From Ferranicluibacter rubi (GTDB lineage: Bacteria > Pseudomonadota > Alphaproteobacteria > Rhizobiales > Rhizobiaceae), in the NCBI RefSeq assembly GCF_011603255.1, contig NZ_JAANCM010000005.1, forward strand, positions 248,001 through 312,000: 64,000 bases of DNA. The letters run 5' to 3'. Shown here in pieces: positions 1 to 64,000 of this stretch. Under the pieces are notes generated by a model. That model worked only from the letters and a program-made list of their open reading frames with translations. It had not been told where the DNA came from and searched no databases. Positions within the stretch are counted from its first letter, which is position 1. Each line of letters begins with the position of its first letter. Both the position numbers and the translations under genes were made by a program.

Positions 1-373
1 AGTCGGCCTGCTCGTCGGCTGTCGAGCAGAAGTAATAGAAATGATAGGGCGCGTAGGCGATGCCGGCCGCGCGGGCCTTCGGCCAGTATTCCGAGAAACG
101 CGTATCGACCACGTCCTTGCCCTCGGTCGCCTTGATGAAGGCGAAGGACACGCCGGACTGCTTGACGGCTGCCCAGTCGATATCGCCCTGCCACTTGGAC
201 ACGTCGATGCCGTGAATGCTGTGGTGCTGGGGCGTGCGATCACCGAAATCCTGCGGGTCCTTATCGTGGAAACGCGGCGGTATGGATGCCGTCTGTACGA
301 GGTCGTAATCGGTGGACGTGCACGCAGACAGGAGCGTGACAAGCGGCAGAAGAGCGAGGAGCAGCCGGCGCAT
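1..373 (-). CDS. GH25 lysozyme-like lipoprotein (C-terminal part outside window)
   Basis: This frame reads from the start codon at 373 and runs off the left edge of the window, so only about the first 124 residues are visible. It opens with a lipoprotein signal (MRRLLLALLPLVTLLSAC, Cys18 in a LSAC lipobox). After a short linker come HGIDVSKWQGDIDW and FAFIKATEGKD, which are the N-terminal strands of glycoside hydrolase family 25 (lysozyme/muramidase) with the conserved Asp of DVSKWQG. A peptidoglycan-hydrolysing role at the outer membrane or periplasm is inferred from the family. The catalytic Glu region lies outside the window, so activity cannot be judged. Confidence 0.8.
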   Translation of the reverse strand, partial: MRRLLLALLPLVTLLSACTSTDYDLVQTASIPPRFHDKDPQDFGDRTPQHHSIHGIDVSKWQGDIDWAAVKQSGVSFAFIKATEGKDVVDTRFSEYWPKARAAGIAYAPYHFYYFCSTADEQAD

Positions 374-616
374 GGAGTTCCCGTTCGTTGATGATGGAAC
401 GTTGTGCCTCACCCGTGGCTGCCCATTCGTGCTGACCCCCCGGAGACCTTGAACCCCATTTTCATCATATCAACGTAAAAATTGGGTTAGTTTCAAGCCC
501 TGATCGTAGCATAGCGTTCGTGGCTTGTGTCAGACGGCCCATTCGGACGGCTCGTTCCGGCGAGATTTCCGGCCTTCAGCTGCGTTTTGCACCGGTCCCG
601 GCGGTTGGGAGAAATG

Positions 617-1276
617 TCATGTGCGCCGGCAGGTGATGAGCCAGGCATAGCCCCGGCCGATGGATCGGGTCGCGGTGACCATGCCGCGGGCATGAGCCTT
701 CGCTGCGACGACCGACATTAGATGCGCCCGAGGCGTGACGTGGAAGCGGGTGAGCCAGGCCGTGAGGATGCGGCGGGCGATCGGCGGCAGGCCTTCCTGC
801 TGGCCGAAATCCGCGATGTGCAGGGCGCCGCCCGGTGCGAGCGCGTCGAGCGCGGTCTCCACGGCCTTCTCCCAGTCGGGAATCATCGACAGGGCGTAGG
901 AGATGACGACGTGGTCGAAACCCTCGACACCGAAGGCGCGTGCGTCGAAATCCGTGGCATCGGCCGTCTTCAAGGTCGCGTTTCTGCCGGCGAGCGCCTT
1001 CTCGGCGGATATGAGCATTTCCGTCGAAATATCGAGGCCATAAAGCTTTGCACGGGGGTAGCGTCTGGCAATCAGCGCCAGATTTCGCCCGGTGCCACAC
1101 CCCACTTCCAATACGCTGGCACCGCTTGCCGCGCCCAGCTCTTCTATGAGCGTATCCCGCCCGAAGAGGTAGTATTTGCGCGTGGCATCGTAGATGTGAC
1201 GCTGTGTCCGGTACATCCGGTCCATGCGACCGGCATGGGCGCTGTCGGAAACCATGGCGTCGCGCATGCGGCTCAC
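617..1276 (-). CDS. btaB: BtaB, N-methyltransferase of betaine lipid (DGTS) synthesis
   Basis: A 219-residue class I SAM-dependent methyltransferase with motif I LEVGCGTGRNLALIA near residues 55-70 and the post-I acidic motif YGLDIS. It overlaps the stop of btaA by four bases (ATGA), so the two are translationally coupled. The family member BtaB adds three methyl groups to diacylglyceryl-homoserine to give the phosphorus-free membrane lipid DGTS. Length and the BtaA neighbour fit bacterial BtaB. On sequence alone it could be another small methyltransferase; the coupling to btaA makes BtaB the best reading. Confidence 0.88.
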   Translation of the reverse strand: MSRMRDAMVSDSAHAGRMDRMYRTQRHIYDATRKYYLFGRDTLIEELGAASGASVLEVGCGTGRNLALIARRYPRAKLYGLDISTEMLISAEKALAGRNATLKTADATDFDARAFGVEGFDHVVISYALSMIPDWEKAVETALDALAPGGALHIADFGQQEGLPPIARRILTAWLTRFHVTPRAHLMSVVAAKAHARGMVTATRSIGRGYAWLITCRRT

Positions 1277-2553
1277 GCCTGCCTGCGGTAGATGTGGAAG
1301 CCGCCGTAGATTGCCGAGCGGTCCTTGACGTTCAGGGCGCCAGACCTCGTGCGGTCGTAGTGCCAGTGTGAAAGCAGGCTTTCCGACACGCGGCCCTCGA
1401 GGATGCTGCGTTCGGCCGCGGTGCGGAAGATGACGACGGCGCCCGGAGCGGCGGTGCGGGTGATTTCGGTCCAGAGGTCGTTGAGCTGCTGGTCCGTCAT
1501 CCAGTCCTGTGCATCGAGAAGGACATAGCGATCCACCGTGCCCGGCTGCTTGCGCGCGAGGAGGTCGGTAAAGCTTTCGTGATGGACGTGCACCCGCTCC
1601 GCATTGTCGCGAATCGCCTCGTAGGCTTCCGGCTGGAGATGGAGCGGCAGCATGCCTTCGTGCGGCAAGGGGTAGCGGCGGCCGAAGGCCTGCCAGGCGA
1701 AGTAGTTGTGTCGAAGCGGGAAATGGCAGACGAGCTTTTCCAGCCGGTGGCGAAGCACCGGCGCCAACGTCTTCTCGGTGCTGAGGCTTGCCAGCTCGTC
1801 GAACTGCTGCGGCGGGATGCCGAGGCCGAAGAGGGAACTCTTGCGGCCCGTCAGCCAGCGGATCACAGGACGCTCGAACAGAGGCGCAAGGCGCTCGTCG
1901 AAGAACTGGCGTTGCTCGCGCAGGGAGCGGGTGGCGACAAGTTCGGAAGGATCGACGCCATGGGCGCGGGCCAGCATGTGGCTGAGCCAGATGAAGCGCC
2001 CGAGCAGGCCGGTGCGATAGAGATTGGCGCCGAAGACGGAGATGCGCCGGCGACCGTTCAGCTTGCGGCCTTCCCAGTAGCTGCGCGTGGACGCATCGAG
2101 ATGCGGCGCGATGAACCGGTCGTAGGCGGCGACGTTGGACGTCAGCTGTTCGCGGGCGAGGAAGCGGACGAGGTCGCTATGCGCGGGAAGATGGCGGAAG
2201 GCGGCAAGCTTCAGCCGGTTCAGCGCCACATGATGCCTGTTCAGATCCACGACATCGATGCGCTCCGGCGTGGCGGAGAGATAGGCGAGCATATTGCAGC
2301 CGCCGGAGCCGATGGTAACGATGTGGTGCTCCGGGCGGATCTGCATCGCCTCCATGTCCACGGCGGGATCTTCCCAGATCTGGGGATAGACGAGGCCGGA
2401 GAAGAGAAGACCGAAGAGACGCTCCGACAGTCCGGACGCCGTCAGTGGCTGGTGCTGGATCAGCGCCTTGCGAAGCTTCTGGTTCTTGCGCCCGCTGGGC
2501 GCATCCGCAACGCGCGGGGAGGAGACGAGATCGATGGGCGCCAGATCGGTCAT
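1273..2553 (-). CDS. btaA: BtaA, SAM:diacylglycerol 3-amino-3-carboxypropyltransferase
   Basis: A 426-residue DUF3419-family protein. It has LVYPQIWEDPAVDMEA, the SAM-site stretch VTIGSGGCNML (about residues 90-100) and IDVVDLNRHHVAL, all typical of BtaA. The enzyme moves the 3-amino-3-carboxypropyl group of SAM to diacylglycerol, giving diacylglyceryl-homoserine, which BtaB then methylates. In rhizobia the pair replaces phospholipids when phosphate is scarce, under PhoB control. I saw no convincing Pho box in the 2554-2787 upstream gap. The start lacks a strong Shine-Dalgarno sequence, so a nearby alternative start is possible. Confidence 0.92.
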   Translation of the reverse strand: MTDLAPIDLVSSPRVADAPSGRKNQKLRKALIQHQPLTASGLSERLFGLLFSGLVYPQIWEDPAVDMEAMQIRPEHHIVTIGSGGCNMLAYLSATPERIDVVDLNRHHVALNRLKLAAFRHLPAHSDLVRFLAREQLTSNVAAYDRFIAPHLDASTRSYWEGRKLNGRRRISVFGANLYRTGLLGRFIWLSHMLARAHGVDPSELVATRSLREQRQFFDERLAPLFERPVIRWLTGRKSSLFGLGIPPQQFDELASLSTEKTLAPVLRHRLEKLVCHFPLRHNYFAWQAFGRRYPLPHEGMLPLHLQPEAYEAIRDNAERVHVHHESFTDLLARKQPGTVDRYVLLDAQDWMTDQQLNDLWTEITRTAAPGAVVIFRTAAERSILEGRVSESLLSHWHYDRTRSGALNVKDRSAIYGGFHIYRRQA

Positions 2554-2787
2554 GGTTAACAGCCGTTCGTTGAAGATGCGACGCTTCTAGGATGCTTGCG
2601 CAACACTTTCGTGACGCGGGCTGTGGACCTCCGGTGCAACGCCCGGATCGTTTACCAAACCTTCAGAGTCCGCTTGGCAGGCCGCTGCAGATCAACCAAA
2701 AGTATAGCTTGGCGACGTCTGCCGGTCGTCTAAACGGCCGCGGAGGGCGTGGCGCCCGCGAAGCAGGTGATTCCTTTTGGAAAGAAC

Positions 2788-4170
2788 ATGATGTTGACGT
2801 GGCTGCAGAAGAGGCGATGCGAGCGAAAGAGCGTGACGGATACGAACGGCGACCGCGACACGGCGTCACCGATCGCACCGATCCTGCACATCGATCATCT
2901 CACCGGCATTTCCAACCGTTTCGCGCTCGAACACGACCTGACGGCGGTGTTGAGCCGTCCGCAGGGTCAAGGGCGAGGTGCGCTGCTGTTGATTGATCTC
3001 GACCGGTTCAAATTCATCAACGACGCGATGGACCATTCTGCCGGCGATGAAGTGTTGATCCGCATCGCCAAGCGTCTCTCCAATGTGCTGACCGGGGTTG
3101 GAACGATCTACCGGCTGGGCGCAGACGAATTCGCGGTCCACGTTGCCGGATCTCCGTCCCGTGGCAAGATCGAGGATATCTGCGCGACGATCAAAACCGT
3201 TCTGGGTACGCCCTTTGAGCTCACGGCCGGCGAGGTCTGGATCGTGGGGAGCATCGGCATCGCCGTGCCGGCGCCCGAGGACGTGTCCATGTCGGCGCTG
3301 TTGCGTCGCGCGGATCTCGCCGTGATGAAGGCAAAACAGATCGCCGGCAACAGCCATGTCTTCTACGAGACTGGCATGTCGGCCGAGGCATCGGCCCGCT
3401 CGGAGCTGGAATACGATCTTTCGCGGGCGCTCGACCGGAACGAGTTCTTCCTCGAATACCAGCCGATCGTCTGCTCGGAAACGCGCATGATCAAGGCTTT
3501 CGAAGCGCTGATCCGGTGGCGGCATCCGCAGAAGGGCGTGATCGCACCCGACCAGTTCATCTCCATCGCCGAGGCGACGGGCCTCATCCTGCCGATCGGG
3601 AATTGGGTCATTCGCACGGCCTGCGAGGAGGCCATGCGCTGGCCGTCGCCGATCGGCGTTGCCGTCAATGTGGCGGGCGATCAGTTCCGCGATCCGACCT
3701 TCCTGCCCTATGTCCGGGATTGCTTGCGCCAGTCGGGTCTCGCGCCCGAGCGCCTGACGGTCGAAGTGACCGAATCGATCTTCTCGGTCGATCCTTCCAT
3801 CATCTCCGACAGCCTGACGGAACTCCGGGCGGAGGGCGTGAAGATCGCGCTCGACGACTTCGGTATCGGCTTTTCCTCGATCAACAATCTGCGCCGGTTC
3901 CCTCTCGATCACCTGAAGATCGACCGGTCCTTCACCGCGGCCATGCTGGGCAGCAAGCGGGATGCGGAGCTTGTCGATATCATTCTGAAGCTCGGCTCCA
4001 CCTTCGATGTGTCCACGACGGTCGAGGGCGTGGAAACGGAACCGCAGCTGGAATATGCGCGCTCGCGTGGCGCCAATGCCATACAGGGCTTCCTCATCTC
4101 GCGCCCCGTGGCGGCGGGCGACGTTTCGGCCATTCTGGACCGTAACCGCGTGCACCACGCGAAAGCCTGA
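2788..4170 (+). CDS. GGDEF/EAL domain c-di-GMP protein, degenerate GADEF and intact EAL
   Basis: A 460-residue cytoplasmic protein with no membrane segment and no sensory domain longer than about 35 residues. The GGDEF domain (about 35-190) has GADEF instead of GGDEF and no RxxD inhibitory site upstream of it. The EAL domain (about 210-455) keeps FEALIRWRHP, the Asn of NVAGDQF, EVTES, ALDDFGIGFSS, KIDRSF and the Glu of VEGVET. The likely activity is therefore c-di-GMP phosphodiesterase, with the GGDEF half regulatory or weakly active. The ATG at 2788 follows GGAAAG at a good distance; an upstream in-frame GTG at 2749 has no such site. It is transcribed divergently from btaAB. Confidence 0.85.
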   Translation: MMLTWLQKRRCERKSVTDTNGDRDTASPIAPILHIDHLTGISNRFALEHDLTAVLSRPQGQGRGALLLIDLDRFKFINDAMDHSAGDEVLIRIAKRLSNVLTGVGTIYRLGADEFAVHVAGSPSRGKIEDICATIKTVLGTPFELTAGEVWIVGSIGIAVPAPEDVSMSALLRRADLAVMKAKQIAGNSHVFYETGMSAEASARSELEYDLSRALDRNEFFLEYQPIVCSETRMIKAFEALIRWRHPQKGVIAPDQFISIAEATGLILPIGNWVIRTACEEAMRWPSPIGVAVNVAGDQFRDPTFLPYVRDCLRQSGLAPERLTVEVTESIFSVDPSIISDSLTELRAEGVKIALDDFGIGFSSINNLRRFPLDHLKIDRSFTAAMLGSKRDAELVDIILKLGSTFDVSTTVEGVETEPQLEYARSRGANAIQGFLISRPVAAGDVSAILDRNRVHHAKA

Positions 4171-4380
4171 GCCAAGCGACAATCGGTCCTGCGGGTTGCG
4201 CTCCCCCCGTCGAAACGGCCATAGTGGTAACGGCGTCGGCTTGGGCGCGGCGTCCTGCCGCCGCCCGGCTTCCGCTCGCGCACGTTATCGCTTCTGTCCT
4301 GCAGAACGTGACGTCGTGGCAGCTTCATCTGCTGCATGGCCTGTCGTCCTGCCGCTTCGGCCGGCTGCTGGCATGCAGTC

Positions 4381-5760
4381 ATGCGGAACCGGATCATGCG
4401 TAGACGCACGTTTCTCATGTCGATGGCCGGCGGGCTTTTCACGCTCGTTGCCGGTGTCGGCACCTGGCTGACGGTCGCTCCCCCCGACCTCCTGAAGCTC
4501 GGCGACAGCTATGCGGCAAAGATGGTCTGTTCCAGCCTGTTCGTTGCCGGACGCAATGCGTCGGAGGTTCTCGCCGACGACGTGCAGGCGCCGGGCCATC
4601 CCTTGCTGCGCTTCATTCGCGTGTCCGTGGACGAGCAGCGCAAGACCGTGACGGCGCGAATGTTCGGCTTTGCCGCACCCGGGCACGCGATCTTTCGCGA
4701 CGGCCTCGGCTGCTCCAACGTGACCGACGGGGCCTTTGCGGCCTTCCCCGGCAACCGGTCGCTGCGCCGTCGCAGCGTGGAGCCCGACACGACGCAGCCC
4801 TGGCCGGATGGTGGCGCGCTGGTGGCGGATGCCGGCGTTCAGGCGCTGATCGAGGACGACCAGCGGGCAGGGCCCGGGCTGCGCGGGCTTGTCGTCATCC
4901 GCGGCGGGCGGATCATCGCCGAACGCTACGGACGCGGCTTCTATGCCTCCACCCCGCTTCTCGGTTGGTCCATGACGAAGACGGTGACGGCGGCGCTCAT
5001 CGGCTTGCGCGTCCGGGACGGGCAGATGGCGCTCGACAAGGCCGATCTCCTGCCGCAATGGCGCAACGACGAGCGCAGCCGGATCACGCTGTCGGACCTG
5101 CTCGGCATGCAGAGCGGCCTCGGTTTCAACGAGAGCTATGGCAGCGTGACGGATGCCACCCGGATGCTTTTCCTCGAAAACGACATGGCGGCCTATGCCG
5201 CGTCGAAGACGCTCGACACGGCACCGGGCACGCAGTTCTCCTATTCCAGCGGCACGTCCGTCATCCTCTCGCGCCTTTGGATGAATTCGTTTGCCAGCCC
5301 CCGCGAGGCGCTGACGTTCCCACGCGCGTCCTTGTTCCGGCCGCTCGGCATGAGCAGCGCGATCCTCGAGCCGGATGCGCATGGCACCTTCGTCGGTTCG
5401 TCCTACATGTATGCGACGGCGCGGGACTGGGGGCGGTTCGCGCTCTTTCTGCTGCAGGATGGCGTCTGGAATAACGAACCGATCCTGCCGCCGGACTATG
5501 TCCGCCTGATGCGCACGGCGACCTCAGCCTCCAACGGCCGGTTCGGCTCCGGGCAGGTGTGGATGAAAACGGGGCCGGAGGCTCAAGGCTTTCCGAGCGA
5601 CGCCTACTGGATGCGGGGGCATGACGGGCAGTCGATCCTGCTTGTGCCCTCGATGAAGCTTGCCGTGGTCAGGCTGGGCCTGACGCCGCGCCTGATGGGC
5701 TATGACGACAGCGCGCTCCATCGCGACATCATCGCCGCGCTGGCAAAGCCGCAACCTTGA
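4381..5760 (+). CDS. Tat-exported serine hydrolase, beta-lactamase/class C family
   Basis: A 459-residue protein. The N-terminus has a twin-arginine export signal (RRRTFLM followed by a hydrophobic run), best seen if translation starts at 4381 or at 4396. The catalytic SxxK motif is SMTK at about residues 197-200 and a YSS motif (YxN-like) follows at about 300. The architecture resembles 6-aminohexanoate-dimer hydrolases, esterases and penicillin-binding protein relatives rather than true beta-lactamases. Substrate cannot be read from sequence. It is a stand-alone gene after the c-di-GMP protein. Confidence 0.78.
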   Translation: MRNRIMRRRTFLMSMAGGLFTLVAGVGTWLTVAPPDLLKLGDSYAAKMVCSSLFVAGRNASEVLADDVQAPGHPLLRFIRVSVDEQRKTVTARMFGFAAPGHAIFRDGLGCSNVTDGAFAAFPGNRSLRRRSVEPDTTQPWPDGGALVADAGVQALIEDDQRAGPGLRGLVVIRGGRIIAERYGRGFYASTPLLGWSMTKTVTAALIGLRVRDGQMALDKADLLPQWRNDERSRITLSDLLGMQSGLGFNESYGSVTDATRMLFLENDMAAYAASKTLDTAPGTQFSYSSGTSVILSRLWMNSFASPREALTFPRASLFRPLGMSSAILEPDAHGTFVGSSYMYATARDWGRFALFLLQDGVWNNEPILPPDYVRLMRTATSASNGRFGSGQVWMKTGPEAQGFPSDAYWMRGHDGQSILLVPSMKLAVVRLGLTPRLMGYDDSALHRDIIAALAKPQP

Positions 5761-5909
5761 GAGGGGCTGTGGCGTTCGGCGTTGACATGCAGGGAGTAAA
5801 GGGAGTGCCGAAAGGATCAAGCGGCTGAGCCTGAGATCCGGTGCGATGCTCAGGGGGACGGAAGCGTGAGCCAGCCGTCAACCGCAGGTCGGCCTTCCGG
5901 GACGTGCGA

Positions 5910-6944
5910 TCAGCGCATGCCGAGGGTGTCGAGCAGGCCCTTGCGCTTGGCGTGGTAGTAATAGCCGCTGGCATAGAGCTTGACGGCATTGTCATTCTGG
6001 TTTTCAGCCACGACCCAAGCGCCGCGCAGATACTGCGTCGCGTACTTCAGGTTGGTTTCCGCATCGAACAGGCCTTCCGGCGGGCCGTCATAGCCAAGGC
6101 CCTTGGCCGTGTTGTAGCGGATCTGCATGAGGCCGTAATTGCCGTTGTGATAGGCGCGGGGATTGTAGGTGCTCTCGCGGCGGACGACGCGATGGACCAG
6201 ATCTTCCGGGACGCCGTTCAGCTTGGCATAATGGGTGATGAGCTTGTCGAGTTCGGGACGCGAGCTCGTCGGCTTTTCGCGGCCGAGGAGGACGCTGGCT
6301 GCCGATTCCATCTTGGAATAGGCGACGGAAATCAGCTGCGGCTTGGCGGCGGGAACGATCATGCGCTTGGCGACGAGCGTTTCCAAGCCGACCGGTTCGC
6401 CCGTGTCGAAGTCCGAATCCATGGCGCCGGCGCTGGCGATGGTCGGCTGTACCGGCACTTTGCGCACGGTGATCATCGCGTTTGCGGTTTCCGGCAGGGC
6501 GTCGGTCGCGGTGCGGGCGAGAAGCGGATTGGTAGCTGTCGTCGCTTTGGCCGGAGCCAGCGATGCGACCTCGGTATTGGCCAGTGCCGTCATGGCGGAC
6601 GGTGTGGCCGGCGCAGTCTTTGCGGCCTCTGCCGAAGCGGTGGCCACCGCTGCATTGGTCGTTGCCGCGGCAATGCCGGGTGCGGTCGCAGAGGGCGTTG
6701 CCGAAGCGTTGGCCGTCTGGGCGGCGAGGGCGGCTGCGGCCGTTGTGGCTGCGCCATCCGGCGTCGGAAGAGCGTAAGCCGTCATTTCCGTTCCGGGCTT
6801 GGCAAGCGGCGTGACCGACTGCGCTGCCATCAACTGCTCCATCGGGGTGCGCTCGACGCTCGAGCAGCCGGCCATCAAGGTCGCCGAGATCAATGCACAT
6901 GCCGTAAGAGATTGTTTATGAACGGAAAGACGTGAAACTGCCAT
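5910..6944 (-). CDS. Lytic transglycosylase lipoprotein, SLT domain
   Basis: A 344-residue protein with a lipoprotein signal (LMAGC, Cys27), a long Ala/Thr-rich low-complexity region (about 30-200) and a C-terminal transglycosylase SLT domain. The catalytic Glu is in RRESTYNP (Glu257). GNYGLMQI and the NLKYATQYLRGA helix are the other SLT landmarks. The enzyme would cleave the MurNAc-GlcNAc bond with 1,6-anhydro ring formation while anchored by lipid. The C-terminus is short after the catalytic fold and ends in YYYHAKRKG. A second SLT protein lies at 10449-11081. Confidence 0.85.
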   Translation of the reverse strand: MAVSRLSVHKQSLTACALISATLMAGCSSVERTPMEQLMAAQSVTPLAKPGTEMTAYALPTPDGAATTAAAALAAQTANASATPSATAPGIAAATTNAAVATASAEAAKTAPATPSAMTALANTEVASLAPAKATTATNPLLARTATDALPETANAMITVRKVPVQPTIASAGAMDSDFDTGEPVGLETLVAKRMIVPAAKPQLISVAYSKMESAASVLLGREKPTSSRPELDKLITHYAKLNGVPEDLVHRVVRRESTYNPRAYHNGNYGLMQIRYNTAKGLGYDGPPEGLFDAETNLKYATQYLRGAWVVAENQNDNAVKLYASGYYYHAKRKGLLDTLGMR

Positions 6945-7166
6945 GCTGTCGCTTTCGTGCTTTGTGGCCCCGTAGCCTTACCAGTGCTGCAGCCAAAAGC
7001 CGCCATGTCGTGCCCGTCATTAACCTATATGAAGGCCGGTCGCAAGCGAGGGCGGGACATGGGCCTTGTCGGCGCACGTTTCCACAGGTGCGAAAGCCCG
7101 GAAATGCGGGCGCCGGAGCTTCTGTTTTTCCAAGCCCCGGCGCCGTGTCCTGCCGTCCATCAGCAC

Positions 7167-7212
7167 CCGGGAGCATGGCGGCGGATCACAAAACCAGCCG
7201 CCATGCTCCCGG
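7167..7212 (-). terminator. 16-bp inverted repeat just after the pfp stop
   Basis: Perfect 16-bp arms 7167-7182 and 7197-7212 with a 14-nt loop, starting 12 bases past the pfp stop on the minus strand. No U-tract follows, so it may be a 3' stabilising stem or a factor-dependent terminator. Confidence 0.5.
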
Positions 7213-7223
7213 ATTTCGTGTCG

Positions 7224-8438
7224 TCAGTGTGCCGGCTTCCAGCTCTGGCCGATCGCATCCATCACCTCGCCGAACCATGGCGTGGCCGTGTTGAAATGCT
7301 TGCCGCCGCGGATGCGGGGGAATTCGATGGTGCGCAGCTTGCCGCCTTGATCCTCGTCATGGCCGGTGACGCCCGAGACCTTGTCGAGGGCGCTCTGGAC
7401 CGCGAGATCGACCATGCCCTGGATGAGGCGGAGGTCGTCGATATTGGCCGGGGCCGAGCGTGCGTAATAGCCCGACTTCTGCACCATGGCACGCTGGGCA
7501 CCGAGAAGGTCCGCGAACTGCTTGGAGAACCAGTTGCCGACATTGATGGTGTCGAGCTTGACGTGGCCGAAGGCGTCGCGCTTGACCGTTTCGCCAGCCG
7601 CTTCGCGCTCGGCAACGATCGCATCCATGCAGGCGCCTTCGCTCACGAAGAGGGTGACATAGCCGGTCTTTGCCATGACGGCGCGCAGGCGCTCGGCTTC
7701 CGCCTGCAGATCGAAGGCTGTTTCCGGGAGATAGAGCCCGTCGATGGTCTTCAGCGCCTTGTTCATCATGAAGCCATCGACGAACTCGGTCTTCTCGACC
7801 GTCTGCATGTAGGAACGTGCCGTGGCGGCGGTCAGCCAGCCGCAGTGGCGGCCCATGACTTCGTGAACGATCAGCGTCTTGGGAGCCGCGCTCTGTTCGT
7901 TGCTGACATTGTCGAAGAACTTCGCGCCATATTCGGCAGCCGTCCAGGCGCCGAGCGACTGGCGGATCGGCACGACGTCGTTGTCGACGGTCTTGGGCAG
8001 GCCGACGACGGTGAGGTCGTAGCCGTTGGCACCGAGATAGGCGGCAAGGTCGGCGGCCGTCGTGTTGGTATCGTCGCCGCCGATCGTGTGGAGGATCGTC
8101 ACGCCGTCGGAGGCGAGGCGCTCGGCTGCGACGCGCAGCGGGTTTTCACCTTCCTTGACGAGGCCGCGCTTGACGCAGTCGGCGGCATTGGTGAGCTTGA
8201 CGCGGCTGTTGCCGATGGGCGATCCGCCATAGCGATGCAGAAGGCCAGCCTTTTCGCGCATCTGCGGCGTGATTTCGATCCGGTCGGCCAGAAGCAGGCC
8301 GTGATAGCCGGAGCGGTAGGCCATGAGTTCGATATCGGGGGCGATATCCGTATAACGCTCGATCAATCCGCCTACGGCAGACGACAGGCACGGGGCAAGA
8401 CCGCCCGCCGTGAGCATTGCGACTTTCTGCTTGGCCAT
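7224..8438 (-). CDS. pfp: Pyrophosphate-dependent 6-phosphofructokinase
   Basis: A 404-residue phosphofructokinase. GGDDTN (120-125) has the Asp at the second position that selects pyrophosphate over ATP, and PKTVDND (148-154) has the Lys typical of PPi-PFK. It reversibly converts fructose-6-phosphate and PPi to fructose-1,6-bisphosphate. Start at 8438 is chosen because GAGGAGG sits a few bases upstream; an in-frame start 24 bases further upstream would bury that site. The gene stands alone and faces away from the djlA-like gene. Confidence 0.93.
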   Translation of the reverse strand: MAKQKVAMLTAGGLAPCLSSAVGGLIERYTDIAPDIELMAYRSGYHGLLLADRIEITPQMREKAGLLHRYGGSPIGNSRVKLTNAADCVKRGLVKEGENPLRVAAERLASDGVTILHTIGGDDTNTTAADLAAYLGANGYDLTVVGLPKTVDNDVVPIRQSLGAWTAAEYGAKFFDNVSNEQSAAPKTLIVHEVMGRHCGWLTAATARSYMQTVEKTEFVDGFMMNKALKTIDGLYLPETAFDLQAEAERLRAVMAKTGYVTLFVSEGACMDAIVAEREAAGETVKRDAFGHVKLDTINVGNWFSKQFADLLGAQRAMVQKSGYYARSAPANIDDLRLIQGMVDLAVQSALDKVSGVTGHDEDQGGKLRTIEFPRIRGGKHFNTATPWFGEVMDAIGQSWKPAH

Positions 8439-8774
8439 GATTCCTCCTCGGGATATTGCCATTCATCGGGTTCCGCACCTGTCCTAGCCCAGATCCCCCG
8501 TAAGTAAAATGACATGAGCCGCACGGCTGCCGAGCGTGGAGCGCAAATTGCAGCATGAAAATAGTGAGGGCCATCACAAAAGTGTCATTCGAGGCCTTGC
8601 TCGTCTTGCAATCGCCGGCGACATCTGATCAGACTTCGGCTCCTTGCGGGACCGTGACCGGAGATGTCTGCGGTGCTGATGCAACAAATCGCACGTGCGA
8701 CGCTCTAGTCCTGACGTTACCGCCGGACGAAACGGGCCTGAAAACAGGCCGGACAAACGGGAAAGATAATCCTC
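8439..8774. other. Divergent intergenic region pfp / TerB-J gene
   Basis: A 336-base gap that must hold the promoters of pfp (minus) and the TerB/J-domain gene (plus). Apart from the pfp ribosome-binding site I see no clear operator, RNA gene or conserved reading frame in it. Confidence 0.5.
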
Positions 8775-9482
8775 ATGTCGATCTGGGATCGCCTCATCGG
8801 AATCGTGACATCGACCGGCAATGCGCTGTCGGGTCTCGTCGAAGCGATCCGGACGCTGTTCGAGGGCGACCCGGAGACACGCCGCAAGGTCGCCTTTTCC
8901 GTTGCCATGATCGCGCTGTCGGCCAAGATGGCGAAGGCGGATGGCGTGGTGACGGAGGCCGAGGTTTCCGCCTTCCGCCAGATCTTCAAGTTCCCGGAAG
9001 ACCAGGCACAGAACGTGGCCCGGCTCTACAATCTCGCCCGCCAGGACGTGGCCGGATACGAGGCCTATGCCGAGAAGCTGTCGGGGCTCTGCGTTTCCGG
9101 CGAAGCCAATTGCCCGGTGCTTGAGGATATCATCGACGGACTGTTCCACATCGCCAAGTCCGACGGCGCGCTGCACGAGAAGGAGCTCACCTTCCTGCGC
9201 CGCGTCGCCGAGATCTTCGGCATGGACGATATGAAATTCGAGGCGATCCTCTCGCGGCACGCCTATCTTGAGGGTGTCGATCCCTATGATCTGCTCGGCG
9301 TTTCCCGGAAGGATGATTTCTCGACCATCCGCAGGCGTTATCGCGTGCTTGTGTCCGAGTACCATCCCGACCTTCTGGTCGCCCGGGGCGTTCCGGCCGA
9401 GCAGCATGCGACAGCCAACGACCGGATGGCCGCCTTCAATGCTGCCTATGAGGCGATCGAGAGAGAACGTCGCGCGGCATGA
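8775..9482 (+). CDS. DjlA-like protein: TerB domain plus C-terminal J domain
   Basis: A 235-residue protein. Residues about 35-155 form a TerB-like all-helical repeat (KMAKADGVVTEAEV and HIAKSDGALHEKEL are the two acidic repeats), and residues about 168-235 form a J domain with HPD at 197-199. This is the DjlA layout without the N-terminal membrane anchor of E. coli DjlA. It probably acts as a DnaK co-chaperone. Its stop overlaps the start of the amidase gene by four bases, which ties it to cell-wall work. Confidence 0.82.
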   Translation: MSIWDRLIGIVTSTGNALSGLVEAIRTLFEGDPETRRKVAFSVAMIALSAKMAKADGVVTEAEVSAFRQIFKFPEDQAQNVARLYNLARQDVAGYEAYAEKLSGLCVSGEANCPVLEDIIDGLFHIAKSDGALHEKELTFLRRVAEIFGMDDMKFEAILSRHAYLEGVDPYDLLGVSRKDDFSTIRRRYRVLVSEYHPDLLVARGVPAEQHATANDRMAAFNAAYEAIERERRAA

Positions 9483-10243
9483 GCCTTCCCGTTTGCGATT
9501 TCCCGACGGCGCGGTTTGTCGCTTCGCCCAATCATAACGAGCGGCTGGGCGTTTCCGGCCCGGATATGATCATCCTACACTACACCGGCATGCCGACAGC
9601 GGCAGGCGCGCTCGACTGGCTGTGTCGTGAGGAGAGCCAGGTCTCCAGCCATTACTTCGTGCATGAGGATGGCTGGGTGGACCAGCTCGTGGCGGAGGAC
9701 CGCCGCGCCTGGCATGCGGGCAAGAGCGTCTGGAAGACAGAGACCGACATCAATTCGCGCTCGATCGGCATCGAGATCGCCAATGCCGGCCATCCCGGCG
9801 GTCTGCCGGACTATCCTGCGATCCAGATCGCGGCGGTCGTCGAACTGTGTCGGTTTTGTGTCAAGCGCTGGTCCATTCCCCCCGAGCGGGTGCTGGCACA
9901 CAGCGATATCGCCCCTGTTCGCAAGGTCGATCCGGGGGAAAATTTCCCCTGGAAGAACTTGTATGAAAACGGCGTTGGTCACTGGGTGGAACCGGCACCT
10001 GTCGGTGGCGGACGCTACTTCCAGCGCGGCGACAAGGGCCAGCCGGTCGAGGCCGTGCAGGGCATGCTCTCCCTCTACGGCTATGGCCTTGAGGTGACTG
10101 GCGAATTTTGCGATAAGACCCACGGTGTCGTGGAGGCTTTCCAGCGGCATTTCCGACCGAGCCAAGTCGATGGAATCGCGGATATCTCGACGCTCGACAC
10201 GCTGCATCGGCTGCTCGGTTCGCTGCCGCAGTTCACGCGCTGA
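9479..10243 (+). CDS. N-acetylmuramoyl-L-alanine amidase (AmpD/AmiD type) with peptidoglycan-binding domain
   Basis: A 254-residue amidase_2 protein. Zinc ligands are visible as ILHYTG (His34), AHSDIAP (about His141) and KVDPG (Asp about 151). A C-terminal PG_binding_1 domain (about 180-250) begins RGDKGQPVEAVQ. No signal peptide is evident, so it looks more like a cytoplasmic AmpD/recycling enzyme, though the peptidoglycan-binding domain is more usual for AmiD-type enzymes. It would cut the bond between MurNAc (or anhydroMurNAc) and L-Ala. Start overlaps the upstream stop (ATGA). Confidence 0.88.
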   Translation: MSLPVCDFPTARFVASPNHNERLGVSGPDMIILHYTGMPTAAGALDWLCREESQVSSHYFVHEDGWVDQLVAEDRRAWHAGKSVWKTETDINSRSIGIEIANAGHPGGLPDYPAIQIAAVVELCRFCVKRWSIPPERVLAHSDIAPVRKVDPGENFPWKNLYENGVGHWVEPAPVGGGRYFQRGDKGQPVEAVQGMLSLYGYGLEVTGEFCDKTHGVVEAFQRHFRPSQVDGIADISTLDTLHRLLGSLPQFTR

Positions 10244-10448
10244 CGACAGCCGCCCCATTTACCGTTCCGCAGCAATTTGCTGCATCGCCATATCATGACC
10301 ATGTTCCACACGGATTTTGACACCGTACCGAGGGCGGGGTCCTGAGGGTTGCGTACCGTTCCCCGCTGATGACCATGATCATGGATCGGACGAGGCCGGG
10401 GCGGGGCGTCCGCTGGCTTCCCGAATCCCAGCGGAGTTTACAACATTC

Positions 10449-11081
10449 ATGAGACGAACGACTGTCGTCCAGGCAGCCGCCTGTTTTTGCGTGCTTTTTT
10501 CGGGGGTTCAACCATCTTTCGCCGGTGCTTTCGCGCCGGTCGTGCCGGCACCGGAAGCCGCTTACCAGACTGCATCCACAGACCTTTCCCTTAAATCCTC
10601 TCCAACGAGAACGGCCTCTCTTGAAGACGTCAGGACATCCGAGATGACACGTGCGCTGCCGGAGATCGGGCGGGCGCTCGGCTTTCCGCTCACGAGTTTC
10701 GAGATGGACGCTCCGGCCTATTCCGGCCTCATCGCCACCTATGCACAGGCCTTCGGCGTGCCGATCGATCTGGCGCATGCCGTCATCCGGGTCGAGAGCA
10801 ACTTCAACCCGAAGGCGCGCGGCAGTGCCGGCGAAGTCGGGCTGATGCAGATCAAGCCGGCGACGGCGCGCATGATGGGGTATGGCGGCAGCCGGGCAGG
10901 GCTGTTCGATCCGGAAACCAACATCAAGTTCGGCATGAAGTATCTCGCCAAGGCACATCGTCTTTCCGGCGGCTTCACTTGCGGCACCATCCTGCGCTAC
11001 AACGCCGGCCATGGCGCTACCCGCATGAACCCGGTCTCCAGGCGCTATTGCGGCAAGGTCCAGACGCTGCTGGATTCGTGA
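10449..11081 (+). CDS. Secreted lytic transglycosylase, SLT domain
   Basis: A 210-residue protein. A signal peptide covers about residues 1-25 (cleavage near SFAGA). The SLT domain spans about 90-205 with catalytic Glu116 in RVESNFNP, then GEVGLMQIKPATA and the YNAGHG motif. A longer in-frame start exists upstream at 10317, but the ATG at 10449 gives the signal peptide at the N-terminus. The enzyme would be periplasmic and cut glycan strands. It lies 205 bases after the amidase gene, so an own promoter is likely. Confidence 0.87.
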   Translation: MRRTTVVQAAACFCVLFSGVQPSFAGAFAPVVPAPEAAYQTASTDLSLKSSPTRTASLEDVRTSEMTRALPEIGRALGFPLTSFEMDAPAYSGLIATYAQAFGVPIDLAHAVIRVESNFNPKARGSAGEVGLMQIKPATARMMGYGGSRAGLFDPETNIKFGMKYLAKAHRLSGGFTCGTILRYNAGHGATRMNPVSRRYCGKVQTLLDS

Positions 11082-11136
11082 ACGACAGGTCTGATGGAGA
11101 CCCCCCGTTTGAAATTGGTGAAAACCGGAGATGGCG

Positions 11137-12318
11137 ATGAGCGGAACGTTCGACACAATCGTGATCGGCAAGGGCATGATGGGCGCGGCCGCCGCGCGCC
11201 ATCTGGCGGTGAGCGGGACGAGCGTCGCCCTGATCGGTCCGGACGAACCGCGCGATTGGGCTACGCATGATGGCGTGTTCTCCAGCCACTACGACAACGG
11301 CCGGATCACCCGCACCATCGATAGCGACAGCGACTGGGCGCGCATGGCCCGCCGCTCCATCGAGCGCTATCATGGAATCGAAACCCGATCCGGCGTTTCC
11401 TTCTATACCGAGGTCGGTTGCCTGATTGCTGCGGCAGATGGAGGTGCCTATCTCCGCAATGTCGATGCCGCTGCAAGAGGCTTAGGCGTATCCGTCGCCC
11501 ACATGGATCCGCCTGGCCTGCAATCTCGCTTCCCCTATTTCTCCTTCCAGGATCATGAAAGCGGGATCTTCGAGGCGCGCGATGCCGGGCATGTCAATCC
11601 GCGGGCGCTGGTTGCCGCGGAAACCGTCTGCGCGGCAATGGCCGGCGCGTCCGTCATCAGCCATGAGGTGACCGGTCTTGCCGAAACGGCAGACGACGTG
11701 ACGGTGACCACAGCCGATGGCGCCACCTATCAAGCTCAGAAAGTGCTGGTGGCGACCGGCGGGTTCGCGCTGTCGGAGAGGCTTCTGCGCCGCAAGCCTG
11801 CCATGCAGGTCCTGGCGCGCACGGTGCTTTTCGCGGAAGTTGCGGAGGCGGACAGGGGGCGCCTGTCGGCCATGCCGTCGCTCATTCGCAACGGGCCGAC
11901 GGAAGCCGAAAGCTTCTATCTTCTGCCGCCGATCGTCTATCCCGACGGCAAGACCTATATCAAGATCGGTGGCGATCCGGACGATCTTCAGCTTCATGAC
12001 GAGGCGCAGATCCGGTCGTGGTTCCGCGGCGGCGGACGGGAAGAGGCAGCAGCGCATCTGGCGCGGCATCTTGCCGATATCCTGCCGGACGTCACGCCGA
12101 CGTCCACGTATTTCTCGCCTTGCGTCGTCTCGCTGACGGAAACCGGCTATCCCTATATAGGCTATGTCTCATCCGATCGCGTCGCGGTTCTCACCGGCGG
12201 CAATGGCATGGCGGCGAAGAGCTGCGACGAGATCGGCCGGCTCGGGGCTTCGCTGATCCTCGACGGCAAGGTGGACGACGACGGCTACAGCCAATCCTTC
12301 GCGCCGGTCTTTGCCTGA
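11137..12318 (+). CDS. FAD-dependent amine/amino-acid oxidase, DAO family (sarcosine or N-methyltryptophan oxidase type)
   Basis: A 393-residue flavoprotein. The N-terminal FAD-binding motif is VIGKGMMGAAAARHL; the conserved C-terminal FAD contact region carries TGGNGMAAK. Overall layout fits monomeric sarcosine oxidase/SolA-like enzymes, which oxidise N-methyl amino acids with H2O2 release. Substrate is not deducible. The ATG at 11137 is preferred over 11131 because GGAG then lies six bases upstream. The next gene is rnpB. Confidence 0.78.
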   Translation: MSGTFDTIVIGKGMMGAAAARHLAVSGTSVALIGPDEPRDWATHDGVFSSHYDNGRITRTIDSDSDWARMARRSIERYHGIETRSGVSFYTEVGCLIAAADGGAYLRNVDAAARGLGVSVAHMDPPGLQSRFPYFSFQDHESGIFEARDAGHVNPRALVAAETVCAAMAGASVISHEVTGLAETADDVTVTTADGATYQAQKVLVATGGFALSERLLRRKPAMQVLARTVLFAEVAEADRGRLSAMPSLIRNGPTEAESFYLLPPIVYPDGKTYIKIGGDPDDLQLHDEAQIRSWFRGGGREEAAAHLARHLADILPDVTPTSTYFSPCVVSLTETGYPYIGYVSSDRVAVLTGGNGMAAKSCDEIGRLGASLILDGKVDDDGYSQSFAPVFA

Positions 12319-12378
12319 GACCTTCCTTCTCTATCGTTGATAAAGCTGGCCAAGGCCGGAAGTCTCCGCTATCAGGGC

Positions 12379-12786
12379 GCTGCCAGTCGGCCGGGCAGCC
12401 GCTCTCCGCTATGACCGAAAGGTTGCGGGGGGAGGAAAGTCCGGGCTCCACGGAAAAACGGTGCCGGATAACGTCCGGCGAGGGCGACCTCAGGGATAGT
12501 GCCACAGAAAGCAAACCGCCCGCGTCTGACGCGGGTAAGGGTGAAAGGGTGGGGTAAGAGCCCACCGCGCGTCTGGTAACAGGGGCGGCACGGTAAACCC
12601 CACCGGGAGCAAGACCGAATAGGGATGACGTGGTAGCCGCAAGGCTGCCGGCCTGTTCCGGGCCAGTCATCCGGGTGGGTTGCACGAGGCGGCGCGCGAG
12701 CGTCGTCCCAGATGAATGGCTGCCACGTTCCGGTCCTCAACCGGCCGGAGCCATACAGAACCCGGCTTACAGGCCGACTGGCGCTT
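12379..12786 (+). ncRNA. rnpB: RNase P RNA
   Basis: A bacterial type A RNase P RNA. The universal GAGGAAAGTCCGGGCTCC lies near 12432, ACAGAAA with the central J region follows near 12503, and CCCGGCTTACAGGCCGACTG lies at the 3' end (12760-12780). P1 forms between 12382-12392 and 12772-12782 (GCCAGTCGGCC with GGCCGACTGGC). A run of five T at 12785-12789 gives the transcript end. Length about 405 nt is normal for Rhizobiales. It processes the 5' ends of tRNA precursors with RnpA. Exact ends are inferred from P1. Confidence 0.95.
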
Positions 12787-12950
12787 TTTCCCTTCCTACC
12801 ATCCCTGCGTGCGATGCGCCTTATTTCAGGTCACGCCGATTTTCTCCTATGTCGCTGTTCTCTCACGTATTTGAGCTTTATCGAATGCCGCCTGCGGTAT
12901 TGGGAATGTTTCCGATCGCGCTTTGCAAACAAAGTGTTGCCTGAGCGATC

Positions 12951-12971
12951 GTAACCATTTGTTAAACTTAA
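12951..12971. promoter_or_regulatory. CtrA-like site upstream of mraZ
   Basis: GTAA-N7-TTAA (12951-12954 and 12962-12965), followed by a further TTAA at 12968-12971. The CtrA consensus is TTAA-N7-TTAA, so this has one mismatch with exact spacing. It lies about 55 bases upstream of the MraZ boxes. Binding is inference. Confidence 0.4.
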
Positions 12972-13017
12972 CAGTCTATCAATGATGGGTGGAGGCGGCC
13001 CCTCCGACGACCCAAAT

Positions 13018-13051
13018 CCCATTGACCCCCATATGGTCCCATGCTATCCCA
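13018..13051. promoter_or_regulatory. MraZ operator and dcw promoter
   Basis: CCCA occurs at 13018, 13028, 13038 and 13048, exactly 10 bp apart; on the minus strand this is TGGGN-N5 repeated four times, the form reported for the MraZ binding site. A likely promoter lies within it: -35 TTGACC at 13022-13027 and -10 CTATCC or TATCCC at 13044-13050. MraZ bound here would cover the core promoter, which fits autorepression. The predicted leader to the mraZ ATG is about 170 bases. Confidence 0.75.
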
Positions 13052-13224
13052 ATCATGCACTGCACAGGGGTCGTTGACGGCCCGATCATCGCGAGTTTGG
13101 TGGTTGCCCCGACAGGGGTTTTGGAACGGGTTTGTCGCCCGGCGGTGGCGTATTGTGTCTGCTTCCGGGGTTGCTTGCGGGCGTTTTCCGTCGGCGCATT
13201 GGATGAAAACGGCTGTTGCGCGTC

Positions 13225-13665
13225 ATGAACCGCTTTCTCTCGCATGCCACGAACCGTATCGATGCGAAGGGACGGGTTTCCGTTCCCTCGTCGTTTCGCG
13301 GCGTGCTGGCGAAGCTGGATATTGCGGAGCTGTATTGTTTCCAGGATTTCGTGTTCCCGGCCATCAGTGCGGGCGGGCCGGAATTGCTGGACCGTTTCGA
13401 GCGGCAGATAGCGGGCGAGGATCCGTTTTCGCCGCAAGCCAACGAGATGTCGCTCCTCATTCACGGGGGCGGGGTCTTCATGAAGCTCGACCAGGAAGGT
13501 CGGTTGATGGTCACGGATTTTATCCGCGACTTCACCGGCATCACCAACGAGGTGACTTTCGTTGGCCGGGCGGATCACTTTCAGTTATGGGCGCCGCAGG
13601 TGTTTCAGGAAACGCAAGCGGCGGCACGTCAGGAACGCAGGTTGCGAGGTCTGCGCCCCGGCTAG
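13225..13665 (+). CDS. mraZ: MraZ, transcriptional repressor of the dcw cluster
   Basis: A 146-residue protein with two SpoVT/AbrB-like MraZ repeats: [18 protein letters not shown] near the N-terminus and [15 protein letters not shown] in the second half. MraZ forms ring-shaped oligomers and represses its own operon. An in-frame TTG at 13216 would add three residues (MRV); the ATG at 13225 is the conserved family start. First gene of the division/cell-wall cluster; rsmH begins 14 bases after its stop. Confidence 0.93.
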
Positions 13666-13679
13666 CATGGAGAGACGGA

Positions 13680-14705
13680 ATGGTGGCGGATCTTGGCGAC
13701 AGTGCAGCTGGAGCCGATGGCGGACCGGTCCGCCACATTCCGGTTCTTCTCCCAGAGGTTTTGAACAGTCTTCAGCCGGAAACGGGTAAGACGATCCTCG
13801 ATGGCACGTTCGGTGCCGGCGGATATGCCTCCGCGATCCTTCAGGGTGGCGCCGACGTCATCGCGCTCGATCGCGATCCGAACGCAATCGCTGCCGGACA
13901 GGCCCTTGTCGCGGCGAGCGGCGGTCGCTTGACACTCATTCACGCACAGTTTTCCGAGCTGGCCCGTCATGCGCCCGAAGGCGGGCTGGACGGTGTCGTG
14001 CTCGATATCGGCGTCTCCTCCATGCAGATCGACGAAGCGGATAGAGGCTTTTCCTTTCAGCGCCGCGGCCCGCTCGACATGCGCATGTCGAGCCATGGCG
14101 TTTCCGCGGCGGATGTCGTCAACCGCGCGAAGGTCGGCGATCTCATCCGGATCTTCGGTTTCCTCGGCGAAGAGCCGCAGTCGGGCCGTATCGCGCGCGC
14201 CATCGAGAAGCGCCGTGTGGAAACGCCGTTCGAGACGACGCGCGATCTGGCCGGGTTGATCGAGGTGGTGACCCCGCGCAAGGCCAAGGACAAGATCCAC
14301 CCCGCAACCCGCGTCTTCCAGGCGCTGCGCATCTTCGTCAACAACGAGCTCGGCGAACTGGCCGAGGCGCTGTTTGCCGCCGAGCGCGCGCTGAAGCCCG
14401 GCGGTCGGCTGAGCGTGGTGACCTTCCATTCGCTCGAAGACCGGATCGTCAAGAAATTCTTCCAGGACCGGGCCGGCAAGGCTTCGGGTTCGCGTCATCT
14501 TCCCATCATGCACGAACGCCCGGCAACCTTCGCACCAGTTGGTAAGGCGATGATTGCTGCCAGCGAAGACGAATCATCCAGGAATCCGCGCGCCCGCTCC
14601 GCCAAGCTGCGGGTCGGGGAACGCACGCATGCTCCAGCCGAGGCCGCCGACATGTCGATTTTCGATCTGCCAGACCTTGCAAGTCTTTCGAAGCTGGGAG
14701 GCTGA
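13680..14705 (+). CDS. rsmH: RsmH, 16S rRNA (cytosine1402-N4)-methyltransferase
   Basis: A 341-residue MraW/RsmH methyltransferase. Landmarks are [19 protein letters not shown] (SAM site), [26 protein letters not shown] and the C-terminal [16 protein letters not shown]. It methylates N4 of C1402 in 16S rRNA. The frame stays open far upstream, but the ATG at 13680 has GGAGAGACGG in front and gives the family length. Next gene ftsL starts three bases after the stop. Confidence 0.95.
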
Positions 14706-14708
14706 CGC

Positions 14709-15113
14709 ATGCTGAGAACGCTCGATATCGTGTTGATCGTCGTCATGACCGCTGCGGCGACCGTGACCTATACGATCAAGCACAAGGCCGAGAACAAGCT
14801 CGAGGAAGTCCGCTCGCTCGATGCGCAGATCAAGCTCGAGGAAGACACGATCGACCTTCTGCGGGCCGACTGGGCCCTGCTGACTCAGCCGAACCGGCTC
14901 GACCGGCTGGTTACGGCCTATGACAAGGACCTGCAGCTCGTTCCCACGGATCCGACGCAGCTTGCGCATCCCGAAGAGCTGCCGATGCTGAAGGCCGACG
15001 TCCCTCCGCCGGAAGAAAAAGACAGCAAGGGCAAGAAGAAGGCCGCTCCGGCCGTCGCTGCTCGCGAAAGCCAGGAGACCGACGAAATCTCAACAGGTTC
15101 GGTGGCGCGCTGA
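14709..15113 (+). CDS. ftsL: FtsL, septal division protein
   Basis: A 134-residue bitopic protein. It has a short cytoplasmic end, one membrane helix at about residues 6-22 (DIVLIVVMTAAATVTY) and a heptad-rich coiled coil at about 25-60 (KAENKLEEVRSLDAQIKLEE). A Lys/Ala/Pro-rich tail follows. Sequence conservation in this family is weak, so identity rests on position between rsmH and ftsI and on topology. FtsL works with FtsB/FtsQ to activate FtsWI. Its stop overlaps the ftsI ATG by one base. Confidence 0.88.
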   Translation: MLRTLDIVLIVVMTAAATVTYTIKHKAENKLEEVRSLDAQIKLEEDTIDLLRADWALLTQPNRLDRLVTAYDKDLQLVPTDPTQLAHPEELPMLKADVPPPEEKDSKGKKKAAPAVAARESQETDEISTGSVAR

Positions 15114-16864
15114 TGTCGTTTCTTTCCCGCATCATGGTCGTCAAGAGCAAGGCGCACTTCTCTGCCGGCGGCAACAATCATCCCGGCGATCTTTCGCGCG
15201 GCGCGCCCTTCGAAGGCATCCGCAAGCGGCGCGGCAACCAGGCCCGCAGCCGCGTTGCCATCGTCATCGCCGGCTTTTCGGTCGTCTACTGCATCATCGG
15301 CGGACGCCTGATCCAGTACGGTTTCGCCCAGCCCGAGACGGTATCGAGCATCGGCCGCGCCGACAATCTGATGGCTTCGCGGCCCGACATTCTCGACCGC
15401 AACGGCCAGATTCTGGCAACCGACATCCGCACCGTCTCGCTCTTTGCCGAACCGCACAAGATTGTCGATGCGGACGAGGCTGTCGAGCAGCTGGCGACCG
15501 TGCTGCCCAACCTCAACAATGCAGACATCTACAACAAGCTGAAGTCTAAATCCCGCTTCCAGTGGCTGCGCCGCCAGCTGACGCCGAAGCAGCAGAGCGA
15601 AATTCTCGCGCTCGGCATTCCCGGCATCGGCTTCCGGCCGGAGAAGCGCCGCTTTTATCCGGGCGGCGTCACCGCCTCGCATGTCGTCGGCCACGTCAAT
15701 GTCGATAACCGCGGCATTGCCGGCATGGAGCGCTGGATCGACAACCAGGGCCTTGCGGACCTCGCTGCCATCGGCATGACGAGCGATGCGAAGCTGGAGC
15801 CCGTGCGTCTGTCGATCGACCTGCGCGTCCAGAACATCATGCGCGATGTCGTCGTCGATGCCATGGTCAAGTTCAAGTCGCTGGCCGCCGGCGGCGTCGT
15901 CATGGATGTGAAGACCGGCGAAATCCTCGCCATGGTTTCCTATCCCGATTACGATCCGAACAAGCCGGCCGATGGCGCCAAGGAAGGCTGGATGAACCGC
16001 ATGTCGAACGGGACGTTCGAGATGGGCTCCACCTTCAAGTCGTTCACCACGGCCATGGCGCTCGACAGCGGCAAGGTCAAGCTGACCGACAGCTTCGATG
16101 CGCGTTTCCCGATTCGCATCGGCGGCTTCACCATCAAGGACTTCCACGGCAAGCATCGCGTGCTGACCGTGCCGGAGATCTTCCAGTATTCGTCCAACAT
16201 CGGCACGGCCAAGATGGCCGATCTTGTCGGTATCGACGCGCACAAGGAGTTCCTGACGCGGATCGGCCTTCTGACGCGGATTCCGACGGAACTGCCGGAA
16301 ATCAAGATGCCGAGCCAGCCGAAGGTCTGGAAGAAGATCAACTCGATCACGATCTCGTTCGGCCACGGCGTCTCCACCACGCCGCTGCAGACGGCGGTCG
16401 CGGGTGGGGCGCTGATCAACGGCGGCAAACTGATCGAGCCGACCTTCCTGCCGCGCACCATCGAAGAGGCCGCTGCCGCCTCCACGCAGGTCATCAAGAA
16501 ATCGACCAGTGACGACATGCGCTACCTGTTCCGCTGGAACGGTGTCCACGGATCGGGCCGGAACGCCCGCGTTCCCGGCTTCAATGTCGGCGGCAAGACG
16601 GGCACGGCGGACAAGGTGGTCAATGGGCGCTATTCGAGCGACGCCAACTTCAACGCCTTCCTCGCCGGCTTTCCGATCGACGATCCGCGCTATGTGGTGC
16701 TGACCTTCATCGACGAGCCGAAGACGGACAAGGGCAACGGCGCGGCGCTCGCCGGCAACACGGCGGCCCCGATGGTTCATGACATCATCAGCCGTTCTGC
16801 GCCGCTTCTGGGTGTCGAGCCGAAGTTCGGTGTCGATGGTTCCGCCTTGCTTGTGGCGTATTGA
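15113..16864 (+). CDS. ftsI: FtsI (PBP3), septal peptidoglycan transpeptidase
   Basis: A 583-residue class B penicillin-binding protein. A membrane anchor lies near residues 45-65 (VAIVIAGFSVVYCIIGG). A pedestal domain follows, then the transpeptidase with STFK (Ser306, Lys309), SSN (about 360-362) and KTGT (Lys495). It crosslinks septal glycan strands with FtsW as polymerase. Length is normal for the family. Coupled to ftsL by overlap. Confidence 0.95.
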   Translation: MSFLSRIMVVKSKAHFSAGGNNHPGDLSRGAPFEGIRKRRGNQARSRVAIVIAGFSVVYCIIGGRLIQYGFAQPETVSSIGRADNLMASRPDILDRNGQILATDIRTVSLFAEPHKIVDADEAVEQLATVLPNLNNADIYNKLKSKSRFQWLRRQLTPKQQSEILALGIPGIGFRPEKRRFYPGGVTASHVVGHVNVDNRGIAGMERWIDNQGLADLAAIGMTSDAKLEPVRLSIDLRVQNIMRDVVVDAMVKFKSLAAGGVVMDVKTGEILAMVSYPDYDPNKPADGAKEGWMNRMSNGTFEMGSTFKSFTTAMALDSGKVKLTDSFDARFPIRIGGFTIKDFHGKHRVLTVPEIFQYSSNIGTAKMADLVGIDAHKEFLTRIGLLTRIPTELPEIKMPSQPKVWKKINSITISFGHGVSTTPLQTAVAGGALINGGKLIEPTFLPRTIEEAAAASTQVIKKSTSDDMRYLFRWNGVHGSGRNARVPGFNVGGKTGTADKVVNGRYSSDANFNAFLAGFPIDDPRYVVLTFIDEPKTDKGNGAALAGNTAAPMVHDIISRSAPLLGVEPKFGVDGSALLVAY

Positions 16865-16928
16865 GCGGTAAAGGACGGTCACGCGGCCGTGATGGCCTAA
16901 GGGAATCGTGTTGGGAAAAGTGCAATCG

Positions 16929-18422
16929 ATGAAGATCAGTGACCTTGCGATGCTTGCAGACGGGTATGACGGAGCGGGCGCGTTGCTGCCGTCAGGTCAG
17001 GCCGATGCCGAAATCGGCGGACTGACGGCCGACAGTCGCAAGGTTTCGCCCGGCACCCTGTTCGTGGCGGTTCCCGGCAACAAGGCGAACGGCAGCGTTT
17101 ATGTCGATGACGCCGTGTCGCGCGGTGCGGTTGCCATCGTGACCGAGGAGGACCTCGGCTCGACCCTTTCCGTGCCCGTCCTTCGCGTCGCTTCCACCCG
17201 CACGTTTCTCTCTCGCGCGGCAGCGCGTTTCTATGACGCGCAGCCGGAAACCATGGTCGCCGTCACCGGTACGGCGGGGAAGACCTCGGTCGCTTCGTTT
17301 ACCCGCCAGATCTGGGCACATGCCGGGCTTGCCGCTGCGATGATCGGCACGACCGGCGTCGTTGCGCCCGGCCGGAACGACTACGGCTCGCTCACCACGC
17401 CCGATCCGGTCTCGCTGCACCAGCTGCTGTCAGAACTGGCTGCGGCCGGCGTGACGCATGCGGCCATGGAAGCCTCCAGTCACGGGCTCGACCAGAGCCG
17501 GCTCGACGGCGTGCGCCTCTCGGCTGCCGCCTTCACCAATCTCGGCCGCGATCACATGGATTACCATCCGACGATCGAGCATTATCTCGGCGCCAAGATG
17601 CGCCTGTTCGAAGCGCTGCTGCCGAAGGGCGCTCCAGCCATCATCTTCTCCGACGACGAATGGTCGGATGCCGCGATCCGGGCAGCCAAAGCAGCCGGCA
17701 GCGATGTGCGCACCGTCGGCCGCAAGGGCGACTATCTCGCTCTGAAGCGCGTCGAGCATTTCCGCCACAAGCAGATCGCCGAAGTGCATGTCGACGGGCG
17801 CATCTTCGAGGTGAACCTGCCGCTCGCGGGTGACTTCCAGATTTCGAATGCGCTGGTGGCCGCAGGTCTTGCCCTGTCTACGGGCGTCGATGCGCCCACG
17901 GTCATGCTGGCGCTTGAAAAGCTGCAGGGTGCTCCGGGCCGACTAGAGCTTGTGGGTCAGACGCCGGATGGCGCGCTGGCCTATGTCGATTATGCCCACA
18001 AGCCGGATGCGCTGGCGCAGGTCCTGTCCTCCGTCCGGCCCTTCACGACCGGACGCGTCGTGACGGTGTTCGGCTGCGGCGGCGACCGCGACAAGGGCAA
18101 GCGGCCGTTGATGGGTGAGATCGCGACCCGGCTGTCCGATGTTGTGATCGTGACGGACGACAATCCGCGTTCGGAAACACCGGCGACGATCCGCAGCGAG
18201 ATCCTGGCCGCGGCACCCGGCGCCACAGAGATCGCCGATCGCGCGGAGGCCATCCGCCATGCCGTCGGCATACTGGGGCCGAGGGATACGCTGATCGTCG
18301 CCGGCAAGGGTCACGAGCAGGGGCAGACGGTCGGCACGGTCACGCTGCCCTTCTCCGATCATGCCGAAATTCGCAAGGCTCTTGGTGCGCAGCAGACGGC
18401 TGGCCAGGATATGGGAGGCTGA
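16929..18422 (+). CDS. murE: MurE, UDP-MurNAc-L-Ala-D-Glu:meso-diaminopimelate ligase
   Basis: A 497-residue Mur ligase. The ATP loop is [11 protein letters not shown] and the substrate-specificity motif DNPRSE is present, which marks meso-DAP addition (Lys-adding enzymes differ there). [19 protein letters not shown] is the N-terminal UDP-binding region. An upstream GTG at 16908 is also in frame; the ATG at 16929 has GGGAAAAG about nine bases upstream. murF starts four bases after the stop. Confidence 0.95.
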
Positions 18423-18426
18423 CGAC

Positions 18427-19863
18427 ATGGGTTTTCTCTGGACTAGCGCCGACCTGCTGGCCGCCATGCACGGTCGCCCGGTGGGCAACCTGCCGCAGGG
18501 CATTACCGGCATCTCGATCGACAGCCGTGCCATGGGCAAGGGCGAGGCCTTCTTCGCCATCAAGGGCGACCGGGTGGATGGGCATGACTATGCTGGTCTC
18601 GCCATTGCCAATGGTGCCGCCCTTCTCGTGGTGAGCGAAGGCAAGCTGCCGGCACTCGGACGCCTGATCGCGCCGATGATCGTCGTGGATGACGTTCTCG
18701 CGGCCATGGTCCGGCTCGGCTGCGCGGCGCGCGACCGGAGTGCGGCCAAGATCATCGCGGTCACGGGCTCCGTCGGCAAGACGACCACCAAGGAGATGCT
18801 GCGGCATGCGCTGTCGCCGAGCGGCCGGGTTCACGCGTCCGTCGCCTCCTTCAACAATCACTGGGGCGTGCCGCTGACGCTCGCGCGCATGCCCGAGGCC
18901 ACAGATTACGGTGTCTTCGAAATCGGCATGAATCATCCCGACGAGATCCGGCCGCTGGTGCGCATGGTCCGTCCGCATGTCGCCGTCATCACCACGATCG
19001 CCCCGGCGCATCTCGGCAATTTCCGCGATCTCGACGAGATCGCCACGGCGAAGGCCGAGATCATGGAAGGGCTGGTCGATGGCGGTCACGTCCTTCTCAA
19101 CCGCGACAATGCGCAGTTCGGCACGCTGGAAAAGGCGGCCGCGATGCTCGGCGTCTCCAGCGTCCATAGCTTCGGCGTCGATCAGCGCGCCGATTTCCGG
19201 ATGATCGAATATGCGGCGACGCCGGAAGGCGGCACGCTCTGGGCGATGATCGACGGCCGCACGCTCGAGATCCCGCTCGGCGCACCGGGCCGCCACATCG
19301 CCGAGAACGCGCTCGCCGTGCTCGGTGCGGCGACGCTCGTCGGCGCAGACCTCGACACGGTGATATCCGCGCTCGCGACGCTGCAGCCGGAAAAGGGCCG
19401 CGGCGAACGCCATCGTCTGTCCGTGGGCACGGGCACGATGACGCTGATCGACGAGAGCTACAACGCCAATCCCGCCTCCATGCGCGCGGCCATCGCGCTT
19501 CTCGGAGAGGCCGAGATCGGTGTCGAGGGCGGACGACGGATTGCCATTCTCGGCGACATGCTGGAGATGGGCACGCATTCCACACAGGCACATGCGTCTC
19601 TTGCCGGCGCGCTCTCGGAGCAGGGGATCGACACGGTCTGGCTTGCCGGACCCGAGATGACGCATCTGCAGGATGCTCTGCCGGAGACGGTCTCCGTGGT
19701 GCATTGCGATGCGGTCGATGATCTGCGCAATCACGCGGTCGCCTCGGTGCGGGCGGGCGATGTCGTCATGATCAAATCCTCGAAGGGAACGGGCTGCGGA
19801 CGGATCGTCCAGGCTCTTCTCGATACATTTCCGGCGCAGGCCGAAACGGAGCAGGCGCTCTAG
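18427..19863 (+). CDS. murF: MurF, UDP-MurNAc-tripeptide:D-Ala-D-Ala ligase
   Basis: A 478-residue Mur ligase. Motifs: [20 protein letters not shown] in domain 1, ATP loop [35 protein letters not shown] and [14 protein letters not shown] in the C-terminal part. It adds D-Ala-D-Ala to the tripeptide precursor. The frame is open upstream into murE, but the ATG at 18427 right after the murE stop (overlapping its GGAGG) is the natural start. mraY follows after 74 bases. Confidence 0.95.
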
Positions 19864-19937
19864 CGCTCGCTCCATCTCATTTTCCTCTCCGGTCGGGAGA
19901 GGCATGTCGATATCGAATTTTCGGGGAAGGGTCCCTC

Positions 19938-21038
19938 ATGCTCATCTGGCTTGTCGAACTGGCGGACCATTTCCAGTTTTTCAATCTGTTCCGGTACATC
20001 ACGTTCCGCACCGGTGCGGCGCTCTTTACCTCCGCCATGATCGTCTTCCTGTTCGGGCCGAAGATGATTTCGTCGCTGCGCGTACGACAGGGCCGGGGAC
20101 AGCCGATCCGCGCCGATGGGCCGCAGACGCACTTCAAGAAGGCGGGGACGCCGACCATGGGCGGCCTGATGATCCTCGCCGGCATCGTCGTCTCGTCGCT
20201 GCTCTGGGCCGACCTTTCCAGCGTCTATGTCGTCTCGACCCTGCTCGTCACGCTCGGCTTCGGCGCCATCGGCTTTTATGACGACTATCTCAAGGTGACG
20301 AAACAGTCGGACAAGGGCTTTTCCGGCAAGGCACGTCTTGCGATTGAGTTCGCGGTCGCCGCCGTCGCCGTGTTCTTCATGATGCGGTCGGCAATCTCCG
20401 CAGGCACGGCCGGCTCCACCTTCGGCTCCTCGTTGACATTCCCGTTCCTCAAGGACTTCACGCTCAATCTCGGCTATTTCTTCATCCTGTTCGGCGGCTT
20501 CGTCATCGTCGGCGCCGGCAATGCGGTGAACCTGACGGACGGGCTCGATGGTCTGGCCATCGTGCCGGTGATGATTGCTGCGGCATCCTTCGGCGTCATC
20601 GCCTACCTCGCCGGCAACGCGGTGTTCGCCAATTACCTGCAGATCCACTTCGTACCCGGCACGGGGGAGCTGGCCGTCATTCTCGGGGCGGTCATCGGGG
20701 CGGGGCTCGGCTTTCTCTGGTTCAACGCGCCGCCCGCCGCCATCTTCATGGGCGACACCGGGTCGCTGGCGCTCGGTGGTCTCATCGGCACCGTCGCCGT
20801 CGCCACCAAGCATGAGATCGTCATGGTCATCATCGGCGGCCTGTTCGTCATGGAGACGCTGTCTGTCATCATTCAGGTTTTCTGGTTCAAGCGGACGGGC
20901 CGCCGCGTGTTCCTCATGGCGCCGATCCACCACCATTTCGAAAAGAAGGGCTGGACGGAAAGCCAGGTCGTCATCCGCTTCTGGATCATCGCCGTCATCC
21001 TGGCCATGGTCGGCCTTTCCACGCTGAAGCTGCGGTAA
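19938..21038 (+). CDS. mraY: MraY, phospho-MurNAc-pentapeptide transferase
   Basis: A 366-residue polytopic membrane enzyme with about ten helices. Conserved motifs are [19 protein letters not shown] with the catalytic Asp pair, [22 protein letters not shown] and the [11 protein letters not shown] histidine motif. It transfers phospho-MurNAc-pentapeptide to undecaprenyl phosphate to form lipid I. Start at 19938 follows GGGAAGGG. murD starts four bases after the stop. Confidence 0.96.
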
Positions 21039-21042
21039 GCCG

Positions 21043-22431
<1,389 letters not shown>

Positions 22432-22503
22432 CAGCCGTGGCGGCTCTGTCGCCGCGGCCGGACGGTTTACGGCGCGACTGCGCTTTTTGACGAGGATGAA
22501 GAC

Positions 22504-23658
22504 ATGGTGAGTCGTGCGGAGCGTGGCCCGGTGGCCGACTGGTTCTGGACCATCGACAGGTTCTTCCTGGCGACGTTCATTCTGTTGATGGGTATCGGGT
22601 TCATGCTGTCCTTCGCCGCGAGCCCTGCGGTCGCGGAGCGGCTGGGCCTCGACAGCTTCCATTTCGTCAAGCGCCAGGCGGCCTTTCTCATTCCGTCGCT
22701 GGTCGTCATGATCGGCCTGTCGTTTCTGACGCCGCGTCAGGTGCGTCGCACGGCCATCGTCATTCTCGCCGCGTCCATCGCCATGATGATTCTCGCACTG
22801 TTCTTCGGTGTCGAGATCAAGGGCTCGCGCCGGTGGTTCTCGATCGGCCCGATCGGCATCCAGCCGTCCGAGTTCATGAAGCCTGCTTTCGTCATCGTCT
22901 GCGCCTGGCTCTTCTCCGAACACGCCCGCCAGCCGGAAATTCCCGGCAATCTCTTCGCGATCCTGCTGTACGGCATCGTTGCCACGCTTCTCATCGCCCA
23001 GCCCGACCTCGGGCAGACCATCCTGACGACGGCCGTCTGGGGCGGCATGTTCTTCATGGCGGGAATGCCGTGGCTCTGGATCGTCGTTCTCGGCGGCTCG
23101 GCCGTCGGCGGTCTCGTCGTCGCCTATACGCTGCTTCCCCACGTCGCCGGCCGTATCGACCGGTTCATGACCGGCGAGGGCGATACGTTCCAAGTGGACA
23201 CGGCGCGCGAGGCGATCATTCGCGGCGACTGGCTGGGACAGGGTCCCGGCGAAGGCATCATCAAGCGGATCATCCCGGACAGCCACACCGACTTCATCTT
23301 CTCGGTCGCGGCGGAAGAGTTCGGCATCGTGTTCTGCATGGTCATCGTCGCCATCTTCTCGTTCCTCGTCATGCGCGGCCTCAGCCACGCTTTCCGTGAG
23401 CGCAACGACTTCAACCGCTTCGCCGTCGCTGGCCTCGTGCTGCAGATCGGTATCCAGTCGATCATCAATGTTGGGGTCAATCTCGAACTGCTGCCCGCCA
23501 AGGGCATGACGCTGCCGCTGATTTCCTACGGTGGTTCCTCGATGATCGCGATCTGCGTCACCGCCGGCTTCATTCTGGCTCTCACCCGCCACCGCCCGGA
23601 AAAGCGCGCTTTGGAGCGCAGCCTGTTCCGTACCGGTGCGCCTGTCGCTGCGGAATAG
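22504..23658 (+). CDS. ftsW: FtsW, septal peptidoglycan glycosyltransferase
   Basis: A 384-residue SEDS-family membrane protein with about ten helices. Landmarks: EIKGSRRWFSIGPIGIQPSE, AQPDLGQTILTT (containing the conserved acidic residue of the family), and the C-terminal LLPAKGMTLPLISYGGSSM. It polymerises lipid II at the septum with FtsI. The gene is followed by an unusually long gap for this cluster (226 bases) holding two hairpins. Confidence 0.95.
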   Translation: MVSRAERGPVADWFWTIDRFFLATFILLMGIGFMLSFAASPAVAERLGLDSFHFVKRQAAFLIPSLVVMIGLSFLTPRQVRRTAIVILAASIAMMILALFFGVEIKGSRRWFSIGPIGIQPSEFMKPAFVIVCAWLFSEHARQPEIPGNLFAILLYGIVATLLIAQPDLGQTILTTAVWGGMFFMAGMPWLWIVVLGGSAVGGLVVAYTLLPHVAGRIDRFMTGEGDTFQVDTAREAIIRGDWLGQGPGEGIIKRIIPDSHTDFIFSVAAEEFGIVFCMVIVAIFSFLVMRGLSHAFRERNDFNRFAVAGLVLQIGIQSIINVGVNLELLPAKGMTLPLISYGGSSMIAICVTAGFILALTRHRPEKRALERSLFRTGAPVAAE

Positions 23659-23706
23659 AAATACGGCATTCCACGCGCGCTCGGTAAGCGCGAGGCCGAC
23701 CAAATG

Positions 23707-23741
23707 ACAGCGTCGCGCGTCCTTCCGACACGCGACGCTGT
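23707..23741 (+). repeat. 11-bp perfect hairpin between ftsW and murG
   Basis: Arms ACAGCGTCGCG (23707-23717) and CGCGACGCTGT (23731-23741) with a 13-nt loop. No U-tract follows directly. It may be an attenuator or protective stem in the dcw transcript. Confidence 0.55.
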
Positions 23742-23772
23742 GGCACTTCAAGCGGCTGCAGAATGGCTGAGG

Positions 23773-23790
23773 AAACCGGTCCCGGTTTTT
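23773..23790 (+). terminator. Weak intrinsic terminator-like hairpin before murG
   Basis: AAACCG-GTCC-CGGTTT (23773-23788) ending in five T in all. Six base pairs only, so termination would be partial. A perfect -35 hexamer TTGACA follows at 23826-23831, though no good -10 is visible behind it. Confidence 0.4.
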
Positions 23791-23884
23791 GGCATTATGC
23801 GCTAGAACATTTCGTCCGTGCTTTTTTGACACATCTTCGCTGCGCTGCTTTGCGCAACACGCTTCGTACTGGAGGTCTCGAGTC

Positions 23885-25009
23885 TTGACCAAGGGCATCG
23901 TCATGCTAGCCGCCGGAGGTACCGGCGGTCATCTTTTTCCAGCCGAGGCGCTCGCGCACGAACTGGCCGCACTGGACTTCACGGTGCACCTGATCACCGA
24001 CCACCGGGCCGAGCGCTACGCCGGCTCCTTCCCGGCCGAGCGCATCCATGTCGTGCGCTCCGCCACGATCGGCTCGCGCAACCCCGTGAAGGTCGCGTCC
24101 TCTCTCTGGCAGCTGTGGAGCGGCCTGCGCGAGGCCCGCAGTATCCTGAAGGAGGTAAAGCCGAAGGTGGTCGTCGGGTTCGGGGGCTACCCGACCGTGC
24201 CGCCGCTTCTCGCCGCCAGCCGGCTGCGCATCCCCACCATCATCCATGAACAGAACGCCGTGATGGGTCGCGCGAACAAGGGCCTCGCCGGGCGCGTCAC
24301 CGCAATCGCCGGCGGCTTCCTGCCGGAAACGGATGGACGCTATGCGCAGAAGACGGTGACGACGGGCAATCCCGTGCGTCCCGCGGTTCTCGAAGCCGCC
24401 GAGGTTCCCTATGCGGCGTCCGGCCCGGGCGAGACGTTCCGGCTCGTCGTGTTCGGCGGCAGCCAGGGCGCGCAGTTCTTTTCCAAGGCCATTCCCGCGG
24501 CGATCGCTCTGCTCGAGCCCGAACTTCGCGCCCGGCTGCACGTGACGCAGCAGGCCCGGCCGGAGGATCTCGACGGCGCGCGGACGGCGATGTCGAAATT
24601 CGAACTGACGGCGGAAATCTCGCCCTTTTTCACCGACATGGCCGGACGGATTGCCGCCGCCCATCTGCTCGTCTGCCGCTCCGGTGCCTCCACCGTGTCG
24701 GAAATTGCCGTCATCGGTCGCCCGTCCATCCTCGTGCCTTATCCCTTCGCGCTCGATCACGATCAGGCGGCAAATGCCGCGGCCCTTGCCGAGACCGGAG
24801 CGGCACGGCTCGTGCCGCAAAAGGACCTGACGCCGGAGGTTCTCGCTGGCTTCATTCGCGACGCGATGAACAACCCTGAGAGCATGACGGAGATGGCGAC
24901 CAGTGCCAAGGCCGCGGGCCGGCCGGATGCCGCGCGCTTGCTTGCCGGCATGGTAGAGGCTATTGCCAGCGGCCAGACGATTGCCCAATTCAAGGAAAAA
25001 CGCTCATGA
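23885..25009 (+). CDS. murG: MurG, lipid II synthase (UDP-GlcNAc transferase), TTG start
   Basis: A 374-residue GT28 glycosyltransferase. The N-terminal glycine loop is [17 protein letters not shown]; the second loop is [11 protein letters not shown]; the C-terminal [14 protein letters not shown] and [14 protein letters not shown] bind UDP-GlcNAc. It converts lipid I to lipid II on the inner membrane face. The frame is open further upstream, but the family N-terminus and a strong GGAGG (23871-23875) point to the TTG at 23885. The stop overlaps murC by four bases. Confidence 0.95.
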
Positions 25010-26429
25010 AACTGCCGCAGACGATCGGCCTCGTCCATTTCATCGGTATCGGCGGGATCGGGATGAGCGGCATTGCGGAAGTGCTGCACAACCTCGGCCA
25101 CCGCGTCCAGGGCTCGGATCAAGCCGATAGCGCCAACGTCCAGCGGTTGCGCGAGAAGGGCATCGAGGTCTTTGTCGGCCACAAGGCTGAGAACCTCGGC
25201 GAGTCCGAGGTTGTCGTCGTTTCCACGGCGATCAAGAAGACCAATCCGGAACTGATCGCGGCCCGCGAGAAGCTGCTGCCCGTCGTGCGCCGCGCCGAAA
25301 TGCTGGCCGAGCTCATGCGTTTCCGCAGCTCGATCGCTATCGGCGGTACGCACGGCAAGACGACGACGACGTCGATGGTCGCGGCCCTGCTGGAAGCCGG
25401 CGGTCTCGACCCGACCGTCATCAATGGCGGCATCATCAATGCTTATGGCACCAATGCGCGCATGGGTGCCGGCGAGTGGATGGTGGTGGAGGCCGACGAA
25501 TCGGACGGTACTTTTCTCAAGCTTCCGGCCGATGTGGCCGTGGTCACCAATATTGACCCGGAGCATCTCGACCATTACGGCACGTTCGACCAGGTGCGGG
25601 CGGCGTTTCGCCAGTTCGTCGAAAACGTGCCGTTCTACGGCTTCGGCGTAATGTGTCTCGACCATCCCGAGGTCCAGACGATGGTCTCCAAGATCGAGGA
25701 CCGCAAGGTCATCACCTATGGCGAGAACCCGCAGGCGGACGTTCGTTTTTTCAACATCCGCATGGACGGGGCGACCTCGATCTTCGACGTCGCTATTCGC
25801 CGTCGCCGTACGGGTCAGTTGATCGAGTTGAAGGATCTGCGCCTGCCGATGCCCGGCCGCCACAATGTCTCCAACGCGACGGCCGCCATTGCGGTCGCGA
25901 ACCGGCTCGGGATGAACTCCGAAGATATCGCCAAGGGCCTTGCGGCCTTCGGCGGCGTCAAGCGGCGCTTCACCTTTACCGGTGAGTGGAACAACGTTCG
26001 GATCTATGACGACTATGGGCACCACCCGGTCGAGATCAAGGCCGTGCTGCGGGCCGCGCGTGAGGCCAGCCAGGGCCGAATCATCGCCGTGCACCAGCCG
26101 CACCGATTCTCTCGCTTGCAGAGCCTGTTCGAGGATTTCGCGGCCTGCTTCAATGATGCGGATACGATTCTTCTGTCGCCCGTCTACTCGGCCGGCGAGG
26201 AGCCGATCGAGGGGATCACCTCGCAGGAGCTGGTTTCCCGGATCAAAGCGGGCGGACATCGCGATGCCCGCTATGTGGAAGGGCCGGAAGCCCTTGCGCC
26301 GCTTGTCTCCACCATTGCACAACCCGGTGACTTCGTGGTTCTTTTGGGCGCCGGCAGCATTACCTACTGGGCTGCCGCGCTGCCGAAGGAATTGGCCGAT
26401 ATCACAAAGCAGGGGACAGGACAGGACGC

Positions 26430-26433
<4 letters not shown>
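25006..26433 (+). CDS. murC: MurC, UDP-MurNAc:L-alanine ligase
   Basis: A 475-residue Mur ligase. [16 protein letters not shown] opens the UDP-binding domain, [14 protein letters not shown] is the ATP loop, EADESDGTF follows, and [13 protein letters not shown] lies in the C-terminal region. It adds L-Ala to UDP-MurNAc. Both ends overlap neighbours by four bases (murG before, murB after), so murG-murC-murB is one coupled unit. Confidence 0.96.
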
Positions 26434-27403
<970 letters not shown>

Positions 27404-27404
<1 letters not shown>

Positions 27405-27649
27405 TGGCGAGCGGTAGCGATTCGCCTCTCGTTCACAATGAGCGGGTGAAGCTCGCTGCCAATTCGATCGACCGCCTCGCGACGGCGTCCATTGCGGCTG
27501 GGTTCATAACGCCGGTTGTGTCGCTTGCGAACGGGCAAGTGCTGTTCGGTCTGTCAGCGCCGCTTGCTATTTCGACGATCACTTGGCTTTTAACAGCGCT
27601 CGCATTACATTGGGCAGCAAGACATATGCTCGGGAAACTTAAGCAGTGA
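27404..27649 (+). CDS. Small two-helix membrane protein of unknown function
   Basis: I do not recognise a named family. The 81-residue product has a polar N-terminus (HNERVKLAANSIDRLA) and two hydrophobic stretches, about residues 30-45 and 53-72, joined by a short turn, so both ends probably face the same side. Its ATG at 27404 uses the last base of the murB TGA (a GTG at 27401 is also possible). Lower GC and codons such as TTA, ATA and ACA differ from the mur genes. Translational coupling to murB and to the next ORF argues that it is real. Confidence 0.6.
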
Positions 27650-27771
27650 CATTCGGGACCATCTTTTACCTCTATCTTCTGCCCGTTTTGCTGGCAGCTT
27701 CCGTGTGGGGTGCGATCTGGATTTCCGAGTGGAGATCCGGGCGTCGTGACAGGCTGCATCCCGGGGAGTGA
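27646..27771 (+). CDS. 41-residue single-helix membrane peptide, unknown function
   Basis: A small frame starting with GTG at 27646, overlapping the previous stop in a GTGA. The product begins MTFGTIFYLYLLPVLLAASV, forming one transmembrane helix, followed by a basic tail rich in Arg (EWRSGRRDRLHPGE). Its stop is 18 bases before the strong terminator at 27790. No family is recognised. The evidence is the GTGA overlap, the clean helix plus positive tail, and its placement inside the transcript. Confidence 0.5.
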   Translation: MTFGTIFYLYLLPVLLAASVWGAIWISEWRSGRRDRLHPGE

Positions 27772-27789
27772 CCTTCCGCGCTATCATAT

Positions 27790-27828
27790 AAAAAGGCCGC
27801 GATGTCAGTGACATCGCGGCCTTTTTGT
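27790..27828. terminator. Strong bidirectional terminator closing the murB transcript
   Basis: A 17-bp perfect stem, 27790-27806 with 27810-27826, loop AGT, AAAAA on one side and TTTTT on the other. It serves the plus-strand mur operon and the convergent transporter gene. Confidence 0.93.
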
Positions 27829-27849
27829 TTGTTCTGATTCCGCTTGAAC

Positions 27850-29154
27850 TCAGACTTCGTTTTTGCCCGAGAGCAAAATGCAGACGAGCGTGATGACGGT
27901 TGCGAACAGGAGGTAGTAGCCGACAGCGGTCATGCCGTAGGTCGCCTGCAGGTAGGTGGCGATGTAGGGCGCCAGAGAGGCGCCGAAGATGCCGGCGAAG
28001 TTGAAGGTGATCGAGGAGCCGGTGTAGCGTACATTGGTCGGGAAGGGTGCGGCCAGCGCCGTTCCGATCAGGCCATAGGTAATGCCCATCAGCGCCATGC
28101 CGATGACGACGAACAGGACGACGCTCGCTTCACCGCCGGTCAGGAGACCCGGCAGGAAGAAGGAGAAGATGCCGATCAGCACGGTGACGCCGATCAGGAT
28201 CTCGCGGCGGCCGAAGCGCTCGGCAAGTTTGCCGGCGATCGGGATGAAGATGCCGAAGAGAACGGCGCCGAGCAGCTGGATTTCCAGGGCATCGACGAAG
28301 GGCAGCTTCAGGACCTTGATGTTGTAGGACAGAAGATAGGCCGAGCCGATGTAGAACAGCACGAAGGTGGCGAGCGCCACGAAGGTGCCGAGAACCAGGC
28401 TGCGCTTGTGGTTGCGGAAGAGTTCGACGACCGGAACCTGAACGCGCTCTTGTTGGTCGATGGTCTTCTGGAACGCCGGCGTCTCGGTGATGGAGAGGCG
28501 GACCCAGAGACCGACTGCGATCAGCAGGATCGAGGCGATGAACGGCACGCGCCAGCCCCAGCTGAGCAGCGCTTCCTGCGACATTACATGCAGCAGCAGC
28601 CAGAAGACGCCGGAGGAGAGGAAGAGGCCGACGGGCGCGCCGAGCTGCGGGAACATGCCGTACCAGCTCTTCTTGCCTTCGGGCGCATTTTCCGTCGCCA
28701 GCAGAACGGCACCGCCCCACTCGCCGCCGAGGCCGAAGCCCTGACCGAACCGGCACAGTGCCAGAAGCAGCGGTGCGAGAACGCCGATCGATTCGTAGGA
28801 GGGGAGAAGGCCGATGATGACGGTGGAGATGCCCATCGTCAGAAGGGCTGCGACCAGCGTGGTCTTGCGGCCGACGCGGTCTCCATAATGGCCGAAGACG
28901 ACCGCGCCGAGCGGGCGGGCGAAAAAGGCGATGGAGAAGGTGGCAAACGATGCCAGCAGCGCCGTCGTCGGATCGGTGTTCGGGAAGAACAGCGTTGGGA
29001 ACACAAGGACGGCAGCCGTTGCGTAGACGTAGAAGTCGAAGAATTCGATGGTGGTGCCGACGAGGCTCGCCAGGAGCACGCGAGCCGGGGAATTGGTAGC
29101 GCGTGCGTCCAAGACATCTGCCTTCGACGATACCGGAGATATCGCGTTGCTCAT
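27850..29154 (-). CDS. MFS transporter, metabolite:H+ symporter (MHS) family
   Basis: A 434-residue protein with about 12 membrane helices. The MHS signature GTTIEFFDFYVYATAA opens it, the A-loop motif GHYGDRVGRKTTL lies between helices 2 and 3, and RFGQGFGLGGEWGGAVLL is the family motif in helix 4-5. Relatives (ProP, KgtP, ShiA) take up compatible solutes, dicarboxylates or shikimate with protons. The substrate here cannot be told. It lies opposite to the cell-division genes and splits the dcw cluster. Confidence 0.9.
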   Translation of the reverse strand: MSNAISPVSSKADVLDARATNSPARVLLASLVGTTIEFFDFYVYATAAVLVFPTLFFPNTDPTTALLASFATFSIAFFARPLGAVVFGHYGDRVGRKTTLVAALLTMGISTVIIGLLPSYESIGVLAPLLLALCRFGQGFGLGGEWGGAVLLATENAPEGKKSWYGMFPQLGAPVGLFLSSGVFWLLLHVMSQEALLSWGWRVPFIASILLIAVGLWVRLSITETPAFQKTIDQQERVQVPVVELFRNHKRSLVLGTFVALATFVLFYIGSAYLLSYNIKVLKLPFVDALEIQLLGAVLFGIFIPIAGKLAERFGRREILIGVTVLIGIFSFFLPGLLTGGEASVVLFVVIGMALMGITYGLIGTALAAPFPTNVRYTGSSITFNFAGIFGASLAPYIATYLQATYGMTAVGYYLLFATVITLVCILLSGKNEV

Positions 29155-29613
29155 GATCTTGTCCGTGTTGAGGATCCGCCACCCTCATAGGTAGCTGACG
29201 GCTTCTTACGGCAAGTTAATGTCGGAAGAAACCCTTTTTGCGCAAGAATATGACGCGATTTCCGGCTGTTTCGCATCAGATGAGACGATGTCGCATAGCC
29301 TCGTCATAAGTCGCCTCACCGCTGCCTTGTCTTTGGGCGAAAGCATGGTGGGGGACGGACTCCTCGACCGGAAAGCGTCTCGGAATCCGCTTCAGCCATG
29401 CAGGATCCGCACCCGTGCCATTTTGAACACAGAGGCCATTTGCTGTGCCGAAAGTCCCTGCCTGATACGCCGCTCACCGCTCCGGGTTAACGAAAGTAAA
29501 CGGTTCGTTAACCTTAATGACGCTTTAGTGAGCGCAGGCAGGCAAGCTTTGAGTCGGGATTCGGCCCGGTCGCTTCGCTGCCGCATGATGGATCAGAAAG
29601 GTCGGGGGTTTTC
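29155..29613. other. Divergent intergenic region between transporter gene and ddlB
   Basis: A 459-base gap. It must contain the ddlB-ftsQAZ promoter region and the transporter promoter. It holds an AT-rich stretch with four TTAA/TAAA elements (29487-29517), described separately. A plus-strand open frame from 29219 has no recognisable domain and is not called as a gene. Confidence 0.5.
29487..29517. promoter_or_regulatory. CtrA-like site upstream of ddlB-ftsQAZ
   Basis: TAAA-N7-TTAACC at 29497-29513 (one mismatch to TTAA-N7-TTAA, exact spacing), flanked by a GTTAAC at 29486-29491 and a second TTAA at 29514-29517. It lies about 100 bases before the ddlB start. CtrA binding is inference from the motif. 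Confidence 0.42.
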
Positions 29614-30540
29614 ATGAGTGGCAAACACGTCGCAGTGCTGATGGGGGGCTTCTCGTCGGAGCGGCCGGTCAGCCTGTCTTCGGGCGCCGCCTGTGCCGAT
29701 GCCCTGGAAGCCTTCGGCTATCGCGTCACCCGCATCGACGTCGACCGGGATATTGCGACGGTTCTCGGCGCCCTGCGCCCGGATGTGGCGTTCAACGCGC
29801 TGCACGGCCCCTTCGGCGAAGACGGCACGATCCAGGGCATTCTGGAATATCTCGAAATCCCCTACACGCATTCCGGCGTGCTGGCCTCGTCGCTCTCCAT
29901 GGACAAGGGACAGGCAAAGATCGTCGCAAAGGCCGCAGGCATTCCCGTCGCCGAAGCGAAGGTCATGGACCGGCACGATTTCGGCCAGGATCATCCGATC
30001 CCGACGCCCTATGTCGTCAAGCCGGTGCGCGAAGGGTCGAGCTTCGGCGTCGTCATCGTCCAGAAGGACCAGTCGCACCCGCCGCAGATCATCACATCCA
30101 GCGAATGGCGCTATGGCGATCTCGTCATGGTCGAGCGGTACATTCCCGGACGGGAGTTCACCTGCGGCGTCATGGGCGGCGAAGCGCTTGCCGTAACCGA
30201 GATCATTCCGCAGGGCCATGCCTTCTACGACTTCGATGCGAAATACGCAGCCGGTGGATCGAAGCATGTCATTCCAGCGGAAATTTTACCGAATATTTAC
30301 CAAAACATTCAAAGACTGGCCGTTGCGGCACATCATGCGATGGGGTGCCGTGGTGTCAGCCGCTCCGACTTCCGTCTCGACGAAAGTGCATCTGGAGAGG
30401 GTGAACTGATCTGGCTCGAAATCAACACGCAGCCGGGCATGACCCCGACATCGCTGGTTCCTGAAATGGCGGTTCATGCCGGCCATTCCTTTGGTGAGTT
30501 CCTCAGCTGGATCGTGGAGGATGCGTCGTGTTTGCGTTGA
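29614..30540 (+). CDS. ddlB: D-alanine-D-alanine ligase
   Basis: A 308-residue ATP-grasp enzyme. [17 protein letters not shown] opens it, [12 protein letters not shown] follows, the ATP site includes [13 protein letters not shown], and [14 protein letters not shown] holds the metal ligands and substrate loop. It makes the D-Ala-D-Ala dipeptide used by MurF. It opens the second half of the dcw cluster; ftsQ starts inside its last codons. Confidence 0.95.
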
Positions 30541-31463
30541 GAGGTCGTTTCCAGGAGCGCGTCCGTGCGCCGCAGGAATTCCGGGACATGGATGGCCATG
30601 TGGTCCTGCCGCGTCCGCTGCGCCGCGTCGTCCGCTTCTTCGTTGCGCTCGGCACGGGCCGGATCCATTTCGCACCTTATACAGGTACCGTTTCTGCGCT
30701 GGCCCTGTTCGCCGCAACGGGCCTCTACGGCATGGCGATCGGCGGGCACACGCCTGAAGTCGCAAAGGCAACCACGTCGGCTGCCGGCTTTGCCATCGAG
30801 GACGTGAAGATTGCCGGCAACGATCAGACGTCGGAAATCGACATTCTCCAGGAGATCGGTCTCGATGGTGCGACGTCGCTTGTCGCGCTCGACATCGATG
30901 CCGCCCGCTTGGCGATCGCCAAGATGCCCTGGGTGGAAGAAGTGACGGTCCGCAAGGTCTATCCCGGCACCATCGAGGTCAACCTCAAGGAGCGCAAGGC
31001 CTTCGGGATCTGGCAGCACGGGTCCGACCTGTCGCTCATCGAAAAGAGCGGCAGCGTGATCGCGCCGCTGCGCGACAACAAGTTCGCCGAATTGCCGCTG
31101 TTCGTCGGCCGCGATGCGGAAACGGCTGCGGCCGACTTCTATGCCCGCTTCGCCGACTGGCCGGCAATCGCCGGCCGCGTGAAGGCTTATGTCCGCGTCG
31201 CCGGTCGTCGTTGGGATCTGATTCTCGACAACGGCGTCATGGTGAAGCTTCCCGAGCAGGATCTCGACCGCGCCATGCAGGTGCTGTCCACGATGGAAGA
31301 GGGCCAGCAACTGCTGGAACGCGACATCGCCGCCGTCGATCTTCGTCTCGAAGACCGCACCACGATACAACTGACCCCCGGCGCCGCAGAGCGCCGACAG
31401 GTCGCCCTTGAAGCCCGTACCAAACAGCTCAAGAAACTCGAGAGCCAAGAGGACCGCATATGA
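30528..31463 (+). CDS. ftsQ: FtsQ, divisome protein with POTRA domain, GTG start
   Basis: A 311-residue bitopic protein. The cytoplasmic part is about 50 residues, the membrane helix about 53-75 ([17 protein letters not shown]). The POTRA domain begins [20 protein letters not shown] and the FtsQ domain contains [21 protein letters not shown] in shorter pieces. It links FtsL/FtsB to the divisome. GTG start at 30528 has GGAGG seven bases upstream and overlaps ddlB by 13 bases. ftsA overlaps its stop by four bases. Confidence 0.93.
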
Positions 31464-32791
31464 GCCTGTTCGGTTCGTCGCATTTCGGCCTGCCGCGTCT
31501 GAAGCCCCTGTCGGCGAAGCGATCCCACATCGTTTCCGTTCTCGACATCGGTTCGACGAAGGTCGTCTGCATGATCGGCCGCCTGACACCGCGCGCCGAA
31601 AGCCAGATCCTGCCCGGTCGCACGCATGCGATCGAGGTCATCGGTCTCGGCCATCACAAGTCGCACGGCATGAAGAACGGCGTCATCGCCGATCTGGATG
31701 CTGCCGAAAGCGTCGTACGGCTTGCCGTCGATGCCGCCGAGCGCATGGCCGGGCTGACCATCGACAGCCTGATCGTCAACGTCTCCGCCGGCCGCCTGCA
31801 GAGCGACATCTATACGGCCTCCGTCGATCTCGGCGGCCAGGAAGTGGATGGGGCCGACCTGAAGCGGGTTCTCGCCGCGGCCGGTCAGCGCTCGCAGCGT
31901 CAGGACCGGGTGATTCTCCATTCTCTGCCGACGGGCTTCTCGCTCGACGGCGAACGCGGCATCCGCGATCCGCTCGCGATGTTCGGCGATACCCTCGGCG
32001 TCGACATGCATGTGCTGACGGCCGAGCGTGCGGCGCTGAAGAATCTCGAGCTGTGCATCAACCGGGCGCACCTCTCGGTCGAGGGCATCGTGGCGACGCC
32101 TTATGCCAGCGGCCTGTCCGCACTGGTGGACGACGAGGTCGAACTCGGCTGCGCCTGCATCGACATGGGTGGTGGGACGACGACGATCTCGGTGTTCGCA
32201 GAAGGCAAGCTCGTGCATGCCGATGCTGTCAGCCTTGGCGGCCATCACGTGACGACGGACCTTGCACGCGGTCTCTCGACCCGAATCGAGGATGCCGAGC
32301 GGCTGAAGGTCGTGCATGGCTCGGCCATGCCGAACGATGCCGACGAGCGCGAGATGGTCACGGTTCCCCCGATCGGCGAGGACGACCGCGATCAGCCGAC
32401 TCACGTGCCGCGCGCCCTCGTTTCGCGAATCGTCCGCGCCCGCGTCGAAGAGACGCTCGAACTCATTCGCGACCGCATCCAGCGTTCCGGCTTCTCGCCG
32501 ATCGTCGGCAAGCGCGTCGTTCTGACCGGCGGCGGAAGCCAGCTGACGGGCTTGCCGGAAGCGGCTCGCCGTATTCTCGCCCGCAACGTGCGGATTGGTC
32601 GTCCCCTCGGTGTTTCCGGCCTTCCGCCGGCCGCCAAGGGCCCGGCCTTCTCCACGGCTGTCGGCCTGATGATCTATCCGCAGGTCGCCGAAATGGAGAC
32701 GCATGCCGCCCAGGGCGGGATGCTGTCTGCGCTCGGCGGCGGCGACAGCCGATTTGCCCGAATGGGGCAGTGGCTGAAAGAGAGTTTCTAG
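31460..32791 (+). CDS. ftsA: FtsA, actin-like membrane tether of FtsZ
   Basis: A 443-residue actin-family ATPase. Phosphate-1 loop is SVLDIGSTKVVCMIGR, the SHS2/1C domain covers roughly residues 95-175, phosphate-2 is IDMGGGTTTISVF, and the adenosine region is VLTGGGSQLTG. The C-terminus ends in RMGQWLKESF, an amphipathic membrane-targeting helix. It anchors FtsZ filaments to the membrane. ftsZ follows after 87 bases, so ftsZ may have an additional promoter. Confidence 0.95.
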   Translation: MSLFGSSHFGLPRLKPLSAKRSHIVSVLDIGSTKVVCMIGRLTPRAESQILPGRTHAIEVIGLGHHKSHGMKNGVIADLDAAESVVRLAVDAAERMAGLTIDSLIVNVSAGRLQSDIYTASVDLGGQEVDGADLKRVLAAAGQRSQRQDRVILHSLPTGFSLDGERGIRDPLAMFGDTLGVDMHVLTAERAALKNLELCINRAHLSVEGIVATPYASGLSALVDDEVELGCACIDMGGGTTTISVFAEGKLVHADAVSLGGHHVTTDLARGLSTRIEDAERLKVVHGSAMPNDADEREMVTVPPIGEDDRDQPTHVPRALVSRIVRARVEETLELIRDRIQRSGFSPIVGKRVVLTGGGSQLTGLPEAARRILARNVRIGRPLGVSGLPPAAKGPAFSTAVGLMIYPQVAEMETHAAQGGMLSALGGGDSRFARMGQWLKESF

Positions 32792-32878
32792 GTTCGCGTA
32801 AGGTAGAACCGCCATAAGGGTAAATTGAGATCTGGCCGGCTCGGCAAGGCGACCAGAAACCAGGAAGGAACGGGTAAA

Positions 32879-34651
32879 ATGACCATCAACTTGCAGAAGC
32901 CGGATATCACCGAGCTCAAGCCCCGCATCACTGTCATCGGTGTCGGCGGCGGCGGCGGCAACGCCGTCAACAACATGATCACCGCAGGTCTCCAGGGCGT
33001 CGACTTCGTCGTTGCCAATACGGACGCCCAGGCGCTGACCATGACCAAGGCTGAACGAATCATCCAGATGGGTGTGGCCGTTACCGAAGGTCTCGGCGCG
33101 GGTTCGCAGCCGGAAGTCGGTCGCGCAGCCGCCGAAGAGTGCATCGATGAGATCATCGATCACCTCTCCGGCACGCATATGTGCTTCGTCACCGCCGGCA
33201 TGGGCGGCGGCACGGGTACGGGTGCTGCTCCGGTCGTCGCACAGGCGGCCCGCAACAAGGGCATCCTGACCGTCGGCGTCGTCACCAAGCCTTTCCACTT
33301 CGAAGGCCAGCGCCGCATGCGGCTTGCCGATCAGGGCATCGCCGAACTGCAGAAGTCGGTCGATACGCTGATCGTCATCCCCAACCAGAACCTCTTCCGC
33401 ATCGCCAACGACAAGACGACGTTCGCCGATGCTTTCGCGATGGCCGACCAGGTCCTGTATTCGGGTGTCGCCTGCATCACCGACCTGATGGTCAAGGAAG
33501 GCCTCATCAACCTCGACTTCGCCGACGTTCGTTCGGTGATGCGCGAGATGGGCCGTGCGATGATGGGCACCGGCGAAGCCTCGGGCGATGGCCGCGCCAT
33601 GGCCGCTGCCGAAGCCGCGATCGCCAACCCGCTCCTCGACGAAACGTCGATGAAGGGTGCGCAGGGCCTCTTGATCTCGATCACCGGCGGTCGCGACATG
33701 ACCCTGTTCGAAGTCGACGAAGCCGCGACACGTATCCGCGAGGAAGTCGATCCGGACGCCAACATTATCCTTGGCGCGACGTTCGACGAAGAGCTCGAAG
33801 GCATGATTCGTGTCTCCGTCGTTGCAACCGGAATCGATCGTACGGCCGCGGAGGTGGCCGATCGGACTTCCAGCTTTCGCCCGGTAGCATCCAAGCCACG
33901 TCCGGCAGCACCTGCCGCCGCGCCCGCCCTGCAGGCCCAGCCGGCGCCCGTTATGCAGCAGGCGGCTCCCCAGCCGCAGGCACCGCAGGCCGATCATATC
34001 GCCGAAGCCATCCGCCAGGCCGAAATCGAACGCGAACTCCTGATCCAGGCGCGCGCTGCCGAAAAGGCTCAGGACGACTTCCGTCCGCAGAGCAAGCTGT
34101 TTGCCGGTGCACCGGAAACCGCACCCGCCATGCGGGCTCCGGCTCCCATGCAGCAGGCTCCGGTCGAAATGCCGGTCTACCAGCAGCAGCCGATGCAGGC
34201 CGCTCCGATGCATGCCCAGCATGCTCCGGCGCAGCACATGCAGCATGAGCCGATGGTTCAGCGTCACGAGCCCGCTCCGATGATGCGCCAGCCGGAACCT
34301 GTCCGCATGCCGAAGGTCGAAGACTTTCCGCCGATGGTGAAGGCCGAAGCCGAACACCGGTCCCAGCCGGCCGCCGCGCATCACGAAGAGCGTGGTCCGA
34401 TGGGCCTTCTCAAGCGAATCACCAATTCGCTCGGCCGCCGCGAAGAGGAAGATCATTCCGTCGCGTCGGACATGACCTCGGGAGCACCGAGCGCTGCATC
34501 GCAGCAGCGCCGTCCGCTGTCCCCCGAGGCGAGCGTCTACGCACCGCGTCGCGGTGCGCTCGACGAACGCGGCCGCGTGAACCCGCAGCCGCGTGCGCAG
34601 GACGACGATCAGCTCGAAATTCCGGCGTTCCTTCGCCGTCAGTCGAACTGA
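32879..34651 (+). CDS. ftsZ: FtsZ, tubulin-like division ring protein with long linker
   Basis: A 590-residue FtsZ. The GTPase core is about residues 15-325, with [13 protein letters not shown], the tubulin signature [12 protein letters not shown] and the T7-loop region NLDFADV. A linker of about 250 residues rich in Pro, Ala, Gln and Met follows, and the tail [14 protein letters not shown] is the conserved peptide that binds FtsA and other partners. The long linker is characteristic of Rhizobiales and other alphaproteobacteria. The ATG at 32879 follows AGGAAGGA; an in-frame upstream ATG at 32825 lacks this. Confidence 0.96.
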
Positions 34652-34681
34652 TTTTCCACCCGCCTTCTACCTTGCCGGAAC

Positions 34682-34716
34682 GCCTGGGCCCCAAGCCCAG
34701 GCTTTTCCGTTTTTTC
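34682..34716 (+). terminator. Intrinsic terminator after ftsZ
   Basis: GCCTGGGC (34682-34689) pairs with GCCCAGGC (34695-34702) across a 5-nt loop, followed by TTTT and a second T6 run. Confidence 0.88.
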
Positions 34717-34860
34717 GAACCTTTGCAGGGACATAGAGGGCGAGGAAGAAGCGTTACAAAGCGAAAGAAACAGTGATTTGGAATGGCTGCTCGCGGGCCT
34801 TATCTTCGGGCTTGAAAGTCTGCGCATATCAAGGCTCCCGATCGTGTCGAAGGCTGGGGG

Positions 34861-34879
34861 CGGCAAGTTGGACTTGCCG
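34861..34879. promoter_or_regulatory. 19-bp palindrome upstream of lpxC
   Basis: CGGCAAGTTGGACTTGCCG: 8-bp perfect arms with a 3-base centre. It ends nine bases before TTGACC (34888-34893), a candidate -35 of lpxC with TATCTT at 34909-34914 at 15-bp spacing. It could be an operator or an RNA hairpin. Confidence 0.45.
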
Positions 34880-34964
34880 TCGAGAGGTTGACCTGGGGCT
34901 CAAAGACGTATCTTGCAGACACGGAATAAGGCGGTTCGCCGCCAGAATTGTGAAAGTGAAGAGC

Positions 34965-35918
34965 ATGGGACTGGGAATTGGACTGCTGGGGTTTCAGACG
35001 ACGATCGCCGATGACGTAACCCTGACCGGCACGGGCGTACATTCGGGCGCCGACGTTTCGATCACCTTCCATCCGGCTGAAGCCAATACCGGTATCGTCT
35101 TCCAGCGTCTCGACGGCGAGCGGGTTCTCGGCGAATACCTTGCCGTGTCCTCCAATGTCGGCAATACGGATCTCTGCACCATTCTCGGCACGTCGCCGGC
35201 CACATGGATCGCCACGATCGAGCATGCCATGGCGGCAATCTACGCCGTCGGCATCGACAATCTGCTGGTCGAGGTTCACGGCGCGGAAATGCCGATCATG
35301 GACGGCAGCTCGGCGCCCTTCATCGAGGCCATCGAACAGACGGGCATCAAGGCTCTCGCCGTGAAGCGTCGCTACATCCGCATCCTTAAGCCGGTGCGCA
35401 TCGAGAACGGTGCCTCCTGGTCGGAGTTCGTGCCTTATGAAGGCGGTATGCGCTTCGAGGTCGAGATCGATTTCGATACGCCGCTGATCGGCCGCCAGTC
35501 CTGGCAGGGCGACATGACGGCGGCGACCTTCAAGAACGAGCTGTCGCGGGCCCGCACCTTCGGTTTCATGCGTGATGTCGAGCGGATGTGGGCGGCCGGT
35601 CGCGGCCTCGGCTCCTCGCTTGAAAACTCGGTTGTCATTGCCGACGACCATACGGTCATCAACGTCGAGGGCCTGCGCTACGCCAAGGACGAGTTCGTGC
35701 GTCACAAGACGCTGGACGCCGTCGGCGACCTCGCGCTGGCCGGCCTGCCGTTCATCGGCTGCTACCGCTCCTATCGCGGCGGTCACAAGATGAATGCCAA
35801 TGCCTTGCAGGCTCTGTTCAGCGATCCCACGGCCTACGAGATCGTGGAAACGGCGATGCCGCGCACGCGTGTTGCGCGCGAGAAGCAGGTCGCAGGCGCG
35901 TCCGAGCTTTCCGCCTGA
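34965..35918 (+). CDS. lpxC: LpxC, UDP-3-O-acyl-GlcNAc deacetylase
   Basis: A 317-residue zinc hydrolase. LLGFQTTIADDVTLTGTGVHSG opens it (in parts), ATIEHAMAA gives the first zinc His, HKTLDAVGDLAL gives the HxxxD zinc ligands, and GGHKMN holds the catalytic His. It performs the committed step of lipid A synthesis in the cytoplasm. The frame is open for 64 codons upstream; the ATG at 34965 gives the family N-terminus. A perfect-palindrome terminator follows at 35945. Confidence 0.95.
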   Translation: MGLGIGLLGFQTTIADDVTLTGTGVHSGADVSITFHPAEANTGIVFQRLDGERVLGEYLAVSSNVGNTDLCTILGTSPATWIATIEHAMAAIYAVGIDNLLVEVHGAEMPIMDGSSAPFIEAIEQTGIKALAVKRRYIRILKPVRIENGASWSEFVPYEGGMRFEVEIDFDTPLIGRQSWQGDMTAATFKNELSRARTFGFMRDVERMWAAGRGLGSSLENSVVIADDHTVINVEGLRYAKDEFVRHKTLDAVGDLALAGLPFIGCYRSYRGGHKMNANALQALFSDPTAYEIVETAMPRTRVAREKQVAGASELSA

Positions 35919-35944
35919 CGCACAATATACATAAAAATTGCCTT

Positions 35945-35970
35945 AAAGCCGGTCATATGACCGGCTTTTT
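35945..35970 (+). terminator. Intrinsic terminator after lpxC
   Basis: AAAGCCGGTCAT and ATGACCGGCTTT form a perfect 12-bp palindrome (35945-35968) followed by two more T, five in all. The real loop is probably CATATG. Confidence 0.88.
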
Positions 35971-36009
35971 CATGGACGCGATGCCACAAAATTGCGTTAA
36001 TCGGTCACC

Positions 36010-36045
36010 ATGACGTTGCGGACTTGTTCTAGTATGATCTAGAAC
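36010..36045 (+). promoter_or_regulatory. bamD promoter with dyad around the -10 box
   Basis: ATGACG (36010-36015), 17 bases, TATGAT (36033-36038) forms a sigma70-like promoter. The -10 is the exact spacer of a 7-bp inverted repeat GTTCTAG-N6-CTAGAAC (36026-36045), so a dimeric repressor could sit on it. Which regulator is unknown; the alphaproteobacterial LexA motif GTTC-N7-GTTC is not matched. Confidence 0.5.
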
Positions 36046-36092
36046 CGCATGGTCGGCGGCGGGGCAGCTGCCACTCGAGTTGGGATGTTCTG

Positions 36093-36959
36093 ATGGTTTT
36101 TGCAGACGGCTTCGAATGGAAGACGATGGCGCGCGTGGCGATGGTCACGCTTGTAGCGGCGACAACCAGCGTCGTCGTGACCGCCTGCCAGAACGACCCC
36201 GACATCGACATCACCAAGCTGACGGCCGAGACCGATCCGCCTGAGGTCCTCTACAATCAGGGTCTCGCCAACCTGAATGCCGGCAAGACCACGGAAGCCG
36301 CGCGCAAGTTCGATGCCATCGACAAGCAGCAGCCGTTCTCCGAATATGCCCGCAAGGCGCTGGTGATGAAGGCTTTCGTCAACTACCGGCAGGGCCAGAC
36401 ACAGGACGCGATCAACGCGGCCACGCGCTATCTCAACCTCTATCCCGAATCGGAAGATGCGGCTTACGCCCAGTACATTCTGGGTCTTGCCTATTCCAAG
36501 CAGATCCCGACGGTGACGCAGGACCAGAAGCCGGCCTTCAAGACCATCGAGGCCATGCAGGTCGTGGTCGATAAATATCCGAAATCCGAATATGTCGAGG
36601 ACGCGCAGGCGAAGATCCGCTTTGCGAAGGACCAGCTGGCCGGCAAGGAAATGCAGGTCGGGCGCTATTATCTGGAGCGTAAGGAATATCTGGCGGCCGT
36701 CACGCGTTTCCGCACCGTGGTCGAGCAGTATTCCGGCACGAACCAGGTCGAGGAAGCGTTGGCTCGCCTCGTCGAGAGCTACTTCGCCATGGGTATCACC
36801 AGCGAAGCGCAGACGGCTGCCGCCGTTCTCGGTCACAACTATCCTGACAGCCAGTGGTATGCCGACAGCTACAAGCTGCTGCAGTCCAATGGGCTCGAGC
36901 CGCGCGAGAATGGCGGGTCCTGGATTTCCCGGGCCGGCAAGAAGATCCTCGGCGTCTGA
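36093..36959 (+). CDS. bamD: BamD, outer-membrane assembly lipoprotein
   Basis: A 288-residue lipoprotein. Lipobox VTAC with Cys32 after a hydrophobic segment; then five TPR-like repeats, for example [19 protein letters not shown] and [18 protein letters not shown]. It works with BamA to insert outer-membrane beta-barrels. ATG at 36093 is used; an in-frame Met12 is an alternative. recN begins 21 bases after its stop, so the two are probably cotranscribed. Confidence 0.93.
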
Positions 36960-36980
36960 TCCGAAAGAACAGAAGACCGG

Positions 36981-38654
36981 ATGCTTTCACAGCTCTCGAT
37001 CCGCGATATCGTCCTGATCGAACGGCTTGACCTGTCCTTCGATGCCGGCCTGTCCGTGCTGACCGGCGAAACCGGGGCAGGCAAGTCGATCCTGCTCGAC
37101 AGCCTGTCGCTGGCGCTCGGCGGGCGTGGCGACGGTTCGCTCGTGCGCCATGGCGGTACCAAGGGGCAGGTGACGGCGGTCTTCGATGTCGCGCTGGATC
37201 ATCCCGCCCGCGTGCTGGTGCGGGAAAACGGCATCGACGACGATGGCGACCTGATCTTCCGCCGCGTGCAATCCTCAGACGGGCGCACCAAGGCCTATGT
37301 CAACGACCAGCCGGTGTCCGTGCAGCTTTTGCGGCAGGCGGGGCAGATGCTCGTCGAAATCCACGGACAGCATGATGATCGTGCGCTGGTCGATACCCAT
37401 GCCCACCGCTTGCTTCTCGATGCCTTCGGCGGCCTGACGTCTGAGGCGGAGACCGTCGCCGATCTCTTCCGGATCTGGCGTGATGCCGAGCGCGGCCTGA
37501 AGCGTCACCGCGAGAAAGTGGATGCCGCCGCGCGCGAGGCCGACTATCTGCGTGCCGCCGTGGAGGAGCTCGAGGCGTTGGCGCCGCTCGATGGCGAGGA
37601 AGACGGGCTTGCCGAACGACGGGCGACGATGATGAAATCCGAGCGCATCGCTTCGGATATCAGCGAGGCCAGCGATTTCCTCAACGGCAATGCATCTCCC
37701 GTACCGCAGATCGCCTCTCTGGTGCGCCGTCTGGAGCGCAAAAGCCACGAGGCGCCGGGCCTGCTGGAGGAAACGGTCAATCTGCTCGATGCGGCGCTGA
37801 ACCAGCTGTCCGACGCGCAGATGGCGGTGGAGGCGGCGCTTCGGCGCACCGAATACGATCCGAAGGAACTGGAGCGGGTGGAAGAGCGGTTGTTCGCGCT
37901 GCGTGCCGCCGCCCGCAAATACTCGGTTCCCGTGACGGAGCTTCCGGCACTGGCCGTCCGCATGATCAACAGCGTGGCCGACCTCGATGCCGGCGAAGAG
38001 AAGCTGAAGCAGTTCGAGGCGCAGGTCGCGATCGCGCGGACGGATTTCGATGCGGCGGCTGCAGCCCTGTCGTCCAAGCGGCACAATACGGCAAGCGCGC
38101 TTTCCGAGGCCGTGATGGCGGAGCTGCCGGCGCTGAAGCTGGAGCGTGCGCGCTTCATGGTGGAGGTCGCGAGCGACCCGACGCAGCTGACAGCCGAAGG
38201 CATCGATGTCGTCGAGTTCCATGTGCAGACCAATCCGGGCACGCGGCCGGGACCGATCATGAAGGTCGCGTCGGGCGGCGAGCTTTCACGCTTCCTGCTC
38301 GCGCTCAAGGTGGCGCTGGCCGATCGCGGCTCCGCACCGACGCTCGTCTTCGATGAGATCGATACCGGTGTGGGCGGCGCCGTTGCCGATGCCATCGGGC
38401 AGCGGCTGAAGCGGCTGTCGAAGACGGTGCAGGTGCTCTCCGTCACCCATGCGCCGCAGGTTGCCGCGCGGGCGGCGACCCATCTCCTGATCTCCAAGGG
38501 GCCATCGGAAAAATCCTCGGAGATGATCGCGACGCGCGTGGCGCGTATGAACGACAAGGACCGCACGGAAGAGATCGCCCGCATGCTGGCCGGCGCCTCG
38601 ATCACCGAGGAGGCAAGGGCGGCGGCGGCGAAGTTGCTGGCGGGCGGCGGCTGA
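36981..38654 (+). CDS. recN: RecN, SMC-like DNA double-strand break repair protein
   Basis: A 557-residue ABC/SMC-type ATPase. Walker A GETGAGKSILLDSLSLALG is at residues about 28-46, a long central coiled coil runs about 150-370, the signature KVASGGELSRFLLALK and Walker B LVFDEIDTGVGG are in the C-terminal head. It holds broken DNA ends during recombination repair. In many bacteria it is SOS-induced; no LexA box was found directly before it here, as it follows bamD closely. Confidence 0.95.
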   Translation: MLSQLSIRDIVLIERLDLSFDAGLSVLTGETGAGKSILLDSLSLALGGRGDGSLVRHGGTKGQVTAVFDVALDHPARVLVRENGIDDDGDLIFRRVQSSDGRTKAYVNDQPVSVQLLRQAGQMLVEIHGQHDDRALVDTHAHRLLLDAFGGLTSEAETVADLFRIWRDAERGLKRHREKVDAAAREADYLRAAVEELEALAPLDGEEDGLAERRATMMKSERIASDISEASDFLNGNASPVPQIASLVRRLERKSHEAPGLLEETVNLLDAALNQLSDAQMAVEAALRRTEYDPKELERVEERLFALRAAARKYSVPVTELPALAVRMINSVADLDAGEEKLKQFEAQVAIARTDFDAAAAALSSKRHNTASALSEAVMAELPALKLERARFMVEVASDPTQLTAEGIDVVEFHVQTNPGTRPGPIMKVASGGELSRFLLALKVALADRGSAPTLVFDEIDTGVGGAVADAIGQRLKRLSKTVQVLSVTHAPQVAARAATHLLISKGPSEKSSEMIATRVARMNDKDRTEEIARMLAGASITEEARAAAAKLLAGGG

Positions 38655-38708
38655 GGCGGGAACCGCTTTTCCATGCGTTCGTAAGCGGAATAACCGGGCA
38701 CGAGATGA

Positions 38709-40937
<2,229 letters not shown>

Positions 40938-40971
40938 TTCCGTCGATCGACGTCCGTGTATGAGCGGTTTA

Positions 40972-41010
40972 TTTTGCACCTGCTTCGTCTTTGAATTGTC
41001 TTTTTGCACC
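40972..41010 (+). promoter_or_regulatory. Direct repeat TTTTGCACC before panC
   Basis: TTTTGCACC occurs at 40972-40980 and again at 41002-41010, exactly 30 bp apart (about three helical turns), 43 bases or more before the panC start. It is a candidate two-site operator; no known regulator is assigned. Confidence 0.4.
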
Positions 41011-41052
41011 GCACACGATACCGGATGCCGCATAACGGAGGGGAGATCCGGG

Positions 41053-41928
41053 ATGGAGACAGTTTCGACAATCGTGAGCCTGCGCCAGTTGCTGGGTGAA
41101 CATCGACGGGCAGGGCGCTCCGTCGGCCTCGTGCCCACCATGGGCTATCTTCACGATGGGCATATGGAACTCGTGCGTCGGGCCCGTGCGAGCAACGACG
41201 TCGTCGTCGCCAGCATTTTCGTCAATCCGCTGCAGTTCGGCGCCGGCGAGGATCTTTCGCGCTATCCGCGCGATCTCGCGCGCGACCAGACGATGCTGCT
41301 GGACGGCGGCGTCGATATCCTGTTTGCGCCCGGCGTTTCCGATATGTATCCGCGGGTGATGGAAACGGTGGTTGATGTGCCGGCACTCGGTGCCGAGCTT
41401 GAGGGCGCGGTGCGTCCCGGGCATTTTGCGGGCGTCGCGACCGTGGTGACGAAGCTCTTCAATCTCGTTCAGCCGGATCGCGCCTATTTCGGCGAGAAGG
41501 ATTTCCAGCAGGTACAGATCATCCGCCGCATGGTGGAGGATCTCGCCCAGCCGGTCGAGGTGGTGGCGGTGCCGACCGTGCGCGAGGCCGACGGTCTCGC
41601 CTTCTCCTCGCGCAACGTCTACCTGTCACCAGCCGAGCGCCGCGCGGCCGTGATCGTGCCGCAGGCACTGGAAGAAGCGGCCCGGTTGCTGGGCTCCGGT
41701 ATCGCGTCTGCCATGGAGCTGGAGCAGGCCATTGCCGGCTTCATCCGCCGCGAGCCGCTCGCCGTGCCCGAGGTCGTTGCCGTTCGCGATCCAGAGACGC
41801 TGGCGCCCATCAATACGGTTCAGGGTCGCGCCGTTCTGGTTCTTCTCTTCGTCCGGTTCGGCGCCACGCGGCTCCTCGACAATCGCGTCTATCTCCCGTC
41901 CTCTTCTTCCGAAAGCCGCCCGTCATGA
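41053..41928 (+). CDS. panC: Pantothenate synthetase
   Basis: A 291-residue enzyme. [19 protein letters not shown] carries the HIGH-like nucleotide motif, [17 protein letters not shown] and [16 protein letters not shown] are other landmarks, and the C-terminus has [17 protein letters not shown]. It joins pantoate and beta-alanine with ATP. GGAGGGGAG precedes the ATG at 41053. It overlaps panB by four bases, giving the usual panCB pair. Confidence 0.95.
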
Positions 41929-42755
41929 GCGTTCAGCCCGGTTCCCCCTCCCGTCGTCGTCTGACGCCCTCCGCCATCCAGGCGCTGAAGGGCGAGCGGC
42001 CGATCGTCAGCCTCACGGCCTATACGACGCCGATTGCGCGGCTGCTCGATCCGCACGTGGATTTCCTGCTGGTCGGCGATTCGCTCGGCATGGTGCTCTA
42101 CGGCATGGAGTCGACGCTCGGCGTTACGCTGGAAATGATGATCGCGCACGGTCAGGCTGTCATGCGCGGAACCTCGGCTGCGTGCGTCGTCGTGGACATG
42201 CCGTTCGGCTCCTATCAGGAAAGCCGCGAGCAGGCGTTTCGCAATGCCGCCCGCATCTTGAAGGAGACGGGGTGCAGCGCCATCAAGCTCGAAGGCGGGA
42301 CGGAGATGGCCGAGACGGTCGATTTTCTGTCGAGCCGCGGCATTCCGGTTCTCGGCCATGTCGGCCTCATGCCGCAGCTGGTGAACACGACGGGCGGGTA
42401 TCGCTCGCTGGGGCGAACCGAACGCGAGGCGGCGAAGATCCGCCGGGATGCCAAGGCCATCGACGATGCCGGCGCCTTTGCCATCGTGGTCGAGGGAACC
42501 GTCGAGCCGCTTGCGCGCGAGATCACCGCCTCCCTGAAGGCGCCGACCATCGGCATCGGCGCATCTCCGGCTTGCGATGGCCAGATCCTCGTGTCGGATG
42601 ACATGCTGGGCCTTTTCAACGACTTCAAGCCGCGTTTCGTCAAGCATTTCGCCAATCTCGCGCCGCAGATTTCGGCGGCGGTCGAAGCCTATGCGGCCGA
42701 GGTGAAGGCGCGCAGCTTCCCGGGGCCGGAGCATACGTTCACGGTGAAGAGCTAA
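41925..42755 (+). CDS. panB: Ketopantoate hydroxymethyltransferase
   Basis: A 276-residue TIM-barrel enzyme. [30 protein letters not shown] (metal-binding Asp) and [13 protein letters not shown] are family signatures, and GHVGLMPQ follows. It transfers a hydroxymethyl group from methylene-tetrahydrofolate to alpha-ketoisovalerate, a valine precursor. Coupled to panC by ATGA overlap. Downstream azlCD exports branched-chain amino acids, so the neighbourhood shares the valine branch. Confidence 0.95.
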
Positions 42756-42800
42756 AGCAGGGGCATCCACCTCTCTATGCATGACGCGGCTTGATCGGGC

Positions 42801-42870
42801 CATCAGCGGAATTCATTTGCCGCTGATGCCGTCCGTGGCTAAAGCCGGGGCCTCAAGCCGCAGGCCCGGC
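42801..42870 (+). promoter_or_regulatory. Two stem-loops between panB and azlC
   Basis: First stem CATCAGCGG (42801-42809) with CCGCTGATG (42820-42828). Second stem GCCGGGGCCT (42844-42853) with AGGCCCGGC (42862-42870), one bulged G, ending 20 bases before the azlC start. No U-tract follows either, so they may be a leader structure rather than terminators. Confidence 0.4.
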
Positions 42871-42890
42871 ACTTCCCTTGGATCTTCATT

Positions 42891-43586
42891 ATGGCATCTC
42901 GTGATTTCTGGGACGGCGCTCGCCGTGGCGTTCCGATCGTGCTTTCCGCATCTCCCTTCGGCGCCCTGTTCGGTGCTCTCGCCATCGACAACGGGTTCAG
43001 CATCGTCGATGCGATGTTCATGAGCGCGACAGTGTTTGCCGGTGCGAGCCAGATGGTGGGGCTCGATCTCTTCGGCCATGCCGTCCAGCCGTGGCTCATC
43101 GTGCTCTCGGTTTTTGCCGTGAACTTCCGCCACGTTCTCTATTCCGCCTCCATGGCGCGGCACATCGCGCATTTCTCGCTTCTCCAGAAAGGGGCAGCGC
43201 TGTTCCTGCTGACCGATCCGCAATATGCGGAAACGGAGAAGAGGGGCGAGCGCGGGGAGCCGGTGACCTTCGTCTGGTACATGGGGCTCGGCCTGGCGAT
43301 CTACCTGCCGTGGCTGCTTGCGACCTTGCTCGGAGCGGTGTTCGGGGGGCTGATCGGCGATCCCAAGGCGATCGGGCTCGATGTTATGCTGCCGATCTAC
43401 TTCATGGCGCTGGTGCTCGGCTTCCGCAGCCGCGACAACTGGCTGCCGGTGGTCGCCGTCAGCTCGGTCGTCTCCGTGATCGCGATGCATTTGGTCGGCT
43501 CACCGTGGCATGTCAGCATCGGGGCGCTGGCCGGCGTCGTGCTGGCTGCCTGTCTGCCGGTGAAATCCGGGGAGATCTCTCGATGA
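42891..43586 (+). CDS. azlC: AzlC-type branched-chain amino-acid exporter, large subunit
   Basis: A 231-residue membrane protein with about six to seven helices. DGARRGVPIVLSASPFGALFG in part, VFAGASQMVGLDL and the NFRHVLYSASMA motif are typical of AzlC (DUF/AzlC family, including YgaZ). It forms a two-subunit exporter with AzlD for valine, leucine or related compounds. azlD overlaps its stop by four bases. Confidence 0.9.
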   Translation: MASRDFWDGARRGVPIVLSASPFGALFGALAIDNGFSIVDAMFMSATVFAGASQMVGLDLFGHAVQPWLIVLSVFAVNFRHVLYSASMARHIAHFSLLQKGAALFLLTDPQYAETEKRGERGEPVTFVWYMGLGLAIYLPWLLATLLGAVFGGLIGDPKAIGLDVMLPIYFMALVLGFRSRDNWLPVVAVSSVVSVIAMHLVGSPWHVSIGALAGVVLAACLPVKSGEISR

Positions 43587-43909
43587 GCTTCGACCATTTC
43601 CTGCCGCAGGATCTCCGCCTGATCGGCATCATCATTCTCGCGGCCCTCGCCACCTATCTCACGCGCATCGGCGGTGCGATCATGATGGCGCGGATGGAGC
43701 GCATTCCGCCGCGCATGGAAGCCGCGCTGAACGCCGTGCCCGCAGCCGTGCTCTCGACGCTGGTCGCGCCGGCGCTCTTCTACGGCGGAGCGGATGTCAC
43801 GATCGCAATCTTCGCCGCCTTCCTCGTCGGCCTGCGGTTTTCGGCACTGCCCATGCTGTTTGCCGGATGGGCCGTGGTGATGGTGCTCAGATATACAGGT
43901 CTGTTCTGA
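43583..43909 (+). CDS. azlD: AzlD-type branched-chain amino-acid exporter, small subunit
   Basis: A 108-residue protein with three to four helices. AALATYLTRIGGAIMM is the conserved opening and NAVPAAVLSTLVAPAL the central motif of the AzlD family. Translation starts at the ATG at 43583 inside the azlC stop (ATGA); the frame is open further upstream but that part is antisense-free azlC coding in another frame. Confidence 0.9.
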   Translation: MSFDHFLPQDLRLIGIIILAALATYLTRIGGAIMMARMERIPPRMEAALNAVPAAVLSTLVAPALFYGGADVTIAIFAAFLVGLRFSALPMLFAGWAVVMVLRYTGLF

Positions 43910-43911
43910 TC

Positions 43912-43940
43912 GGGCCGACGAGCATGTCGCCTGTCGGCCC
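43912..43940. terminator. Stem between convergent azlD and pepP
   Basis: GGGCCGAC (43912-43919) pairs with GTCGGCCC (43933-43940), 13-nt loop, in the 43-base gap between two convergent genes. No clear U-tract on either strand. Confidence 0.5.
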
Positions 43941-43952
43941 TCCCTCGCTTCC

Positions 43953-45782
43953 CTAAAGCGCAGCCGTCGCAGCTTCCAGCCAAGCCTTCACGTCCGCGCC
44001 GTCGATGAGCGGCGTCAGCTTCTCGCGCGTTTCGGCGTGGTAGGCATCGACCCAGGCGCGCTCCTCCTCCGTCAGAAGCTCGGGCAGGATGAGGCGGCGG
44101 TCGATGGGGCAGAAGGTCAGCGTTTCGAAGCCGAGCATCGTCTGGTCGCCACCCTCGACAGGGGCTGCGTCCAGCACATGCAGCAGGTTCTCGATCCGGA
44201 TTCCGAAGGCGCCGGGGCGGTAGTAGCCGGGTTCGTTGGAGAGGATCATGCCGGGCAGAAGCTCCTGCATGCCGGCGCGCGAGATACGCTGCGGCCCTTC
44301 GTGGACGGAGAGGTAGGAACCCACACCATGCCCGGTGCCGTGCCCGTAGTCGGCGCCGGCCTTCCAGAGGGCGATACGTGCCAGCGGATCGAGTTCCACG
44401 CCGCGCGTGCCCTTGGGGAAGCGCGCCGTGCTGATCGCGATCATGCCCTTCAGCACCAGCGTGAAGAAGCGCTTCTGCTCCGCCGGCACGTCGCCGATGG
44501 CGACCGTGCGGGTGATGTCGGTGGTGCCGTTGACATATTGCCCGCCGGAATCGACGAGGAACATGGTTCCCGCTTCGAGCGGCTGGTCGCTTTCCGTCGT
44601 CACGCGGTAATGCATGATCGCTGCATGCGGACCCGCCCCGGCAATCGTGTCGAAGGACACGTCCTTCAGTGGGTTCTGCAGACGTTCGCCGCAGGCGATC
44701 CGCACCGCTTCCAGCTTCTCCGTCGCAGCGATTTCGGTCACGGTGCCAGGCGTCGTTCCATCGAGCCAGGCGAGGAACTCGACCATGGCTGCCCCATCCT
44801 GCAGGTGGGCGCGGGCGGAGCCTTCGAGCTCGACCGTGTTTTTGCGCGCACGGGGAAGCCGGGCCGGGTCTGCCGCCTCGATCACGGTGCCACCGTCCTT
44901 GCGGATACGGTCGGCGAGCGCGACGGCGGCGTGGTCTGGGTCGAGTATGAGACTGACGCCGGATGTGGCGAGTGCCGACACGCGGGCTTCGAAGGTTTCC
45001 GGCGCTGCGATCTCGGCCATCTGGGTGAGGTAGGCTTTCTCCTCGATGCCGGTCTTGCGGGCGTCGAGGAAGATTTCGGCCCTGCCATCGGCATGGATGA
45101 TCGCGCGGGCGAGGGGATGCGGCGTGTGGGGGACGTCGTTGCCGCGCAGGTTGAACGTCCAGGCGACGGAGGAGGGGTCGGTGAGGATGACGGCGGCGGC
45201 CCCGGCTTTCACCACCGTCTCTGCCATGTCGGCGATCTTCTCCGTTGCGAGGATGCCGGCCTGTTCGATCTTCTGGATGACGACGCGGCCCAGCGGCGCG
45301 TCCGGCCGGTCGGTCCAGAGGCGGTCGAGGGGGTTGTGGTCGAGGTGGACGAGGGCGCCGCCGATCTTCGCCAAGGCGGTTTCCAGCTTGCGGACGTCCG
45401 CGCCCGTGTGAACCCATGGATCGATGCCGAGGCGGAAGCCCTTCGGCGCGTGGCGCTCGATCCAGAGGTGCGGCGGCTCGTCGATCAGGTCGCCGCCGGT
45501 AAAGACCGTGCCGTCCACCTGTTCGGCCAGCTGTGTGACGTATCGTCCGTCCACGAAAACCACCGCCGTCTCGCGCAGGATGAGGGCGATACCGGCCGAG
45601 CCGGTGAAGCCCGTCAGCCATGCCAGACGCTCGGCGGAGGCCGGAACGTATTCTCCCTGGAACTCGTCGGCCCGGGGCACGAGAATGCCATCGATGCCCA
45701 GCGCATCGAAAGAGGCCCGGAGACCGTCAGCCCGTTCGCGACCGAACTGCGGTGTGGAGGTGACGTCGAAGGACTGGAACAT
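43953..45782 (-). CDS. pepP: Xaa-Pro aminopeptidase (aminopeptidase P, M24B)
   Basis: A 609-residue three-domain aminopeptidase P, like eukaryotic-type APP1 rather than short E. coli PepP. Two creatinase-N domains (about 1-300) precede the pita-bread catalytic domain. Metal ligands appear in FLVDSGGQY, GTTDITRT, GTGHGVGSYL, SNEPGYY and IRIENLL. It removes N-terminal residues before proline. The ATG at 45782 is chosen because AGGAAG precedes it; an upstream ATG at 45797 would overlap that site. Confidence 0.92.
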   Translation of the reverse strand: MFQSFDVTSTPQFGRERADGLRASFDALGIDGILVPRADEFQGEYVPASAERLAWLTGFTGSAGIALILRETAVVFVDGRYVTQLAEQVDGTVFTGGDLIDEPPHLWIERHAPKGFRLGIDPWVHTGADVRKLETALAKIGGALVHLDHNPLDRLWTDRPDAPLGRVVIQKIEQAGILATEKIADMAETVVKAGAAAVILTDPSSVAWTFNLRGNDVPHTPHPLARAIIHADGRAEIFLDARKTGIEEKAYLTQMAEIAAPETFEARVSALATSGVSLILDPDHAAVALADRIRKDGGTVIEAADPARLPRARKNTVELEGSARAHLQDGAAMVEFLAWLDGTTPGTVTEIAATEKLEAVRIACGERLQNPLKDVSFDTIAGAGPHAAIMHYRVTTESDQPLEAGTMFLVDSGGQYVNGTTDITRTVAIGDVPAEQKRFFTLVLKGMIAISTARFPKGTRGVELDPLARIALWKAGADYGHGTGHGVGSYLSVHEGPQRISRAGMQELLPGMILSNEPGYYRPGAFGIRIENLLHVLDAAPVEGGDQTMLGFETLTFCPIDRRLILPELLTEEERAWVDAYHAETREKLTPLIDGADVKAWLEAATAAL

Positions 45783-45989
45783 GATGTCTTCCTGCATGCG
45801 GATGAGATGGAACGTTCCGCTTTATAGCAAATCCGGTCCCGATGTCCCATCGGTGCAGGCGGTGACCAAAGCGCCGAGACGCATTCATCATACTTATGCA
45901 GATTGCGCATGGCACCTATTCGCGCCAGCCCCTAGCTACCATCGGGCAATGCGTTAAAAGCACCGCCAACGGACGGGCCGCGAACACCC

Positions 45990-46215
45990 CGTTGCCGCAG
46001 ATGCCGCAAGGCAATCTTCTGAGTGATCCGTTCGATCGGTTGCCTTCTCCTCCTCCCTCCGGGCGCCGTTTTTGGGATCACGCAGAGTCCGCTTGAGCGA
46101 TCCTCCTCCTTTGGCTCGCGGACATTGGCCGGCTTGCCGGTCACGGGCGATGCTTCGGCATCGCCTTCGTTTACGAAAAGGCCGTCCCATGCTCCCGCAT
46201 CGGACGGCTTTTTTC
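45990..46215 (+). ncRNA. Candidate structured small RNA(s) with two anti-Shine-Dalgarno motifs
   Basis: In the 460-base gap between pepP and prmA lie CCTCCTCCC (46049-46057) and CCTCCTCC (46102-46109). The second sits in the loop of a clear hairpin: GTCCGC-TT-GAGC (46087-46098) with GCTC-GCGGAC (46114-46123). The first can be in a loop (CGGTTGCC with GGCGCCG, followed by TTTTT) or single-stranded next to an alternative stem AAGGCAATC/GGTTGCCTT. Further hairpins follow, one with a C(TTCG)G tetraloop (46146-46165), and a terminator ends the region at 46214. Exposed CCUCCUCCC loops are the hallmark of the rhizobial alpha-r14/NfeR1 RNAs. Ends and family are inferred; it could be two tandem RNAs. 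Confidence 0.5.
46181..46214. terminator. Terminator between sRNA candidate and prmA
   Basis: GCCGTCC (46181-46187) pairs with GGACGGC (46202-46208), followed on the plus strand by six T and on the minus strand by a CTTTTC stretch. It starts 35 bases past the prmA stop, so it probably works for both strands. Confidence 0.82.
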
Positions 46216-46242
46216 GTTATGCCCTATGCCGTTACCCGCGCT

Positions 46243-47124
46243 TCAGGCGCGGCTGTCGAGATGGATGGTGACCCAGCCGTTGCGCCACAGCGTGCGCACA
46301 TGGCGCAGCTTCTGGGCGTTGTAGGCGGACAGGACCTTCCAGCGCTGTTCCGCCAGGATGCCCGAGAGGATGACGGAGCCGCCAGGCACGAGGTGGCGGG
46401 CGAGGTCCGGCGCCATGCGCATCAGCGGGCGGGCGAGGATGTTGGCGATGATCAGGTCGAAGGGTCCGTGTTCGGAAAAAGCCGGCGACTGGAAGCCGGT
46501 GGCGGTGACGGCCGCGATGCCGTTGGCGATGCCATTGCGGCGAACGTTTTCGCGGGCGACGCGAGTGGCGATCGGATCGATGTCGGTGGCCAGCACCGGC
46601 ACGGTCTTGATCTTGCGAAGGCCGATCGCGAGAACGCCGCTGCCGGTTCCCAGATCCAACGCATTGGTGACGGTGCGCGAGCGCACGACGCTTTCGATCA
46701 TCTCCAGGCAGCCGGCCGTGGTGCCGTGGTGGCCCGTGCCGAACGCTTCGCCGGCGTCGATCTCGATGGCGATCTGTCCTGAGCGGACCTTGTCCCGGTC
46801 ATGCGAGCCGTGGACGAGGAACCGGCCGGCGGCGACGGGGCTCAGGCCCTCCAGCGACTTCGCGATCCAGTCGATATCCGGAATTTCCTCGCGCAGGATC
46901 TCGGTGCCGGGCTTCCAGCCATCCACGATCTCCGCGAAGCGCGCCTGGATCTCGTGCTCCTCGGCAAAGTCGAGATAGACGGAAGCCTCCCAGATGTCGC
47001 GCTTCTCGTCGATCTCCATCGTGGCGATGGCATAGCCTTCGTCCTCGAAGACGTCCGTCATCAGAGCGAGAACGCTGTCGGCACCTTTTTCGGTGGTGGT
47101 GAGATAGAGGCGCAAATCAGCCAC
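46243..47124 (-). CDS. prmA: Ribosomal protein L11 methyltransferase
   Basis: A 293-residue SAM methyltransferase. An N-terminal L11-recognition domain (about 1-110) is followed by the catalytic domain with GEAFGTGHHGTTAGCLE and motif I LDLGTGSGVLAIGL, then DLIIANILARPLM (the NxxP-like site reads NILARPL). It methylates lysines and the N-terminus of L11. Located downstream of a SCO gene on the same strand with a 115-base gap. Confidence 0.93.
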   Translation of the reverse strand: MADLRLYLTTTEKGADSVLALMTDVFEDEGYAIATMEIDEKRDIWEASVYLDFAEEHEIQARFAEIVDGWKPGTEILREEIPDIDWIAKSLEGLSPVAAGRFLVHGSHDRDKVRSGQIAIEIDAGEAFGTGHHGTTAGCLEMIESVVRSRTVTNALDLGTGSGVLAIGLRKIKTVPVLATDIDPIATRVARENVRRNGIANGIAAVTATGFQSPAFSEHGPFDLIIANILARPLMRMAPDLARHLVPGGSVILSGILAEQRWKVLSAYNAQKLRHVRTLWRNGWVTIHLDSRA

Positions 47125-47239
47125 GGGCGGTCCTTCAGGTCTTTTGAGCTTCGGATGAGCGCTTTACCACGACCACACGGCATTGCACGGCCAAAATGGC
47201 TCTTGCGGTCAAAGCCTATGCCCGCAGGGGGAAAGACGC

Positions 47240-47839
47240 TTAGCTCTTGGTCAGGTTTTCGAGCTTCTGGACGGCCGTGTCGGTGTTCTCGCCATAGGCG
47301 ATGGTACCGCGGAAACGACCTTCGGCGTCCAGCAGGAAGACGGAGGCCGAATGGTCCATCGTGTATTCCCCATCGGGCTTTTCCGCATCGAGCGGGACCT
47401 TCTTGGCGTAGACCCGGAAGCCCTTGACCATCTCCATGACCTTGTCCGGCGGGCCGGAAATGCCGGTGACGCGGGCGGAGACGTTGGAGACGTATTGCCC
47501 GAGAATCTCCGGCGTATCGCGTTCGGGATCGACGGTGACGAAGAAGGCGTTGAGCTTCGTGTTGTCGGGATCGACCTTGGCAAGCCAGCCGTTCATCTCG
47601 AACAATGTTGTCGGGCAGACCTCCGGGCAATGGGTGAAGCCGAAGAAGACGGCCGAGGGTCTGCCGGTCAGGGCCTTCTCGGTGATCGGCTGGCCGTTCT
47701 GCGACACCAGCGTGAAGGGAACCCCGAACGGCCCGCCCACGGCGGCCTCCTTGGTTTCCGTCATCTTGTAGGTGAGGAACCCCAACGCCGAGGCGGTGAC
47801 CAGAACGGCAATCCAGAGGACGATTCGAAAGAGTTTCAT
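47240..47839 (-). CDS. SCO1/SenC-type copper chaperone
   Basis: A 199-residue protein anchored by an N-terminal helix (about residues 4-24). The thioredoxin-like domain has the copper motif CPEVC (Cys71, Cys75) and the third ligand His163 in YTMDHSAS. SCO proteins deliver copper to the CuA centre of cytochrome c oxidase or keep it reduced, in the periplasm. The gene is not next to cytochrome oxidase genes here, which is common for a second SCO copy. Confidence 0.92.
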   Translation of the reverse strand: MKLFRIVLWIAVLVTASALGFLTYKMTETKEAAVGGPFGVPFTLVSQNGQPITEKALTGRPSAVFFGFTHCPEVCPTTLFEMNGWLAKVDPDNTKLNAFFVTVDPERDTPEILGQYVSNVSARVTGISGPPDKVMEMVKGFRVYAKKVPLDAEKPDGEYTMDHSASVFLLDAEGRFRGTIAYGENTDTAVQKLENLTKS

Positions 47840-48283
47840 GTCAGGCCCGTTTCACGTCCATGCCGCTGCGCTTAATGTCACAGCCAAGGCTTACTGCATA
47901 ATTCCTTCCATCGGAATCGATTTCAGACGCAGAGCGACAGGCTGCCGGCGGCAAGCGCCATATCCGGACCAAATGTCACACAGCCGAGCATGCCGGCCCA
48001 ACCCGCCAGCGGAAGGCCTGCGGCGGCAAGGGCGAGCCGGGTGGCGTTGCCGGGCGAGATGCGATCCATCACGGGGTGCTTATAGTTTGTTTTTGTCTGC
48101 GTCAGATGCCGGAGGGAAGGTTTGTTATCTTTACCGGATCTTTAACGCATCGCTGTTATGCTTCTTTTCCGTGCAGGTCTTGCCGCGCGTCGACATGAGG
48201 TCGGCCGTTCCCGCCATCGCCATCTGTGAACGCTGCTCCTCCATCTGTGCGCGACACGATTTGCGCCATCCCGGACCTCGATC
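47840..48283. other. Intergenic region between SCO gene and chemoreceptor gene
   Basis: A 444-base gap between divergent genes. It contains one possible 48-codon minus-strand ORF (47923-48069, listed separately) and the promoter region of the chemoreceptor gene, where no strong consensus is visible. Confidence 0.45.
47923..48069 (-). CDS. Possible 48-residue hydrophobic small protein
   Basis: A short frame starting MDRISPGNATRLALAAAGLP and ending in a hydrophobic stretch with two Cys (LGC and LCV). No family is recognised and no strong ribosome-binding site precedes the ATG at 48069. It ends about 80 bases upstream of the SCO gene on the same strand. It may be a chance ORF; comparison with related genomes would settle it. 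Confidence 0.25.
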   Translation of the reverse strand: MDRISPGNATRLALAAAGLPLAGWAGMLGCVTFGPDMALAAGSLSLCV

Positions 48284-50314
48284 ATGCATCATGAGACCCG
48301 CCAAAGATCCCTGACCGTCAGCCAGAGGCTTGCCACGCTGGGCGTCGTTACCTTCGTCGGAATCAGCGCGATTCTCGCCACGGGATGGTACGAGCAACAG
48401 CAGGTCGAGCGTGTTCTCGCCGAAGCAAGCGTCGCGAAGTCCGTCGAGAACAGGGCTATCGAGCTGCGGGTTACCAGCCTCGACCTCGTGCTCGCGGCCA
48501 TGGACACGATCGTCGACAAGGGCGACAAGGTCATCGCGCCGGATCGCATGAAGGAAATCGATACGGCTGTGGCGGATCTCAAGAGCGCGAGCGGTGACGT
48601 TGCGGGTCTCGCCGTCGCCGTCGGCAAGCCCGACCTGGGTGCCGGGGTTCCCGAGATGATATCGCAGTTAAACCAGTCCATCCAGACGGACCTGAAGGCG
48701 CTTGTCGAAGCCGGCGCCGACCAGACCGCGTTCGATGCCATCGACGACCGGATCGATACGGCAGGGTCGCAGCTCACGGAACGTTTTGCGAGCCTTGCGG
48801 AAGCCGGCATGGCAATGACACAGATGCGTGTCGAAGAAGCGGGCGCGATTTCGCGCTCGGCCTTCGTCTGGCAGTTCGTCTGCGGCCTCGGTGCGATGGT
48901 GGTCGTTCTCGGGCTTCTGACAATTCAAGGTAATATCCTGCGCCGCGGTATCCTCGGCGTTCGCGACAGCATGCAGCGCATTCATGGCGGCGATTATGCG
49001 ACGCCGGTCGGCGCGGTGGAGCGCAGCGATGAGATCGGCGACATGGCGCGCTGCGTCGATCGCTTCCGCACCGACGCCATCGACAAGCAGCGGCTGGAGC
49101 GCGATGCTGCCGACAGCCGCAGCCATAACGATACCGATCGCCGCCAGCGCGAAGTTGCAGCCACCGAAGATGCCCGCCAGGTTCAGGTCGCCGTGAGCGC
49201 GCTCGGTCAGGCGCTGAACAAGTTGGCGGACGGCCAGTTGACGGTCGCCATCGACACGCCGTTCCGCGCCGATCTCGAATCACTTCGTCTCGATTTCAAC
49301 CAGGCGGTCGAGAAGCTCCGCAACGTTCTCTCCGGTATGCGCGACAACAGCGCCTCGATCACGGCCAATGGACGCCAGATGCGGTCTGCGGCGGACGATC
49401 TTGCCAAACGCACCGAAAAGCAGGCGGCCTCCCTCGAGCAAACCTCTGCCGCGCTCGACCAGATCACCGTTACCGTTCGCACCGCGACGGACAAGGCGGA
49501 AGAGGCGAGCCAGATGGTCAGCCGCACGCATGCCAATGCCGAGGAGTCCGGCAGGATCGTCGGCGAGGCCGTTGCCGCCATGGCGCGCATCGAAGATGCC
49601 TCTGCCGAGATCGGCAAGATCATCAACGTCATCGACGAAATTGCCTTCCAGACCAATCTTCTTGCGCTGAATGCCGGCGTCGAAGCCGCGCGCGCCGGGG
49701 AGGCGGGCAAGGGCTTTGCCGTCGTCGCACAGGAAGTCCGCGAACTGGCGCAGAGAGCGGCCGGTGCCGCCAAGGACATCAAGGGCCTCGTCAACAGGTC
49801 CTCGACCGAAGTCGGCACCGGTGTGCGGCTGGTGCAGGAAACCGGTGAAGCGCTTGGCCGCATCGGTACGGACGTCGACCAGATCAACGAGCACATGCGC
49901 ACCATCGTGGTTGCCGCCCGGGAGCAATCGACGGGGCTGACCGAGATCAACATCGCCATCGGCCAGCTCGACCAGATGACGCAGCAGAATGCGGCCATGG
50001 TCGAGGAGACCAATGCTGCCAGCCATACGCTGGCGCAGGATGCCGAGAGCCTTTCCAGCCTGATCGCCCAGTTCGCCATCGGTGGCGCCGCGGCGTCCTA
50101 CGCATCGGCGTCGTCGTCAGGCTATCGCCCTGCGGCGGCGAAGACTTCGTCCTCCGCCAAGAGCCCCATCGCCATCCGTCCCGCGACCATAAAGCCGGCT
50201 GCCGCCCATTCGCGCCCGGCGCCGTCGCCCGCCAAGGCGCTCATGGGCAAGCTTTCCGGCGCGTTCGCAACGCCGTCGACCTCCAGCTCCAACGATCAAT
50301 GGGAAGAATTCTGA
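48284..50314 (+). CDS. Methyl-accepting chemotaxis protein with C-terminal WEEF peptide
   Basis: A 676-residue chemoreceptor. Helix 1 about 14-33, a periplasmic region of about 165 residues with helical pattern (four-helix-bundle-like), helix 2 about 197-218, HAMP about 220-275 and a second HAMP-like stretch about 310-345, then the signalling domain with the hairpin tip [21 protein letters not shown] in part. The C-terminus, after a Ser/Ala/Pro linker, ends NDQWEEF, like the CheR/CheB-tethering pentapeptide. The ligand cannot be read. cheW follows directly. Confidence 0.93.
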
Positions 50315-50316
50315 TC

Positions 50317-50781
50317 ATGAACATCACCTCCAAACAGTCGGGAAGCTCGATGGAAATCGTGTCCTTCCATCTCGGCAACCAGGAATTCTGCATCGACATC
50401 ATGGCGATCCGCGAAATCCGCGGCTGGGCGCCGGTCACGCCGATGCCGCACACGCCGCCTTACGTGCTCGGCCTCATCAACCTGCGCGGCGCCGTCATCC
50501 CCGTGATCGACATGGCCTGCCGCCTCGGGATGAACATGACGGAACCGTCGGAACGCTCGGCCATCATCGTGACCGACATCGCCGGCAAGCTGGTCGGCCT
50601 TCTGGTCGAACAGGTTTCCGACATGATGACGATCCGCAGCGAGGACCTGCAGTCGGCACCGGAGATCATTCCGGAAGCCCAGCGCGCCTTCTGCCGCGGT
50701 ATCGTGGCGCTGGAAAAGACCATGGTCTGCTTCCTCAACCTCGACACCGTCATCGCCGACGAGCTCGCTCAGGCGGCCTGA
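50317..50781 (+). CDS. cheW: CheW chemotaxis coupling protein
   Basis: A 154-residue CheW. FHLGNQEFCIDIMAIREIRG opens the domain (in part), TPPYVLGLINLRGAVIPVIDM is the conserved core, and the C-terminal ALEKTMVCFLNLD completes it. It couples the receptor to the histidine kinase CheA. ATG at 50317 follows the receptor stop by two bases; an in-frame ATG at 50299 lies inside the receptor gene. No cheA is in the window, so the pair probably feeds the main chemotaxis kinase elsewhere. Confidence 0.92.
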   Translation: MNITSKQSGSSMEIVSFHLGNQEFCIDIMAIREIRGWAPVTPMPHTPPYVLGLINLRGAVIPVIDMACRLGMNMTEPSERSAIIVTDIAGKLVGLLVEQVSDMMTIRSEDLQSAPEIIPEAQRAFCRGIVALEKTMVCFLNLDTVIADELAQAA

Positions 50782-50818
50782 TCGGCCTGCTTGGTCGAAG
50801 GTCTCCCGTTCTGACATC

Positions 50819-50842
50819 GCATGCCGGGCTAGCCCGGCATGC
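50819..50842. terminator. 24-bp perfect palindrome after cheW
   Basis: GCATGCCGGGCT followed by AGCCCGGCATGC. It lies 38 bases after the cheW stop and 55 before pncA. No U-tract. It probably folds as a 3' stem of the cheW transcript. Confidence 0.5.
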
Positions 50843-50896
50843 AGGGCCGGTCTATGCTTCTTCTCAATAGCTCATGTCTTGGGAGACGCCCGGCCG

Positions 50897-51532
50897 ATGA
50901 AATGCCTTTTGCTTGTCGATATCCAGAACGGCTTCTGCCCCGGCGGCCATCTTGCCGTGCCCGGTGGGGATGCCGTCGTGCCTGTTGCCAACCGGCTGAT
51001 GGCCGAGGGCGGTTATGATCTCATCGTCGCTTCGCAGGACTGGCATCCGGCCGACCACGGCAGTTTCGCCTCGCAGCATGACGGCGCTGCACCCTTCACC
51101 ATGGGAACGCTGAACGGCCAACCGCAGATGCTGTGGCCGGACCATTGCGTCGAGGGCAGCGAGGACGCGGCCCTCCGGCCGGATCTCGACCAAACCCGAA
51201 TCGACACGATCCAGCGCAAGGGCCTCGACCGCAACGTCGACAGTTACTCCGCCTTTCGCGACAACGATCAGACGGCGCTGACGGGACTCTCCGACCTTCT
51301 TCTCGCACGCGGCGTGACGCGGCTCGATGTCTGCGGACTGGCGACGGATTACTGCGTGAAATTTACCGCGCTCGATGCGCGTGCCATGCTGCCGGAGGCA
51401 CAGATCCGGTTCATCGAGGATGCCAGTCGGGGGATCGATCCAGAGGGTGTTCGCAGCGCGATCAAAGAGATGACGCAGGCGGGCATTGCCGTGGTCACCT
51501 CGGATACGGCTCTGAGCGAAACGCGGGTCTGA
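50897..51532 (+). CDS. pncA: Nicotinamidase
   Basis: A 211-residue isochorismatase-fold amidase. Catalytic Asp8 in LLLVDIQNGF, metal site in SQDWHPADHGSF, WPDHCVEGS with conserved Cys and the catalytic Cys153 in GLATDYCVKFTALDA. It hydrolyses nicotinamide to nicotinate for NAD recycling. A TTG at 50879 is in frame, but the ATG at 50897 has GGGAG upstream and gives the family start. Confidence 0.93.
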   Translation: MKCLLLVDIQNGFCPGGHLAVPGGDAVVPVANRLMAEGGYDLIVASQDWHPADHGSFASQHDGAAPFTMGTLNGQPQMLWPDHCVEGSEDAALRPDLDQTRIDTIQRKGLDRNVDSYSAFRDNDQTALTGLSDLLLARGVTRLDVCGLATDYCVKFTALDARAMLPEAQIRFIEDASRGIDPEGVRSAIKEMTQAGIAVVTSDTALSETRV

Positions 51533-51559
51533 CGCGGCTTCCGCTGAAGGGGCAGCGCC

Positions 51560-52060
51560 TTATTGTGGTGCGCCCTTCTTCCACGTGACCTGCTGGTTGA
51601 AGAGGGGAACGGTCGAGATCGACATCTTCGCCGAACCTTCGACGACCTGGCGGGAATGCGCGAGATAGATCAGCGTGTTGTTCTTCCGATCGTAGATGCG
51701 GGTGACCTGCAGCGACTTCCAGATCAGCGAGAGGCCCGAGCGGAACACCTCTTCGCCGTCCTTCGAGAGGTCGATGTCGTCTATGACGACGGGGCCGGTC
51801 TGGCGGCAGGCGATGGAGTTGTTGGAGGGGTCTTCGAACCAGTTGCCCTTGCGCAGGCGATCGATGACGCCGCGGTCGAAATAAGTCACGTGGCAGGTGA
51901 TGCCCTCGATCTTCGGATCGCTGACGGCGTCCACGATGATATCGTTACCGGTCCAGTCCACGCCGACCTCGCCCACGGTTTCAGCCGTGGCCGGCGCCGA
52001 AAGGGCGGCGAAGCTCAGCAGGGCGACAGCGGCGGCGAGGCGGATTTTGGGCAAGGGCAT
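51560..52060 (-). CDS. creA: CreA family periplasmic protein
   Basis: A 166-residue secreted protein. Signal peptide about 1-26 (cleavage after ATA-ET). The CreA domain (DUF1131 family) includes DPKIEGITCHVTYFDRG, DPSNNSIACRQTGP with the two Cys that may form a disulfide, and SKDGEEVFRSGLSLIWKSLQV in pieces. Its molecular function is not established. It converges on pncA with 27 bases between them. Confidence 0.9.
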   Translation of the reverse strand: MPLPKIRLAAAVALLSFAALSAPATAETVGEVGVDWTGNDIIVDAVSDPKIEGITCHVTYFDRGVIDRLRKGNWFEDPSNNSIACRQTGPVVIDDIDLSKDGEEVFRSGLSLIWKSLQVTRIYDRKNNTLIYLAHSRQVVEGSAKMSISTVPLFNQQVTWKKGAPQ

Positions 52061-52144
52061 CGGCAGATCTCCGGAACGGGTTCACAGCCGAAATAAGCGT
52101 CCGGGAATGCAATGCAAGCCGTCGGCGATGAATATGCTGTTCCC

Positions 52145-52174
52145 ACGACATGCGTATGTCGTCTTTCGACGACA
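52145..52174. promoter_or_regulatory. Overlapping alternative hairpins between creA and the SfnB-like gene
   Basis: ACGACAT (52146-52152) pairs with ATGTCGT (52157-52163); the same right arm, as GTCGTC (52159-52164), pairs instead with GACGAC (52169-52174). The two stems exclude each other. Either gene could use it as leader; the function is unknown. Confidence 0.35.
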
Positions 52175-52237
52175 ATTTGGGAGATTGGCGGTCGGGTAGG
52201 GATTTCTCACGCATAGGACAATATTAATATATAATTT

Positions 52238-52252
52238 CTATCTAAAAGATAG
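52238..52252. promoter_or_regulatory. AT-rich dyad before the SfnB-like gene
   Basis: CTATCT-AAA-AGATAG (52238-52252), 43 bases before the ATG, following the palindrome ATATTAATAT (52221-52230). The stretch 52217-52258 is strikingly AT-rich for this genome. It is a candidate operator/promoter. Confidence 0.5.
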
Positions 52253-52294
52253 ATTACTCCGCACTCTGTCGTTGTTTCAACAAGGAGCGCCCCT

Positions 52295-53563
52295 ATGGGA
52301 GTGATCGAACCGCAGTCTATCGACTACACGCAGCACCCGCGCGTGAATTCCAGCGATCCTGTCCCGCCGCGCGGGCGGCCGACACAGGCCGCGCACGTCA
52401 TTGCCAGCGACGAAGAGGCTCTTGCTGTCGCTCACCAGCTCGCTGCGCAGTTTGCGGTCGGCGCCGCTCTGCGCGACCGGGAGGGCCTGCTGCCGATCGC
52501 AGAGATCGACGCCTATTCGCAAAGCGGCCTCTGGGGGATCAATGTGCCCAAGGCCTATGGCGGAGCGGGCGTTTCCTACCGGACGCTGGCGCGTGTCATC
52601 GCCATTCTCGCCGCCGCCGACCCATCCATCGCACAGATCACGCAAAATCACCTCGCGATCACCGGTCATATCGATCTCGACGGCACGGACGAGCAGAAGA
52701 AAGAATTCTTCGCCTGGGTTCTGTCCGGCCTGCGCTTCGGCAACGCCTTCTCCGAACTGAACAGCAAAACCGTCGCAGCTTTCGAGACACGGGTCGTCCG
52801 CGACGGCGACGATGTGGTCGTCAACGGCGAGAAATTTTACACGACGGGTGCATTGCTGTCGCACATCATCCCCATCGTGGCCGTCGATGAGAACGACCAG
52901 GGGGTCCTCGTCTTCGCCGACCGGGACGCACCCGGCATTACGGTCACGAACAACTGGTCGAGCTTCGGTCAGCGAACGACGGCCTCGGGTTCCGTCAAGA
53001 TCGAGAATGTCCGCGTTCCGAAACATCGTCTCCTGCCGATTGCCGCTTTCGATCGTCCGACGATCGCCGGCCCCGTTTCGCAGATCATTCAGGCGGCCAT
53101 CGACGCCGGAATCGCACGAGGGGCCATCGATGCAACGATTGCCTTCGTCAAGACGCATAGTCGGCCCTGGGTGGACAGCGGTAAGGAAACGGCCGGCGAA
53201 GATCCCTTCACGATTGCCGCTATCGGCGACCTCAAGATCAGGCTGCACGCCGCCGAAGCCCTGCTGGCGATCGCCGGCGATGCGATCGATGCGGGGTATG
53301 AGAACCCGACAGAAGAGGTGATTGCCGATGCGACGGTGAAAACCGCGGAGGCGAAAGTTCTGACGACGGAGATCGCCATTCTCGCGACGAACAAGCTCTT
53401 CGAACTGTCGGGGACGCGATCGACGCTCGCAAAATACGATCTCGACCGTCATTGGCGCAACGCCCGTGCGCACACGCTGCACGACCCGGTGCGCTGGAAG
53501 TTCTTCCATGTCGGCAATTTTTATCTGAACGGTCTCAATCCGCCGCGTCACCCCTGGAGCTGA
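52295..53563 (+). CDS. SfnB/DszC-like acyl-CoA-dehydrogenase-fold flavin oxidoreductase
   Basis: A 422-residue protein with the acyl-CoA dehydrogenase fold: N-terminal helical domain with LWGINVPKAYGGAGVSYRTLA, middle beta domain and the C-terminal four-helix bundle ending HDPVRWKFFHVGNFYLNG, a signature of the SfnB/SoxC/DszC group rather than true acyl-CoA dehydrogenases. These are flavin-dependent monooxygenases used to obtain sulfur from sulfones, sulfonates or related compounds when sulfate is low. A sulfur-starvation role is inferred from the family; no reductase or transporter partner is adjacent. AAGGAG precedes the ATG. Confidence 0.8.
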   Translation: MGVIEPQSIDYTQHPRVNSSDPVPPRGRPTQAAHVIASDEEALAVAHQLAAQFAVGAALRDREGLLPIAEIDAYSQSGLWGINVPKAYGGAGVSYRTLARVIAILAAADPSIAQITQNHLAITGHIDLDGTDEQKKEFFAWVLSGLRFGNAFSELNSKTVAAFETRVVRDGDDVVVNGEKFYTTGALLSHIIPIVAVDENDQGVLVFADRDAPGITVTNNWSSFGQRTTASGSVKIENVRVPKHRLLPIAAFDRPTIAGPVSQIIQAAIDAGIARGAIDATIAFVKTHSRPWVDSGKETAGEDPFTIAAIGDLKIRLHAAEALLAIAGDAIDAGYENPTEEVIADATVKTAEAKVLTTEIAILATNKLFELSGTRSTLAKYDLDRHWRNARAHTLHDPVRWKFFHVGNFYLNGLNPPRHPWS

Positions 53564-53616
53564 AGCAACGAGCGCTGCGCGGTGGTGCCGTGTGGCGTCC
53601 GTTTTCCGTCTTTCGC

Positions 53617-53652
53617 GAAGCCGCGGGCATGCCCCGCGGCTTCTTCATTTTT
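53617..53652 (+). terminator. Intrinsic terminator after the SfnB-like gene
   Basis: GAAGCCGCGGG (53617-53627) pairs with CCCGCGGCTTC (53633-53643) with loop CATGC, followed by TTCATTTTT. Confidence 0.88.
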
Positions 53653-53835
53653 GACAATCCTCAGATTTCGGGATGCTCGTAAAGGAAATGGTTACCATGT
53701 TTCGCCATTCTTTCGCCTAGCCGCAGTGTTCTAGGGAGCGCGCAACTTCAGCGCCAGGCGACCCAAACGGCCGGCTTCGACGACAGTGCGTAGTGCTGTT
53801 TTCGGATTGCGTAACCAATTTGGGTAAAGAGTTCC

Positions 53836-55050
53836 ATGGCGCTAGCGATTGAGAATGTTCGACAGATCGATACGCGTTCGCAGACGCGCCCCCTCCGCCA
53901 GCAGTCCCCTTCGCCGCATAAAGCCGGCCCTGCCAAAACGCAGCGCTCGCGTCTCTTTCCTGCCGTTCTTGCCGCAGGCGTCGGCCTTGCCGGCGTCGGC
54001 TGGCTCATGGCCACCATCCTCACCATGCATGGCGTTGCCGGCGATCTCGCGACCGGCGGGCGCCCGACATTCCAGACCTCGCTTGGACTCAACGCCATTC
54101 CCCGCGGCCCGGTGGGCGAGCGGACGGTGCATGTGGCGAAATTCTCGCGTCTCGTAAAGACGCCGGTCGTGGCTGTTGCCGCAGCCAAGACGCAGCCGCA
54201 GATGGCATCCGCCAGCACCGTTCACCGCATCGTTCTCGCCGCCCTGCCGCCCAAGCCGGCAACACCTGCCGCGACGGCAGCCCCTGTTCAGGTTGCCTCG
54301 CTCGACGCGCGCGCGGATGTCGCCGTTCCCTTGCGCGAGAATGCGATGCTGGAGCCGGATGCCCGGCCGACCGGATCGCTGCCCAAGCCCTTCAGCCTCG
54401 TTCTCAATGACGACGAGACGACGGAGCATCTGCCGGATCTCGGACCGCTCCCGCTATCCCGTCCGGGGATTGCGATCGAGGCGGACGACGCGCCGACCGC
54501 GAGTGAGCGCCCTCGCAAGCCGCCGGTGCAGCTGGCCTATGCCAAGCCGAACGCGGCGATCGACATGGATGACGACGAGCCGTCCATGGCGCCGCGTAAG
54601 CCGCTGTTCGGCAACCGCAAGGGCGTCGCCTATTACGACATTTCGGCCGGCGTCGTGCATATGCCGAACGGCGAGAGGCTGGAAGCGCATTCCGGGATCG
54701 GCAAGCTGCGCGATAATCCCGATGCCGTGCACATTCCGATGAAGGGCCCGACGCCGCCCGGCACCTACAAGGTGACGATGCGAGAATCGTTGTTTCATGG
54801 CGTGGAAGCTGTTCGCCTGACGCCGATCGACGGGGTCGCCCCGCATGGCCGCGTCGGTCTTCTGGCGCACAGCTATCTTCTGCGCAATCGCGGCGACAGC
54901 CATGGCTGCGTCGCCTTTGCCGACTATCCCCGCTTCCTCAAGGCCTTCAAGCGCGGCGAGGTGACCCAGATGGTCATCGTCAGGAGCATGAAGGGCGGCT
55001 TCTCCAAGCCTGCAAAGACGCTCGCTTCGCTCTTCTCGCGCAACGGGTGA
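53836..55050 (+). CDS. Membrane-anchored DUF2778 (Tlde1-like L,D-transpeptidase) protein
   Basis: A 404-residue protein. A short cytoplasmic N-terminus, one membrane helix about 40-62 (FPAVLAAGVGLAGVGWLMA), a long Ala/Pro/Arg-rich periplasmic linker (about 65-255) and a C-terminal DUF2778 domain from about 260. That domain has GVAYYDISAGVVHMPNGERL, MKGPTPPGTYKV and the catalytic motif GDSHGCVAF (His356, Cys358). DUF2778 is the L,D-transpeptidase-like fold seen in type VI effector Tlde1. Here the anchor and linker suggest a house-keeping periplasmic enzyme. No type VI genes are near. Confidence 0.82.
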   Translation: MALAIENVRQIDTRSQTRPLRQQSPSPHKAGPAKTQRSRLFPAVLAAGVGLAGVGWLMATILTMHGVAGDLATGGRPTFQTSLGLNAIPRGPVGERTVHVAKFSRLVKTPVVAVAAAKTQPQMASASTVHRIVLAALPPKPATPAATAAPVQVASLDARADVAVPLRENAMLEPDARPTGSLPKPFSLVLNDDETTEHLPDLGPLPLSRPGIAIEADDAPTASERPRKPPVQLAYAKPNAAIDMDDDEPSMAPRKPLFGNRKGVAYYDISAGVVHMPNGERLEAHSGIGKLRDNPDAVHIPMKGPTPPGTYKVTMRESLFHGVEAVRLTPIDGVAPHGRVGLLAHSYLLRNRGDSHGCVAFADYPRFLKAFKRGEVTQMVIVRSMKGGFSKPAKTLASLFSRNG

Positions 55051-55072
55051 GGTTGGTGTAAAGAAAGGAAAA

Positions 55073-55213
55073 CCCTCTCTGGCCTGCCGGCCATCTCCCC
55101 CACAAGGGGAGAAGACTCGGAGCAACGCCCCGCTACCTTGCTGATGGGAGTGGGGCGGTGGCCACAAGTCTTCTCCCCCCTTGTGGGGGAGATGGCTGGC
55201 AAGCCAGAGAGGG
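55073..55213. repeat. RIME-like Rhizobium intergenic palindromic element
   Basis: A 141-bp inverted structure. The left arm starts CCCTCTCTGGCCTGCC and holds CATCTCCCCCACAAGGGGAG; the right arm holds CCTTGTGGGGGAGATGG and ends CCAGAGAGGG. The outer arms match over more than 40 bases with a few differences. The core CTCCCCNACAAGGGGAG is a hairpin in its own right. This is the layout of RIME elements of Rhizobium and relatives. It lies between two plus-strand genes (stop at 55050, next start 55278) and may also affect mRNA ends. Confidence 0.85.
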
Positions 55214-55277
55214 CCTTGTTTCTTCACAACCACCACGCCGGAGCCTTTCAGGCAGGCGTTTCTGCGGGACTTAAGCG

Positions 55278-55952
55278 ATGCTTCCTTGGATCGAGATCGA
55301 CACGGCCGATGTTCCCGGCGGTGGCGGGCAGTTGCGGCTGAAGAGCCGGGGCCAGGAATTTTCGATCATGCTCGGCAGTAACGAGTTGATGAACAGCCGG
55401 CTCAGCGGCTCGGAAGAGGCGCTGGCGTCGCTTGCGCGCGAGAAGATCGGCGATCGTCCGCGTCCGGCCTTCCTCATCGGCGGGCTCGGCATGGGGTTCA
55501 CGCTGCGCGCCGCGCTTGCGATCCTGCCTGGAGATGCCGAGGTTGTCGTGGCCGAACTGGTGCCCGCCGTTGTGCGATGGGCGCGGGGGCCGATGGCGAG
55601 CGTGTTCAAGGGCTGTCTCGACGATCCCAGGGTGACGATCTACGAAGGTGATGTCGGTGCGTGCATCGCGGCCGCGCGTTCGGCCTATGATGCGATCCTG
55701 CTCGATGTCGACAATGGTCCCGATGGGCTGACCCGTGCCTCCAACGACAGCCTCTACGACCATCAGGGCCTGCGGGCGGCGCAATCGGCGCTTCGACCGG
55801 GTGGCGTGCTGGCCGTCTGGTCCTCCGGGCCGGATCCGCGTTTCACGCGCCGGCTGAAAGATTCAGGGTTTGAGGCCGAGGCGGTCTCCACGCGTGCCAA
55901 CGGCAAGCGCGGCGGGGCACGTCATGTGATCTGGCTAGCGGTCAAGCGCTAG
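55278..55952 (+). CDS. Spermidine-synthase-like methyltransferase-fold protein
   Basis: A 224-residue protein with the SpeE-like Rossmann fold: PAFLIGGLGMGFTLRAAL is the nucleotide loop, EVVVAELVPAVVRWARG the acidic strand after it, and YDAILLDVDNGPDGL the motif IV region. It is shorter than true polyamine synthases and lacks the N-terminal beta-barrel. The substrate is unknown; putrescine aminopropyl transfer is not supported. It converges on the uvrD gene with only four bases between stops. Confidence 0.7.
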   Translation: MLPWIEIDTADVPGGGGQLRLKSRGQEFSIMLGSNELMNSRLSGSEEALASLAREKIGDRPRPAFLIGGLGMGFTLRAALAILPGDAEVVVAELVPAVVRWARGPMASVFKGCLDDPRVTIYEGDVGACIAAARSAYDAILLDVDNGPDGLTRASNDSLYDHQGLRAAQSALRPGGVLAVWSSGPDPRFTRRLKDSGFEAEAVSTRANGKRGGARHVIWLAVKR

Positions 55953-55956
55953 GATC

Positions 55957-58515
55957 TCAGACCTTCTCGACGAAACCGTCCAGAACGCGTTTCTGGCCGG
56001 CACGGTCGAAATCGATGGTGAGTTTGTTGCCCTCTATACCCGCGATATTGCCGTTGCCGAACTTGATATGGAACACGCGGTCGCCGACGCCGAATTTCGA
56101 CGGGGTTTCTACCGTCGAGCGGACGGTCAGTTCGCCCTCGATGGTGCGGGCCTTGGGGCCGCTTTCGCCATAGCCGATGCGATCGATGGCGACGCCGGAG
56201 CGGTTGCCCCAGTTGTCGCGGGTCGCATCGGTCTTGTTGGCCTGCGCGCGCTTCCACCCCGGTGTCGCATAGGTGTTCTGGAACGGCTCCTGCTTGTCGA
56301 AGCGGGATTGGCCATAACCGCCACGCCCGTAGCCGCCATAGGACTGCTCCATCTCCGCCACTTCGACGTGATCGACCGGAAGCTCCTCGATGAAACGCGA
56401 GGGGATGGTCGATTGCCAGAGGCCGTGGATGCGGCGGTTGGAAACGAACCAAAGGTGGCAGCGGCGCTTGGCGCGGGTGAGGCCGACATAGGCGAGGCGC
56501 CGTTCTTCCTCCAGCCCCGAGCGGCCGCCTTCGTCGAGCGAGCGCTGGTGCGGAAACAAGCCTTCCTCCCAGCCGGGCAGAAAAACCGTTTCGAATTCCA
56601 GCCCTTTGGCGGAGTGCAGCGTCATGATGTTGACGGCGTCGAGGTTCTCGTTCTGCTCGGCATCCATGACCAGCGACACGTGTTCGAGGAAGCCGCGCAT
56701 GCTCTCGAACGCTTCCATAGAGCGCACGAGTTCCTTCAGGTTCTCGAGCCGACCCGGCGCTTCCGCCGTCTTGTCGACCTTCCACATGTCGGTGTAGCCG
56801 GATTCCTCGAGGATGATTTCGGCAAGCTCGGTATGCGGCGTGTTTTCCAGCAGCCCCTGCCAGCGGCGCACCATGGTGACGACGTCGAACAGCGACTTGC
56901 GGGCCTTGGCCTTCACCTCGTCGGTCTCGATGATATCGGCGGCTGCCGCGAGCATCGGGATATCGCGGGCGCGGGCATAGTCGTGCAGCAGGCGGATGGT
57001 GGTATCGCCGAGGCCACGCTTCGGTGTGTTGACGATGCGCTCGAAGGCGAGATCGTCTGCATCCTGGCAAACGAGCCGGAAATAGGCCATCGCATCGCGG
57101 ATCTCCATGCGCTCGTAGAAGCGCGGGCCGCCGATGACGCGGTAGTTGAGGCCGAGCGTGACGAAGCGGTCTTCGAACTCGCGCATCTGGAAGGAGGCGC
57201 GCACGAGGATCGCCATGTCGTTCAGCTTGTGCTTGTCGCGCTGGAGTTGCTCGATTTCCTCGCCGACGGCGCGCGCTTCTTCTTCCGAATCCCAGGCCGC
57301 GTGAACCTGGACCTTCTGGTCCTCGGGGTCGTGCCGATCGGTGAAGAGCGTCTTGCCGAGACGACCTTCATTGTGTGCGATCAGATGGCCGGCAGTGGCA
57401 AGGATATGGGCGGTCGAGCGGTAGTTCCGCTCCAGCTTGATGACAACCGCGCCCGGGAAGTCCTTGTCGAAGCGGAGGATGTTGTCCACCTCCGCACCGC
57501 GCCAGCCATAGATTGACTGGTCGTCGTCGCCGACGCAGCAAATATTAACGGTATTGTCCGCCGTGCGCGGCTCCCCCTTCGCGGGGCTCGGTCGCTGGGC
57601 CAGGAGCCTTAGCCACATGTATTGAGCGGTATTGGTATCCTGATACTCGTCCACGAGAATATAGCGAAAGCGGCCGTGATATTCGCGTAGCAGGTCGGGA
57701 TGCTTGCGGAATATGGCGATGGGGTGCAGCAGCAGGTCGCCGAAGTCGCAGGCGTTGAGCGTGCGCAGGCGCGCCTGATAGGCGGCGTAGAGGTCGCGGC
57801 CCTTGCCATTGCCGAACGCGCGCGCGTCGCCTTCCGGGATGTCGGCGGGCGTCAGGCCCTTGTTCTTCCAACCGTCGATCAGCTGGGCGAACTGCTTGGC
57901 CGGCCATCGCTTGTCGTCGATGGATTCGGCCTGCAGGATCTGCTTGATCAGGCGGGTGACGTCGTCCGTGTCGAGAATGGTGAAGTCTGAGCGGATGCCG
58001 GCAAGCTCCGCATGGCGCCGCAACAGTTTGACGCCGATGGAGTGAAACGTGCCGAGCCAGGGCATGCCCTCGACCGCGCCGCCGACCAGAACGCCGATGC
58101 GCTCCTTCATCTCGCGCGCCGCCTTGTTGGTGAAGGTGACGGCGAGGATCTGGCTTGGATAGGCGCGGCCGGTCGCCATGATATGCGCGATGCGCGTGGT
58201 GAGGACGCGCGTCTTGCCGGTGCCGGCACCGGCAAGCACGAGCACGGGGCCATCCAGCGTTTCCACGGCGAGCCGCTGCTCCGGGTTGAGGCCCGACAGA
58301 TAATCCGGCGCGCGATCGCGGTCGCGGGCAGCCATTGCGCGGGCTGCAAGACCCGAAGGCCCCTGTGCCGGGGCGTTGCCTTGATCCTGCCCGGGATGCC
58401 CATCGCGTGCACCAACGGGCACATCTGCCGGGTCAGCGCCTCGGCGCTCGCCTCTCGCGGGCGCGCGTGCAGGCTCTTCGTCGAAGAAGGGGATGTCGTC
58501 GAAACCGTTGCTCAT
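55957..58515 (-). CDS. uvrD: UvrD/PcrA-type DNA helicase II
   Basis: An 852-residue SF1A helicase. A disordered N-terminus rich in Arg, Ala and Asp (about 1-75) precedes LNPEQRLAVETLDGPVLVLAGAGTGKT in pieces (Q-motif and Walker A). Other motifs: VTFTNKAAREM (Ia), FRYILVDEYQDTN (II), CCVGDDDQSIYGWRGA (III), LERNYRS (IV), TLHSAKGLEFETVFLPG (V) and AYVGLTRAKRR (VI). It unwinds DNA in nucleotide-excision and mismatch repair. The ATG at 58515 is preferred to a TTG nine bases upstream. Confidence 0.94.
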   Translation of the reverse strand: MSNGFDDIPFFDEEPARAPARGERRGADPADVPVGARDGHPGQDQGNAPAQGPSGLAARAMAARDRDRAPDYLSGLNPEQRLAVETLDGPVLVLAGAGTGKTRVLTTRIAHIMATGRAYPSQILAVTFTNKAAREMKERIGVLVGGAVEGMPWLGTFHSIGVKLLRRHAELAGIRSDFTILDTDDVTRLIKQILQAESIDDKRWPAKQFAQLIDGWKNKGLTPADIPEGDARAFGNGKGRDLYAAYQARLRTLNACDFGDLLLHPIAIFRKHPDLLREYHGRFRYILVDEYQDTNTAQYMWLRLLAQRPSPAKGEPRTADNTVNICCVGDDDQSIYGWRGAEVDNILRFDKDFPGAVVIKLERNYRSTAHILATAGHLIAHNEGRLGKTLFTDRHDPEDQKVQVHAAWDSEEEARAVGEEIEQLQRDKHKLNDMAILVRASFQMREFEDRFVTLGLNYRVIGGPRFYERMEIRDAMAYFRLVCQDADDLAFERIVNTPKRGLGDTTIRLLHDYARARDIPMLAAAADIIETDEVKAKARKSLFDVVTMVRRWQGLLENTPHTELAEIILEESGYTDMWKVDKTAEAPGRLENLKELVRSMEAFESMRGFLEHVSLVMDAEQNENLDAVNIMTLHSAKGLEFETVFLPGWEEGLFPHQRSLDEGGRSGLEEERRLAYVGLTRAKRRCHLWFVSNRRIHGLWQSTIPSRFIEELPVDHVEVAEMEQSYGGYGRGGYGQSRFDKQEPFQNTYATPGWKRAQANKTDATRDNWGNRSGVAIDRIGYGESGPKARTIEGELTVRSTVETPSKFGVGDRVFHIKFGNGNIAGIEGNKLTIDFDRAGQKRVLDGFVEKV

Positions 58516-58747
58516 GCGGTTCAATGTAGTGATTCGGGTCCGAAAGGCCAGAATTGCGTTCTTCTTTTATTCCCCGGGCAGAGGTGCGGCGATCTCCTGA
58601 ACTGGGGAAATCCATCATCATTACAATTGCGTAATGATGAGCTTGCGGGATTGCGTGACATGCGGACTGCCCGGTACTTTGGGACAAACCGTCGCATTCC
58701 GCTCATCTGAACCGTCCCTGTCGGGAATGCCCACGTCGGAGACCTGC

Positions 58748-59974
58748 ATGCAGATCTGGAAACAGCTGGCCGTCAGCCTCGTCATTCTCCTCGTCGGCCT
58801 CGCCGCCTGGGTGCGCTTCGTGCCGTCCGCCGGGCCGATGCTCGTGTCCGCCGGTGTGCCCGGCAGCGTCGTGGCACTGGTCGCGCCGTCGGCTGCATCC
58901 GGCGATAAGGGGCAGGCGCGAGGCGGACAGAGCGGGACCCAGCGGGCAGCGGCCGGCAACCAGACGCCGCTCGTCGTGACCGAGGCTGCGGGAACCGCGC
59001 TCGTCAATGATCGGCTGAACGCCATCGGCAACGGCGAGGCCATCCTCTCCGTGACCGTCACGCCGCTTTCCACCGGCAATCTCACGGAAGTGCTGGTCAA
59101 ATCCGGCGAGCGGATCGAGCAGGGGCAGGTGATCGCCAAGCTCGACAGCGACGAGCAGGTGCTCGCCGTCGCGCAGGCCAAGGTGCTGCTGGACGCCGCC
59201 CGCGACAAGGTGGAGCGCAACCGCCGCCTCGGCAATGCGGTTTCGATCGCCACGCTGCGGGAAGCCGAGTTCGCCGAGCAGGCCGCCGAGCTGGCGCTAA
59301 AGACCGCGGAACTCGATCTGACGCGGCGCGACATCGTCGCTCCGTCCAAGGGCATCGTCGGCATCATCACCGTCAATCCCGGCGATTATGTCACCACCTC
59401 GACGCCGATTGCCGTGGTGGACGACCGGTCGCAGATCCTCGTCGATTTCTGGGTTCCCGAACGGTTCGCCAACAATATCAAGGTCGGTCAGGAGGTCTCG
59501 GCGGTTGCCGTGGCGCAGGTGACGCGCCAGCTGACCGGCGCCATCCACGCCATCGACAACCGGATCGACCAGGCCAGCCGAACGCTGCGCGTGCGAGCGC
59601 GCCTCGACAATCCGGACGACAGCCTGCGGGCCGGCATGTCCTTTTCGGTCAACGTCCGCTTCCCCGGCGACAGCTATCCCACCGTCAATCCGCTCGCGGT
59701 GCAGTGGAGCGCCGACGGCTCCTATGTCTGGCGCGTGGTGGACAGTAAGGCGGAGCGCGTGCCGGTGACGATCATCCAGCGCAACTCCGACAAGGTGCTG
59801 GTGGATGCCAAGCTCAAGAAGGGCGACATGGTGGCGACCGAGGGCGTGCAGCGGCTGAGGGACGGCGGCGAGGTCAAGGTCGCCAATGCGCCGGCGGGCG
59901 CTGTAGGTGATGCGGGCGAGCAAAAGGTTTCGAGCGCGCAACCCGCGGCGACGGGCACGGAGGCCGCGCGATGA
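58748..59974 (+). CDS. RND efflux membrane-fusion (periplasmic adaptor) protein
   Basis: A 408-residue HlyD-family adaptor. One N-terminal helix (about 6-24) acts as anchor or uncleaved signal, an Ala/Gly linker follows, then the lipoyl halves (VTPLSTGNLTEVLVKSGERI and later DIVAPSKGIVGIITVNPGDYV), a short coiled-coil hairpin (about 165-215), the beta-barrel and membrane-proximal domains. ATG at 58748 has GGAG six bases upstream; the frame is open to 58634 without a signal-like start. Coupled to the pump gene by ATGA. Confidence 0.9.
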   Translation: MQIWKQLAVSLVILLVGLAAWVRFVPSAGPMLVSAGVPGSVVALVAPSAASGDKGQARGGQSGTQRAAAGNQTPLVVTEAAGTALVNDRLNAIGNGEAILSVTVTPLSTGNLTEVLVKSGERIEQGQVIAKLDSDEQVLAVAQAKVLLDAARDKVERNRRLGNAVSIATLREAEFAEQAAELALKTAELDLTRRDIVAPSKGIVGIITVNPGDYVTTSTPIAVVDDRSQILVDFWVPERFANNIKVGQEVSAVAVAQVTRQLTGAIHAIDNRIDQASRTLRVRARLDNPDDSLRAGMSFSVNVRFPGDSYPTVNPLAVQWSADGSYVWRVVDSKAERVPVTIIQRNSDKVLVDAKLKKGDMVATEGVQRLRDGGEVKVANAPAGAVGDAGEQKVSSAQPAATGTEAAR

Positions 59975-62900
59975 GCGGCCCCCACAAGACAGGGGCGGGT
60001 GGCTCTGCGGGATTTACCGCCCTCTTCATCCGCCGACCGATCCTTGCGCTGGTGGTCAATACGCTGATCATCGTCGCAGGCCTTGCGGCGCTGAACGGCG
60101 TCGAGATCCGCGAATTGCCGGAGGTCGATCAGCCGGTCGTGTCCGTCAATACGCGTTTCGAAGGGGCGGCACCCGAGACGGTCGACCGGGAACTGACCTC
60201 TGTGATCGAAGGCGCCGTCTCGCGCGTGCAGGGCATCAAGGATATCTCGTCCACCTCGCAATATGCCCAGAGCCGCGTGACGCTCCAGTTTTCAGACACA
60301 ACCGATATCGGGCAGGCGTCCAACGATGTGCGCGACGCGCTCGGCCGGGTGACGAACGATCTTCCCGATGGCGCCGATGCACCGCAGATCGTGAAGGCGG
60401 ATGCCGACAGCCAGCCGATCCTGCGCCTCGCGCTCACCTCCGACACGCTGTCGATGGAAGACCTGACGCTGCTGGCCGAAAACGAGGTGACCGACCGGCT
60501 CGCCTCCGTGGAGGGCGTGGCCGACGTCCAGCTGAACGGCGAGCAGGAGAAGATCTTCCGCATCGACGTCAACCAGGGCAAGCTTGCCGCCCGCGGCCTG
60601 ACGGTGGCCGACCTGCGCACGGCGCTGGCCAGCGCCTCGCTCGACGTTCCCGCGGGATCGCTGACCAGCGCCAATCAGGACCTCTCCGTCCGTGCGACGG
60701 CGGACCTGCAGACACCGGAACAGTTCGAGAAGGTTATCCTCGGGCCGAACGTGCGGCTCGGCGACGTCGCGACCGTGACGATGGGACCCGATATCGGCAC
60801 CTCGTCGCTCCGCTCCGGCGGCAAGCAGGGCATTGGCCTCGGCATCATCCGGCAGGCGCAGTCCAATACGCTCGACATTTCGAACGGCGTGAAGACCACG
60901 GTCGCCGAGATCGGCAAGATCCTACCACCGGGCACGGAGCTCACCATTACCAGCGACGATGCGGTCTTCATCCAGGGCGCCATCCACGAGGTCGAGATCG
61001 CGCTCGTCGCCTCGGTCATTATCGTGACGGTGGTGATTTATATGTTCCTGCTCGACTGGCGGGCGACGCTGATACCGGTGCTGACCATGCCGATCGCGCT
61101 GATCGGCACCTGCGCTGCGATCTACATGGCCGGCTTCTCGATCAACATCCTGACCCTGCTTGCGATCGTGCTGGCCACCGGCCTCGTGGTGGATGACGCG
61201 ATCGTCGTGCTGGAGAACATCGTGCGACGGCGAAGCGAGGGAATGGGACCGCGTGCGGCGGCCGTTCTCGGCACGCTCGAAGTGTTCTTCGCGGTCATCG
61301 CGACCACGGCGACGCTGGCGGCCGTCTTCATTCCGCTGTCTTTTCTGCCGGGGCAGACGGGTGGTCTCTTCCGCGAGTTCGGCTTCGTTCTCGCCTTCGC
61401 CATCATTCTCTCCGCCTTCGTGGCGCTGACCTTCTGTCCCATGCTCGCCTCGCGCATGCTGAAGGCGCAGCCTGACGGCCATGGCCATAGCGGGTTCCTT
61501 GGCCGCATCGGCGGCATGTTTGCCCGCGGGTACAGGCGCTCGCTCAAGGCGTGTCTCGATTCGCCACTCGTCGTGGGTCTCGCCTCCGTGATGGTCGTCA
61601 TCGCCGGCGGCATCGCGTTTACGACACTGCCATCCGAGCTGACGCCGACGGAGGACCGGGCGCGCATCCTGCTGCGCATGCAGGCGCCGCAGGGCGTCTC
61701 GCTCGATTACACGCAGGCGCAGATGCGCCGGGTGGAGGATGCGCTGCAGCCGATGGTAAAGGCCGGCGAGATCGCCAATGTCTATTCCATCTCGGGGCAG
61801 GGCGGTTCGGTCAACAATGGCTTCATGGTCCTGTCGCTCTCGTCATGGGGCGATCGCGAGCGGACGCAGCAGCAGATCTCGCGCGAAATCTCGCGCCTGT
61901 CGGCTGAGATCCCCTCGATCCGGGTCTTCCCGGTGCAGCCGAACAGCCTCGGCATTCGCGGCGCCGGCAACGGTTTGCAGCTCGCGCTGGTCGGTAACGA
62001 CTACAAGGCGCTCGGTGATGCCGCCGCCAAGCTGGTGCGGCAGATGGAGGATAGCGGTCGCTTCGAAAACGTGCGTCTGAACTACGAGGCGAACCAGGCG
62101 CAGCTGTCCGTGACCATCGACCGGGAGCGCGCGTCCGATCTCGGCATCGACATCAACGGCCTGTCGGCGGCGCTGCAGGCCATGCTCGACGGCAACAGCG
62201 TCATCGACGTCTATGTCGAAGGTGAGGCCTATCCGGTCAAGCTGCTCTCGACCACCAATCCCGTCAACGACCCGACCGACCTCGAAAACCTGTTTCTGAA
62301 GACCGGGGACGGCAAGATCGTGCCGATGTCGTCCATCGCCACCGTGAAGGAGCAGGCCGTCGCGCCGCAGCTGTCGCGCGAATCGCAGTTGCGCGCCGTG
62401 TCGCTTTCGGCGGGCCTAGCGCCCGGCACGGGCCTTGGCGAGGCTCTGGCCTATGCCGAGCAGGTTGCCAAGCCGTTGCTGCCGGCCGGCTCCCGCGTGG
62501 TGCCGCTGGCGGAAGCCGCGACGCTCAACGAGAACTCCGGCGCGCTGTTCGTCACCTTCGGCTTTGCCATCATCATCATCTTCCTCGTGCTGGCGGCCCA
62601 GTTCGAAAGCCTGATCAGCGGCCTCGTCATCATGTCCACGGTACCGCTCGGGCTCGCCTGCGCCGTGTTCGCGATGGTCCTCACGGGCAACTCGTTGAAT
62701 ATCTACAGCCAGATCGGGCTCGTGCTTTTGGTCGGCATCATGGCGAAGAACGGCATCCTGATCGTCGAGTTCGCCAACCAGCTTCGCGACCGCGGGCAGG
62801 GTCTGCGCGAGGCGATCGAGAATGCTTCCAACATCCGGCTTCGTCCGGTGATGATGACGATGATCGCGACCATCGTCGGTGCCGTGCCGCTCGTGCTCGC

Positions 62901-63126
62901 CAGCGGCGCAGGAGCCGAAGCCCGTATTGCGCTCGGCTGGGTTCTCGTCGGCGGCCTCGGCCTTGCGACCGTGGTCACGCTGTATCTGACGCCGGTCGCC
63001 TATCTCGCCATCGCCCGCTTTTCCAAGCCGCAGGTGGACGAGGAGCGTCGATTGCAGCGCGAGCTTGCCGCGGCCTACGGCGTGCACGAGGTCGAGCCGG
63101 AAGAGAGGCTGCGCGCGGCAGAATAG
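59971..63126 (+). CDS. RND-family multidrug efflux pump, inner-membrane (HAE1 type)
   Basis: A 1051-residue AcrB-like transporter with 12 helices and two large periplasmic loops. Helix 1 is FIRRPILALVVNTLIIVAGL, helix 4 carries the proton-relay pair in TGLVVDDAIVVLENI (two Asp), and helix 10 has GIMAKNGILIVEFAN with the conserved Lys. VPLVLASGAGAEAR closes the second half. It exports drugs or metabolites with the adaptor encoded upstream; no TolC-type gene follows, so an outer-membrane channel elsewhere must serve it. The substrate is unknown. Confidence 0.93.
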   Translation: MSGPHKTGAGGSAGFTALFIRRPILALVVNTLIIVAGLAALNGVEIRELPEVDQPVVSVNTRFEGAAPETVDRELTSVIEGAVSRVQGIKDISSTSQYAQSRVTLQFSDTTDIGQASNDVRDALGRVTNDLPDGADAPQIVKADADSQPILRLALTSDTLSMEDLTLLAENEVTDRLASVEGVADVQLNGEQEKIFRIDVNQGKLAARGLTVADLRTALASASLDVPAGSLTSANQDLSVRATADLQTPEQFEKVILGPNVRLGDVATVTMGPDIGTSSLRSGGKQGIGLGIIRQAQSNTLDISNGVKTTVAEIGKILPPGTELTITSDDAVFIQGAIHEVEIALVASVIIVTVVIYMFLLDWRATLIPVLTMPIALIGTCAAIYMAGFSINILTLLAIVLATGLVVDDAIVVLENIVRRRSEGMGPRAAAVLGTLEVFFAVIATTATLAAVFIPLSFLPGQTGGLFREFGFVLAFAIILSAFVALTFCPMLASRMLKAQPDGHGHSGFLGRIGGMFARGYRRSLKACLDSPLVVGLASVMVVIAGGIAFTTLPSELTPTEDRARILLRMQAPQGVSLDYTQAQMRRVEDALQPMVKAGEIANVYSISGQGGSVNNGFMVLSLSSWGDRERTQQQISREISRLSAEIPSIRVFPVQPNSLGIRGAGNGLQLALVGNDYKALGDAAAKLVRQMEDSGRFENVRLNYEANQAQLSVTIDRERASDLGIDINGLSAALQAMLDGNSVIDVYVEGEAYPVKLLSTTNPVNDPTDLENLFLKTGDGKIVPMSSIATVKEQAVAPQLSRESQLRAVSLSAGLAPGTGLGEALAYAEQVAKPLLPAGSRVVPLAEAATLNENSGALFVTFGFAIIIIFLVLAAQFESLISGLVIMSTVPLGLACAVFAMVLTGNSLNIYSQIGLVLLVGIMAKNGILIVEFANQLRDRGQGLREAIENASNIRLRPVMMTMIATIVGAVPLVLASGAGAEARIALGWVLVGGLGLATVVTLYLTPVAYLAIARFSKPQVDEERRLQRELAAAYGVHEVEPEERLRAAE

Positions 63127-63313
63127 GCCGGCGCGCTTCCCGATGTCTCGAACCGGCGCAGCTGTGGCGCTTGCGTCCCATGCGTTCCGAAAATGTGCGG
63201 TAACGCTCGCGCGATGAAGGAGGTGCTGGACAAAGTGATTCCGGATTCTACAGTAGGGCATTGATATTTCAGCAGGACCGCAGGTAAAGGGCCGGCGGTG
63301 GAGGATGCGGTCG

Positions 63314-64000
63314 ATGGCTCTCAAGGCGATCAGGTCGGGCGTTCGTAACGAAGCGGGGATCGTTGCGGCAATAACGGCGCTGAAGGCGCAGTTCGGCGAA
63401 CGCTTGCAGACGGGTGAGGCGATCCGCGCGCAGCATGCCCACACGACCACCTATATCCCTGCGCAACTGCCGGACGCGGTGGTGTTTCCACAAAACAGTG
63501 CCGAGGTTCAGGCGATCGTCGGGATCGCCGGGGAAAACCGCGTTCCGCTGATCCCGTTCGGAACGGGCTCGTCGCTCGAAGGCCATGTCAACGCACCGCA
63601 TGGCGGCATCAGCGTCGACATGAGCCGGATGAACCGCGTTCTCTCCGTCAACGAAAGCGATCTCGACTGCACGGTCGAGCCGGGCATCACGCGGGAAGAA
63701 CTCAACAGGGAATTGCGCGCGACCGGCCTGTTCTTCCCGATCGACCCCGGCGCTAATGCATCGATCGGCGGCATGGCATCGACGCGTGCTTCTGGCACCA
63801 ATGCCGTGCGCTACGGCACCATGCGGGAGAACGTTCTTGCAGTCACCGCCGTCATCGCCGACGGGCGCGAGATCCGGACCGCGCACCGGGCACGCAAATC
63901 TTCGGCGGGTTACGACCTCACGCGGCTGTTTGTCGGTGCGGAAGGCACGCTCGGCGTCCTGACCTCGGTCACTCTTCGGCTGCATGGTATTCCCGAGACG
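63314..64000 (+). CDS. FAD-linked oxidase, D-lactate dehydrogenase/GlcD-like (C-terminal part outside window)
   Basis: An open frame of 229 codons that runs off the right end. The FAD PCMH domain is clear: VVFPQNSAEVQAIVGIAG, PFGTGSSLEGHVNA, the GGISVDMSRMNRVL strand, DPGANASIGGMASTRASGT and VGAEGTLGVLTSVTLRL. The set fits cytochrome-linked D-lactate dehydrogenase or a GlcD-type glycolate oxidase. ATG at 63314 is preferred to that at 63305 because GGAGG lies at 63300-63304. Which substrate it uses depends on the missing C-terminus. Confidence 0.85.
   Translation, partial: MALKAIRSGVRNEAGIVAAITALKAQFGERLQTGEAIRAQHAHTTTYIPAQLPDAVVFPQNSAEVQAIVGIAGENRVPLIPFGTGSSLEGHVNAPHGGISVDMSRMNRVLSVNESDLDCTVEPGITREELNRELRATGLFFPIDPGANASIGGMASTRASGTNAVRYGTMRENVLAVTAVIADGREIRTAHRARKSSAGYDLTRLFVGAEGTLGVLTSVTLRLHGIPET

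Follow-up and report, generated by a model that had tools for sequence, protein, structure and literature searches.

The closest described counterparts of the locus reported here are small RNAs that carry anti-Shine-Dalgarno motifs in open hairpin loops. Alpha-r14 RNAs have been described as consisting of three hairpins, each with an unpaired CCUCCUCCC motif, and NfeR1 has been reported to silence ntrBC in Sinorhizobium meliloti by motif loops that block the initiation of ntrB translation, with the three motifs acting redundantly on the two targets tested (PMC10746234). An LsrB box of the form TGCA-N6-GCAT was described for NfeR1 in the same paper (PMC10746234). Members of the Cuckoo RNA family have been described as neighbouring hairpins that carry CCUCCUCCC in their loops and vary in their stems (PMC3927594), and the arrangement called CIN1 combines DUF1127 genes with CcsR-like RNAs (PMC10253847). 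The reported regulon of VtlR includes DUF1127 genes and an sRNA (PMC12595884), and AbcR1 and AbcR2 are reported to stand beside lsrB in Sinorhizobium (PMC7143759).

The gap between pepP and prmA

We examined a candidate of this kind in Ferranicluibacter rubi (genome size 5.47 Mb), in a 64,000-nt stretch that we call the window. The initial annotation placed a small RNA in a 460-nt gap between pepP and prmA. This gap is present and measures 445 nt (45798-46242), extending from the start of a pepP-like gene at 45797 to the end of prmA at 46243, with both genes on the minus strand; a SCO1/SenC-type protein is encoded upstream of prmA (47240-47839, minus strand). The gap holds small plus-strand open reading frames (ORFs) of 40-82 aa, the 66-aa one of which has no match in Pfam, and it yields no match to the Rhizobium small-ORF profile described below. 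All seven genomes of the genus in the comparison, including the host, retain the region, the other six being 76-97% identical over the matched part, and the closest relatives as judged by prmA (92-97% identical) are Rhizobium sp. PP-CC-3A-592, isolate AFS017967, Rhizobium sp. NFR03 and Rhizobium sp. Leaf371. A literature search by gene and organism names found no paper on an sRNA between prmA and pepP in rhizobia, and the transcript may already be listed in an earlier RNA-seq data set.

Table 1. Features of the locus in the window, and ar14 genes elsewhere in the host genome
Feature	Position	Strand	Basis or remark
pepP-like M24 aminopeptidase	43953-45797	-	divergent neighbour; Pfam M24 and creatinase_N domains
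LsrB-type box TGCA-N6-GCAT, putative regulator site	45897-45910	+	exact in the window; role predicted
Putative core promoter: -35-like CTAGCT (45932-45937), 16 nt, -10-like TTAAAA (45954-45959)	45932-45959	+	by eye; predicted
Hairpin 1, loop motif CCUCCUCCC at 46049-46057	46018-46086	+	MFE fold; covariation, 34 sequences
Hairpin 2, loop motif CCUCCUCC at 46102-46109	46087-46123	+	fold; covariation
Hairpin 3, without motif	46127-46142	+	consensus fold; covariation
Hairpin 4, candidate terminator of the RNA itself; weak tail UUCGUUU in the window	46145-46173	+	covariation; tail from sequence
Inverted repeat, T6 on plus strand	46175-46215	.	folds on either strand
prmA, ribosomal protein L11 methyltransferase	46243-47124	-	convergent neighbour; Pfam PrmA, 210.1 bits
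Canonical ar14 genes (L146, L194-L197)	C33:87488-87611; C33:102249-102372; C11:559669-559790; C6:18982-19103; C6:93173-93289		

The two motifs of the initial annotation, CCTCCTCCC at 46049-46057 and CCTCCTCC at 46102-46109, are both present, and the second, in which CCUCCUCC is followed by U, indeed occupies the loop of a hairpin, whose stem is made of 6 and 4 bp with a 2-nt bulge. The window contains no excess of CCTCCTCC (4 occurrences versus 2.7 expected, with 29 of 100 shuffles as high), and thus the motif count proves nothing, whereas conservation does. The same distinction applies to folding energy. On the plus strand, 45990-46215 folds unusually well (z -5.25, versus -2.36 on the minus strand) because of the hairpins at its 3' side (46140-46216, z -6.95), while the part with hairpin 2 (46070-46150, z -0.28) and the side of hairpin 1 (45980-46073, z 0.17) are no stabler than their shuffles, and it is conservation and covariation in relatives that lift the motif hairpins above chance. 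The predicted ensemble of the window leaves the two motifs unpaired with values of 0.999 and 0.996. Their exposure, as originally proposed, extends to all 34 aligned sequences, where both loops are open and the lowest mean unpaired values are 0.75 and 0.92.

A second proposal, that two tandem RNAs are present, with the first ending at a terminator of its own at 46069-46073, was rejected. The TTTTT at this site lies within hairpin 1, in which 46024-46029 pair with 46075-46080, and the corresponding segment (45980-46073) folds no better than chance, as noted above. Because the T5 run behind loop 1 is internal to hairpin 1, we favour one RNA over two. Five T residues at this site occur in a single row of the 34, that of the window, and also in its near kin L054 and L055 outside the alignment. 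The more distal hairpin with a T6 tail (46181-46214) was correctly recognized; it is part of an inverted repeat that could stop transcription from either side, and this repeat is likely both a backup terminator of the RNA and the terminator of prmA. Pararhizobium loci have a different inverted repeat at this place. A generic scan of the plus strand reported neither a terminator nor a sigma-70 promoter.

Conservation, covariation and strand

The prmA side facing pepP was examined in 80 loci of relatives, and the hairpin 2 pattern matches 77 of them. Among the three that are missed, L076 is one base off the pattern and keeps both loops, and the other two (L075 and L077) are Xaviernesmea loci in which the stretch behind prmA has neither the loops nor pepP. 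In the 77 matching loci, CCUCC (CCTCC in DNA) is kept in loop 1 of 76, with L092 as the exception, and in loop 2 of all 77; the full CCTCCTCC is found in 63 and 57 loci, respectively. Only six of the 77 loci have a further CCTCC within the 70 nt that follow hairpin 2, and it lies within the terminator loop in L109 and L120 only. Loss of the loops from close relatives, the outcome named in advance as one that should overturn the proposal, did not occur: four loci of the genus keep both, although loop 1 is shortened in one of them (L057), and the window and all four have hairpin 2 with its full motif.

Covariation was assessed on an alignment (A1) of 34 of the 77 extracted sequences (the window and 76 loci, excluding L075, L076, L077 and L092), the remainder being more than 92% identical to one of these. 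RNAalifold recovered four helices from this alignment, with 98.0% of their 1086 cells paired and 18 of 32 pairs changing on both sides across the 34 sequences. All five covariation measures lie above all 500 shuffles, in statistics computed from related sequences that are not independent of each other. When the pairing partners are slid, pairing falls to 33-44%, a comparison in which the structure has the advantage of having been derived from A1 itself. The clearest case is the outer stem of hairpin 1, where each of the six pairs changes on both sides. Four pairs do so in each of the other helices, which have 10 (hairpin 2), 6 (hairpin 3) and 10 (hairpin 4) pairs, and hairpin 2 is the most conserved, with 99.7% of cells paired and half of its pairs never varying.

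The pairing cells also speak to the strand. They comprise 1009 Watson-Crick, 55 G-U, 9 A-C and 13 other combinations, and given the 55 to 9 ratio of G-U to A-C cells, we conclude that the plus strand is the folding strand. The consensus fold has an energy of -49.7 on this strand and -40.0 on the other, while 50 column shuffles give -4.6 (sd 2.4). Conservation, covariation and the G-U and A-C cells thus support the central proposal of a plus-strand RNA with two exposed anti-Shine-Dalgarno loops, and, as read from this comparative evidence, the element between pepP and prmA is a real, conserved structured RNA gene.

A covariance model (R1), whose training set includes the window, was searched in 121 genomes of the family and matched 48 of them at an E-value of 0.01 or better. 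Matches of at least 44 bits were found in 24 of these, some of which share their strain with a training sequence or are closely related to one, and the other 97 genomes have no strong match. Other motif-loop RNAs, or chance, probably account for many of the weaker matches. Twenty of the 24 strong matches fall within 500 nt of prmA. In the remaining four genomes (G099, G149, G015 and G142), the RNA stands beside pepP, separated from prmA by 2 to 38 kb (8-10 kb in G142 and G015). In genome G008, R1 gives 21.7 bits immediately behind prmA, which suggests a wider distribution of the locus than the model detects.

Kinship, putative promoter region and the small upstream gene

The initial annotation related the candidate to alpha-r14/NfeR1 and CcsR. 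This kinship finds support in intermediate orthologues and a shared upstream box, although the window copy itself fails the model: the alpha-r14 covariance model (RF02344, gathering threshold 58.8 bits) gives it 19.0 bits in a short scan and 13.6 bits in a genome scan, while five canonical ar14 genes elsewhere in the host genome reach 87.1 to 100.7 bits. In a scan of 11 relatives, only L081 matched, at 27.9 bits and below the threshold. Matches to other Rfam families (ncS025, mir-598, Bcj14, npcTB_6715, aspS and P37) fell well short of the respective thresholds, and we attribute them to chance. The intermediates emerged among 12 of the 24 strong-match loci that were inspected. Four of these, all beside prmA, have a third motif loop in the terminator, and their scores with the ar14 and R1 models are 39.3 and 100.2 bits (L178, genome G091), 52.8 and 66.8 bits (L184, G020), 53.1 and 65.3 bits (L185, G146), and 60.0 and 58.1 bits (L186, G114), with the last above the ar14 threshold. 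It is because of these intermediate orthologues, together with the shared kind of upstream box, that we link the window copy to alpha-r14.

The candidate resembles alpha-r14/NfeR1 in its hairpin loops, where CCUCCUCC(C) is unpaired, in its last hairpin, which forms a terminator, and in a TGCA-N6-GCAT box that keeps about the same distance from the start; orthologues of the window locus score 52.8 to 60.0 bits with the alpha-r14 model. In contrast to the three motif hairpins of alpha-r14, the RNA of the window has the motif in two loops, adds a hairpin 3 without it and also lacks it in the terminator loop. Alpha-r14 itself is a transcript of about 123 nt that acts independently of Hfq and silences mRNAs at their start region. 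The CcsR1-4 RNAs of Rhodobacter (RF02791) share the CCUCCUCCC loops, but are four tandem RNAs, which is not the arrangement here; the CcsR1 model (threshold 65.3 bits) has no match in the window at E-values up to 10, and orthologues of the window locus score 20.0 to 29.5 bits. Compared with the Cuckoo RNAs (RFMSmelA075/SmelA099), the window has two adjacent motif hairpins, with loops CCUCCUCCC and CCUCCUCC, and adds two further hairpins without the motif. AbcR1 and AbcR2 (ar15) share with the candidate RNA LsrB control, which is predicted here, and CU-rich anti-Shine-Dalgarno motifs (PMC7143759, PMC10746234), but they belong to another family, both copies of which stand beside the LsrB-like gene of the host.

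The simplest history of these forms would begin with an alpha-r14-like ancestor that had three motif loops and a motif-free hairpin, and that later lost the third loop. Alternatively, the third loop may have been gained. The rows with three loops (L178, L184, L185 and L186) have long branches on the prmA tree, and therefore we do not date the loss.

Upstream of the RNA, TGCA-N6-GCAT is present in exact form in 49 of 77 relatives and with at most one mismatch in 76, and the exact box, which is all that this control covers, occurs in 5 of 1600 random windows of equal length. Within the window as a whole the pattern is not rarer than chance (3 matches versus 2.84 expected). The box is separated from the -10-like element by 57 nt in the window, which is also the commonest distance in the 77 loci, and with a predicted RNA start near 45966 it falls at about -69 to -56, matching the LsrB-type box that alpha-r14 genes have near -72 to -60. 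The putative core promoter of the window is weak (CTAGCT-N16-TTAAAA versus CTTAGAC-N17-CTATAT for alpha-r14) and better in Pararhizobium loci (CTAGAC-N16-CTATAA, by eye). A further element, GCATGGC, is present in 59 of the 80 loci. The published VtlR motif (PMC12595884) fits 78 upstream regions with a mean of 10.9 of 15 positions, ahead of all 200 shuffled motifs (highest 9.5); the window fits at 9 of 15, and the host ar14 genes at 11-13 of 15 in four cases and at 9 in the fifth. The host encodes an LsrB-like regulator of 302 aa, with a thioredoxin reductase gene, recognized by eye, beside it. Two tandem ar15 (AbcR-type) RNAs stand beside the regulator gene (98 and 93.4 bits; C38:130781-130915, L219), in agreement with the position of AbcR1 and AbcR2 beside lsrB in Sinorhizobium (PMC7143759).

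A likeness to CcsR and CIN1 of another kind is a small DUF1127-like gene directly upstream of the RNA in relatives, which the window does not have. A profile of this ORF matches with at least 50 bits upstream of the RNA in 43 of the 80 loci (14 of which were used to build the profile), and in the family genomes it gives 81.7 bits in G091, 50.4 in G149 and 32.2 in G017, and leaves traces in G009 and G146. The window and the four genus loci, like the Pararhizobium and Shinella loci among the 80, gave nothing above 5 bits. Neither Pfam nor NCBIfam gives the ORF a name, and its DUF1127 likeness comes from profile comparison alone, in which it was compared with DUF1127 matches of the host (84.5%, E 7e-6 with five members; 46.1%, E 2e-4 with fourteen). 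Two weak DUF1127-like matches in the host (19.0 and 15.4 bits, with a cut-off of 23.3) at C6:33868-33957 and C6:34166-34228 (L207 and L208) share a contig with an ar14 gene that is some 15 kb away.

Pairwise comparison of 25 of these ORFs, with the last nine codons excluded, gave 2408 differences at third codon positions and 1119 and 1031 at first and second positions, yet more of the changed codons are non-synonymous (1947) than synonymous (1600), and thus the constraint on the mini-protein appears moderate. The ORF is interrupted by a stop codon within the match in 8 of the 43 loci, all of the Rhizobium lusitanum/rhizogenes group (L082, L083, L086, L087, L089, L094, L121 and L126), and the RNA hairpins remain. 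In 33 of the 43 loci the ORF ends in YAF, YVF or similar residues, and those codons lie in the 5' arm of hairpin 1. A quick prmA tree calls for five changes in the presence of the ORF, which may be gains or losses.

These observations allow a tentative scenario, to which we give slightly less than even chances, in which a small RNA has been caught on its way out of an mRNA. The LsrB-box transcript of Rhizobium would carry both the DUF1127-like mini-protein and the motif-loop RNA, with the last codons of the former and its stop codon forming the 5' arm of hairpin 1. The protein would have been lost in the lineage of the window, in Pararhizobium and in the Shinella loci among the 80, where the RNA would persist with two loops rather than three.

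Proposed function and significance

We regard it as likely that the locus is a single gene for a trans-acting sRNA, extending on the plus strand from about 45966 to 46172 or 46214, and that it is a diverged orthologous branch of the alpha-r14/CcsR ('cuckoo') RNAs that blocks ribosome-binding sites. Comparison among relatives has shown conservation, structure, strand, open loops, the upstream box and intermediate forms of this candidate gene; its transcription, control by LsrB and target blocking are steps that we infer. LsrB or a similar LysR-type regulator would activate the promoter, and the transcript would fold into four hairpins, whose two single-stranded CCUCCUCC loops would pair with the Shine-Dalgarno sequences of target mRNAs. 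By analogy with NfeR1, pairing of these two open loops would stop the 30S subunit from binding and reduce translation. A third motif loop was probably present in the terminator of the ancestor, and in many relatives the RNA follows the small DUF1127-like gene; the lineage of the window has neither the loop nor the gene. The best reading is that the RNA of the window works like alpha-r14 even though it falls outside formal ar14 membership. A search of the host genome for AGGAGGAGG 3-9 nt before an ATG, which detects strong Shine-Dalgarno sites only, gave ten occurrences, and none for the backward pattern; we claim none of the ten as a target. Five of them were judged to precede a plausible gene, and these genes encode a solute-binding-like secreted protein (recognized by eye, without a Pfam match), a catechol-type dioxygenase, an MFS transporter, an ArsR-type regulator and a thioesterase.

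The CCUCC loops could also serve another purpose, with the conserved RNA binding a protein (DUF1127-type or a ribosomal component) or acting as an sRNA sponge. Such a role would be in keeping with stems that are as conserved as the loops, above all in hairpin 2 with its five invariant pairs of ten, with the frequency of the DUF1127-like gene upstream (43 of 80 loci), and with the report that the DUF1127 protein CcaF1 binds RNA (PMC10253847, PMC12501420). However, the feature that all forms share is the anti-Shine-Dalgarno loop, which in alpha-r14 is reported to act on ribosome-binding sites (PMC10746234), and we consider this other mode of action unlikely. Less probable still is that the copy in the genus is a decaying and hardly expressed relic of an RNA that works in relatives. 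Its weak -10 element and hairpin 4 tail, the missing upstream ORF and the shortened loop 1 of L057 might be taken as signs of decay, but the region has been kept throughout the genus (7 of 7 genomes), and hairpin 2 retains its full motif in the window and the four genus loci.

We see the smallest chance of all, and a very slight one, for an element of the minus strand, which would be part of the prmA 3' end or of a pepP leader and would show GGAGGAGG loops. Both neighbours are on this strand, and its fold is also better than shuffles (z -2.36), but the excess of G-U cells (55 to 9) and the stronger consensus fold belong to the plus strand, the conserved box stands at the 5' end of the plus-strand RNA, and in 4 of the 24 strong-match genomes the RNA is found beside pepP at 2 to 38 kb from prmA.

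If the locus is indeed an sRNA gene that blocks ribosome-binding sites, it would be the sixth such RNA in the host, beside the five canonical ar14 genes. Given that the Rfam model misses the copies scanned (that of the window and those of most relatives), the annotation of these Rhizobiaceae genomes probably overlooks one anti-Shine-Dalgarno RNA. The series of forms, with three loops, with two loops and a mini-protein, and with two loops and no mini-protein, could be used to establish whether the number of loops sets the strength of regulation, and also why alpha-proteobacteria couple motif-loop RNAs to DUF1127-type proteins. Should the tentative scenario of an RNA leaving its mRNA be true, then the LsrB regulon would include a dual protein/RNA unit that has undergone stepwise reduction and is directly testable.
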